Shown one piece after another: positions 1 to 43,781 of a stretch of 43,781 nt of DNA. The stretch is taken from positions 179 to 43,959 of the forward strand of contig QHBP01000415.1 in the NCBI GenBank assembly GCA_003244175.1, in the 5' to 3' direction. Under the pieces are notes generated by a model, which saw nothing but the letters and a program-made list of their open reading frames with translations, was not told where the DNA came from and did not search any database. Position numbers and translations under genes: made by a program. The stretch comes from Chloroflexota bacterium. Its GTDB lineage: Bacteria; Chloroflexota; UBA5177. The first letter of the stretch is position 1. Every line of letters starts with the position of its first letter.

Positions 1-771
1 GGCGTCCACCGAGTAGCGGTGAAAGCCGCCACCTAGCTGGTCGAAAATGCCGCCGTCCGCCATTTTCATGAGTGTGTGTTCCACCAGCTCCCGCGCTCGA
101 GTCTCATTCAAACGGCTGTGCATGCGGAGGACAAACTCGAGCGCCAGTGGCTGAGGGAATTTTGGCGCGTCCCCGAAACCGCCGTGAACGGGGTCAAACT
201 GCCGCACCGCGGCTTGAAATGAGATGCGCAGCAGATCGGCGGAGAGTGCATTCTTCGTCGGCTGAAGGTTTTGAGTTTCGTGGATGGCTTGGGTGAGGCT
301 AGCCGCGGTGCGAGTGACGTCCGCCCTGCGCCGGCTGTATGCCTCCGCGACACCTTGCAACACCTGGTGCCAGCTGGGCATGCCCTGTCGTGGCGATGGC
401 GGGAAGTACGTGCCTCCGAAAAAGGGGCGGCCATCGGGCGTGACAAAGACGTTGAGAGGCCATCCACCCTGGCCCGTGATGGCCTGGACTGCCTCCATAT
501 AGACGCTATCGACGTCCGGACGCTCCTCTCGGTCCACTTTCACGCTGACGAACAGGTCGTTCATCAGGGCGGCGGTCGACTCGTTTTCGAACGACTCTCG
601 CTCCATCACGTGGCACCAATGGCAGGCGGAGTAGCCGATGCTGATAAGAAGTGGCTTGTCCTGCTCGCGAGCGCGCTGAAACGCTTCGTCACCCCAGGGA
701 AACCAATCGACAGGATTACCCGCGTGTTGCAACAGGTACGGACTCTTTGCGGTGGCCAGCCTAGAAGCCAT
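1..771 (-). CDS. Thioredoxin-domain protein, DUF255/YyaL (SPATA20-like) family, 3' end outside window
   Basis: The 257 visible residues form the N-terminal thioredoxin-like domain of the DUF255/YyaL family. The start is typical ([18 protein letters not shown]), followed by a CHWC redox motif at about residues 50-53 and the [16 protein letters not shown] segment. Family members are usually 600-700 residues, with a C-terminal six-hairpin glycosidase-like domain that would lie beyond base 1. The exact biochemical role of the family is not established. The ATG at 771 is preceded by a strong GGAGGGGAGGAG purine run. A 6-bp inverted repeat (787-792 with 800-805) overlaps that run and could fold over the ribosome site. 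The gene diverges from the small membrane protein gene at 901. Confidence 0.88.
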
Positions 772-825
772 CGTAACACTCCTCCCCTCCGACCATTGTT
801 CGGAGTTGACATCGCGGACACGTCA

Positions 826-842
826 TTGCAATACGATTGCAA
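826..842. promoter_or_regulatory. Perfect 17-bp dyad, putative operator
   Basis: The sequence TTGCAATACGATTGCAA is a perfect inverted repeat with 7-bp arms and a 3-bp centre. It lies between two divergent genes, just upstream of the extended -10 at 861-869 and close to where a -35 element would fall. The size and symmetry fit a site for a dimeric repressor or activator. No regulator gene is adjacent, so the binding protein is unknown. Confidence 0.5.
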
Positions 843-860
843 AACCATTGTAGGAACGGG

Positions 861-869
861 TGCTATACT
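861..869 (+). promoter_or_regulatory. Extended -10 promoter element for the 901-2489 gene pair
   Basis: TGCTATACT is an extended -10 box (TGn plus TATACT) about 30 bases before the ATG at 901. No good -35 hexamer is visible at 17 bases, as often seen with extended -10 promoters. The dyad at 826-842 ends about 20 bases upstream, so a bound protein could affect RNA polymerase directly. Confidence 0.5.
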
Positions 870-900
870 GATCCGATTTTGGACACGTGGAGGGGTACAT

Positions 901-1116
901 ATGGCCACAGGCTTTGGTTGGGAGCAAGATTCCGCTCTTTCCGACAGCCCGGATCGTGGCCCGGGATTCGGCTTCGCGATTGCGTTGGCCGCCATCGCGG
1001 CGGTAGGCGCCGGAATCGCGGTCCAACAGCTTCTTCAACGCCGCCTGAGCAAGCCAGAAATGGCCCGACTGAGGTTTTACCGCTATCTGAGAGAACGCGG
1101 CCACCTCGAGTCCTGA
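901..1116 (+). CDS. Small single-pass membrane protein, 71 aa, unknown function
   Basis: A 71-residue protein with a charged N-terminus, one hydrophobic segment rich in Ala and Gly (about residues 22-42), and a basic tail (QRRLSKPEMARLRFYRYLRERG). The ATG at 901 has a GGAGGGG ribosome site 6-7 bases upstream. Its stop overlaps the start of the next gene (TGATG at 1114-1118), so the two are translationally coupled. I do not recognise a family. The topology suggests a membrane anchor with a basic cytoplasmic tail. Confidence 0.6.
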   Translation: MATGFGWEQDSALSDSPDRGPGFGFAIALAAIAAVGAGIAVQQLLQRRLSKPEMARLRFYRYLRERGHLES

Positions 1117-2489
1117 TGGCCTTTCGGCGGCTCGCGTGCGTTGCGGTGACGGCGGCGCTGACCCTTAGCCCGGCTCAGCCCGCGCACGCTACCATGTACC
1201 TCCCGCGCATCGGCCTCATCCTGCACGACAATGTGTTGATGCGCTCCCATCCCGGCCACGACGGCCGGGTCATTGCCGTGCTTGTTCAGCAAAGTCAGGT
1301 GCGCGTTCTCGCGCTGACGGGACTCTGGGCGCACGTGCGCGTCTGGGCCAGCATCTCGGGCTGGGTCTCGAAAGCGGAGGTAACCTTCCGCAAGCCCTGG
1401 GTAACTGTGTCCTCCTATCGAGCACCGGAGGAGCACTATCGCGTCCACTCACATGCACCGCAACCTCTTCGAGTGCGAGCTACCGCGCTCGCCGCCCTAC
1501 CCATATCCACCGTGGTAAACGGCCCGCCCGTCGCTCACATTCCAGCCGGCACGAATGTCACGATTTCGGAATGGGCGCAGAGTGCGACGGGCGACATCTG
1601 GTATCGAGCCGGCAAGAGCTGGGCACCGGGTGAGAATCTGCGCTTCGAGTACACCCCGTCCTTCAAGACGCGTATTCATGCCTCGCGTGTGCTCTCCCGC
1701 GTCTCCGGGAAGGGCATGTGGTTGACTCTCGGAACCGTGAGCAACAACGAGTCTTCCGCCATAGTCAGCGCGGCCGTGGACAACGGCATCACGCATCTGT
1801 ATGTCGAATCGGCCATCTCCCCTCTGGGCTTTCACGGGCGCAGGTCGGTAAGCCACCTTCTGGAAGCGGCTCATCGTCATCATCTCGCGGTCATCGCATG
1901 GGTTTATCCGTATCTTGATGATCTCGCCTCGGACGTGGCACTTACGCGGGAGGTTGCGGCCTTTCGGAGCCTATCGGGACAACGCTTCGACGGCATTGCC
2001 GCCGATCTCGAACGCAATGTGTCTATCGCAAACGTGCGCGCCTACTCGCAGCTGACTCGCACCTACCTCGGCACGCATTACCTTCTTGTCGGCGTCACGT
2101 ATCCGCCGCAGTCACTGCCGGGTTTCCCGTATGGGGAGGTGGGTCGATGGTTCAACGTCATCGCGCCAATGGATTACTGGCATCAGACGCGATCTGATTA
2201 CGGTCTGGACTTCGGCCACATGAAATACGGGTACGACTATGGATATCGATATGCCTTCGACTCCGTACTGTCGATTCAGCGGACGGCCGGACGGGTCCCC
2301 GTGGCTCCGATCGGTCAGGCGTTCGACGACTACGGCCGGCTCGAGATGGGTCCTCGCGCGCCCTCGGCGTCGGAGACGCGGGGATTCCTGGCCGGCGTCA
2401 AAGCAAGCCACGCAATCGGCGCCTCTTTCTTCCAATGGTTGACGGCAACGGAGCCGGAGTGGCAGGAGATCCGAGGCTTCCGCCTCTGA
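1116..2489 (+). CDS. Secreted protein with SH3-like repeats and a glycoside-hydrolase-like TIM-barrel domain
   Basis: A 457-residue exported protein. The first 25 residues form a signal peptide ending PAHA, with likely cleavage before TMYLP. Two SH3-type segments follow: one ending in SGWVSKAEVTF, and one containing VAHIPAGTNVTISEW and GDIWYRAGKSW. They suggest binding to cell wall or polysaccharide. The C-terminal half resembles the putative glycosyl hydrolase TIM barrels: VDNGITHLYVESAI, AVIAWVYPYLDD, FDGIAADLERN, VIAPMDYWH and a final GASFFQWLTATEPEW. Acidic residues in AADLE are candidate catalytic groups. The start is the ATG at 1116, which overlaps the previous stop; an in-frame opening upstream lies inside the 71-aa gene. 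The substrate is unknown. Confidence 0.7.
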   Translation: MAFRRLACVAVTAALTLSPAQPAHATMYLPRIGLILHDNVLMRSHPGHDGRVIAVLVQQSQVRVLALTGLWAHVRVWASISGWVSKAEVTFRKPWVTVSSYRAPEEHYRVHSHAPQPLRVRATALAALPISTVVNGPPVAHIPAGTNVTISEWAQSATGDIWYRAGKSWAPGENLRFEYTPSFKTRIHASRVLSRVSGKGMWLTLGTVSNNESSAIVSAAVDNGITHLYVESAISPLGFHGRRSVSHLLEAAHRHHLAVIAWVYPYLDDLASDVALTREVAAFRSLSGQRFDGIAADLERNVSIANVRAYSQLTRTYLGTHYLLVGVTYPPQSLPGFPYGEVGRWFNVIAPMDYWHQTRSDYGLDFGHMKYGYDYGYRYAFDSVLSIQRTAGRVPVAPIGQAFDDYGRLEMGPRAPSASETRGFLAGVKASHAIGASFFQWLTATEPEWQEIRGFRL

Positions 2490-2511
2490 TATAGCCCGGA
2501 AAGGGAGGCGC

Positions 2512-2538
2512 TTGACATGCTATTCTGTGCCCTATACG
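2512..2538 (+). promoter_or_regulatory. Probable promoter of the primary sigma factor gene
   Basis: A consensus TTGACA at 2512-2517 is followed by TATACG at 2533-2538. The spacing is 15 bases, shorter than ideal, so the -10 assignment is tentative. The site would give a leader of roughly 80 bases before the TTG start at 2625. Bases 2490-2624 hold no other recognisable feature. Confidence 0.45.
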
Positions 2539-2624
2539 GAAGGATGACATTGTGGTGTTGATAGGGATTCTCGGCATCGAGTAACGTTAAGCCCTAGCTT
2601 GATCGAGGTCTTTGGGGGGGGCAA

Positions 2625-3794
<1,170 letters not shown>

Positions 3795-3858
3795 TTCGGC
3801 ACGACTGGCAGCATCTCGGGACGGAAGGTAATTCGCGTTCCGCGGTGCGTGGGGCGTG

Positions 3859-3888
3859 TTGAAGACTTGACGGACATCCTCATATACT
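3859..3888 (+). promoter_or_regulatory. Promoter of the tRNA-Asn gene
   Basis: TTGAAG at 3859-3864 and TATACT at 3883-3888 are separated by 18 bases. The -10 box ends about 42 bases before the mature tRNA 5' end, leaving a short leader for RNase P to remove. Confidence 0.5.
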
Positions 3889-3930
3889 GGCGTAGCCATG
3901 CGAGGCGCGGGTGTTTGCGTGGCGTTGTAT

Positions 3931-4005
3931 TCCGGCGTAGCTCAGTGGTAGAGCGGGCGGCTGTTAACCGCTTGGTCGTAGGTTCGAGTCCTACCGCCGG
4001 AGCCA
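3931..4005 (+). tRNA. tRNA-Asn (anticodon GTT), CCA encoded
   Basis: A complete cloverleaf. The acceptor arm pairs TCCGGCG (3931-3937) with CGCCGGA (3995-4001), with discriminator G and an encoded CCA at 4003-4005. The D arm is GCTCAGTGGTAGAGC. The anticodon arm is GGCGG-CTGTTAA-CCGCT, giving anticodon GTT for asparagine. The T arm carries the canonical GGTTCGAGTCC. It follows the sigma factor gene and has its own likely promoter. Confidence 0.97.
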
Positions 4006-4144
4006 ATTCCTCTGGCTGGAGCCGTGTCTAGGCGGCCTTTGCCTACCGTGTTTGCTCCAGCTGCCAACAAGCGGAGTTGCGCGCGGACGACAAGCGAGGT
4101 CTGCGCCTCAGACGCATCCCCAGATAAATCCCGTCACCACCCGA

Positions 4145-5440
4145 TCACTGCAGCCTCGCGTCATACTTCCGGAACTTGGGCAGCGCGAGACCCAGCACGG
4201 CGACTCCGATGACGCAGAGAATGCCTCCGGAGACGACGGAAGTTCGGACGCTAAAGACTGACGCGACCGCGCCGGATTCCACGTTGCCAAGGGTAGGACC
4301 ACTGGAGTAGCTGACTAGCTCTATGCTGGCGAGACGACCGCGGAGCGCATCGGGAATCGTCTGATTCCATATGGTGGAGCGAAACATGCCGCTGATCATG
4401 TCCGCGGCCCCTGCGCACGCAAGAAAGAAGAGCGCAATGGGCAGCGACCGGATGAAGCCAAAGAGTGTGATAGCGACTCCCCATGCGAACGCCGCGTAGA
4501 TGACCGCCAGCCCGTGCCGATGCACGTGCTTGGTCCACCCGCTGGTCCCAGTGGCAACGAACGATCCGACGGCGGGCGCGGCATACAGGAATCCGAGCAC
4601 CCCTGCGCCACCGAAGTGCGTGGCGATGGCCGGGAACAGGGCCTCGGGCATGCCGAAAAACATGGCGACCATGTCAACGAGATAGGTGCCCATCAGCTCG
4701 GGTCGACCCCGCGCGTATCGCAAACCCTCCACAACCCGGCGGATGCTGGGCCTTTCCGCATCCGGAGGGGGCGGGACCGCGCGCATCGCTCGCAGGGCGA
4801 TGAGCGAGAGCACGAAGCTCACGATGTCAACCGCATAGGTGCTGGCAAGACCTATGGTGGCTATGAGAATGCCACCGAGGGCGGGGCCGGCTATCATACC
4901 CACGGTTGACCGGAGCGAGAGCAGGGCGGCCGCCGGCATCAGCTCATCGCGCTCGACCAACCTGGGCAGAATAGCATCCAATGACGGTCGCTGGAGCGCA
5001 TCCAAGCCGGTGGCAAGAGTCGCAACCGCGTAGAGCACTACCAGCTGCGGGTGCGGAAGCACTGTATTGACCAGAAGCACCGCGGACATCAGTGCCAGAG
5101 CTACCTCAGTCAGCTGCACCATCATGCGGCGGTCCCGCGCATCCGCCAGCGCACCGCCGAGGAACGCCAACGACAGAATCGCCCCGATCTGGAACACGCC
5201 GAGGAGCCCGACCGCCAGGGACGAGCGCGTCAGCAGGTACACCTGATACGGAAGGGCAACGGACGTGATCATGCTGCCGAAAAAGGTGATCCCCTGCCCG
5301 ATGAACAACAGCCGAAAGTCCCGATGCCGGCGAAACGGCGACACGTCGAGCGTAGCCATGCCTAAGGCTGAGCGGACAAACCCTCGTTTGAGAAGGGGAT
5401 CAGGGGTAGGTTCGGGCTCGGAACCGGGCTCCAGCGACAT
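4145..5440 (-). CDS. MFS transporter, DHA3/EntS-like exporter
   Basis: A 431-residue major facilitator protein in the inner membrane. After a soluble N-terminus of about 40 residues comes FRLLFIGQGITFFGSMIT, the usual first helix of the EntS/DHA3-type MFS exporters. The loop 2-3 signature GGALADARDRRMM and roughly ten to twelve hydrophobic segments follow. Loop 8-9 and the C-terminal half (MISGMFRSTIWNQTIPDALRGRLASIELVSYSSGPTLGNVESG) match the same subfamily. Members export siderophores or drugs; the substrate here cannot be read from the sequence. The ATG at 5440 has an AAAGGTG ribosome site. The gene lies 78 bases downstream of the membrane protein gene at 5519-6328. Confidence 0.88.
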   Translation of the reverse strand: MSLEPGSEPEPTPDPLLKRGFVRSALGMATLDVSPFRRHRDFRLLFIGQGITFFGSMITSVALPYQVYLLTRSSLAVGLLGVFQIGAILSLAFLGGALADARDRRMMVQLTEVALALMSAVLLVNTVLPHPQLVVLYAVATLATGLDALQRPSLDAILPRLVERDELMPAAALLSLRSTVGMIAGPALGGILIATIGLASTYAVDIVSFVLSLIALRAMRAVPPPPDAERPSIRRVVEGLRYARGRPELMGTYLVDMVAMFFGMPEALFPAIATHFGGAGVLGFLYAAPAVGSFVATGTSGWTKHVHRHGLAVIYAAFAWGVAITLFGFIRSLPIALFFLACAGAADMISGMFRSTIWNQTIPDALRGRLASIELVSYSSGPTLGNVESGAVASVFSVRTSVVSGGILCVIGVAVLGLALPKFRKYDARLQ

Positions 5441-5518
5441 GCGACGTCGGCACCTTTCGCGCGCGGTAGACGCGCACGCCAGCGTACCAGCTGACGCGAC
5501 AGTGGCCGCTTACGCCTG

Positions 5519-6328
5519 CTATGCCGACCTCGCGTCGGGTTCGGATTCCGTACTGACCGGGGAAGATCGTCCGACGCCGACTGCCGCGCGACGGGCTGAG
5601 GCACATGCCCGTGACACGGCGCCGGGAGCCCCGAACCTTGCCGCGATGGCAATCGCGAGAAAGTCCATGATGCAGTAGCCCGCCGAAATGACGGATGGCG
5701 GATTGCCGGTGGCGATGTGCGAGACCGGCGCGTAAATCTGCCAGGTCCAGTTGCCGAAGTGCGTGCCAATAATTTCGAGGTAGGAAGTAACAAAGAACGC
5801 GGCGGCGTAGATGGGAGCCGATGGACGCCGCATGAACCACACGAAGAGCGGCCAGAACATAGCGCCGGTGACGTCGAGTCTGCCCGTGAGGAGCGGCTCC
5901 GCTGTCAGGCCGAAAGCCGCCCAGGCCGTCGCGAGGTAGAGCGCGGCGCGAGAGATCGCGCGGCCGTGCTTCAACATGATCGGGGTTCGCCCGGCGCGAA
6001 GAGCGAACAGGTAGACAAGGCCGTGGCCCCAGGGCACGAACAGAGGCATGTTGTGGAACCGGTACCGGTAGATTCCCCAGATGACGGACGACCATATCTC
6101 GATACAGGTCGCGACACCCACCATGATCCATACCTGACGACGTTCATTCGGCGGCGAGAACCGGGTCCAGAACGCCAAGACGCAGAACGAGAGCAAACCC
6201 AGGACATCCTGCTGCCACAGGTTCCGCGTGTGGATGTCCAAAAAGAGGGCAACCGGAATGAGCCCGAGGAGAAAGACGTTATAGGTGTATGGACGGAGGC
6301 GACAATAAGACGGACGCAAACGAGACAA
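5519..6328 (-). CDS. Multi-pass membrane protein of unknown function, 269 aa
   Basis: About seven hydrophobic segments are visible, beginning with YNVFLLGLIPVALFLDI and including WSSVIWGIYRYRFHNMPLFV, WGHGLVYLFAL and IYAAAFFVTSYLEIIGTHFGNW. A WGHG and a THFGNW motif with conserved-looking His and Trp suggest a functional membrane core. The last 45 or so residues are low-complexity and Ala/Arg rich. I do not recognise the family. The start is TTG at 6328, preceded by GGGAGGA about four bases upstream, the only convincing ribosome site. The codon pattern and hydrophobicity favour this frame over overlapping openings on both strands. Confidence 0.65.
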   Translation of the reverse strand: MSRLRPSYCRLRPYTYNVFLLGLIPVALFLDIHTRNLWQQDVLGLLSFCVLAFWTRFSPPNERRQVWIMVGVATCIEIWSSVIWGIYRYRFHNMPLFVPWGHGLVYLFALRAGRTPIMLKHGRAISRAALYLATAWAAFGLTAEPLLTGRLDVTGAMFWPLFVWFMRRPSAPIYAAAFFVTSYLEIIGTHFGNWTWQIYAPVSHIATGNPPSVISAGYCIMDFLAIAIAARFGAPGAVSRACASARRAAVGVGRSSPVSTESEPDARSA

Positions 6329-6532
6329 CGGTCCTCCCAGCGAGAGACGCTCCCCTATTATCGGACGTCGCTTGCCCGTTGCGCAGAAAACCGCGGTCTG
6401 TACGTGTGACTCGGGGCGAAAACCGGCTTGTCGCCATCATCTCTTGGTGGCCGATCGACCGAGTCGGGATACTCGCAATCGAGCCGGCTCCCACTGTCTG
6501 TGCGTTCCTTCGAAAAGGGCTACAAAACGGGC

Positions 6533-6594
6533 GAGGCCGGCCGGGGGGCGTCTTGCGTGCTGAAGAAGGAGTCCTGATTCCCCCGGCCGGCCTC
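6533..6594 (-). terminator. Long GC-rich hairpin, possible terminator after xseB or leader structure
   Basis: The arms GAGGCCGGCCGGGGG (6533-6547) and CCCCCGGCCGGCCTC (6580-6594) pair perfectly over 15 bp around a 32-base loop. On the minus strand the stem is followed by GCCCGTTTTGTAGCCCTTTTC, a weak and interrupted T-rich tract. A terminator for the xse genes is possible but not canonical. Part of the loop plus the arm edge (6572-6582) is also complementary to 6628-6638, so two folds may compete. Confidence 0.45.
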
Positions 6595-6627
6595 TCGTGG
6601 AGAGAGGAAGGAAGCATCTTTATCGTA

Positions 6628-6650
6628 GGGAATCAGGATTAGATCAGGAT
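6628..6650. repeat. Tandem ATCAGGAT repeats with an inverted copy nearby
   Basis: ATCAGGAT occurs at 6632-6639 and again at 6643-6650, 11 bases apart or about one helical turn. The complementary TCCTGATTC occurs at 6572-6580 inside the loop of the 6533-6594 hairpin. The arrangement fits either paired protein-binding half-sites or an RNA element with alternative pairing (6572-6582 with 6628-6638, 11 bp). Confidence 0.45.
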
Positions 6651-6709
6651 GAGAATCACGTTGACGCAAGATTAATGTTTTGCGACACGCTCTTCACTCT
6701 CGCTCGTGT

Positions 6710-6955
6710 TCAGTCCGCCTCGTCTTCCTCGGTCTCGGCGATCGAGTACTGCGCGAACGTTTCTTGCACCGCGCTGGTGAGCTGCTGTACCTGTAGCTCC
6801 GCATTGGACAAAAGAGTCTCGCTGTGTCGGGCAAGCTCGGTGCCTCTCTTATAGAGTGCAACGGCTTCCTCGAGAGGGACATCAGATTGCTGCAGCCGCT
6901 CGACGATTTTTTCGAGCTGAGCCAGCGCGTCCTCAAAGGTCAGTGCCTCGCTCAT
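6710..6955 (-). CDS. xseB: Exodeoxyribonuclease VII small subunit
   Basis: An 81-residue protein of the expected size. It has the family pattern LTFEDALAQLEKIVERLQQSDVPLEEAVALYKRG near the N-terminus and a helical C-terminal half ending in an acidic tail. XseB binds the XseA large subunit to form exonuclease VII, which degrades single-stranded DNA from both ends. It overlaps the end of xseA by four bases (ATGA), a normal arrangement for the pair. Confidence 0.95.
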   Translation of the reverse strand: MSEALTFEDALAQLEKIVERLQQSDVPLEEAVALYKRGTELARHSETLLSNAELQVQQLTSAVQETFAQYSIAETEEDEAD

Positions 6956-8181
6956 GCGTTCTCCACCCGCACCACAAACTCTCCATCCGCCACACGCGCC
7001 GTCAGTGCCTGCCCGACGGACGCTTGGGCGCGCCGATTCAATACCCTACCCGTTTCCCTGTCCATCAGGACGGCATACCCGCGTTCCAGGACCGCCAACG
7101 GATCGAGAGCGGCGAGCCGGCCAAGTAGACCGTCCAGACGCGCGCGTTTCGCGTCGAGCAGGGCGTGCGCAGCATGCGACGCTCCACGCTCCAGCTCGTC
7201 CGCACGTTGCCGCTGGGTCCGCAACCTGGCCTTCGGGCTGGAGCGTAACAGCAATCGATTGAGCTCGAGCCAGCGTCTCCGCCGGCCTTGAAGCTGATGG
7301 CGCATACATCGCATCACCTGATCGTGCAGGCGGGCAGTTCGTTGGACAAGCGAGGCCACGTCCGGCACAGCGGCGGCGGCCGCCAGTGACGGAGTTGCTG
7401 CTCTAACATCGGCGACGAAGTCGGCGATCGAGTGATCCGTCTCGTGGCCAATGCCGGTGATGATCGGAAGCCGGGAAGCGAAGATCGCTCTGGCCAGGCG
7501 CTCGTCATTGAAGGCTGCCAAATCCTCCGGCGCGCCACCACCCCGAACCAAGAGAATCACCTCGGCATCGGTGAGACGATTGACGACATCAATCGCCATC
7601 GCCATCGCTCCGGCGGCGCCGTCGCCCTGCACCGACGCTCCGGCCACAATGACCGTGACAAAGGGGTACTGGGTTCGAAGCCTGTGCAGCACATCATGGT
7701 AGGCCTGGCTTCCAGGTGATGTGATCAAAGCAAGCTTCCTGGCAAACGAGGGGAGCGGTCGCTTGCGTTCCGGAGCGAACAGGCCCTCTTTCTCCAGCTG
7801 TGCCCGCACACGTTCGACCCGCTGGAACAGCGCGCCCTCACCCTGCGTCAAGACGCGTTCAACATACAGCTGATACGTGCCACGCGGCTCGTACAGCGTG
7901 AGGAACCCGTGGACAATGACCTCGGCGCCGCGACGCATCTGTCGGACGTCCTCCTGCTGGTATGCCGCTTCCCGTCGGAAAAGCACACAGGACAGCTGGC
8001 TCGTGGAGTCTTTGAGCGTGAAGTAGATGTGACCGCTGGCGGCCCGCGACAGTTCACCGATCTCGCCGCGCACGGAGAGAGCGCCGAGAAGATCATCGGC
8101 CTCGATCATCTGTTTGAGATAGCGGCTCACGTCGCTGACGCGCAAGAGGCCTCCCGATCGGGAGGAGACCCGTTCAGTCAT
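6952..8181 (-). CDS. xseA: Exodeoxyribonuclease VII large subunit
   Basis: A 409-residue XseA. An N-terminal OB-fold (LRVSDVSRYLKQMIEADDLLGALSVRGEIGELSRAASGHIYFTLKD) precedes the catalytic region (ALITSPGSQAYHDVLHRL, VILLVRGGGAPEDLAAFNDERLARAI, PIITGIGHETDHSIADFVADVRAATPSLAA). A helical region and the short RGYAVLM segment close the protein. It processes single-stranded DNA in recombination and repair. The start overlaps the end of the accB-like gene by 8 bases, so it is translationally coupled to it. Confidence 0.95.
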   Translation of the reverse strand: MTERVSSRSGGLLRVSDVSRYLKQMIEADDLLGALSVRGEIGELSRAASGHIYFTLKDSTSQLSCVLFRREAAYQQEDVRQMRRGAEVIVHGFLTLYEPRGTYQLYVERVLTQGEGALFQRVERVRAQLEKEGLFAPERKRPLPSFARKLALITSPGSQAYHDVLHRLRTQYPFVTVIVAGASVQGDGAAGAMAMAIDVVNRLTDAEVILLVRGGGAPEDLAAFNDERLARAIFASRLPIITGIGHETDHSIADFVADVRAATPSLAAAAAVPDVASLVQRTARLHDQVMRCMRHQLQGRRRRWLELNRLLLRSSPKARLRTQRQRADELERGASHAAHALLDAKRARLDGLLGRLAALDPLAVLERGYAVLMDRETGRVLNRRAQASVGQALTARVADGEFVVRVENA

Positions 8182-8620
8182 CGATCTCTACCCGAAACAA
8201 GGTCTGACCATACTCAACCGGCTGCCCGTCGGTGGCGAGAGCCTCGACCACCGACCCGTCGCACCGCGCCATCACGTCTGTAAGCTCCTGCAAGGCTTCG
8301 ATGATGCCAACCACGGTTCCATCGTCTACACGTGATCCCTCCGACACCAGGGGAGCGGATCCGGGCTTTCCGGCACGATAGAACGTGCCGACGAGAGGAG
8401 ACACAATGGCTGCTATATGGGGCCCGGCAGTTCTCTCCACGGGCGTCTGTTGGAAAGCGAGCGGGACCGACATCTCCCGCATATCCTGACTACGGTGTAG
8501 CCGCACCCGATTGGGACCGTCTTGGATCTCCAGCTCGGCGATGTCGCTGCCCTGCAGTGCGATCACGATGTCTTGCAGATCCCTCTCTGCGTCGTCCACG
8601 TTCCCCCTCCGCTCGCTCAT
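8174..8620 (-). CDS. AccB-like biotinyl-domain protein lacking the biotin-acceptor lysine
   Basis: A 148-residue protein built like the biotin carboxyl carrier protein of acetyl-CoA carboxylase. It has an N-terminal helix and SDIAELEI segment, a linker, and a C-terminal biotinyl barrel starting at VSPLVGTFYRA (about 73-83) and ending DGQPVEYGQTLFRVE. The usual EAMKM hairpin is replaced by EALQEL, so residue 111 is Gln (codon at 8288-8290) where biotin is normally attached to Lys. It therefore should not carry biotin and resembles the biotin-less BADC proteins that modulate plant acetyl-CoA carboxylase. No accC is adjacent. The ATG at 8620 is preferred because it gives the usual AccB length; an in-frame TTG at 8665 adds 15 residues. 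Confidence 0.8.
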   Translation of the reverse strand: MSERRGNVDDAERDLQDIVIALQGSDIAELEIQDGPNRVRLHRSQDMREMSVPLAFQQTPVERTAGPHIAAIVSPLVGTFYRAGKPGSAPLVSEGSRVDDGTVVGIIEALQELTDVMARCDGSVVEALATDGQPVEYGQTLFRVEIDD

Positions 8621-8692
8621 CGTAGCCTGCCTAACCCCAATGGTCGGGTCCGCACGGTCAGCCAAGCGTCCGTAGTGCGGCGTTGATGAATG

Positions 8693-9250
8693 TCAAGCGC
8701 GTTCTGTGTACTGCCCGGTGCGCGTGTCCACTCTGATGCGTTCGCCCTCATTGACAAACAGCGGCACCTGAACCACGAGCCCGGTTTCCAACGTTGCCGG
8801 CTTAGTGCCGGCGTTGGCAGTATCGCCACGAAAGCCCGGGTCCGTCTGCGTCACCAGCAGCTCCACGTTAGCAGGGAGGTCGGCGCCGATAGGCTCATCC
8901 TGGTGCGTCAGGAGCTCGACGGTCTGGTTGTCCCTGAGGTAATTGACGACGTCGCCTAGAACGTCGGCGTCAATGGGCGTTTGCTCATACGTCGTGAGAT
9001 CCATGAAGTGGTACGTGGCGTCCTCGTGATACAGGTACTGAACGGACCTGCGATCCAGTATCGCGCGGCGGAACTTTTCGCCCGCCTGGAACGTCTTCTC
9101 CACCGTGCTTCCGGTCTTGAGATTACGCACCTTCATTCGCACCTGCGCGCTACCACGACCCATCTTGATGTGGTGGTGCTCGAGAACGGCCCATAGCTCA
9201 CCATCGAGCTCGATGGCCATTCCACGTTTTAAGTCACCGGTGGAGATCAT
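8693..9250 (-). CDS. efp: Translation elongation factor P
   Basis: A 185-residue EF-P, which binds ribosomes stalled at proline stretches. All three domains are present: the N-terminal KOW-like domain (MISTGDLKRGMAIELDGELW), the central OB domain (VQYLYHEDATYHFMDLTTYEQ) and the C-terminal domain with the signature GFRGDTANAGTKPATLETG. The tip that reaches the peptidyl-transferase centre reads KMGRGSA, so the residue often modified as Lys in other bacteria is Arg32, as in Thermus-type proteins. No modification enzyme gene is nearby. It lies just downstream of mltG and upstream of the accB-like gene. Confidence 0.96.
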   Translation of the reverse strand: MISTGDLKRGMAIELDGELWAVLEHHHIKMGRGSAQVRMKVRNLKTGSTVEKTFQAGEKFRRAILDRRSVQYLYHEDATYHFMDLTTYEQTPIDADVLGDVVNYLRDNQTVELLTHQDEPIGADLPANVELLVTQTDPGFRGDTANAGTKPATLETGLVVQVPLFVNEGERIRVDTRTGQYTERA

Positions 9251-9268
9251 CGATTCCCCGTTCCATGT

Positions 9269-10402
9269 CTAGTGCTGCGAAAACTTTTGGATGTTCGCGG
9301 TTTGCTCAGCCAGCGTGCGAGCGAACGCATGGTGCCCGTTCCCTCTGGCAACGAAGTACAGATAGGTCGTGTTGGCCGGCGATACCGCGGCGACAATGCT
9401 GGCTAATCCGGGGTTGGCGATTGGTCCGGGAGGCAGACCGGAGTGAATGTAGGTGTTGTAGGACAGCTGCAGCTGATATTGCTGCTGAGACGTCAAGACC
9501 GGCCACCACAGCCGCGGGCTCGCTGAAACTCCTCGCGTCCAGGGACGCCGGCTACCGAGAGAGTATTGAATCGTGGGATCGGCGTCCAGAAACATATGCA
9601 GCCGCAGCCGACTCGCGTAGACACCCGCTACAAGACGCCTCTCGTTGGGATCGGGAGTCTCGCGCTCCACAATCGAAGCGAGGGTCAACGCGTCATAGAT
9701 GGAGAGGCCGTGCTTGAGAGCCATCCGGCGCATCGAGCGGGTGAACTCCTGCGCCAGCTGTCTGACCATGACCTCCACGAATTGACGACCCGTGAAGTTG
9801 GGAGGAATCTTGTACGTACTCGGGAACAGGTATCCCTCAAGACTCGCGCCGCGCGGCTTGTCACTCAAGATGGAGTACGACAGGGTCGGATTGTCGACGG
9901 CGTGAAGAAAAGACGTGCCATCGATTCCATGTCGTTGCAGCACAGACGCTATCTGCTCCTTCCGGTAACCTTCTGGGATCGTAATTGTGATAGTCGGCGA
10001 GCGATACACGCTGAGAGCCGCCACCATCTCATCGATACTCATGTTTGGCCGAAGGGAGTACACTCCAACCTTCAGCTTGCTACCGAGACTGTGCAGCCTG
10101 GCGTCCAGCCGGAAGAGGAGCGCGTTATCGACGATACCCTGGCGGTGCAGGCGGTTGGCGATGGATGTCACCGTATCGCCGGACCCCACTCTCAGCGCAA
10201 TCGACCTGCTATCGCTTCCTTGCGCCTTATGAAGAGACCACACGGAGTACGTCACCAACCCCACGCTTCCGCATAGAGCAAGAATTAAGACCACAAATAT
10301 GAGTCTCCCCCAGACGCTCGAGTGGTATCTGGGGGCCCGGTACGCGGGCTGTCCGAGGAGCGGTCGCGCCCGGCGAGGTGCTACGGATCTGTGGGTCCTC
10401 AT
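9269..10402 (-). CDS. mltG: Endolytic murein transglycosylase MltG
   Basis: A 377-residue YceG/MltG family protein that cleaves nascent glycan strands at the membrane. A basic cytoplasmic start is followed by one transmembrane helix (about 33-56), a LysM-like segment (LRVGSGDTVTSIANRLHRQGI) and the catalytic domain. The catalytic motif LASIVERET is at about 241-249, with Glu246 as the likely catalytic acid. The family segments DADPTIQYSLG, YNTYIHSGLPPGPIANPG and TYLYFVARGNGHHAFARTLAEQ follow. It overlaps the upstream ruvX by four bases, giving the common alaS-ruvX-mltG order. Confidence 0.95.
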   Translation of the reverse strand: MRTHRSVAPRRARPLLGQPAYRAPRYHSSVWGRLIFVVLILALCGSVGLVTYSVWSLHKAQGSDSRSIALRVGSGDTVTSIANRLHRQGIVDNALLFRLDARLHSLGSKLKVGVYSLRPNMSIDEMVAALSVYRSPTITITIPEGYRKEQIASVLQRHGIDGTSFLHAVDNPTLSYSILSDKPRGASLEGYLFPSTYKIPPNFTGRQFVEVMVRQLAQEFTRSMRRMALKHGLSIYDALTLASIVERETPDPNERRLVAGVYASRLRLHMFLDADPTIQYSLGSRRPWTRGVSASPRLWWPVLTSQQQYQLQLSYNTYIHSGLPPGPIANPGLASIVAAVSPANTTYLYFVARGNGHHAFARTLAEQTANIQKFSQH

Positions 10403-10857
10403 CCACCCTCCTTGTATCGCACGTAATCCAGATACGACTGCAGAATCAGGGCGGCGGCTTCGGAGTCGATGCGCTGCTGGATTCCACGGGGTTTGCGACG
10501 CTGCTCGGTCATGCGGCGTGTCGCCTCGACAGTGCTCAGACGTTCGTCCCAGAGTGCCACGGGCAAACCTCGGGAGCCGAGCGCGCCGGCGAATTCGCGG
10601 GTCTTTTCTGCTTGCGGTCCTTCGCTTCCGTTCATATTTTTGGGAAGACCAACGACAACACCGGTTGCCTCATACTCGACCACGAGATCGACCATGTACT
10701 GCAGATCGCGTTCCCCGTCGCGCCGCCGGTACACTTCAACTGGAGAAGCGAGATAGCCGGTCGGATCGCTGACAGCGACACCGATACGGCGGTCCCCAAC
10801 GTCGAGGCCGACAAGCCTGAGGGTGCTGCCGTCGGCTAACGGCTGATCAAATACCAA
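10399..10857 (-). CDS. ruvX: Putative Holliday junction resolvase / pre-16S rRNA nuclease YqgF
   Basis: A 152-residue RNase H-like nuclease of the YqgF/RuvX family, implicated in maturation of the 16S rRNA 5' end. The first acidic strand is LVGLDVGDRRIGVAVSD, with Asp19 as a metal ligand. Next come VVVGLPKNMNGSEG, the strand with the second acidic residue (ALWDERLSTVEA) and the third (RIDSEAAALILQSYLD). The start is TTG at 10857, immediately after the alaS stop, with GGGAGAG in the alaS end as ribosome site. Confidence 0.93.
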   Translation of the reverse strand: MVFDQPLADGSTLRLVGLDVGDRRIGVAVSDPTGYLASPVEVYRRRDGERDLQYMVDLVVEYEATGVVVGLPKNMNGSEGPQAEKTREFAGALGSRGLPVALWDERLSTVEATRRMTEQRRKPRGIQQRIDSEAAALILQSYLDYVRYKEGG

Positions 10858-13485
10858 CTACTCTCCCGCTCGCCGCTTGATGATATCCAGGGCGGTCTGC
10901 AGGACGGCCTGCACATCGGACGCATCGCCCCCTCCGCCTTCGGCGAAGTCCGGTCGTCCACCAGCTCCGCCACCCGTTGGCCGAACAGCTTCACGCAATA
11001 TCGTGTTCGCATTGAAGCCGCGATCTCGTAGGTTGGACGTTACGGCCATGGTAAAGGCGGGTCTGCCCTCTACTACCGTAGCAAGAACCACGATGCCGCG
11101 GTCGATTTGCGCCTTCACCGCGTCCGTGGCCGCCTTGAGATAGTCCTTGCTGTCCGCCTCGATAACATGCGCCACAACCGTGAACCCATTGACGGCGATT
11201 CCCTCTCGCACTAGGAGATCGGCTTCCATGCGCGCCACTCGTCGGGTCAACGCGGACGCTCTCTTCTCAGTGTCCCGCAGCTCGACCGTCACCTGTTTCA
11301 CGCGATCGAGCACAGACTCTGGCCTCGTCTCGAGCGCCTCTGCGACGTCATGAATGCAGTCGCGCATGGCGACGAGGTGCATGTAGGCGGCAGCGCCAGC
11401 GAGTGCCTCGATCCGCCTGATTCCATTCCCGATGCCCGTCTCACTTGTTATGACAAGCAGCCCGATGTCGCCTGACATGGCGACATGCGTTCCACCGCAC
11501 AGCTCCTTGCTCCAATCGCCGATACTGACGACCCGCACGAGATCACCGTACTTCTCACCGAAGAGCGCCATCGCTCCCAGGCCGATTGCGTCCTCGTACG
11601 GCATCGTGTCCCTCCGCACGGGCAAGTTCGCCCAAATCGCGGCGTTGACTCGATCCTGGACGTCCCTCAGCTCTTCTTCGGTGACGGGGCGCGGCCAGCG
11701 AAAGTCGAAACGCAGTCGATCGGGCGCGACCAGCGAACCCGCCTGCGTAGCTTCTGGTCCGAGGACCTCCTGGAGAGCTTTGTGCAGAAGATGAGTACCG
11801 GAATGATGAGGGAGGATATGGAGCCTGCGCTCGGTGTCCACCTCTGCCTCTACCGCGTCGCCTACCGACAGCACACCCGCCTGGACTCGGGCGTTGTGGA
11901 CGATCAGCGAGGCGATCGGACGCTGGGTATCGAGCACTTCCGCTATTCCGGCGTCCGCCCGAACTGCTCCCGCGTCCCCAACCTGACCTCCAGATTCGGC
12001 ATAGAAAGGCGTTGCCGCGAGGATGATCTCGATCTCATCTCCCGCCTCGGCTCGCGGAATCGGATGCCCGTCGGCAACCAGAGCAACGATCTCGGTCGCG
12101 GTTCGCAGCTCGTCATACCCTCTGAAAACTGTGGGCTCGTTGTCCTCCGCGATCGCTGCGTAGCTCTCTGGCGACGTGCCTCCCGCTACATATCTACGTC
12201 CCTCCTTGCCTCGTCGGCGCTGCTCGCGCAGAGCGTCGTCAAACGCATCGCGGTCAACAGAAAGCTTGCGCTCCGATGCCAGCTCCATGGTGATCTCGAG
12301 CGGGAATCCGTGGGTGTCGTAGAGTGTAAAGGCGTCGCGGCCGGAGATACCGAGGCCCGCTCGCTCCGCTTCGGTCGCCAGCTGCTCGAAAATGGACAGC
12401 CCTCTTGACAGCGTCAGGAGGAATCGAGCCTCCTCCTGCGCCACCACCTGGATGATTCGGCTCCGGCGTTGGTCCAGCTCGGTCCAGTAGCCCGCGAGAT
12501 TGTCGATGACTGCTTCCACGGGTTTGGCGAGGAAGGGCCGATCGATGCCCATCATGCGGCCTCGTAGCACGGCACGGCGAATGAGTCGGCGCAGCACGTA
12601 TCCACGGCTCTCCGACGCTGGAATCACCCCGTCCGCGATCATGAATGTCACCGCCCGGCTGTGGTCCGAGATGATACGGAGCGATCGGTCGGTGGCGGCA
12701 TCGGTGCGATATCCGACCCCCGCGAGCTCAGTTGCCGAGCGGATGATTGGCTGAAACAGATCGGAGTCGTACAGAGACTCCACACCTTGAACAACCATCG
12801 TCAGGCGCTCCAATCCCATGCCCGTGTCGATATTGTTCCAGGGGAGCTTTCGCCTGACGCCCGTTTCCTCTTGGAAGAACGTCATGAACACGTTGTTCCA
12901 GATCTCGAGGAAACGTTCACAACATTCATTCTCCGGTCGACAGTTGGGATCGCCGCAGCCGTGCTCGACGCCACGATCGTAAAAGATCTCGGAGTCGGGC
13001 CCGCATGGGCCGACAGGACCCTGGTCCCACCAATTTTCCGATGTCTCGCCGATTCGGTCGGGAGCCATTCCGGTGTCAATCCAGGCCTGTCTGGCCTCGC
13101 CGTCACCAGGGTACACCGTCGCCCACCAGCGATCGACGGGGACCTTTAGACGCTGCGTCAAGAACTCCCAGGTGAAGGCGATGGACTCGCGTTTGAAGTA
13201 ATCACCGATCGAGAAATTTCCGAGCATCTCGAGGAAAGTCAGGTGCGAGTCGTCACCCACTTCGTCAATATCCACAGTACGGATGCCCTTTTGTACGTTG
13301 ACGATGCGCCGGCTGGGAGGATCTTCCCTGCCGAGAAAGTACGGAATCATCTGCTGCATCCCGGCAATGGTAAAGAGCGTCGTGATCGCAGGGTCCGAGG
13401 GTACCAAGGACATGCTGGGGAAACGCAGATGTCCGCGCTCCTCGAAGTAGTCGAGGAATGCCTGCCGGATCTCTTCACTTTTCAC
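10858..13485 (-). CDS. alaS: Alanine--tRNA ligase
   Basis: An 875-residue alanyl-tRNA synthetase of normal length. The catalytic core begins with EEIRQAFLDYFEERGHLRFPSMSLVPSDP and includes the class II motifs. The editing domain has the HSGTHLLHKAL and CGGTH metal sites. The C-terminal domain ends GGRPDFAEGGG. The GTG at 13485 is chosen because it gives the family N-terminus and has AGGGAG eight bases upstream. The frame stays open for 69 more codons, but those residues match nothing in AlaRS. It heads the minus-strand run alaS-ruvX-mltG-efp-accB-like-xseA-xseB. Confidence 0.96.
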   Translation of the reverse strand: MKSEEIRQAFLDYFEERGHLRFPSMSLVPSDPAITTLFTIAGMQQMIPYFLGREDPPSRRIVNVQKGIRTVDIDEVGDDSHLTFLEMLGNFSIGDYFKRESIAFTWEFLTQRLKVPVDRWWATVYPGDGEARQAWIDTGMAPDRIGETSENWWDQGPVGPCGPDSEIFYDRGVEHGCGDPNCRPENECCERFLEIWNNVFMTFFQEETGVRRKLPWNNIDTGMGLERLTMVVQGVESLYDSDLFQPIIRSATELAGVGYRTDAATDRSLRIISDHSRAVTFMIADGVIPASESRGYVLRRLIRRAVLRGRMMGIDRPFLAKPVEAVIDNLAGYWTELDQRRSRIIQVVAQEEARFLLTLSRGLSIFEQLATEAERAGLGISGRDAFTLYDTHGFPLEITMELASERKLSVDRDAFDDALREQRRRGKEGRRYVAGGTSPESYAAIAEDNEPTVFRGYDELRTATEIVALVADGHPIPRAEAGDEIEIILAATPFYAESGGQVGDAGAVRADAGIAEVLDTQRPIASLIVHNARVQAGVLSVGDAVEAEVDTERRLHILPHHSGTHLLHKALQEVLGPEATQAGSLVAPDRLRFDFRWPRPVTEEELRDVQDRVNAAIWANLPVRRDTMPYEDAIGLGAMALFGEKYGDLVRVVSIGDWSKELCGGTHVAMSGDIGLLVITSETGIGNGIRRIEALAGAAAYMHLVAMRDCIHDVAEALETRPESVLDRVKQVTVELRDTEKRASALTRRVARMEADLLVREGIAVNGFTVVAHVIEADSKDYLKAATDAVKAQIDRGIVVLATVVEGRPAFTMAVTSNLRDRGFNANTILREAVRPTGGGAGGRPDFAEGGGGDASDVQAVLQTALDIIKRRAGE

Positions 13486-13520
13486 GACACGGGCTCCCTG
13501 ACGGCCATTGACACGGGCAG

Positions 13521-13529
13521 ATTGTACCA
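13521..13529 (-). promoter_or_regulatory. Extended -10 element upstream of alaS
   Basis: Read on the minus strand, TGGTACAAT is an extended -10 box about 36 bases before the GTG start of alaS. The -35 region at the usual spacing is poor. It would drive the alaS-to-xseB run. Confidence 0.4.
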
Positions 13530-13586
13530 GACAGTAAAGGCTATGACTTGACACGTATGCCAAAGTGGCGTCGTTGGCTTCGGCGG

Positions 13587-13844
13587 TCAGCTCGCCTCCG
13601 GGGTCCCGGCTTGAAAGGCCTCGAACTGCGCCCGCAAGCGCTTCTGGGTCATCTCGCCCGCCTGGCGGCCTTCGGCTTGCGCCTTTTGCCACCGTATCCT
13701 GGCAGTTTGAAGGCGGCCACCCAAGCTCTGCGGGTCCGCCGGAGGAGAAAGTGGCGCATCCGTCCCGGGCTCGGACAGGAGGTATCCTCCCATCCCCGCA
13801 CTGCCCAGCGCTAACCCGATAATCAACATCAGCAGCTTGATCAT
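13587..13844 (-). CDS. Small single-pass membrane protein with a charged helical tail, 85 aa
   Basis: An N-terminal hydrophobic segment (MIKLLMLIIGLALGSAGMGGYLL) is followed by a Pro-rich linker and a charged helix (RLQTARIRWQKAQAEGRQAGEMTQKRLRAQFEAF). The shape resembles small membrane-anchored coiled-coil proteins; no family is recognised. Two ATG codons are possible. The one at 13850 abuts the AGGAGGG ribosome site with no spacing. The one at 13844 is six bases away, which fixes the start there. It lies 29 bases after rpe and may end the pentose phosphate operon. Confidence 0.65.
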   Translation of the reverse strand: MIKLLMLIIGLALGSAGMGGYLLSEPGTDAPLSPPADPQSLGGRLQTARIRWQKAQAEGRQAGEMTQKRLRAQFEAFQAGTPEAS

Positions 13845-13873
13845 TGTCATCCCTCCTCTTGTCGATCGTTTCC

Positions 13874-14605
13874 CTAGTGTGGCACGCCGGCTGCCGGTCG
13901 CAACCCCCGGGAAGCGGCCCTCCTCAGGGCCTCGATGGAGGCGGAGACACCCGTTTCGGACTGATAGACAGACGTGCCGGCGACAAGGACCCGAGCCCCT
14001 GCCTGTACTACCTGTTCCGCGGTCTCAAACGTGACTCCACCGTCGACCTCCAGCTCGGCGGCGTCCTCCCGTCGATCAATCGTCCGACGAAGCGCCGATA
14101 TCTTTCGCAGCATGGGGCTGATGAACTTCTGACCGCCGAAGCCGGGGTTGACCGTCATGACGAGAATGAGGTCGGCGATGTCAAGGACCTCCTCAACAGC
14201 TATCCAGTGCGTCGCAGGGTTGATTGCCACACCCGCTCGGCAGCCGGCGTCATGAATCTGCTGCATCGTCCGGTATAGGTGGGGCGATACCTCGCAGTGC
14301 ACTATGATCACATCCGTGCCCGCGTCTGCAAACGCTTGCACGTAACGCTCGGGCTCGACGACCATCAGGTGCGCCTCCAGGGGCATGGAGGTTGCGGTCC
14401 GAATCGCCCGCACGACGGGCGGCCCGATCGTGATGTTGGGAACGAAGCGGCCGTCCATGACGTCGATGTGCAGGCGATCTCCGCCGCCTCTCTCTGCCTC
14501 CCCGACCGCGTCGCCCAGCTTCAAAAAGTTACTGGCCAGGATGGATGGGGCGATCTGAATGGAGGATACCGTGGATGCGGTCTCCCGCCTTTGCTCCACC
14601 GTCAC
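13874..14605 (-). CDS. rpe: Ribulose-phosphate 3-epimerase
   Basis: A 243-residue TIM-barrel enzyme that interconverts ribulose 5-phosphate and xylulose 5-phosphate. The motifs are clear: IAPSILASNFLKLGD, LHIDVMDGRFVPNITIGP (metal ligands), LEAHLMVVEPERY, ILVMTVNPGFGGQKFI and ELEVDGGV. The start is taken as GTG at 14605, overlapping the pgl stop by four bases. A second GTG at 14599 is better spaced from the AAGGA sequence, so the start is uncertain by two residues. It is the last recognised pentose phosphate gene of the operon. Confidence 0.95.
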   Translation of the reverse strand: MTVEQRRETASTVSSIQIAPSILASNFLKLGDAVGEAERGGGDRLHIDVMDGRFVPNITIGPPVVRAIRTATSMPLEAHLMVVEPERYVQAFADAGTDVIIVHCEVSPHLYRTMQQIHDAGCRAGVAINPATHWIAVEEVLDIADLILVMTVNPGFGGQKFISPMLRKISALRRTIDRREDAAELEVDGGVTFETAEQVVQAGARVLVAGTSVYQSETGVSASIEALRRAASRGLRPAAGVPH

Positions 14606-15366
14606 ACTTCCTTGGGGCGCGCGTTCAGACCTGAGGCGGCCCGCTCGTCGAGGAACCATAGCAACTTTCCGTCAGCCGGATGAATTCCGGACGCCGGTAG
14701 GTCGCTCTTGCCCGACATCACCTCCGAAACGCGCTCGGCCTTGTCGGAGCCCTGGACAAGGAAGCTCACGCGCCTGGCGGCGTTTATGAGCGGATAGGTG
14801 AAAGAAATCCGCCAGGTCTTCATCGACTCCACGTAGTTCGCTACGATCAGCTTATCCCGCTCGCTCAGACCCTCTGAGCCGGGAAAGAGCGACGCTGTAT
14901 GCCCGTCCGGACCGAGCCCGAGAAGGATCACGTCGAACATCGGGATGACGCCGGCGGACACATTGAACGCGCGTCGCAAAGTCTCCTCATACAGCTCCGC
15001 GGCCCTCTCCGGCGTGACGCTTTCCGTCTCGACGCGGTACACAGACCGTTCGGGCACCGGGATATGGGAAAGCAAACTCTCACGCGCCATACCATAGTTA
15101 CTTTCCGAAGAGGTGGGCGGCACGAATCGCTCGTCTCCGAAAAATACGTGCACGCGCGACCAGTCGACAGTGTCTCGCAGCGGCGGCTCCGCCAGATGCG
15201 AGTAGACGGGTCGTGGAGTACTCCCGCCCGATAGTGCCCAGTAGAAGGTTCCTCGTTCGCGCACGGCTTCCCGCGCTCGTTCCGTCACCCAATGCGCGAC
15301 CTCTCTGGCCATCGTGTGAGCATCCGGAAACACCAAAGTCTCGGTTTGCGCAGGTCGTGTGGTCAT
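14602..15366 (-). CDS. pgl: 6-phosphogluconolactonase
   Basis: A 254-residue SOL/DevB-type lactonase that hydrolyses 6-phosphogluconolactone made by Zwf. Signatures are FYWALSGGSTPRPVYSHL (about 41-58), VHVFFGDERFVPPTSSESNYGMARESLL, and VILLGLGPDGHTASLFPGS with the catalytic His. It overlaps opcA upstream by four bases (ATGA) and rpe downstream by four bases, so translation of the three is coupled. Confidence 0.95.
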   Translation of the reverse strand: MTTRPAQTETLVFPDAHTMAREVAHWVTERAREAVRERGTFYWALSGGSTPRPVYSHLAEPPLRDTVDWSRVHVFFGDERFVPPTSSESNYGMARESLLSHIPVPERSVYRVETESVTPERAAELYEETLRRAFNVSAGVIPMFDVILLGLGPDGHTASLFPGSEGLSERDKLIVANYVESMKTWRISFTYPLINAARRVSFLVQGSDKAERVSEVMSGKSDLPASGIHPADGKLLWFLDERAASGLNARPKEV

Positions 15367-16511
15367 GTTGTCACCCAGGCCTGGCGCCCCGCGAGCCGGC
15401 TCGCCATCTCCACAATGTGGCCGTACACCGTGTCCTGGCCTGCCATCTCCAGCTCGTCGCCAAGGATCTCCGCCTCGTCCTTGGAAGCGATCGGAACCAC
15501 TCGTGTGATCTCGTTCCGCTCGTGGATGTGAACGCTGGCGCGCCCATTCTCAGAGTTCTCCATGCGCTCGACCTTGAAGCGCGCAGGCGGCAGGTCTTGC
15601 GGTTGCGACACCATCTCGAGTGCGCAGAGGCGTCCGGCCAGGCCTGAACCGTGGTCACGAAACTGAATCTGGATCGGGATCACGCGGTCACCTTGCGTAA
15701 CAGCCAGCTCGACGTCACGGTCGATCACGTTGTCCATGGTCGTTTCCGGGTCCCATCCGAGCTGCCGCGCCGTCCAGCCGACAAGAAGGAGCACCCCGGC
15801 CGTCACGCGATGTAGGTCATTGCCGCCCCCACCACACTCGATGCGAACCGAGCGAACATTGCTGGCATACGGGAGGTAGATTGGCGGATCAAAAAACTGT
15901 GCGACAATTTCGCGCCACTGCGCTAAGCGCGCCCAGTGAATGTCATTCACGCCCTGATTGAGCGTGCAAACCCGCACGAGGTTGGCAAGGCCGTCTCCCG
16001 GGGAGATGAACTCCGCCGAGTCGACGATCAGCTGACTAGCGACATGCAACAAGCGATGGAATTTCCGGTGCCCGAAGGGCGGCTGCCCGGGCCACCAGAG
16101 GTACGTCGGGAGCTCCGGCATCATGAGAGGAATCGACAGACTTGCGACGTGATCCGCGGTTCTCCCCCGAGCGGTGACAAGAAGCTGCTCATGGCCGAGC
16201 CTTCTATCTCCGACCGTGTGACACTGTACTGCCATTTCCACATCGACGGTGGACTTGGACGCGTATCGGTCGGCGATAAGGATGATGGCACGCGAAGGTT
16301 GTCGCTGCGACAGCTTGCTCAGGCTGTCCGCGATGCTTCTCGCATTGTCCTCGCTCTCGGTGTACACGAGGAGGTTGTAGAGGCTCGTCCGCACTGCGTG
16401 CGCCTGGTTGTTCTTCCCGGCCAGGCCGGTCCAGAGGCAAGAAAGCTGCCTCTCAATGGTCGTCACGTCCACGTCCGTGCCCTTCCAAGTCGCGCGTGCC
16501 GGCTCCGCCAC
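15363..16511 (-). CDS. opcA: Glucose-6-phosphate dehydrogenase assembly protein OpcA
   Basis: A 382-residue OpcA-family protein, known in cyanobacteria and actinobacteria as an assembly or redox-dependent activator of glucose-6-phosphate dehydrogenase. Family segments include DVTTIERQLSCLW near the start, RTSLYNLLVYTES, HPSR-type QPSRAIILIADRYA, LSIPLMMPELPTYLWWPGQPPF and AEFISPGDGLANL. The GTG at 16511 starts two bases after the zwf stop. An alternative GTG at 16472 has a GGAAGGG site seven bases upstream and would shorten the protein by 13 residues. Its place directly after zwf supports the function. Confidence 0.9.
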   Translation of the reverse strand: MAEPARATWKGTDVDVTTIERQLSCLWTGLAGKNNQAHAVRTSLYNLLVYTESEDNARSIADSLSKLSQRQPSRAIILIADRYASKSTVDVEMAVQCHTVGDRRLGHEQLLVTARGRTADHVASLSIPLMMPELPTYLWWPGQPPFGHRKFHRLLHVASQLIVDSAEFISPGDGLANLVRVCTLNQGVNDIHWARLAQWREIVAQFFDPPIYLPYASNVRSVRIECGGGGNDLHRVTAGVLLLVGWTARQLGWDPETTMDNVIDRDVELAVTQGDRVIPIQIQFRDHGSGLAGRLCALEMVSQPQDLPPARFKVERMENSENGRASVHIHERNEITRVVPIASKDEAEILGDELEMAGQDTVYGHIVEMASRLAGRQAWVTT

Positions 16512-16513
16512 GG

Positions 16514-18061
16514 CTACACCTGCCTCCACGAGCGGCCGTCGCAGCTCATGAGTTTGGCAGCGGCCTCTGGGCCCCATGTTCCAGCCGCGTAATTGGGAAA
16601 AGCCGAGGGCTGTTGCCCCTGCCAGTACTGGAGGATGGGGGTAATGATTGACCACTCGGCCTCCACTTCATCTCGGCGCGTGAAGAGCGTCGAGTCGCCC
16701 AGCATCACATCATGCAACAGGCGCTCATACGCCTCAGGCGATTGGCGGGCAAACGACGAGCCGTACAGGAAGTCCATATGCACCGGCTGAATCTCGATGC
16801 CCTGACCGGGCACCTTTGCCACGAATTTCAGGGACATGCCCTCGTCCGGCTGGATGCGCATCGCAAGGACATTTGGTGTCATGCTGTTTGCATCCAGGTG
16901 CTGGAAGAGTGCGAGAGGAGCGCGCTTGAACGAGACGGCTATCTCCGTTTCTTTCTTCGGCAGACGCTTACCGTGTCGTAGATAGAACGGGACGCCGGCC
17001 CAGCGCCAGTTGTCGACGTATGTCTTGAGGGCAACGTACGTCTCGGTCGACGATTCCGGATTGACGCCAGCCTCGGACCGGTAGCCCGGGACATCCTTGC
17101 CCCCGATCCAACCCGGGCCGTACTGGCCGCGCACAATATTCCGCGAGAATGCTTCCTCACTGAACGGCACAACTGCCCGCAACACCTTGACCTTCTCATC
17201 CCGCACCGCGTTTGCGTCGAGCGCGACAGGAGGCTCCATGGCCGTAAGCGTCAGCAGCTGGAGCATATGACTCTGGACCATGTCGCGCAGGGCACCTGCG
17301 CCCTCGTAGTACCCGCCGCGGCGGTCGATCCCAAGGTCCTCCGCCACCGTGATCTGGACGCTATCCACGTAGCTTCGATTCCATATTGGTTCAAAAAGAC
17401 CATTCGCGAAACGAAAGACCAGGATGTTCTGGACGGTCTCTTTCCCGAGGTAGTGATCGATGCGATAAATCTGGTCCTCGTGAAAAACCTGAAGCAGGTC
17501 ACGATTCAGCGTCTGCGCGCTGGTCAGGTCGAACCCAAAGGGTTTCTCGACGACGATACGTGTCCAGTGCTCGCCCGTCGCCGACGGCGTGACCAACCCG
17601 GCTTCTCCGAGCATGTGCGTAATTTGCGAGATGACAGTCGGAGGTGTCGCCAGGTAATAGATGCAGTTCCCCTGGGTTCCGCGTTCATGATCGATGCGGT
17701 CCAGCAGATCCGCTAGCTGCTTGTAACACTTCGCGTCCCCGAAATCTGCTTGCAGGAAGAACAATCCCTCGGCAAAGCTGTTCCAGACCTCGGCGTTGGT
17801 TCGGCCGTGCCGGGAATAAGTGTTGACGGCGTCGCGCAAATCTTGTCGGAAGTCCTCGTGCTCGTGGTCCTGTCGGGCAAAGCCGACGATCGAAAAGCCA
17901 TGGGGCAGCAGATGGTCGATCCCAAGGTTATAGAGCGCCGGAATCAGCTTCCGGTGGGCTAGATCTCCGGTAGCGCCCATTATGACGACGGTGCATGGAT
18001 CCGGCGTGCGCCGGCTCTGCGAGCCCGCACGCAGCGGGTTCTCCTGTACCTGCGTCTCGAT
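16514..18061 (-). CDS. zwf: Glucose-6-phosphate 1-dehydrogenase, apparent AUC start
   Basis: This enzyme oxidises glucose 6-phosphate with NAD(P)+, the entry to the oxidative pentose phosphate pathway. Visible motifs are [21 protein letters not shown] (nucleotide binding), [12 protein letters not shown], the active-site RIDHYLGKE and [11 protein letters not shown]. The reading frame has no ATG, GTG or TTG between the tkt stop and the nucleotide-binding motif. The best start is AUC at 18061-18059. It lies two bases after the tkt stop, with GGGAGGAA six bases upstream, and gives 515 residues, the normal family length. The next canonical codons upstream (18211, 18208, 18202) lie deep inside tkt and add about 50 unrelated residues. 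A sequencing error remains possible. Confidence 0.93.
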
Positions 18062-18063
18062 CT

Positions 18064-20097
18064 CTACTTCCTCCCGAGAAGGGTAAGCGCCTGTCTCGCC
18101 ACATTGTCCCCGGTTAGGCCCATGTGCTCCGCTATCACCTTCGCCGGGGCAGACGCGCCGAAGTGATCGATGCCGACGCTCGCGCCCTTGTCCCCCACCC
18201 ATGTGCACCAAGCAAAAGTCGCACCCGCTTCCACCGAGAGACGGGCTGTCACGCTCGGCGGCAATACCGAATCGCGGTACTCCTCGGGCTGTTTCTCAAA
18301 GAGCTCCCAGCTTGGGAAGCTGACGACACGCGCGTGCACGCGCTGATACGCCAGCTGTTCCCGCGCTTGCACACAGAGAGCAACCTCGGTACCCGTCCCC
18401 ATGAGAATGATGTCCGGCTTGCCGCCCTCGGCTTCTTGCAGTACATAGGCGCCTCGGGAAAGATCGCCCCGCGCCGCGGATCGATCAAGGACCGGCGTTT
18501 TTTGACGGCTCAACACGAGCGCGACCGGGTGCTCCCAATGAGTCATGACCCAACGCCACGCATCGACCGTCTCGTTCGCATCACTGGGCCGCAGCACGAT
18601 CAAGTGCGGCATGACCCTTAGGGACATGAGATGCTCGACTGGTTGATGTGTGGGGCCATCCTCGCCCAGCAGAACGCTGTCGTGCGTGTAGAGGAAGATG
18701 GTCGGGACGTCCATGATACACGCCATGCGCACTGCGGGGCGCTGGTAGTCCGAGAAGGTGAAGAAGGTGGCGCCGAAAGCTCGCAGTAGTCCATTGGCCA
18801 TGATCCCGTTGACGATGCTTCCCATGGCGTGCTCCCGCACCCCAAAATGAATGTTGCGGCCGCCGTAATTGCCGGGCTCGAAGTCGCCGAAGCCAATCAG
18901 GTTATTCTTTGTGCTCGGCGCCAGATCGGCATCCCCACCCATGAACGTGGGCACGTTCTTGGCGATGGCGTTCATGGCCTTACCACCGGCCTCCCGCGTG
19001 GCGACACCGGCTGGATCCGGCTCCCATGACGGCAGCTCCGCATCCCAGCCATCGGGCACCTGCCAGGTCCTGGCACGGTCCCAGGTCTGGGCCTCATTTG
19101 GGTATTCGGCGCGCCATCGGTCGAATTTCTGAGTCCATTGCTCTTCGAGCTGCTGTCCTCGTGGTACTGCCCTACGGAATTCGTCGAGAACCCCGTCTGG
19201 AATGAAAAACGGCTCGTCCGTCGGCCAACCCAGGCTTTTTTTCGTCTCCGCGACCTCGTCCGTTCCCAAGGGCTCTCCATGAGCCTGGAAGGTCCCGGCC
19301 TTGTGCGGGCTACCATAGCCGATGACGGTCGCGACGGGAATCAATGATGGCTTGTCGGCGACGTCTTGCGCCTCTTTGATGGCCCTCGCGATGGCCTCGA
19401 CGTCGTTGCCATCCTGCACCTCATTGACATGCCATCCGTAGGCACGGAAGCGTTCGGACACGTTCTCCGTAAAGGTCACGTCAGCGGGGCCGGACAGCTG
19501 TACTTTGTTCGAATCGTACAGATAGATGAGCTTGCCCAGTTGAAGGTGGCCCGCGAGGGAGGCAGCCTCTGAGGCCACGCCCTCTTGCAGATCACCGTCG
19601 CTGACAAAACCGTAAATGTAGTGATCCACCAGGTCGAAGCCCGGGCGATTGAAGAGCTGACCGAGATACGCCTCTGCGATCGCCATTCCAACGCCGTTGG
19701 CGAAGCCCTGACCCAGAGGGCCGGTGCTGACTTCCACCCCAGGAGTCATCCGGTACTCCGGGTGCCCGGGAGTTTTCGATTCCCACTGCCGAAAGCTCTT
19801 GAGGTCGTCGAGACTGAGATCGTACCCCGTCAGGTAGAGAAGTGAGTACAAAACCATGGAGGCATGCCCAGCCGACAGTACGAAACGGTCCCGGTTGGGC
19901 CAATCCGAGTTGCGCGGATTGTACCGCAGGAACCGGGTGAATAGGGTATACGCCATGGGCGCCATTCCCAGTGGCGCCCCGGGGTGACCGGAATTCGCTT
20001 TCTGCACGGCGTCAATGGACAGCGTGCGGATCGTATTGATCATCAGCTCTTGCATCTGATTGCTGGTGGTCGGCCTGTTCTCCGTCGTGGTTGTCAT
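18064..20097 (-). CDS. tkt: Transketolase
   Basis: A 677-residue thiamine-diphosphate enzyme that moves two-carbon units between pentose and triose/hexose phosphates. The N-terminal domain has [18 protein letters not shown] and the cofactor/metal motif [20 protein letters not shown]. The middle domain has [15 protein letters not shown] and [15 protein letters not shown] with [25 protein letters not shown]. The C-terminal domain is complete. The ATG at 20097 has GGAGAG seven bases upstream. It lies between the sugar kinase gene and zwf; its own end carries the ribosome site used by zwf. Confidence 0.97.
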
Positions 20098-20152
20098 GCG
20101 GTTGCTCTCCGTTTCCGGCTAGGTTCCTTCGCTCTTCTCGAATCTCATGGCC

Positions 20153-21673
20153 CTATGGAGTAGACTCGAACCCGCTCAAACGTGTCTCCAGATCCTGCTG
20201 CCGCCTTTGCGCGCGCAGGTAGATGCGAGTGATCTCGGCACGTGGTTGAAAGGCCGGTCCAATTGGGCTCTCCAGGTGCGAGAGATCGGAAACGATGCCC
20301 AGAGCTTCCAGCACCAAAAGCGCGCCTCCCCTGCTCGATGCCTCCGGCACGCCCGATGGCGCTAACGGGCGGCCCAGTACATCTGCCATGATCTGCATCC
20401 ACGTGGGCGATTCGGTAAGCCCTGCTCCACTCCCGATGATACTCTGCGCGGTGGGCGCGACGTGACACAGGAGCTCGAAGACGAGGCCAAAACGGAGCGC
20501 TACCGCTTCGAGGGCCGCGCGAGAAAATTCGACCGGATCGGTAGCGAGGGTCAGGCCATGCACGACGGCACGTGCACCCGGGCGCCATCCCGGACTACGT
20601 TCGCCTGCAAAGAAGGGTAGGAGTGTCAGCCCATGGCTGTCGGGCGGGACAGCTGCCAGTCTCGCCTCAAAATCCGCGGGTGGCGTGGTCCGCATCGTAT
20701 GTACGAGCCAGGCAAAGACATTGCCGCCTTCGGATAAGGCTCCTCCTTGCACGATCCGCCGCTGGTCCACGTGGTACGTCCACAGCCCCCGGGGAACCGT
20801 GAAGTCCGCGGCCTCCCGCACCACACGGATTGCCCCTGACGTGCCGATCATCAGTGCCATGCTGCTCTCGTCGTAGGCGCCGCTACCAATGTTGTTGCAG
20901 GCTCCGTCCCCGAGGGCAAGAAACCACGGCACGGTCGACAGCCGCTGCCAGCGGCCAGCAAATTGCCCACGTAGACCTGTCATCGTCCGGGTGAATTCGG
21001 CCACGGGGGACAGTGTGTCCGGCGAGATTTGGAGAGTACGTAGCAGAGGCACATCCCACTCGCAGGTGTGCTGGTCAAATAGTCCGGTCCCGGACGCCAT
21101 CGATATGCTGACACGCCTTTCCTCGAAAAGGCGTAGATACAGATACTCGCCCAGCGACATCCAGTAGAGAGAGCGGACAAACAGGTCGGGGCATGCCTCG
21201 CGCAGCCAGAGGAGCTTGGCCGGAAGGTAGCTCGAGTGAAAGCGGGCCCCCGTGCGCTGATGCACCGCCTCCTCGTCAAAAAGCCTGCGCAAGTGCGGCA
21301 CGACCGAGGCGCTCCGCGTGTCCGCCCAGGTGTAGACAGGTGTGCAGGCCCTCCCGCTCGGGTCCACGCCAATCAGGCTGTGCCAGAACGTACAGCACGC
21401 GACGGCGAGAGGCGTGACTCCAGCCCGGTCGAGTCTTGCGGACACGTCGTCCAGGCAGAGAGCGACCAGATCGACGAGAGCGTCCGCATCGACCTCCATC
21501 GCCCCCATGGCATCGGTGCGCAGCGCATATGGACGGTGAATTTCGAGGCCCGGGACGACACGAGCCCGGGCGTCGTATCCAATCGCTCGTACGGAGGACG
21601 ATCCGATGTCGATAGCGATCACTGAACCGGTCCCTTGCGTCCCTCGCGATCCCAAAAGGCCCGAATGCCCCAT
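20153..21673 (-). CDS. FGGY-family carbohydrate kinase, probable gluconokinase
   Basis: A 506-residue ATP-dependent sugar kinase. The phosphate-binding N-terminus is VIAIDIGSSSVRAIGYD. The second half has the actin-fold motif ALMIGTSGAIRVV, the FGGY signature region GLTLATDPVEFSRAALEAVALRFGLVFE and IIGSGAGLTESPTWMQIMADVLGRP. The pentose phosphate neighbours, and the resemblance to GntK-type FGGY kinases, suggest gluconate as substrate, feeding 6-phosphogluconate. Xylulose is an alternative. It is the first gene of the operon and diverges from rpiA with only 47 bases between the starts. Confidence 0.82.
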   Translation of the reverse strand: MGHSGLLGSRGTQGTGSVIAIDIGSSSVRAIGYDARARVVPGLEIHRPYALRTDAMGAMEVDADALVDLVALCLDDVSARLDRAGVTPLAVACCTFWHSLIGVDPSGRACTPVYTWADTRSASVVPHLRRLFDEEAVHQRTGARFHSSYLPAKLLWLREACPDLFVRSLYWMSLGEYLYLRLFEERRVSISMASGTGLFDQHTCEWDVPLLRTLQISPDTLSPVAEFTRTMTGLRGQFAGRWQRLSTVPWFLALGDGACNNIGSGAYDESSMALMIGTSGAIRVVREAADFTVPRGLWTYHVDQRRIVQGGALSEGGNVFAWLVHTMRTTPPADFEARLAAVPPDSHGLTLLPFFAGERSPGWRPGARAVVHGLTLATDPVEFSRAALEAVALRFGLVFELLCHVAPTAQSIIGSGAGLTESPTWMQIMADVLGRPLAPSGVPEASSRGGALLVLEALGIVSDLSHLESPIGPAFQPRAEITRIYLRAQRRQQDLETRLSGFESTP

Positions 21674-21693
21674 GGCCGGTGCTCCCTCCTCGA

Positions 21694-21699
21694 TATACT
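21694..21699 (+). promoter_or_regulatory. Probable -10 box of the rpiA promoter
   Basis: TATACT lies about 22 bases before the ATG of rpiA, in the 47-base divergent gap. No clear -35 hexamer is visible at the usual spacing. Confidence 0.35.
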
Positions 21700-21720
21700 G
21701 TAGCCACTGGAGAACAGCCG

Positions 21721-22476
21721 ATGAGCCAGGACGACCAAAAGCTAACGGTTGCGCGGGAAGCGGCCGGCTTGATTCTCAACGATATGGTGGTCGGCCTTGG
21801 AAGCGGCACAACGGCCGAGATAGTCGTTCGCCTCCTAGGAGATCTGCGTGGGTCGGGCCTTCGTTTCAGGGGCGTTCCCACGTCGGGACAAACGGCCGAC
21901 CTGGCGCTTTCCGTCGGCATTCCGCTCGTCAACCTCGATGAGTGTGGGCCGCTGGACATCGCAATCGACGGCGCGGACGAAGTGGATCCCGACCTTAACT
22001 GCATCAAAGGTCACGGTGGTCAGCTGCTGCGCGAGAAAATTGTTGCCACGGCGGCGAAGCGGTTCGTCGTCATCGTCGACAGCACGAAGCGCGTTGCCAG
22101 GCTTGGCGAAAGGGCGCCCATCCCTGTGGAAGTGATCCCGTTCGGTTGGACGACGACAAGACAACGCCTGGAGCGACTGGGCTTGCGGTGCGAGCTGCGC
22201 GGTGCCGGCTCACCCTTCGTCACCGCGGGAGGAAACTATATTCTGGACTGCCGTTTGCCGGCAGCGATGGACCTCGCGAACTCCGCTCTGGCGCAGTCGA
22301 TCAAGTCACAGGTCGGCGTCGTCGAACATGGCCTGTTCCTCGAGTGGCCCTCTGCGCGAACCGTCGTGGTGGCACGGCCCGAAGGGGGCGTCGATGTGCT
22401 CGAGCGGCCCGTAGGACAGGCACCGTCTTCACGGTCACTTTCACCAGGAACGGGCCAATCAACACCAGCATCCTGA
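21721..22476 (+). CDS. rpiA: Ribose-5-phosphate isomerase A
   Basis: A 251-residue RpiA that interconverts ribose 5-phosphate and ribulose 5-phosphate. Motifs are MVVGLGSGTTAEIVVRLL (phosphate loop), GPLDIAIDGADEVDPDLNCIKGHGG (catalytic acidic residues), LLREKIVATAAKRFVVIVDSTK and FVTAGGNYILD. The C-terminal 20 residues are low-complexity and extend past the usual end. The ATG at 21721 has TGGAGA eight bases upstream; an in-frame start at 21679 has no ribosome site. It diverges from the pentose phosphate operon, so both may share control. Confidence 0.95.
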   Translation: MSQDDQKLTVAREAAGLILNDMVVGLGSGTTAEIVVRLLGDLRGSGLRFRGVPTSGQTADLALSVGIPLVNLDECGPLDIAIDGADEVDPDLNCIKGHGGQLLREKIVATAAKRFVVIVDSTKRVARLGERAPIPVEVIPFGWTTTRQRLERLGLRCELRGAGSPFVTAGGNYILDCRLPAAMDLANSALAQSIKSQVGVVEHGLFLEWPSARTVVVARPEGGVDVLERPVGQAPSSRSLSPGTGQSTPAS

Positions 22477-22511
22477 TGACGGTCCCGCCCGATGGGCGTG
22501 TCCATGTGCTC

Positions 22512-22841
22512 CTAGAGTTCCTTGTCGGATACGGGATGCGATCCAGACGACTCGGACGGGTCTGAGCCATTGTGCGCTTCGTCCGAATCCGCGTAGATGC
22601 GGTCGAAGCCGGTTTCAGCTTCGGGCGCATCCTCACCGGAGCGCTGCAGCGACTCGTAGTAGTAGGTAGAGAACTCTTCGGGCACCTCCTCATCCTGAGG
22701 ATGCATGGCGCTGTCCATGACCTCCCGCAGCTCTCGTACCATCTTCCCAGCGCTTGCCGCAGCCTCGGGAAGCTTCTCGGGTCCGAAGACGATAAGCGCG
22801 AGTACCAGGATGATGACCAGCTCCGGAAAGTGACCGAACAT
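22512..22841 (-). CDS. tatA: Sec-independent protein translocase TatA/TatB-type subunit
   Basis: A 109-residue Tat subunit. One N-terminal transmembrane helix (PELVIILVLALIVFGPEKLPE, about 5-22) ends in the FG-P hinge. An amphipathic helix follows (AAASAGKMVRELREVMDSA), then a long acidic, low-complexity tail. TatA oligomers form the pore for export of folded proteins carrying twin-arginine signals. It lies six bases downstream of the citrate synthase gene; tatC is not in the window. Confidence 0.9.
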   Translation of the reverse strand: MFGHFPELVIILVLALIVFGPEKLPEAAASAGKMVRELREVMDSAMHPQDEEVPEEFSTYYYESLQRSGEDAPEAETGFDRIYADSDEAHNGSDPSESSGSHPVSDKEL

Positions 22842-22847
22842 CTGGAC

Positions 22848-23972
22848 CTACCTCTCGTCGATCGGGACGTAGCCACGCCGGTCCGGGCCTACGTAATCGG
22901 CGAGGGGCCGTATCAGGCGATTGTCCGCGTACTGCTCGAGGATATGAGCCGTGTACCCTGCCATTCGGCTCATCGCGAATATCGGCGTGAACAGGTCTTT
23001 GGGAATGTCGAGGTACATATGCACACTCGCAGAATAGAAGTCGACGTTCGGGAGCAGACCCCTCTGCTTCAAAACTTGCTCCTCGATGAGTCGGGACGTT
23101 TCGAACCATCGCGGATTTCCCGTCTCTTGCGACAGCTGCTGGGACATCTGCTTCAACCATCGCGCGCGAGGATCTCCCTCTCTATAAACCCGATGGCCGA
23201 ATCCCATGATCTTCTCCTTGCGTTCCAGCGCATCCCGCACATAGCCGCGCGCGTCATCCGGCGACACAATTCTTTCCAGGGTTTCCATCACCGCCTGGTT
23301 CGCGCCTCCATGCAGGGGACCTTTCAGCGTGCAGAGGGCGGCGACAACCGCTGAGTCCATATCGGAGAGCGTCGACGCCGCAATACGGGCGGCGAAAGTG
23401 GAGGCATTGAGCTCGTGATCGGCGTGAAGGACGAGCGCGACATCCATGATGCGGGCGACCGTCTGTGTGGGCCGCTTGCCCTTGAGCATGTAAAGGAAGT
23501 TCTCAGCCTCATTCAGGGAAGGGTCGGGCGCAATCGGGTTCTCCCCGCGGCGGATGCGATGGATTGCCGCCACGATCGTGGGGAAGCGCGCCAAGAGGAG
23601 ACGAGCTTCCTTCTCGTTGGCCTCCGCCGACATCTCCTCGGACAGAGGATCGTAGAAGGCAAGCAGGGACACGACAGTGCGCACTGCGACCATGGTGTTG
23701 GCCTCCGGCGGGAACCGCCGCATCGCGTCTATGACCTCCGGAGCCAGTGATCTGCTCCCCGCTAGGTCGCCGCACAGCCGGTCGAGCTGCTGGCGCGTGG
23801 GCAGCTCCCCGTACCACAAGAGGTAGACCACCTCTTCGAAGGTGGACCGCTCCGCCAGCTCATCGATGTCGATGCCCCGGTATGTAAGGGTGCTTCCCAT
23901 GATCGAGCTGATGGCGCTCGACGCCGCAACCACGCCCTCGAGTCCCTTGCCTTGGACGGCTGCCTGAGCCAT
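22848..23972 (-). CDS. gltA: Citrate synthase
   Basis: A 374-residue citrate synthase of the short bacterial/archaeal type, condensing acetyl-CoA and oxaloacetate. Key segments are STLTYRGIDIDELAERSTFEEVVYLLWYGELPT, LVLHADHELNASTFAAR (first catalytic His region), LKGPLHGGANQAV (second His), KIMGFGHRVYREGDPRA (third His/Arg) and NVDFYSASVHMYL with the catalytic Asp. The closely related 2-methylcitrate synthases cannot be excluded by sequence alone, but no prp genes are nearby. The start has GGGAGGATAGGG upstream. It diverges from the UbiA-family gene. Confidence 0.92.
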   Translation of the reverse strand: MAQAAVQGKGLEGVVAASSAISSIMGSTLTYRGIDIDELAERSTFEEVVYLLWYGELPTRQQLDRLCGDLAGSRSLAPEVIDAMRRFPPEANTMVAVRTVVSLLAFYDPLSEEMSAEANEKEARLLLARFPTIVAAIHRIRRGENPIAPDPSLNEAENFLYMLKGKRPTQTVARIMDVALVLHADHELNASTFAARIAASTLSDMDSAVVAALCTLKGPLHGGANQAVMETLERIVSPDDARGYVRDALERKEKIMGFGHRVYREGDPRARWLKQMSQQLSQETGNPRWFETSRLIEEQVLKQRGLLPNVDFYSASVHMYLDIPKDLFTPIFAMSRMAGYTAHILEQYADNRLIRPLADYVGPDRRGYVPIDER

Positions 23973-24092
23973 GCGTCCCTATCCTCCCGTTCTGAGCGAG
24001 CACACCACCTCCCTATCTTGGCAGTCCCCGGGGCACGTAACAAAACAACCCGGCTGCGGTCGTCTTGTGACTGGATTGTTGGCACTGGTAGC

Positions 24093-25058
24093 ATGTCGCG
24101 TGTTACAGAAAGTGGCTTCGAGCGCATGAACACCATTGTGCGAGAGACACTGGAACGCTCCAACGTCGCTCCGACTAGACGTCAACTTGCCGCCGACTTA
24201 CTTGCGTCGACGCGGCCGCGGCAGTGGATCAAGAACGGGTTCGTCTTCGCTGCTTTGATATTCAGTGGGAAGCTGAGCTCGCCGCGCGCACTGTTACAGG
24301 CGTTCGCCGCCTTCGTCCTGTTCAGTCTGCTCTCCTCCGCCATCTACCTTCTCAACGACGTCGCGGATCGCGAGGCGGACCGCCAGCATCCCCTCAAGGC
24401 CTCGCGTCCCATTGCCTCAGGCCGTCTCGGCCCGCGGTTCGCCGTGTTCGTTGCCGGCGGACTCCTGATCATCGCCCTGAGCGCATCCGTGTGGTTGGAT
24501 CCTCGGTTCGCCTTAGTCGCCGGGGGATACGTCCTGCTTATGGGGGCGTATACCTGGCAGCTGAAGCACCTGGTCTTGATCGACGTGTTCGTGATCGCCG
24601 GCGGTTTCGTGCTGCGAGCGGCCGGAGGCGCGGCCGCGATTGGAGTCAGCATCTCGCCATGGCTGTATCTGTGCACCATCCTGCTTTCACTGTTTCTCGG
24701 ATTTGGGAAGCGACGACACGAGCTGATGTTGCTGGAGGACGCGGCGGGTGGTCACAGAAGAAATCTCGAGGAGTATACTGCCCCGCTCCTCGACGATTTG
24801 ATCAACATCGTCGCCGGCGCCACTATCATGGCCTACTCGCTGTACACCTTTTTCGCGGCAGCGGTTCCGCACAACCACGCCATGATGGTGACCATCCCCT
24901 TTGTCCTGTACGGCGTATTCCGCTATCTCCTACTCGTACACCGCGCGGACGTGGGCGGATCGCCGGAGGAAGCGGTGTGGCGCGATCCCATGCTTCTCGC
25001 CGACCTCATTCTGTGGGCGCTGATCTCCGCGGTGATACTGGCCCTGTTCAAAAAATGA
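24093..25058 (+). CDS. UbiA-family prenyltransferase, decaprenyl-phosphate phosphoribosyltransferase-like
   Basis: A 321-residue membrane protein with about eight or nine hydrophobic helices. It opens with STRPRQWIKNGFVFAALIFSGKL, typical of the DPPR synthase branch of the UbiA superfamily. The first Asp-rich motif is LNDVADREADRQHPLKASRPIASG. The second conserved region is YTWQLKHLVLIDVFVIAGGFVLRAAGG, and FGKRRHELMLLEDAAG also matches. In actinobacteria this enzyme makes decaprenylphosphoryl-phosphoribose for arabinose-containing wall polymers; a related lipid-linked pentose pathway is the inference here. The ATG at 24093 is weakly supported and the ATG at 24126 is the alternative. It overlaps the next gene by ATGA. 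Confidence 0.85.
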   Translation: MSRVTESGFERMNTIVRETLERSNVAPTRRQLAADLLASTRPRQWIKNGFVFAALIFSGKLSSPRALLQAFAAFVLFSLLSSAIYLLNDVADREADRQHPLKASRPIASGRLGPRFAVFVAGGLLIIALSASVWLDPRFALVAGGYVLLMGAYTWQLKHLVLIDVFVIAGGFVLRAAGGAAAIGVSISPWLYLCTILLSLFLGFGKRRHELMLLEDAAGGHRRNLEEYTAPLLDDLINIVAGATIMAYSLYTFFAAAVPHNHAMMVTIPFVLYGVFRYLLLVHRADVGGSPEEAVWRDPMLLADLILWALISAVILALFKK

Positions 25059-25708
25059 AAATAGACCTTCACACACACACCCTCTGCTCCCAGGACTGCC
25101 GCTCGGAATACGACCGCATCATCGACGCCGTGCCCCGGACAGGTCTGGATGGCATCGCCGTGACGGACCACAACGAGCTACGCGGCGCGCTGGAGCTGCA
25201 ACGGCGCGCGCCTTTCCTCGTGATTGCTGCCGAGGAGATCAAGACCAACGACGGCGAGATCATTGGTCTCTTTATACGCGAGTGGGTTCCACCCGGGCTG
25301 GGTCCATTGGAGACGGTGAATCGAATCCATCAGCAAGGTGGGTTGGCGTACGTGCCGCACCCCTTCGACGAGGTACGTGGAAGTCGGCTGAAGCGGGAGG
25401 CTCTCGATCGAGTGCGTCCGCACATAGACATTTTGGAAGTATTCAACGCACGCAACGCTTTGCCCGTCTTCAACACACGCGCGCAGGTCTATGCGCAAGA
25501 GCATGAGTTGCTGGCCGGCGCCGGTAGCGACGCGCACACGTACGCCGAGTTTGGACACGCCTACGTGGAGGTGCGTCCCTTCGAGACTGCCGAGGAGTTC
25601 CTCGACGGCATGCGTGCGGGCAGCTGGCACGGACGGCTGAGCGGGCCGCTGGTGCACGCGCAGACCCGCCTCGACAGGACCGCAAAGCTTCTCGGCCTCG
25701 CGCCATAG
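25055..25708 (+). CDS. PHP-domain metal-dependent phosphoesterase
   Basis: A 217-residue PHP-domain protein. It begins with the metal-binding MKIDLHTHTLCSQD, continues with IAVTDHNELRGALEL and VIAAEEIKTNDGEIIGLFI, has AYVPHPFDEVRGSRL in the middle, and ends with the metal motif GAGSDAHTYAEFGHAYVEV. PHP proteins of this size hydrolyse small phosphate esters, such as phosphorylated sugars or nucleotides; the substrate is unknown. The ATG overlaps the stop of the UbiA-type gene (ATGA), so translation is coupled and the product may act on a related phosphate intermediate. Confidence 0.85.
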   Translation: MKIDLHTHTLCSQDCRSEYDRIIDAVPRTGLDGIAVTDHNELRGALELQRRAPFLVIAAEEIKTNDGEIIGLFIREWVPPGLGPLETVNRIHQQGGLAYVPHPFDEVRGSRLKREALDRVRPHIDILEVFNARNALPVFNTRAQVYAQEHELLAGAGSDAHTYAEFGHAYVEVRPFETAEEFLDGMRAGSWHGRLSGPLVHAQTRLDRTAKLLGLAP

Positions 25709-25725
25709 CATTCTTGGAGGCGGTT

Positions 25726-26412
25726 GTGGAACGCGTGCGCATACTGATTGCGTCCGGAAACGGATTGACGCGCATACAACTCCGTGACGGCCTGCTCCCC
25801 TTCGGAGAAAAGGTCGAGGTCGTTGCCCTTGCCCCCAACGGCGCCGAGGCGCTCCTCCAAACGAGCACGGCCTCGCCAGAGGTCGTGGTCACCGCCGCCA
25901 CGCTTCCCGACATGGACGGCCTCGCCTTTTCACGTTCGGTCCGGCAGCAGTTTCCAATGGTCAGCGTTGTTGTCCTCAGCGATGCGCCCCAGGATGAGGA
26001 GCTGTTTGAGGCAATTCGCTTTGGCGCTGCGGCTTACCTGTCGACCGACACTCCGCCCGAAGAGATGGTGGACGTTGTGACCCGCGTGCGAGCCGGCGCA
26101 TACGTGATCGACGAACACGTGCTCGCCAATCCCTCCCTTGCACTACGAATTCTGGGCGCCTTCCGAGAGCTCACGGCCATCGAGGAGCGCGTCAAGCCGC
26201 TCTTTGTGCCCCTCTCGCCGCGAGAGCTGGAGGTGCTTGAGAACGCGGGCCAAGGTTCATCCAACCGCGCCATCGCAAAGACTCTGAGCATCAGCGAGCA
26301 GACGGTCAAGAACCATCTCGGCTCGATCATGCGGAAGCTTGCGGTCAACGACCGTACTCACGCGGTGGTATACGCATTGCAGCAGGGCTGGATCAGCATC
26401 CCGGATCTCTAG
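25726..26412 (+). CDS. NarL/LuxR-type response regulator with a degenerate receiver domain
   Basis: A 228-residue protein with a receiver-like domain (1-120), a linker and a C-terminal LuxR-type helix-turn-helix (LSPRELEVLENAGQGSSNRAIAKTLSISEQTVKNHLGSIMRKLAVNDRT). The receiver has lost its phosphorylation chemistry. The paired acidic residues near the start are Ser-Gly (LIASGNG), the acceptor Asp position is Ala (VVTAATLPDMDG), and the conserved Lys is Thr (YLSTDTP). It is therefore likely to act without phosphorylation or to bind another signal. The GTG at 25726 has GGAGG five bases upstream. It lies between the PHP gene and comF, and no sensor kinase is adjacent. Confidence 0.88.
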   Translation: MERVRILIASGNGLTRIQLRDGLLPFGEKVEVVALAPNGAEALLQTSTASPEVVVTAATLPDMDGLAFSRSVRQQFPMVSVVVLSDAPQDEELFEAIRFGAAAYLSTDTPPEEMVDVVTRVRAGAYVIDEHVLANPSLALRILGAFRELTAIEERVKPLFVPLSPRELEVLENAGQGSSNRAIAKTLSISEQTVKNHLGSIMRKLAVNDRTHAVVYALQQGWISIPDL

Positions 26413-27122
26413 GTGATAGACCGCCTCGTGTTGCCGGACTATCCCCGGCAAACTCTCGTGGCTCGGTCCCTCGACCTGCTCTTCCCGCCCTTGTGCGTCG
26501 GGTGCCGGCAAATTGGCCGGTGGATCTGTCCGTCGTGCTGGGCATCGATGCCGTGGCGCCTGGAGAGGCGGTGCGGGCGGTGCGGCGGGCTGGCGTCGGT
26601 GGACCTCTGCAATCATCCCCGGCATCCACAGCACCCGCTCGACTATCTGGTGGTCGTTGCGGAGTTCCAGGACACGGCTCGTGAAGCCGTCCACGCGTTG
26701 AAGTACGAGGGACGCCATGCGATAGCCGCGGTCATGGGACCGCTCATGGCCGGACCCATCGGAGATATCGAAGGGGGTTTGGTGGCGGCGATCACACTGC
26801 ATGGCTGGCGGCGGCGAGAGCGCGGGTACGACCAGGCCGAGATGCTTGCGGCCGCGATGGCGCGCTCAACTCGCCGTCCCTACCAACGCGGTCTCATCAA
26901 GCGCACGCGCTATACGACGCAGCAGGTCAGTCTGGACGCTCAGGCACGCCGGCGAAACGTCGAGGGTGCGTTCAAGGTGCGCCGGTCGGTCTCAGGGCAG
27001 ACGATCTTTCTGGTCGACGATGTGTATACGACGGGCGCTACATGCGGGAAGCGGCACGAGCCCTTAAAGACGCTGGTGCCGAGAGGGTCGTGGGTGTGGT
27101 CTTTGCGCGCGCGGATGAATGA
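26413..27122 (+). pseudogene. comF: ComF-family phosphoribosyltransferase with a single-base frameshift
   Basis: An N-terminal cysteine-rich zinc-finger region (CVGC, CPSC, CGRCGG) is followed by a phosphoribosyltransferase domain with HALKYEGR, GWRRRERGYDQAEMLA and the PRPP loop FLVDDVYTTGAT. ComF proteins take part in DNA uptake or purine-type phosphoribosyl chemistry. After GAT (about 27040) the reading frame loses the family. The next frame, starting at 27042, restores MREAARALKDAGAERVVGVV and FARADE and stops at 27122, the normal end. One missing base near 27040 explains this. The uncorrected frame runs on to 27282 without family similarity. It may be a true inactivation, a programmed shift or a sequence error. 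The GTG at 26413 abuts the regulator's stop. Confidence 0.8.
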
Positions 27123-27148
27123 GAATGTCGTGCCGCTGTCAGGACGAG

Positions 27149-27307
27149 ATGGCCTCGCACTTGGGTGTATTCCAACGGCAATACTCATCGGTTCGGAGGC
27201 AGACAAGGCAGGCTACAACATCCAATCTTATTATCTGGCTGGCGCTGGGGCTCCTCATGTCCGCACTCATCATTTGCATTGACCGAGCATTGGCCAGGAG
27301 AGGCTGA
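27149..27307 (+). CDS. Possible small membrane protein, 52 aa
   Basis: A short frame with a polar start and one hydrophobic helix (NLIIWLALGLLMSALIICI) ending in DRALARRG. The ATG at 27149 is preceded by AGGACGAG, a usable ribosome site; earlier in-frame ATGs at 27119 and 27125 lack one. It overlaps only the uncorrected, frameshifted comF extension. No family is recognised. Confidence 0.4.
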   Translation: MASHLGVFQRQYSSVRRQTRQATTSNLIIWLALGLLMSALIICIDRALARRG

Positions 27308-27347
27308 TCAAGAATTGTGAACCCATCTACGGCGGGGGAATACGTCG

Positions 27348-27545
27348 TTGGCTAACGACAAGCGGACCGTGAGGCCTCACAAGGAGCCTTATCTCACCCT
27401 GAGCTTGACTATGCTTATCGGCTCGTTTCTCCACTTCGCGAACGGGCCCCTGCTGCACTTGCCGCATTTGGTCGCTCTCGCGATGGATACGGCGACACTA
27501 CTCGCGTTTGCCTACTGCGTCGCGCTGGCATTCCGTCGAGGCTAA
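27348..27545 (+). CDS. Small membrane protein, 65 aa, unknown function
   Basis: After a basic N-terminus (ANDKRTVRPHKEPY) come two hydrophobic segments (LTLSLTMLIGSFLHFANG and LVALAMDTATLLAFAYCVALAF). The start is TTG at 27348 with GGCGGGGGAA about eight bases upstream. No family is recognised. It lies in a run of small or unknown membrane proteins after comF. Confidence 0.5.
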   Translation: MANDKRTVRPHKEPYLTLSLTMLIGSFLHFANGPLLHLPHLVALAMDTATLLAFAYCVALAFRRG

Positions 27546-27609
27546 CCTGTATCACGTGAGCCCCGTGGATTCAAGTCAGAAGACATGGCCATAATATTTG
27601 GAGCCAATC

Positions 27610-28404
27610 ATGCGACGCGACCTGCGAGCAATTCTAACGGCGCTGGACGGCCTCGCTGTCGCCGGTACCACAGGATTTCGACTGGCAACCGCACCACCCG
27701 ACTCTCGCCTGAAACGGTTGTACCAGCCCCTGGTGGCAACACTCGTCCCGTTGACGCGCCTCGCTCCCAACCCGCCGGATGTCATGGTCAAGCCGGTTCG
27801 CACGATGCGTGAGCGTCTGGCCGAGATCGGATGGACCTCGCAAATGATCCTGTTACTGCCCGCCATGCCCTTTCTCCTGTACAGCTCGGCGGAGGAAAGG
27901 CGACATACAGAAGAGCACTTTCAGGACCAAAGACGTCGATACGGGCGCGCATGGAGACAGTTGAACGGACGAAGAGGGTTACGTCGCATGACCGCGCTGC
28001 GGCACCTCATCCGCGTCAAAGACACGCGGACCGCGGCCATCGAGGCACCGGTGGTGATCGCGCCGGCGCTAGCGAACGGCCTCGGTTGGGCGTTGGCTAC
28101 ATGGCGCGACTTGTCGCGTGCGCGAGCTTCTAATTGGTCCTACCTCCAGCTCGCACGCCACGTGCTCTACGAGCCGCTTTACATCCTCGGCATCTGGCCG
28201 CAGGCGGGGTGGGTGCCGCGGCGATTGCGCGTGACGATGCGCATCATGTCGCTGACTGGACTAACGCTCTTCGGTCCGCTCATATTTGGTTTCGTTGCTG
28301 CCCGGCTGTACCGCGCGCTTCTGCCGATCCGGGAGCAGGAGAAAAGGATCGCGCACATGGAGAAGACGCGGAGGCGAGTGATGGAGGCAAAGGGACGGGC
28401 ATGA
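27610..28404 (+). CDS. Membrane-associated protein of unknown function, 264 aa
   Basis: The protein is rich in Arg and has a few hydrophobic segments (MILLLPAMPFLLY, APVVIAPALANGLGWALAT, MSLTGLTLFGPLIFGFVAARLY). It ends in a charged helix (REQEKRIAHMEKTRRRVMEAKGRA) that could be a short coiled coil. The ATG at 27610 has GGAG seven bases upstream; a TTG at 27598 is an alternative but overlaps that site. I do not recognise a domain. The mixture of basic helices and membrane segments suggests a peripheral or two-to-three-pass membrane protein. Confidence 0.6.
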   Translation: MRRDLRAILTALDGLAVAGTTGFRLATAPPDSRLKRLYQPLVATLVPLTRLAPNPPDVMVKPVRTMRERLAEIGWTSQMILLLPAMPFLLYSSAEERRHTEEHFQDQRRRYGRAWRQLNGRRGLRRMTALRHLIRVKDTRTAAIEAPVVIAPALANGLGWALATWRDLSRARASNWSYLQLARHVLYEPLYILGIWPQAGWVPRRLRVTMRIMSLTGLTLFGPLIFGFVAARLYRALLPIREQEKRIAHMEKTRRRVMEAKGRA

Positions 28405-28464
28405 GTGAGGTAATCCATCGGCTCGAGCTCACGGCGTGGCCACGGATCTCCTCCGTCGAACATC

Positions 28465-28668
28465 ATGACGTCCGAGCCCGTAGAAGCTGATGAAGTGCTT
28501 GTTGAACGGGCTATCCTTGTCGTCCGGCAGTACCAGACGGCGAGCTTCTCTCTCCTGCAACGCCGGCTACTCGTGTCGTATGAAACCGCTACGCAGCTCA
28601 TGTACATTCTTGAGGAGCGGGGCATCGTGGAGAGAGGGGACGACGGGGAACCGCGGAAAGTCTTGTGA
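28465..28668 (+). CDS. Free-standing FtsK gamma-like winged-helix protein, 67 aa
   Basis: Almost the whole protein aligns by eye with the C-terminal gamma domain of FtsK/SpoIIIE translocases. The matching parts are ERAILVVRQYQTASFSLLQRR, VSYETATQLMYILEERGIV and a final DGEPRKVL. In FtsK this winged helix reads KOPS/SRS DNA motifs and contacts XerD. No FtsK motor domain is encoded here. The recognition-helix residues differ from FtsK (YETATQ in place of YNRAAR), so DNA specificity may have changed. The ATG at 28465 has only a weak ribosome site, and the gene follows the unknown membrane protein by 60 bases. Confidence 0.75.
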   Translation: MTSEPVEADEVLVERAILVVRQYQTASFSLLQRRLLVSYETATQLMYILEERGIVERGDDGEPRKVL

Positions 28669-28840
28669 CGTCCGGTTACTTCAGAAAACTCCATGCTAAC
28701 TTTTGATTACAAAGCGCGGACGCGTGCCCAAAAATCGTTGCGTAACGTATCCTTGGCCCGTTGTTAAAGGCGTGTTGTTCGCGACTCCCCAGCGAAGAAC
28801 ATACCGGCGGGACGGCCATGGCCGCTCCGCTGGTCTATCT

Positions 28841-29842
28841 TCATAGGGATTCGATGGCGGACGCGGGAAGTACCGGTAGGCCCACTCCGGAATCGGCATA
28901 TTCGGCCAGTCGAGCACTCACGTGCTCGCGACCGCCGAGAAGTGTCATCTGTTCGGCCATCTCCGGAGGCACGAAATCCGCCGCCCGTTTGGTATCACCC
29001 CCATGGGGGGGATAACCCATGGCGTAGCGACGGATATCGGGAAGGATTGAGCTGTCGAATCCTCCCTGTTCCAGCAAGAGCTCACCCTGTCTCGGGATTG
29101 ACAGCACGGTCGCCAACCACTCTCGAGCGCGAGCCAGCGTGATCTCGCGATCATCGCTGACGTAGACGGTCATCCAGGCCGCGATCGTCACTTCCGATGA
29201 ATCTCGCCCGACTTCGGCGGCGCCGGCCCGGACCCGATCAACCGCCCAACGAATGTAAGTTGTCGACGCGCCCACGTTGAGCAAGACGCCGTCGGCGATC
29301 TGACCCGCCAGCCGCAACGTCCGCGGTCCCATGGCCGCAAAGAAGATCGGGACGTGCTCTTGCACGGGCCGGATTCCCAGGCTCGCCCCGCGGTAGACAA
29401 ACCGGCTGCCGGTGTAATCGACGGTATCACCGCGAAGCAACGCCCGGATGATCTCAGCGGCCTCTCGCATCGCACCAATGGAGGGGCGATGGACGATACC
29501 CATCTGTTCCTGAATGAGAGCCGGTGAGCCGGTGCCCAAACCCAGTACTGCACGGCCGTGGCTGATCTGATCGAGAGTTGTGATGGCCATGGCAAGGGAT
29601 GTCGGGTTGCGTGTGTAAGGATTGACCACTCCGGTGGCGAGACGGATGCGGGTCGTGCGTGCCGCGGACATTGCCGCGAGCTGAAACGCGTCGCGGCAGT
29701 TGATGTCCTCAGCCAGGAAGGCGATCTCCGCGCCGCGTTGCTCCGCCATCTCCACGCCGGTCAACACATTCTCCACGGAGCGACAGTTTGAAATCCCGAG
29801 GCCGAAGCGTTCGGGGAGATAGGAAGCGAGCTCAGAGCTCAC
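28841..29842 (-). CDS. LLM-class (luciferase-like) oxidoreductase, probably F420-dependent
   Basis: A 333-residue TIM-barrel flavin/F420 oxidoreductase of the luciferase-like monooxygenase superfamily. It is close in pattern to methylenetetrahydromethanopterin reductase-like proteins: GVEMAEQRGAEIAFLAED, RIRLATGVVNPYTRNPTSLAMAITTLDQISHGRAVLGLGTGSP, and FFAAMGPRTLRLAGQIADGVLLNVG. The substrate is not predictable. The GTG at 29842 overlaps the stop of the glycosyltransferase gene by four bases, so the two are co-translated at the end of the secDF run. Confidence 0.85.
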   Translation of the reverse strand: MSSELASYLPERFGLGISNCRSVENVLTGVEMAEQRGAEIAFLAEDINCRDAFQLAAMSAARTTRIRLATGVVNPYTRNPTSLAMAITTLDQISHGRAVLGLGTGSPALIQEQMGIVHRPSIGAMREAAEIIRALLRGDTVDYTGSRFVYRGASLGIRPVQEHVPIFFAAMGPRTLRLAGQIADGVLLNVGASTTYIRWAVDRVRAGAAEVGRDSSEVTIAAWMTVYVSDDREITLARAREWLATVLSIPRQGELLLEQGGFDSSILPDIRRYAMGYPPHGGDTKRAADFVPPEMAEQMTLLGGREHVSARLAEYADSGVGLPVLPASAIESL

Positions 29843-30960
29843 GCTTCACCCGGCTGCAGGCGCCGCGCATGCTCGGCCCACGCGCGCTCCAGAGTTGAGT
29901 ACATGCGCTTCTTGAAGCGCTCCTTTCCAAACAGTTCCGCATGTTCGCGCAGACGCTGAGGATCGAAGGTGTCGTTGAATTCAGCCAGAGCTCGCGCGAG
30001 AGAATCCACCGTTGGCTCCCGGAAGAACATTCCTGTTTCACCCTCGATAACCGTCTCGAGCGCGCCACCGGCGCCATATGCGATCACGGGCCGCCCAGCG
30101 GCCTGTGCCTCGAGAGGAGTCAGCCCGAAGTCCTCCTCCCCAGGAAACAGAAGTGCTCGGCATTTCGCCATCAGGACGTGCACCTCGGGGTCGGGCAGCC
30201 GGCCTAGCATGCGCACGGTGGAACCGGCCATATCGCCCAAACGCACGCGGTCGGGGCCATCCCCGACAATCCACAGCGGCAGCCTCAATCGGTTGCAGGC
30301 CTCGATGGGCAGGTCGATACGCTTGTACGACTGCAGCCGCGACACCACGAGGAAGTAGTCGCCGATCTGGCATGAAGGCGAGAAGGCGTCCGTGTCGATC
30401 GGCGGCTGAACGACCGTGCTGTCGCGTCGGTAGTACTTGGCGATGCGCCGGGACGCGTTGCGGGATCCTGCTATAAAGAAGTCGACACGCTGGGCCGCCG
30501 CGTAGTCCCAAACCCGCATGGGCGTTGCCATCGCCCCGAGAACGGCGCGCACCGGCGCGGGAAACCGTTCGTGCGCCAGGTACTCGTGGTACATCCAGAG
30601 GTAGCGCGTGGGATTGTTGCAGTAGCAAACATGACATGTCTCGGGTCGGGTGACGACTCCCTTGGCGAAAGCCGTCGTGCTGCTGAGAACCAGATCGTAC
30701 AGGCTCAGGTCGAACGACTCGAATGCCGACGGATATAGCGGAATCAATGGCTTCGCGATGGCCAGGCGAGGAGAGATGCGCTGCATGAAGCTGGTGCGGA
30801 CGTCCCTCATCTTCCAGACGTCCGGCATTCGATCTCGGTCATAGACCGACGTGTAGATCGGTGCGTCTGGAAACATTTCGGCGAAGACTTCAACAACCTT
30901 CTCGGCCCCGCCGGGCTGGTTGAGGTAGTCGTGGACCAGGGCGACGCGAAGGCTCTGCAA
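29839..30960 (-). CDS. GT4-family glycosyltransferase
   Basis: A GT-B fold glycosyltransferase. The N-terminal domain starts RVALVHDYLNQPGGAEKVVEVFAEMFP. The C-terminal domain has STVVQPPIDTDAF, YFLVVSRLQSYKRIDLPIEACNRL and the donor-binding EEDFGLTPLEAQAAGRPVIAYGAGG, with the E-x7-E pair typical of GT4. It likely transfers a nucleotide sugar to a lipid or polysaccharide acceptor. The start is uncertain: TTG at 30960 gives the usual N-terminus but has no ribosome site. The next start codon upstream is at 31062, inside secF. With the TTG start the protein is 373 residues. Confidence 0.87.
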   Translation of the reverse strand: MQSLRVALVHDYLNQPGGAEKVVEVFAEMFPDAPIYTSVYDRDRMPDVWKMRDVRTSFMQRISPRLAIAKPLIPLYPSAFESFDLSLYDLVLSSTTAFAKGVVTRPETCHVCYCNNPTRYLWMYHEYLAHERFPAPVRAVLGAMATPMRVWDYAAAQRVDFFIAGSRNASRRIAKYYRRDSTVVQPPIDTDAFSPSCQIGDYFLVVSRLQSYKRIDLPIEACNRLRLPLWIVGDGPDRVRLGDMAGSTVRMLGRLPDPEVHVLMAKCRALLFPGEEDFGLTPLEAQAAGRPVIAYGAGGALETVIEGETGMFFREPTVDSLARALAEFNDTFDPQRLREHAELFGKERFKKRMYSTLERAWAEHARRLQPGEA

Positions 30961-30986
30961 GGAGGCGGGGGTGATATAGTTGCCTT

Positions 30987-31928
30987 TTACAGAACCGCAG
31001 CCTTTGCCGCCGATGATCCTCCACCGCGGTGCAGCAGCTTGCGCACCTCGTGGTTCTCCCACACGACGAGAATCTGACTGGCGTTGAAGATCGAGCTGTA
31101 GGTGCCACTAATGATGCCGATCAACATGGCAAGAACGAAAAAGCGGATCGCTTGACCGGTGAAGAGAAAGACCGCCAGCAGCGACAGCACCACCGTGAAC
31201 GAGGTATTGATCGATCGCACGAAAGACTGCAGAATACTGTGATTGACGATCGTCTCGAACGGCTCGCCGGTTCGCCGTCCCAGATTTTCCCGGATCCGGT
31301 CGAAGATGACGATCGTGTCGTGGACCGAGAAGCCGATTATCGTCAGCATGGCGGTGACGAACGGCGCGTCGACCTCGACGTTGGCGAGCGCTCCGAGGAT
31401 GGAGAATATTCCCAGCACGACCAGAACGTCGTGGAGCATTGCCACGACGGCCGCGGTCCCAAAGCGAAACGGATGCGGCGACTGGCGAAAGGCGAAGCTG
31501 ATGTAGAGCAGGATAGCGATCGCCGCCACGACGACCGCAATTATTGCCTGTTGGGTCAGCGCTGCCGCAATGGTCCCGCTAACGGTGGATTGTTGCGTCG
31601 CACCCTTCCCACCAAAGCGTTGCCGGGAAAGCGTTTTGATCGTGGCGTACTCTGCCGGCGTGATGTTCTTGGTGCGCGCCAAATACTGACAATCGGTGGG
31701 GCAGCTACGCGAGATCACTGGCTGCACATAGTTGACGTGGTACGGAGTCAGGAGGTCAGATAGTGCCCGTGACTGGTTCGCCTGCGGGATGCTGAAAGTG
31801 ATCTCGCTACCACCCGTGAAGTCGGTCCCAAGCTTCAACCCCAGCGTCAGCAGCGAGATCGTCCCAGGAATAATGATGATGAGCGAGAGTAGAAAATACC
31901 AGTAGCGCTTTGCGACAATATCAAGCAA
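30987..31928 (-). CDS. secF: Protein translocase subunit SecF
   Basis: A 313-residue RND-like membrane protein that works with SecD to pull exported proteins out of the Sec channel. It has the first helix YWYFLLSLIIIIPGTISLL, the family motif GLKLGTDFTGGSEI, a small periplasmic domain and five further helices with MLHDVLVVLGIFSIL, TAMLTIIGFSVHDTIVIFDRIREN and SINTSFTVVLSLLAVFL. The start is TTG at 31928, five bases after AGGAGG and overlapping the secD stop by eight bases; the longer frame upstream is inside secD. Confidence 0.95.
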   Translation of the reverse strand: MLDIVAKRYWYFLLSLIIIIPGTISLLTLGLKLGTDFTGGSEITFSIPQANQSRALSDLLTPYHVNYVQPVISRSCPTDCQYLARTKNITPAEYATIKTLSRQRFGGKGATQQSTVSGTIAAALTQQAIIAVVVAAIAILLYISFAFRQSPHPFRFGTAAVVAMLHDVLVVLGIFSILGALANVEVDAPFVTAMLTIIGFSVHDTIVIFDRIRENLGRRTGEPFETIVNHSILQSFVRSINTSFTVVLSLLAVFLFTGQAIRFFVLAMLIGIISGTYSSIFNASQILVVWENHEVRKLLHRGGGSSAAKAAVL

Positions 31929-33300
31929 TTCGACCTCCTGCCACCGACTCGACACCGTACAGCGCCGGATTCCTCGCCGCACCGCTTTGCACAAGCAGGC
32001 GCAAGAAGGTCTTCGATACGAAGTACGCGGTCACGAAGCTAACGAGGACGCCCAAGCCGAGGGTCAGGGCGAAGCCCGTAATGATCGTGGCCGCAAAGTT
32101 GTGGCCGAACCAGAACAGAATGACGCACGTGATGATAGTCGAAACATTGGAGTTGAGGATCGCAGGAAAAGCGCGCGAGAATCCGGCCTCGACCGATGCG
32201 CCGAGAGTCTTGCCACCACGGAGCTCCTCCCGCAGGCGCTCAAAGATCAGCACATTGGCATCGACCGCCATACCGATCGAGAGAATGAAGCCGGCGATGC
32301 CGGCCAGCGTAAAGGTAACGCCAAACAGCTTGTAAATGGCGAAGGCGGCGCAAGCGTACATCAGCAACGCGACGTCCGCGAGCAATCCGGGCAATCGGTA
32401 GTACAGTAACATGAACAGGGCGACGATCGCCAGGCCGGTAAGACCGGCAACCAAGGCTTCCCGAATGTACTCGGGACCCAAAGTCGCGGAGACCTGCTGC
32501 GAGGAGTCGACGTGGAGAGGAACGGGCAGGGCGCCGTAGTTGAGATACGTCGCGATGCGCTTCGAATCGTCCACGCTCGTCAATCCCGAGATCTGCGTTT
32601 GTCCGCCGCATATGGCGCTTTGGATCTTCGGGTCCGTCACGACCTTGTTATCAAGAACGATCGCCGAAAACTGTCCCACGTGGCTCGTCGTGTACGTGCA
32701 CCAGGCGTCGGAGCCCGACCCCTTCAGGCTGTAGTTCACGGTAGGGCCGCCATTCGTATCGAACCCCACCTGGGCGCTGCCACCCTTGACCTGGCTTCCG
32801 GGTACGACCACCTGGAGTATCGGTTTCGGAATGGCAGCGGGGTTCGTGACTCCAACACTGACACCCGGAGCGCATCCCTTGACCTTGCAGCTCAAACGAA
32901 CGGGAGTGCCGTCCGACAGCGGAGTGGCGGCACTGTCGGTCAGGGCCAGATATCCGGTCTGACTGATTACATTGATAAGTTTTTGCTGATTCTGGTCTTT
33001 GACTCCCGGCAGCTCCACGCTAATGCATTTGCTGCCCACGCGGGTCACCTGCGGCTCGACCACGCCGTAACCTCCGGCCGCTCTCTGTGCAATCACATCG
33101 CGAGCCGTGTCCATGTCGCTTCCAGACGGGTGGGAGTTAGCGGGAGCGCACATGTAGAGGCGAATGCCCCCGGCGATGTCGATGCCCTTGTTGACCTTGA
33201 CCGGGAGGCCAAAAAAATCTGTAGTCTTCGGTAGATCGATGAAGAGCGCCGCCAGGAAGACGACGACGATTGCAATGAATGTCCACCAGACGCGGCGCAT
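31921..33300 (-). CDS. secD: Protein translocase subunit SecD
   Basis: A 459-residue SecD with six membrane helices and a large periplasmic domain. Near the start is NKGIDIAGGIRLYM (the D-LxGG region), followed by the P1 domain with VELPGVKDQNQ and GYLALTD. The C-terminal RND-like block includes LGPEYIREALVAGLTGLAIVAL, GIAGFILSIGMAVDANVLIFERLREELR and NSNVSTIITCVILFWFG. The ATG at 33300 has AAGGA seven bases upstream. A strong promoter and a leader hairpin lie just before it. Confidence 0.96.
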   Translation of the reverse strand: MRRVWWTFIAIVVVFLAALFIDLPKTTDFFGLPVKVNKGIDIAGGIRLYMCAPANSHPSGSDMDTARDVIAQRAAGGYGVVEPQVTRVGSKCISVELPGVKDQNQQKLINVISQTGYLALTDSAATPLSDGTPVRLSCKVKGCAPGVSVGVTNPAAIPKPILQVVVPGSQVKGGSAQVGFDTNGGPTVNYSLKGSGSDAWCTYTTSHVGQFSAIVLDNKVVTDPKIQSAICGGQTQISGLTSVDDSKRIATYLNYGALPVPLHVDSSQQVSATLGPEYIREALVAGLTGLAIVALFMLLYYRLPGLLADVALLMYACAAFAIYKLFGVTFTLAGIAGFILSIGMAVDANVLIFERLREELRGGKTLGASVEAGFSRAFPAILNSNVSTIITCVILFWFGHNFAATIITGFALTLGLGVLVSFVTAYFVSKTFLRLLVQSGAARNPALYGVESVAGGRIA

Positions 33301-33326
33301 GAGGTTTCCTTGGGCACACTAAATTT

Positions 33327-33347
33327 AAGCGCCCAGCGAGGGCGCTT
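33327..33347 (-). other. Leader hairpin of the secD-secF transcript
   Basis: AAGCGCCC (33327-33334) and GGGCGCTT (33340-33347) form a perfect 8-bp stem with a 5-base loop, between the secD promoter and its start codon. A further GGGCGCTT at 33353-33360 gives the left arm a second possible partner. On the minus strand the stem is followed by AAATTTAG and not by a T-run, so an RNA-stability or regulatory leader is more likely than an intrinsic terminator. Confidence 0.5.
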
Positions 33348-33361
33348 GTTTTGGGCGCTTG

Positions 33362-33391
33362 AGTATAGAACCTGGTATCCCAAGGCGTCAA
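33362..33391 (-). promoter_or_regulatory. Strong promoter of secD-secF
   Basis: On the minus strand TTGACG (33391-33386) and TATACT (33367-33362) are separated by 18 bases. The -35 box overlaps the stop codon of the metallophosphoesterase gene. Transcription would start about 55 bases before the secD ATG. Confidence 0.65.
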
Positions 33392-34215
33392 CGCACGAGC
33401 GTGAGCAGAGCGACCTCCGGCCTGGCGCGAAATCGCAAAGGGATCCCGGTTGTGCCCAGTCCTCGATTGACGAACATGAACATCCCGTTGACCCAATAAA
33501 AGCCGTCTCCGTAATTGGTGTCGCCGTACCTTCGCGCGATGCGTCGGGCAAAGCCCGGAACCGTGATCTGTCCCCCATGCGTGTGCCCGGCGATGACGAA
33601 ATCCGCCGCTCCATGCGGCAGGCTCTCGATCAAGTCGGGCTCGTGAATCACGGCTATACGCGGCCGCCGGGCCTCCAGCAATTGCCGTACACCGTCTTCG
33701 AAATCATCCGTGTGGTCAGTCAAACCCACAAAGGACAGTGACTCTTGCCCGCGTTCCCAGCAGACCGCCTGGTTGACGATCATTCGCATCCCGAGGCCGC
33801 TCAGGCCGCGCGTCAGATCTCTTACGGTGCGCTGGTCAGCGAAGTAATCGTGGTTGCCCAGGATCCCGAGTGCGGCCGGGGGATGCTCGTCGGTCCATCC
33901 CACCGGCGTGAACGGGCTGACGACCTGCAACACCGTGTCGAGGGGCGGCGTCCATTGAAGGAAGTCGCCTGAGTTGACGACAACGGCCGGATGCGCCTGC
34001 CGTACGGCCGCTGCCGCTTCGGAGACGCGGATCGGGAGCCAATCGACTCCAGCTACGTGAAAGTCGGAGACGTGCGCGATGACGAACCCGCCGAATACGC
34101 CGGCCAGCCCGGGAACCTGGATTTTGAAACGACTGACGTGGAGGGGTGCCATGAGCCGCTCATGACGCGTGGTAAAGCGCGCCAGGGCCATGAGCGCGGG
34201 GCGCGGCAAGAGCAA
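33388..34215 (-). CDS. Calcineurin-like metallophosphoesterase (YkuE-like)
   Basis: A 275-residue phosphoesterase with the full two-metal motif set: VIAHVSDFHVAGVDW, VVNSGDFLQW, GILGNHDYFADQ, IAVIHEPDLIESL and FVIAGHTHGGQITVPG. Proteins of this group hydrolyse phosphodiester or pyrophosphate bonds in lipids or nucleotides; the substrate is not clear. The TTG at 34215 has AGGG seven bases upstream and lies nine bases after the dnaC stop. In-frame ATGs at 34191 and 34152 are alternatives. It is the last gene of the rplI-dnaB-dnaD-dnaC run. Confidence 0.88.
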   Translation of the reverse strand: MLLPRPALMALARFTTRHERLMAPLHVSRFKIQVPGLAGVFGGFVIAHVSDFHVAGVDWLPIRVSEAAAAVRQAHPAVVVNSGDFLQWTPPLDTVLQVVSPFTPVGWTDEHPPAALGILGNHDYFADQRTVRDLTRGLSGLGMRMIVNQAVCWERGQESLSFVGLTDHTDDFEDGVRQLLEARRPRIAVIHEPDLIESLPHGAADFVIAGHTHGGQITVPGFARRIARRYGDTNYGDGFYWVNGMFMFVNRGLGTTGIPLRFRARPEVALLTLVR

Positions 34216-34224
34216 CCGGAAGCC

Positions 34225-35055
34225 CTAGATTCGGTTGTCTTCGCGCAGGCGTGCCGCAGGGCGCCGCGAGGCAGGCGCAGGCGCATGAGTCACGCCCAGA
34301 CGCTTGTCTTTATCACGGATCTCGACCAGCGTGGAAAGCCCTTGTGTATCTCCGATGCGTGATCGCAGCCGCGGCTCGATGTCGTCGGGACTGACATTGG
34401 TGGTGATGACCGTGGCCAACTCCATGTTGTACCGGTGGTTGAGTATTTGATATAGCTTTTCCTGCGCCCATGCCGACGAGGTCTGCGTGCCGAGATCGTC
34501 AAGGATGAGTACCGGCGTGTTGCGGACCGTCTCGAACAGCTCGTCGTACGTCACGTCGGTGTTCGGAGAGAAGGTCGATCGGAGATGATCGAGCAGGTCC
34601 GGCACAACAATGAAAACCGCAGGCTCGCCGAGCGACAGCCGGTGATTGGCGATCGCCGCCGCGAGGTGTGTCTTCCCGGTCCCGAAGCCACCCCACAGGA
34701 CCAGCCACCCCTTTGGGTCCTCCGCATAGACATGCGCGGTGCGGTGCGCGGCGTCGGGAGTCCTGGGTGGAGGTGCGCTCCCCCGGTACTTGAGAATGAA
34801 GCTGTCAAACGTTAGCCGCCGGAGGCCCCCGATTTTGCTCCTATCCACCAGCCGTTCGATCCTCCGCTTCTCAAGTTCGCTGCGGGTGCAGTCGCAGACG
34901 ATGAGCTCACCAAAGCGAGGATCATCCGGCGTCACGTCATACCGCAGATAGCCCGCACCCCCACACTGTGGGCACATGAGCGGCTTCGGCTGTTCGTCGA
35001 CCGTTGGACCGCGAGCCAAATGTGCTCGCTTAAGCACGTCCGCGAGGGACTCCAT
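34225..35055 (-). CDS. dnaC: DnaC/DnaI-type helicase loader ATPase
   Basis: A 276-residue AAA+ protein of the DnaC/DnaI/IstB class. An N-terminal zinc ribbon (CPQCGGAGYLRYD with CDC) precedes the ATPase core: Walker A LWGGFGTGKTHLAAAI, Walker B PVLILDDLGTQTSS, sensor 1 ATVITTNVSPDDIEPRL and arginine-finger region RLRSRIGDTQG. The zinc ribbon and the linkage to dnaB and a DnaD-domain gene match a DnaI-type helicase loader and not a transposon IstB. It overlaps the dnaD-like gene by 26 bases. Confidence 0.88.
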   Translation of the reverse strand: MESLADVLKRAHLARGPTVDEQPKPLMCPQCGGAGYLRYDVTPDDPRFGELIVCDCTRSELEKRRIERLVDRSKIGGLRRLTFDSFILKYRGSAPPPRTPDAAHRTAHVYAEDPKGWLVLWGGFGTGKTHLAAAIANHRLSLGEPAVFIVVPDLLDHLRSTFSPNTDVTYDELFETVRNTPVLILDDLGTQTSSAWAQEKLYQILNHRYNMELATVITTNVSPDDIEPRLRSRIGDTQGLSTLVEIRDKDKRLGVTHAPAPASRRPAARLREDNRI

Positions 35056-35674
35056 CCGGGCCTCCCGTCTTCTCCCATTCGTTCAGGATCGTCTGCATAT
35101 AGCGCCAATTGCGCTTATTGTAGTTGACGGCCATCAAGATGGCCTGTTCGACCCATTCTCGGGGGTACGATCGCTCGGCGTCCCGAATCTGCTCGGCAAC
35201 AAGCGGGGTAAGGGGTCCAACAAGGCGCTCATACACCGCGAAGACGTTGGGCCTGTACCTCGAGATCTCCTCGCGATCCGACACGTCCAAGCCGAGCAGC
35301 CTTCCCACGTCGGCCGCATCCAGGCGTTCCAAGAGCTCACGATTCGATGGAGTTGCCACAAGAAAGTATTGTCGAGCCCCATCTCCGATTCCGGCCTTCA
35401 CGCGCAGGACGGCGCCATTGGACACGGCGCGATCCAGAGCACGGCGGAGTTTGTCCGCGGCCTGCTCCGGACTCCCTATCCCGACAATCGCCCGCAGGAT
35501 CGGAGGATCGAGGAGCTGATCGAAGGATGTCGCCGGACACCCCGATCGGGAGGCGAGCCACGCGATGTATAGCACCGCTTTCAGCTCGTGCGTATCGTCC
35601 ATGGCGGGAAGAATGTCATGGAAGAAATCGTCCGTCAAACCGCTGACGAACACGTCCGCGTGCTCATCCACCAT
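35030..35674 (-). CDS. DnaD-domain replication initiation protein
   Basis: A 214-residue protein. The C-terminal part is a DnaD/DnaB_2 domain (FAVYERLVGPLTPLVAEQIRDAE, WVEQAILMAVNYNKRNWRYMQTILNEW) with the characteristic Y-x-x-x-I-x-x-x-W ending. The N-terminal part looks like a winged helix (LLDPPILRAIVG, ADKLRRALDRAVSNGAVLRV). In Bacillus, DnaD-type proteins bind origin DNA and help load the replicative helicase. Its start overlaps the dnaB stop by 11 bases, and its end overlaps the loader gene. Confidence 0.82.
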   Translation of the reverse strand: MVDEHADVFVSGLTDDFFHDILPAMDDTHELKAVLYIAWLASRSGCPATSFDQLLDPPILRAIVGIGSPEQAADKLRRALDRAVSNGAVLRVKAGIGDGARQYFLVATPSNRELLERLDAADVGRLLGLDVSDREEISRYRPNVFAVYERLVGPLTPLVAEQIRDAERSYPREWVEQAILMAVNYNKRNWRYMQTILNEWEKTGGPDGVPRGRA

Positions 35675-37013
35675 CTTTGATACTCAGGTTCAGGAAACGC
35701 ATGAATTGCTCTTGAAAGAAGAGGTGGACCTTGCCCGTGGGGCCATTTCGATGTTTGGCCAGGATGACGTCGGCCACGTGCGGCCTTTCCGTCTCGGAGT
35801 TGTACACCTTGTCCCGGTAGATAAAGAGGACGATGTCGGCATCCTGTTCGATCGAGCCGCTCTCTCGGAGGTCCGAGAGCATGGGCTCGTGGTTAGGGCG
35901 CTGCTCGGGCGCGCGCGAAAGCTGTGAAAGGGCAAGTACCGGAACATCCAGCTCCCGTGCCACCGCCTTTAGAGTGCGTGAGATGGCCGAAATCTCCTGC
36001 ACGCGACTGTCCGTCGTGGCGCCCTGCATCAACTGCAAGTAGTCCACAATCAGCAGACCCAGCCCCTGTTCGCTGTGCAGACGCCGCGCCTTACTGCGCA
36101 TCTCGAGAGTCGACAGCACCGGCGTGTCGTCGACGAAGATGGGTGACCCTGCCAGCGCGCCTACAGCCTGAACCAGTCTGTCCCAATCGTCATCCGACAT
36201 GCGGCCGCTTCGCAGCTTTTGCGAATCGATCTGGGCCTCTATCGAGATGAGCCGCTGAGCAACCTGCTCCGCCGACATCTCGATGCTGAATATTCCCACC
36301 GGCAAGCGCTTTTGCACGGCGACCGTGTGAGCAACATTGAGAGCGAGCGCGGTCTTGCCCATGCTAGGGCGGGCGGCGAGGATGATGAGGTCGGACCGCT
36401 GCATCCCACTGGTGAGGCGGTCCAGATCCGCAAAGCCCGTCGTTGTTCCGGTGATCTCACTCTCATGAGAGTGGATGTGGTCGATTTTGTCGTACACATC
36501 GGTCAGGATGGTCGAGAGCGACTCGAAGTCCCGCGTCACGCGAAGGCGAGAAACCTCGAAGAGAATCCTCTCGGCCTCGCCGAGCGCGTCATCAGCCTCC
36601 AGACGCTCCTGATGTCCTATCGAGGAAATTCGATTGCCGGCGTCAACCAGACGGCGCAAGACAGCGAGTCGCTCGACAATACGCGCGTAATGCTCGACGT
36701 TGATTGATGTCGGAACCATTCGGCCGAGCGACGCGAGATATGCGGGTCCCCCCATATCGTCGAGCCGGTTCTCCGCCTGGAGGTGGTCCGCCAGCGTGAC
36801 TATGTCTGTCGGACGGTCCCTCTCGTACAGAGCCAACATCGCCCGAAATATCTGCCCGTTGTTCGGGAGATAGAAATCTTCGGGGCGCAGAAACGCGGCA
36901 ATCCGCTCCACGGCGCGCGGATCGATCAACAAGCTTCCCAGAACTGCCTGTTCGGCCTCGACACTGTTTGGCAGCAGGCCGTCGCCCGGGAAATATACGG
37001 GCTGGTTAACCAT
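35664..37013 (-). CDS. dnaB: Replicative DNA helicase DnaB
   Basis: A 449-residue hexameric helicase that unwinds DNA at the replication fork. The N-terminal domain is LPNSVEAEQAVLGSLLIDPRA. The RecA-like core has the Walker A LIILAARPSMGKTALALNVA, IFSIEMSAEQVAQRL, Walker B LGLLIVDYLQLM, LSQLSRAPEQRPNHEPMLSDLRESGSIEQDAD and the C-terminal AKHRNGPTG. No intein interrupts it. The ATG at 37013 has GGAGGA upstream and follows rplI by 36 bases, a common bacterial order. Confidence 0.96.
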   Translation of the reverse strand: MVNQPVYFPGDGLLPNSVEAEQAVLGSLLIDPRAVERIAAFLRPEDFYLPNNGQIFRAMLALYERDRPTDIVTLADHLQAENRLDDMGGPAYLASLGRMVPTSINVEHYARIVERLAVLRRLVDAGNRISSIGHQERLEADDALGEAERILFEVSRLRVTRDFESLSTILTDVYDKIDHIHSHESEITGTTTGFADLDRLTSGMQRSDLIILAARPSMGKTALALNVAHTVAVQKRLPVGIFSIEMSAEQVAQRLISIEAQIDSQKLRSGRMSDDDWDRLVQAVGALAGSPIFVDDTPVLSTLEMRSKARRLHSEQGLGLLIVDYLQLMQGATTDSRVQEISAISRTLKAVARELDVPVLALSQLSRAPEQRPNHEPMLSDLRESGSIEQDADIVLFIYRDKVYNSETERPHVADVILAKHRNGPTGKVHLFFQEQFMRFLNLSIKDGG

Positions 37014-37049
37014 GAGAGAGGGTCCTCCACAATAGGTGGGGACGGTGTA

Positions 37050-37523
37050 CTACGCTTGAGCGCTTTCCTCTTCCGGGACAAGCTCAACGCGAATCTGCGC
37101 TCCCACGCCATGCTCGAGCTTGACTGGGACGGTGTGGGTGCCGACGGACTTCAACGGATCCGGTAAATCGATCTTGTGCCGGTCAATCGTCAAGTCAGCC
37201 TGCTGGGCGAGTGCGTCGGAAAGGTCTTTGTTCGTGACCGAGCCATAGATACGGCCCTGCTCGCCAACGCGCACCGGGATCCGAATCGTTTGCCCCTCCA
37301 GTCGCTCCGCGACGACGCTCGTTTGATCTTTGGCACGCGACTTCTGTTTGGTGCGCATGCTGGCGTCTGACTCCAGGGCTCGCACCTGGCCCTTCGTTGC
37401 CTCGACGGCCAGCCCCCGCGGCATCAGATAGTTACGGAAATAGCCAGGGGCAACTTGTTTGATCTCCCCCGCGCTTCCCAGATTCGGCACGTCCTGCCGC
37501 AGGATAACCTTTACATCTGCCAT
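37050..37523 (-). CDS. rplI: 50S ribosomal protein L9
   Basis: A 157-residue L9. The N-terminal domain MADVKVILRQDVPNLGSAGEIKQVAPGYFRNYLMPRGLA is diagnostic. It is followed by the connecting helix and the C-terminal domain (IYGSVTNKDLSDALAQQADLTIDRHKI). The ATG at 37523 is right behind GGGGGGAAGA. The longer frame to 37601 adds residues not found in L9. Confidence 0.96.
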   Translation of the reverse strand: MADVKVILRQDVPNLGSAGEIKQVAPGYFRNYLMPRGLAVEATKGQVRALESDASMRTKQKSRAKDQTSVVAERLEGQTIRIPVRVGEQGRIYGSVTNKDLSDALAQQADLTIDRHKIDLPDPLKSVGTHTVPVKLEHGVGAQIRVELVPEEESAQA

Positions 37524-37613
37524 TCTTCCCCCCGTTGTACGCAAGTCTAGCGCACCGGCGCGACGCTGGTCAGCGGGCGCTGCATCCCTGAGAGCAGGCA
37601 AAGATGCGCCACA

Positions 37614-37803
37614 TTACGCTACGTCTTTGTGCAGCGATTCCAGGAGAGCGTGATTATCGCCCGTCCTGAGGCCGAACCTGCGTATCTGCGATAGCGACAC
37701 ATAGATGTCGTTCGGTCCGGGCAAGACACGTTGCTGCCGCAAAAAGCCAAACCCATCGTCGAGCGTCTCCAGAACACCTTCGGCAAAAATGTTGCCTTGG
37801 CAT
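37614..37803 (-). pseudogene. Short Rho-type RNA-binding (cold-shock) domain, frameshifted or using an AUU start
   Basis: On the minus strand one frame encodes [19 protein letters not shown], then [23 protein letters not shown]. This is the signature of the Rho primary RNA-binding domain. It then ends with [13 protein letters not shown] and a stop at 37614, so the ATPase domain is absent. The ATG at 37803 is preceded by GGGAGGAA (12 bases) but is one base out of frame. Four instead of five A (plus strand) at 37785-37789 would join them and give 62 residues. Without a shift, AUU at 37790 behind AAGG gives 58 residues. It lies upstream of rplI and downstream of a consensus promoter, so it is expressed or was recently. 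Confidence 0.6.
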
Positions 37804-37925
37804 CGCGAACGTACGTTCCTCCCGTATCGGGGCGCACGCTGATTGTCGATGCGAGGGGATCGTGAAACGAATCCGACGCATGGTGCGCGGAGAGCTCGGA
37901 GACCCTGGGGGTGAGCTTCACGCCG

Positions 37926-37954
37926 AGTATAAGTCGGGCTCTGGAACCTGTCAA
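37926..37954 (-). promoter_or_regulatory. Consensus promoter of the Rho-like/rplI/dnaB run
   Basis: On the minus strand TTGACA (37954-37949) and TATACT (37931-37926) are separated by exactly 17 bases, the best promoter match in the window. It would start transcription near 37919 and read into the Rho-like fragment, rplI, dnaB, dnaD and dnaC. Bases 37804-38063 otherwise hold no convincing gene. Confidence 0.7.
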
Positions 37955-38063
37955 TTTCTTTCGAGGACTAGGGGTGCCGGTGGAAGGCGCGAGAAAAGAT
38001 ATCCGTCCCGGCGCCGGCTGAGCCACGTAGCACGACCAGCACGGCGGGTCGCTACCGCGCATG

Positions 38064-38354
38064 CTACTCGTTCAGATCGTCGAGCTTCCCTCCCAAGCGT
38101 GACGCCAGGTCCTCCGGCGTGAGAAAGCTCGTCACCACGTCTCCGGTGTCGAGTATCAGTACCGCTCGCACTTCCCGGTGCCGGCTCACATCGATGAGCT
38201 TGTTACTTGTCTTGGCTTCTCTGATAAGACGCTTGACGGCGGCCGTGGACGGCTCGAACACCCCCAGCACGCGATCAGCAGTGACGAAGTTGCTGCCTCC
38301 CACGGGAAGGATGCCTCCTGATGGTTTGTGCAACACTTGTCTCGGTCCAGACAC
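38064..38354 (-). CDS. RemA-like regulatory protein (DUF370)
   Basis: A 96-residue protein whose core matches the RemA/DUF370 family: GGSNFVTADRVLGVFEPSTAAVKRLIREAKTSNKLIDVSRHREVRAVLILDTGDVVTSFLTPEDLASRL. In Bacillus, RemA is a ring-forming DNA-binding activator of matrix genes; here a regulatory role is inferred. It has about 20 extra N-terminal residues compared with the short Bacillus form. The start is GTG at 38354 with GGAGG six to seven bases upstream. It diverges from the rqcH gene, a neighbourhood also found in Bacillus (yloA near remA). Confidence 0.8.
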   Translation of the reverse strand: MSGPRQVLHKPSGGILPVGGSNFVTADRVLGVFEPSTAAVKRLIREAKTSNKLIDVSRHREVRAVLILDTGDVVTSFLTPEDLASRLGGKLDDLNE

Positions 38355-38385
38355 GATGCTCCTCCGCTAGTTGTGAGGAAAGTCC

Positions 38386-40146
38386 ATGCCGTTCGACGCG
38401 ATGACCATGGCAGCCGTGACCGACGAAGTGGGAATGGCCGTCACAGCAGGGCGTACACAAAAGATCATACAGCCTTCCATCAATTCAGTAGCGCTGGCTA
38501 TCTATGCACAGGGTCATCAACACTGGGTCTTGCTATCCAGTGATCCACAGTACGCACGCGTGCAGCTGTCGACCGAGCGGCTCGCCAAAGCCTTCTCAAC
38601 ACCCAGCCCCTTTGTCATGCTTCTGAGAAAGCATCTGGAGGGCGCCCGAGTCGCGAGCGTGACCTCCACTCCGAGCGAGCGCGTCCTTACTGTGAGCTTC
38701 GAGTCCGGCTCGGATCGCTGGACACTTCTGGCGGAAGTGATGGGCCGACACAGCAACGTCGTTTTGGTGTCGTCGACCGGGTCTATCCTCGGTTCGCTAA
38801 AATCGGTTTCCGCGCGCCAAAGCCCCTCTAGACCCATCCTTCCGGGAGCTCCGTATGTGCCACCGCCGAAGAGGCCGAGGGACGACGCTCTCTATGCCAC
38901 CGGGGAGAGAGTCGATCCTTGCCGCGACACTGAAAGATTCGCTTACCTGCTTTCTCACGTCCCGCCGGACACGACGGTTCAAGCGGCCCTTATGGGTCTT
39001 CTTCCGGGTGCGAGTCCATTCCTTGTCCATCAGATTGCGACTCGAGCCGACTCGCCGGCCTCCGAGCGCATGGAGAAGGTGGTGTCAGCGAGACTCGTAG
39101 AGGCTGGAGCAAGACTCTTTGCCCTGTATCAGACGCGCGACTGGCGGCCGTGCACGTTCGTCGATGGTCGAGCACGCGCCGACTACGCGCCCTACATCGC
39201 GCTGGGTGTGTCGCAGCTCGAGCCCCACAGCTCGATAAGCTCCGTGGTGGACGCGTGTACCGGCGCCAGAGAGAGTCGCGACTCCCTGGGAGTTGCGCGC
39301 AAAGCGGTGATTGCCGATATCGCTCGCCGGCAACGGATGATCGAAGGCCGCATCGCATCCCTGGAAGAGGGATTGCTGGCCTCGCAGGGGGCGACCGTGG
39401 AGAAGGAGAAGGGACAGCTGATCCTTGCCTATAGCTCCAGCATCGCCACCCGGGCCGAACGACTCGAGGTGCCGGATATGAATATGACGATCGCCCTCGA
39501 TCCGTTCATGTCGGCGTCCGAGAACGCGGAACGGCACTTTCGGCGCTACAAAAAGCTTCGGGATGCGTCGGTGAAGATTCCGGGGCTACTGGAGAACGCG
39601 CATTTGGAGGTGCAGAGCACCCGAGATGCGGCAATCTTTGCGCAGCTCGCGGACTCTGAAAACTCTCTGAACGAGCTGCGACGTGAGATTCAGGAGAGCC
39701 AAGGGCAGCGAGCGGGAGGCCGACTCCATAGGCAAGCGGACGGGTCGAAGTCAGGCAAGAGGTCGGACAACAAGAAGGCCAGAGGTCCTGCACGGTATCG
39801 TCTCGGAGGGGCAGTCGCGATCGTGGGCAAGAATGCGCACGAGAACGAGGAGGTCACCTTCCGCCTAGGGCGCCGGGAGGATCTCTGGCTGCATGCGCGA
39901 CAGAGAACGGGCGCTCATGTCATTCTGCAGGGCGGCTCTGGTGACGATGCAATCGTGATCGCGGGTGGCGAGCTGGCCGCGTACTTCAGTGAGGGTCGCG
40001 CCGACAGTGGCGTCGACGTGGATGTGACTCAATTGCGCAACGTGCGCAAGATTCCCGGCGGTCCGATGGGCCGTGTCACCTATTCGAACTTTCGCACTCT
40101 TCGTGTCAAGCCGGGGATCGGGCAGTGGGAGACAGTAAGGAAATAG
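38386..40146 (+). CDS. rqcH: RqcH / NFACT-family ribosome quality-control protein
   Basis: A 586-residue NFACT protein, also annotated as fibronectin-binding protein FbpA. Bacterial RqcH binds stalled 50S subunits and adds alanine tails that mark the nascent chain for degradation. Visible parts are the NFACT-N start (MPFDAMTMAAVTDEV, KIIQPSINSVALAIYAQG, VMLLRKHLEGARV), a long charged helical middle (ARRQRMIEGRIASLEEGLL, HFRRYKKLRDASVKI), and the C-terminal NFACT-R domain (IVGKNAHENEEVTFRLGRREDLWLHARQRTGAHVIL). The ATG at 38386 has GAGGAAA six bases upstream. It converges with recN with 19 bases between. Confidence 0.92.
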   Translation: MPFDAMTMAAVTDEVGMAVTAGRTQKIIQPSINSVALAIYAQGHQHWVLLSSDPQYARVQLSTERLAKAFSTPSPFVMLLRKHLEGARVASVTSTPSERVLTVSFESGSDRWTLLAEVMGRHSNVVLVSSTGSILGSLKSVSARQSPSRPILPGAPYVPPPKRPRDDALYATGERVDPCRDTERFAYLLSHVPPDTTVQAALMGLLPGASPFLVHQIATRADSPASERMEKVVSARLVEAGARLFALYQTRDWRPCTFVDGRARADYAPYIALGVSQLEPHSSISSVVDACTGARESRDSLGVARKAVIADIARRQRMIEGRIASLEEGLLASQGATVEKEKGQLILAYSSSIATRAERLEVPDMNMTIALDPFMSASENAERHFRRYKKLRDASVKIPGLLENAHLEVQSTRDAAIFAQLADSENSLNELRREIQESQGQRAGGRLHRQADGSKSGKRSDNKKARGPARYRLGGAVAIVGKNAHENEEVTFRLGRREDLWLHARQRTGAHVILQGGSGDDAIVIAGGELAAYFSEGRADSGVDVDVTQLRNVRKIPGGPMGRVTYSNFRTLRVKPGIGQWETVRK

Positions 40147-40165
40147 GGAGCCACTGTCGAACCGT

Positions 40166-41875
40166 CTATGGTCGACCGCGAGATGTCTTCAGCAGCTCCT
40201 CGGCGCTCCTACGGGCGACTTCTGTTTCGGAGCCACTCATCATCTGCGCCAGCTCGTCAACGCGTTCCTGCTCGCGCAAGATGCGGACATCCACGCGCGT
40301 CCGGCCATCAGACACAACTTTGACCACCGCGAGGTGCTCGTCGGCCAGAGCGGCGACCTGCGGAAGATGCGTGATGGAGAGAACCTGATGCGTGCGCGAC
40401 AGGTCGCGCAAGCGCTCGCCGACGACCGCTCCCGAGCGCCCTCCCACGCCTACGTCAACTTCATCGAATATCAACGTGGGCGTGCGGTCTGCCGCTGCCA
40501 ATACGCTTTTCAACGCTAGAAGGAACCGTGACGTTTCGCCCCCCGATGCGACCTTCTCCAGCGACCTGAGAGGTTCTCCGAGGTTGAACGATGCGAGGAA
40601 CGCAACGTTGTCCACTCCGGTTTGAGTGAACGCATACCGTTCGACAACGCCAGGCAAGAGGAGGCCGTCGGCAGACTCCACACGCGAAAGTTCGATCTGG
40701 AAGTTGGTCCCTTTGAGGCCGAGGCCCTGAAGAGCCTCCGCTACTGCCTGTGACAGTGTCGCGGCGACCTGATTCCGCGCAATGGACAGATCGTGGGCGG
40801 ATATCCCCGCGGCAACGCTCGACTCCTCGACCGCATTGCGCAACGCTCTGAGCCGCTCGTCCAGATTCTCGACATCCTCCATCTCGGACCGCGCAAGCGT
40901 CCCAAAGGTGATGACCTCTGCGACGGTGGTCCCGTACTTTCGTTTGAGACGGGACAGGAGGTCGCAGCGCTCCTCGATGGCCGCGAGACGCCGTGGATCG
41001 TACTCGACGGTGTCGCGGTATTGCCGTATCTCCCCCGAGATGTCGTCCAACTCGACATCGGCCGCGGATAACCTATCGGCTAGTCCCTGCAGTGACGCAT
41101 CGATGTCGGTTAAATCTCGCAGACTCAACACCGCCCGTCCCAGCGCTTCACGCAGTGCGTCTCCCGCGAGGGCTTCATGAGCTGTCGTGGCTCGTAGTGT
41201 CAGGCGCTCGGCATTCGAAAGCAGGTTGCGCTCAGCCTCCAGGGCTTCCTCCTCGTCATCGACCAGCTCGGCGTCTTCAATCTCCTTCACTTGAAACCGC
41301 AGGAGGTCCAGGCGCCTTTCCGCCTCCGCCTGCCCCTCCTGGAGCACGCGTAGTTCGACTCGGACCGCGCCATACTCTCTTACCGCCGCCGCCACCTGTG
41401 CTCGCATGCCCAACAGATTCCCATAGCGGTCGAGCACGTCGAGCTGACGGTCACGACGCAAGATCGACAAGTGATCCGATTGTCCGTGAATATCGACCAA
41501 AAGTGCTCCAGCGGCCCCGAGAACCGAAAGTGGCACGGCTCGACCGTTGATGCGGGCCGAGCTCCGACCCGAAGCCTGGACCTCACGTCGAAGGATCAAC
41601 GACTCCTCCTCCTCGATTCCATGTTCTTCCAGCACCGCCGTGAGCGCTTCGGGGATCTTCTCGGCCCACGCGAAGACCGCTTCAACGCCGGCGTAGCGGG
41701 CGTCACCTCGTACCACGTCGGCGCCTATGCGAGAGCCCAGCGACGCCTGCAGAGCGTCGATGATGATGGATTTCCCCGCTCCCGTTTCACCCGTGAGCAC
41801 CGTGAGGCCCGGATTGAAGCGCACGAGCAGTTTCTCAATGACGGCGAAGTTCTCGATGCATAATTCCGCGAGCAT
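40166..41875 (-). CDS. recN: DNA repair protein RecN
   Basis: A 569-residue SMC-like ATPase for double-strand break repair. The N-terminal head has LCIENFAVIEKLLVRFNPGLTVLTGETGAGKSIIIDAL with Walker A GETGAGKS. Long coiled-coil arms make up the middle. The C-terminal head has the signature EPLRSLEKVASGGETSRFLLALK and Walker B PTLIFDEVDVGVGG, then QVLSITHLPQVAALADEHL. It starts three bases downstream of nadK, giving the common tlyA-nadK-recN order. Confidence 0.96.
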   Translation of the reverse strand: MLAELCIENFAVIEKLLVRFNPGLTVLTGETGAGKSIIIDALQASLGSRIGADVVRGDARYAGVEAVFAWAEKIPEALTAVLEEHGIEEEESLILRREVQASGRSSARINGRAVPLSVLGAAGALLVDIHGQSDHLSILRRDRQLDVLDRYGNLLGMRAQVAAAVREYGAVRVELRVLQEGQAEAERRLDLLRFQVKEIEDAELVDDEEEALEAERNLLSNAERLTLRATTAHEALAGDALREALGRAVLSLRDLTDIDASLQGLADRLSAADVELDDISGEIRQYRDTVEYDPRRLAAIEERCDLLSRLKRKYGTTVAEVITFGTLARSEMEDVENLDERLRALRNAVEESSVAAGISAHDLSIARNQVAATLSQAVAEALQGLGLKGTNFQIELSRVESADGLLLPGVVERYAFTQTGVDNVAFLASFNLGEPLRSLEKVASGGETSRFLLALKSVLAAADRTPTLIFDEVDVGVGGRSGAVVGERLRDLSRTHQVLSITHLPQVAALADEHLAVVKVVSDGRTRVDVRILREQERVDELAQMMSGSETEVARRSAEELLKTSRGRP

Positions 41876-41878
41876 GTG

Positions 41879-42700
41879 CTATTTCAGCCGAGCGGCGATG
41901 GCCGAGTAGAAGTATCTGCGCGGATTGAAGCGCGCAAACTTTGAAACGATCGCGCTCCTGCATACCTCCACCGTGTCTCCCTGGATAAGGGGCCGCTCGT
42001 CGGTTCCATCGACGCTCATCGTCCCCGACCGGTCGCTGGCCAGGGACAGTGACACGACCGTATCGCCCGCGACCAGCATGGAACGGCCGATGTGCAGATG
42101 TGGCGCGACCGGCGTGATGAGCAGGTCACGGGATTCCGGATAGAGGATCGGTCCGCCCGCGGCGAGTGAGTACGCGGTGGATCCGGTGGCCGTAGAGACC
42201 AGAAGCCCGTCCGCCGTGTACGTGGAAAACTGCTCTCCGTCAAGCGTAGCCATGACATGGACGGCGTGCATCTGCCTCCCACGTGTCACCGCCACCTCGT
42301 TCAGCGCCAGAAAACGCTCGACTAGATCGCCTGAGTGATGAATCACGTCCAGCATCGTATGCTCCTCGGTCCAGAACCTCTCCTCGACCAGGTCGTCCAC
42401 TCTGTCGTGAAGAGCGGACGGAGTCATCTCAGCCAGGAATCCGACGCGACCCAGATTAACCCCCACAACGGGAACACCGAGAGGAGCCGCCAGACGCGCA
42501 ATGTGGATGATCGTGCCGTCGCCTCCTAAGGCTATGACGAGCTGCTTGTCGCAGCACAGACGCTCCACAACCTCCAAATCCCACCCGTTGCCGATCGCGA
42601 CCTCGACACCTCGGCTTCGCATCTGCATCTCGATCCAATTCGCCTCTTCCACCGCTCGCTCGCGAAGTGAGTGGTACAAGACGGCGATGCGGCGCAACAC
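41879..42700 (-). CDS. nadK: NAD kinase
   Basis: A 273-residue NAD kinase that makes NADP+ from NAD+ and ATP or polyphosphate. Motifs are the catalytic LVIALGGDGTIIHIARLA, VNLGRVGFLAEM, ALNEVAVTRG, the glycine-rich DGLLVSTATGSTAYSLAAGGPI and VAPHLHIGRSMLVAGD. The start is GTG at 42700 with GAGGTT just upstream; the following TTG codon could also serve. Its product supplies the cofactor used by many Zwf enzymes. Confidence 0.95.
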   Translation of the reverse strand: MLRRIAVLYHSLRERAVEEANWIEMQMRSRGVEVAIGNGWDLEVVERLCCDKQLVIALGGDGTIIHIARLAAPLGVPVVGVNLGRVGFLAEMTPSALHDRVDDLVEERFWTEEHTMLDVIHHSGDLVERFLALNEVAVTRGRQMHAVHVMATLDGEQFSTYTADGLLVSTATGSTAYSLAAGGPILYPESRDLLITPVAPHLHIGRSMLVAGDTVVSLSLASDRSGTMSVDGTDERPLIQGDTVEVCRSAIVSKFARFNPRRYFYSAIAARLK

Positions 42701-42800
42701 GGGAACCTCGAGTCACGTTGGGATTGGGATTCGCCGTAGTCTACCGTAGGACCGTTCCCGGAAAATGCAGGGCCATAGGAGACATTTCGAGAGGAAGCGG

Positions 42801-43643
42801 CTATGGCGTTGCTGTTAACGCCGCAATCCGCGCCTCGATTCCGGACGTGTGTCGCTCAGCGCGCGACAGGTGAATCAGAAATTCGACGTTTCCCGCGGGG
42901 CCCTTGAGGGGTGACCGCTCTAGCCCGAGAACGCTCCACCCGCCGTCCTTTGCGAAACCGACGACACTGATCAGGACGTCGCGCCACACCTCCGTGCCGC
43001 GCACGACCCCCTTTCCAACCCTATCCCTGCCGGCCTCGAACTGCGGTTTGATGAGCGCTACTGCCGCTCCCCGAGGCTTTAGCAAAGATCGAACGGGAGG
43101 CAGCACCTGTCGAAGCGAGATGAACGAGGTGTCGATAACCGCCAGGTCGAGAGATTCGGGCAAAGACAGAACCGACCTGATGTTCGTGCGCTCCATGACC
43201 ACCACGCGTGAATCGTTACGGAGGTTCCACGCGAGCTGACCATATCCGACGTCAATGGCGTAGACGCGACACACGCCCGCCTTCAGGAGGACATCGGTGA
43301 AGCCTCCGGTGGACGCTCCAATGTCCGCGCAGACGGCTCCGGCGGTCTCGACGGCAAAGTGGTCGAGGGCGTGGCGAAGCTTCATGCCCCCTCGACTGAC
43401 ATAGGGCATGGGGTCCTCACACGGCTCGATCGCAGCATCGTGCCCAACCGCCTGCCCAGGCTTGGTGACGACGCGGCCATCCACCGCGACCCCGCCGGCC
43501 ATGATCACCGCCTGAGCGCGCGTCCGCGTCTCAAAGAGCCCGCGGTCGACGCAGAGAACGTCAAGTCTTGACCTCTTCCCGTCCGACATAGGCACGCTTT
43601 CTTTACTCTCGACGAGACGCGGGTCTTGCCGCGTTGTCGACAT
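42801..43643 (-). CDS. tlyA: TlyA-family rRNA 2'-O-methyltransferase / hemolysin-like protein
   Basis: An S4 RNA-binding domain ([34 protein letters not shown]) is joined to an FtsJ-like methyltransferase domain ([66 protein letters not shown]). Characterised TlyA proteins methylate 16S and 23S rRNA and affect capreomycin sensitivity. The ATG at 43643 lies 16 bases after the upstream stop, with AGG close by, and gives 280 residues. The ATG at 43589 gives 262 residues and a more typical family start, so the N-terminus is uncertain. Confidence 0.92.
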
Positions 43644-43659
43644 GGCGCCTGGGGTTCCT

Positions 43660-43781
43660 CTACCCAAGGCGCGCGTAGGAGAGACCGGAGACCACGTCTA
43701 CCGTCTCGATGAGGGGCGAGGCCCGGAACATCGCCTGAGCTCGCTCCGCAAATGCTTCGGCGGGTCCCGTAACCAGAAAGC
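43660..43781 (-). CDS. C-terminal end of a protein, possibly glutamate racemase
   Basis: Only the last 39 or so residues are in the window, ending at TAG 43660-43662. The sequence begins [20 protein letters not shown] and ends SYARLG. The pattern of a strand, then TG, then a helix of the type [12 protein letters not shown] resembles the end of MurI glutamate racemases (TGDPERFRRLA type). This rests on a short segment, so the identity is tentative. It lies 16 bases upstream of tlyA on the same strand. Confidence 0.4.

Follow-up and report, generated by a model that had tools for sequence, protein, structure and literature searches.

An AccB-like protein with glutamine in place of the biotin-accepting lysine, encoded between efp and xseA in Chloroflexota, is a probable non-catalytic subunit of bacterial acetyl-CoA carboxylase

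Acetyl-CoA carboxylase (ACC) commits carbon to fatty acids. Homologues of its biotin carboxyl carrier protein (BCCP, AccB) that lack the biotinylated lysine are already known from plants as BADC. In Arabidopsis, an organism with heteromeric ACC, BADC1-3 occur beside a Lys-bearing BCCP, and subunits of this type have been called unique to the plant enzyme (PMC11926652). According to the older model they are inhibitory, whereas they have also been reported to facilitate the assembly of biotin carboxylase (BC) with BCCP (PMC11926652).

The reference for bacterial AccB is the E. coli protein (TIGR00531; PDB 1bdo and 4hr7), built of an N-terminal helix-hairpin part, a linker and a C-terminal biotinyl barrel-sandwich domain, with the biotin-accepting lysine in the EAMK hairpin. 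To our knowledge, the epsilon subunit AccE of actinobacterial acyl-CoA carboxylases is not a BCCP homologue. It is small and non-catalytic and serves the assembly of a biotin-dependent carboxylase in bacteria (PMC3199775), a role similar to the one proposed below for the protein under study, and such 'glue' subunits are also referred to in PMC11926652. BC1 of Chloroflexus aurantiacus (PDB 8HZ4), which belongs to the same phylum as the locus described here, is a fused BC-BCCP biotinylated at Lys553, and the N-terminal hairpin of its BCCP part oligomerises BC independently of the biotinyl core: alone, without this core, the hairpin tetramerises BC and raises BC activity (PMC11077971). A stand-alone Lys-less AccB is not mentioned in the BC1 paper, and no report of a bacterial Lys-less AccB was found in the open-licence literature.

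The window, i.e. the whole stretch of 43,781 nucleotides that was analysed, originates from the draft genome of a Chloroflexota bacterium (GCA_003244175.1, contig QHBP01000415.1) and carries a gene for an AccB-like protein designated here accB' (Table 1). The initial annotation had noticed Gln in place of the biotinylated Lys in this reading frame. The residue, Gln111, and its CAG codon were confirmed and the gene was assigned to the minus strand, which had not been given before. The described setting was also borne out, with efp upstream, xseA downstream and accC not adjoining accB'.

Table 1. Coordinates of accB', its parts and its neighbours in the window
Feature	Position	Strand	Basis
accB', AccB-like protein without biotin-accepting lysine, 148 aa	8174..8620	minus	translation, Pfam, NCBIfam, AF2/Foldseek
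codon 111, CAG (Gln), biotin-attachment position, EALQ for EAMK	8288..8290	minus	translation, alignment; Gln conserved in G001-G005 orthologues
VEYGQ motif (residues 135-139), hardly varying among Lys-less AccBs	8204..8218	minus	column conservation, alignment
N-terminal helix (residues 8-23) and beta-hairpin (29-34, 37-42), non-biotinyl part of AccB	8495..8599	minus	AF2 secondary structure; profile alignment to E. coli BCCP residues 21-176
efp (elongation factor P), next gene upstream of accB'	8693..9250	minus	Pfam; conserved in relatives
xseA (large subunit of exonuclease VII), overlapping the accB' stop by 8 bp at its start	6952..8181	minus	ORF coordinates, Pfam; conserved in relatives
xseB-like, exonuclease VII small subunit	6710..6955	minus	ORF; matches at same place in relatives

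The biotinyl domain of AccB' had been judged intact, in agreement with its PF00364 match (residues 72-143), which scored 35.6 bits and exceeded the gathering cut-off of 22.1 bits. The best sequence match in PDB was E. coli BCCP (4hr7_B, E 4e-13). The AccB' hairpin G-I-I-E-A-L-Q111-E-L-T-D-V aligned without gaps with I-V-E-A-M-K of the E. coli protein, and Gln111 fell on the biotinylated lysine. The biotin-accepting Lys of the EAMK hairpin, a feature of AccB, is thus absent from AccB', which shares with BADC the property of being a BCCP homologue without the biotinylation motif. Because the sole lysine of AccB', K85, sits in the thumb segment RAGKPG, there is no lysine in the hairpin at all. 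The score of AccB' against NCBIfam TIGR00531 was 89.7 bits (cut-off 115.2). This score was rejected as a discriminator of Lys-less AccBs, a Lys-bearing AccB of the same family reaching 77.3 bits, also below the cut-off.

The AF2 model of AccB' consists of the N-terminal helix and hairpin listed in Table 1, a loose linker and a domain encompassing residues 69-146, with block-mean pLDDT of 95-98 across residues 71-148 and Q111 at the hairpin tip. The search with Foldseek indicated the E. coli biotinyl domain 1bdo as the best match (TMt 0.90, rmsd 1.0) and Arabidopsis BCCP1 as the second. Judging by AF2, Foldseek and Pfam, AccB' has the two-part architecture of AccB; it has in common with E. coli BCCP also the biotinyl fold, the alignment along E. 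coli residues 21-176 and the thumb length, and differs from it by Gln111 at the position of the biotin-accepting lysine. In nearly all Lys copies, the distance from the VGxF glycine to the biotin site amounted to 33 residues, as it did, by direct count, in AccB'. A distance of 26-28 residues, i.e. a shortened thumb, characterised the majority of Lys-less copies from Armatimonadota and Vulcanimicrobiota as well as some Chloroflexota families. This shortening, by about 5-6 residues, was seen for instance at loci L197, L198, L244 and L246. Successive positions of the VEYGQ motif were conserved in 100, 94, 87, 100 and 87% of Lys-less copies, with lower conservation there in the pooled Lys copies.

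The five nearest genomes (G001-G005) represent Chloroflexota of the UBA5177 group. All five have Gln and none has Lys at the biotin site of the orthologue, and all share the gene order efp-accB'-xseA-xseB; the survey of orthologues for Gln, which the initial annotation had suggested, thus showed it to be conserved in this group. Gln was also present at this site in G006, a genome of the same class as the window. Since Gln recurs in every same-family, same-order orthologue (G001-G005), Gln111 is more than a chance occurrence. Each of the five genomes also encodes a second, Lys-bearing AccB (ETMKLFNEV), whose gene adjoins fabF and/or fabH. Two MAGs labelled 'Proteobacteria bacterium' (L122 and L123; Centralia_MAG_338 and Centralia_MAG_67) grouped with the Chloroflexota relatives of the window by the accB' locus and are probably mislabelled records.

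The dN/dS values were 0.05-0.19 for close Lys-less pairs (families f10, f12, f18 and f22) and 0.13-0.30 for close Lys pairs (f12, f18 and f22). For more distant pairs the values were higher in both kinds, and the medians of all pairs amounted to 0.36 (Lys-less) and 0.21 (Lys). The Lys-less AccB genes are under purifying selection. A sequencing error or a pseudogene as the source of Gln111 was ruled out by this selection together with the conserved Gln in the relatives.

The draft genome containing the window (G000) comprises 3.7 Mb and is 82% complete. It encodes its own stand-alone AccC of 447 aa (G000:C256:15138-16457), scoring above the TIGR00514 cut-off; the accC neighbourhood in the window's class, with fabG and nusB, is conserved in several relatives. 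Two more biotin carboxylases are encoded in the same genome, each with its own EAMKM domain. The frame of one biotin carboxylase fused to an EAMKM domain (L001, G000:C142:2233-4204) is broken into two overlapping parts, which points to a frameshift or an assembly error. A second stand-alone AccB was not found in the draft assembly when it was searched with PF00364 and with the Lys-bearing AccB of a relative, all matches being domains linked to biotin carboxylases. Neither fabH nor a fab-type fabF was found in this assembly. The sole strong FabF-family match (L427, G000:C234:5949-7169) was flanked by oxidoreductase-like and polyketide-cyclase-like frames and, read by eye, looks like a polyketide-type ketosynthase. 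As fabF, accB and fabH form one cluster in the relatives, a gap in the assembly accounts for all three absences and is their most likely explanation. The initial annotation had proposed to look for a second, Lys-bearing accB near accC. In the draft genome the stand-alone accC is present and no such accB was found; in the five nearest genomes the Lys-bearing gene does exist, though in the fab cluster and not by accC.

To compare the two kinds of AccB across the phylum, stand-alone AccBs were taken from 64 Chloroflexota genomes. Exactly one Lys and one Lys-less copy were present in 42 genomes from 17 families. The biotin site of the Lys-less Chloroflexota copies was occupied by G (22 copies), N (10), Q (7), R (5) or D (2). 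When a fab-linked Lys copy was present in the genome, 43 of the 44 operon-type copies were Lys-less, and when it was not, 18 of 21 retained Lys and three were Lys-less (Fisher p 5e-12 for the Lys state versus the presence of the fab-linked copy, with relatedness ignored). In a tree built with the lysine column removed, the fab-linked Lys copies formed one group (86/81), the Gln group of six including the window was starred (96/99), and the Lys state required two changes.

When 84,980 species genomes of a collection were scanned with the Gln alignment, Lys-less genes were also matched in one Armatimonadota and one Eremiobacterota (Vulcanimicrobiota) genome, both beside accC. Among 40 Armatimonadota genomes read, 26 combined one Lys AccB with one Lys-less AccB, and two Lys copies were present in 11; the corresponding numbers for 31 Vulcanimicrobiota genomes were 27 and two. 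The loss of Lys is not universal, since these 11 and two genomes have it in both copies. Next to accC or efp, there were 27 Lys-less versus 10 Lys copies in Armatimonadota and 29 versus two in Vulcanimicrobiota, and the copies located elsewhere all had Lys (40/40 and 29/29, respectively). In both phyla the Lys-less copy was found directly upstream of accC. Six operon-type Armatimonadota copies (L295, L298, L318, L321, L330 and L339) kept Lys within unusual flanks (ESLKVPNEI, EAMKVPNEL, ESMKLLNDV, ESMKLMND). They are located in genomes with a second Lys AccB and may be intermediates preceding the loss of lysine.

No Lys-less stand-alone AccB was detected in 14 genomes of other phyla, in which every stand-alone AccB had Lys. 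One Gln match in this set (L421) was discarded as spurious, being an unrelated-looking frame of 415 aa. The combined tree of AccBs was weakly supported and implied eight state changes. With about 170 columns, the AccB alignment is too short for this tree to distinguish a single loss of the lysine from several.

The presence of a Lys-less copy beside a normal AccB in most sampled two-copy genomes of the three phyla argues for a probable helper subunit of the enzyme, a type which has so far been described from the chloroplasts of plants. AccB' is probably a non-biotinylated BCCP paralogue acting as a non-catalytic subunit of heteromeric ACC. It would enter the AccC(BC)-AccB subcomplex via its N-terminal helix/hairpin and the conserved VEYGQ face, would take some of the BCCP positions there, unable to carry CO2, and might thereby set the assembly state or activity of ACC, as proposed for plant BADC. 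Such modulation of the BC subcomplex is plausible because the Chloroflexus hairpin tetramerises BC and plant BADC was reported to aid BC-BCCP assembly. The Chloroflexus hairpin, part of a fused BC-BCCP, is compared with that of AccB as an analogue and not as a homologue.

The best reading is that AccB' works like plant BADC, membership in BADC proper not being claimed: AccB' is bacterial and is encoded with efp/xseA or accC. The bacterial BADC counterpart postulated in the initial annotation is retained as a working analogy, in line with the AccB-like character of the protein, the conserved loss of Lys, the Lys-AccB of the relatives and the position upstream of accC in two other phyla. Occupation of the carrier position and down-regulation of ACC, which formed part of that proposal, are not supported as such, and the plant work itself is split between inhibition and assembly (PMC11926652). 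Assembly is somewhat favoured over inhibition as the effect of AccB'. The lack of an adjoining accC in the window's own class was counted against a role as an ACC subunit, and so were the retention of Lys in both copies of some Armatimonadota and Vulcanimicrobiota genomes and the failure to find a Lys AccB in the window's own assembly, although fabH and a fab-type fabF are missing there too. In this class, efp-accB'-xseA-xseB probably forms one transcription unit, and judging by gene order it would be what is left of an ancestral efp-accB-accC operon after accC had moved to the fabG-accC-nusB cluster.

Several other explanations were weighed. AccB' could be an inhibitory decoy, reducing the flux through ACC by competition with biotinylated AccB for AccC, as assumed in the initial annotation and in the original BADC model. 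The anatomy and gene linkage fit a decoy equally as well as a helper subunit, a carrier position filled by a protein that lacks the lysine would be poisoned, and BADC proteins have been described as competitors of BCCP for BC (PMC7712654). This explanation nevertheless seems rather unlikely: the near-constant retention together with a Lys-AccB and the placement in accC operons suggest fixed co-production, which would be expected more readily of a structural subunit than of a switch, and the authors of the plant reconstitution and NMR work oppose the inhibitory model (PMC11926652). The location of the gene between efp and xseA, away from accC, in most Chloroflexota could also mean that AccB' has left fatty-acid metabolism and become a partner of EF-P or exonuclease VII. 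Such a change of role is improbable, given that the Lys-less copy adjoins accC in Armatimonadota and Vulcanimicrobiota and lies by accC, close to fab genes, in Chloroflexota families f10, f21 and f29. Moreover, in families f4, f5, f14 and f23 the efp/xseA place is held by the single AccB, with its lysine kept, so this place is likely ancestral and not diagnostic.

A decaying, functionless relic of a duplicated accB would be compatible with the second working AccB in the relatives and with the several different residues replacing the lysine, but it is scarcely credible in view of the intact reading frames in the genomes read and the strong purifying selection between close pairs, which largely contradicts it. 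The near-invariant VEYGQ motif, the persistence in three phyla and the confident predicted fold also speak against a relic. Since no Lys-bearing stand-alone AccB was found in the draft genome, AccB' might instead be the sole stand-alone BCCP of this organism, modified elsewhere (e.g., at K85) or working biotin-free. This was considered very improbable, because the assembly is incomplete and lacks also fabH and the fab-type fabF that normally flank the Lys copy, and because each of the five nearest genomes does contain this copy. K85, in turn, belongs to the thumb and not to the hairpin, and its position is occupied by Lys in just two of the six aligned orthologues.

With AccB' read as a non-catalytic ACC subunit, the conserved bacterial Lys-less AccBs, many of them next to accC, would offer small reconstitutable systems for studying the role of a non-biotinylated BCCP. 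The role of BADC is disputed between inhibition and assembly (PMC11926652), and the bacterial set could settle it. It seems about evenly balanced whether Lys-less AccB is a standing ACC subunit in most Chloroflexota, Armatimonadota and Vulcanimicrobiota, which would make mixed complexes of biotinylated and non-biotinylated BCCP a widespread bacterial design and not a plant invention, with plant BADC convergent or its heir. The pattern is recurrent: in the presence of a second Lys AccB, biotin is usually abandoned by the copy whose locus looks ancestral. The domain-based annotation of such a gene as 'biotin carboxyl carrier protein' would be wrong in its one defining property.

The window also contains a pentose-phosphate block on the minus strand (13877-20097), encoding, according to Pfam, ribulose-phosphate 3-epimerase, 6-phosphogluconolactonase, an OpcA-like glucose-6-phosphate dehydrogenase (G6PD) assembly protein, G6PD and transketolase. 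The block is located upstream of alaS-ruvX-mltG-efp-accB'-xseAB, and all of these genes are on the same strand.
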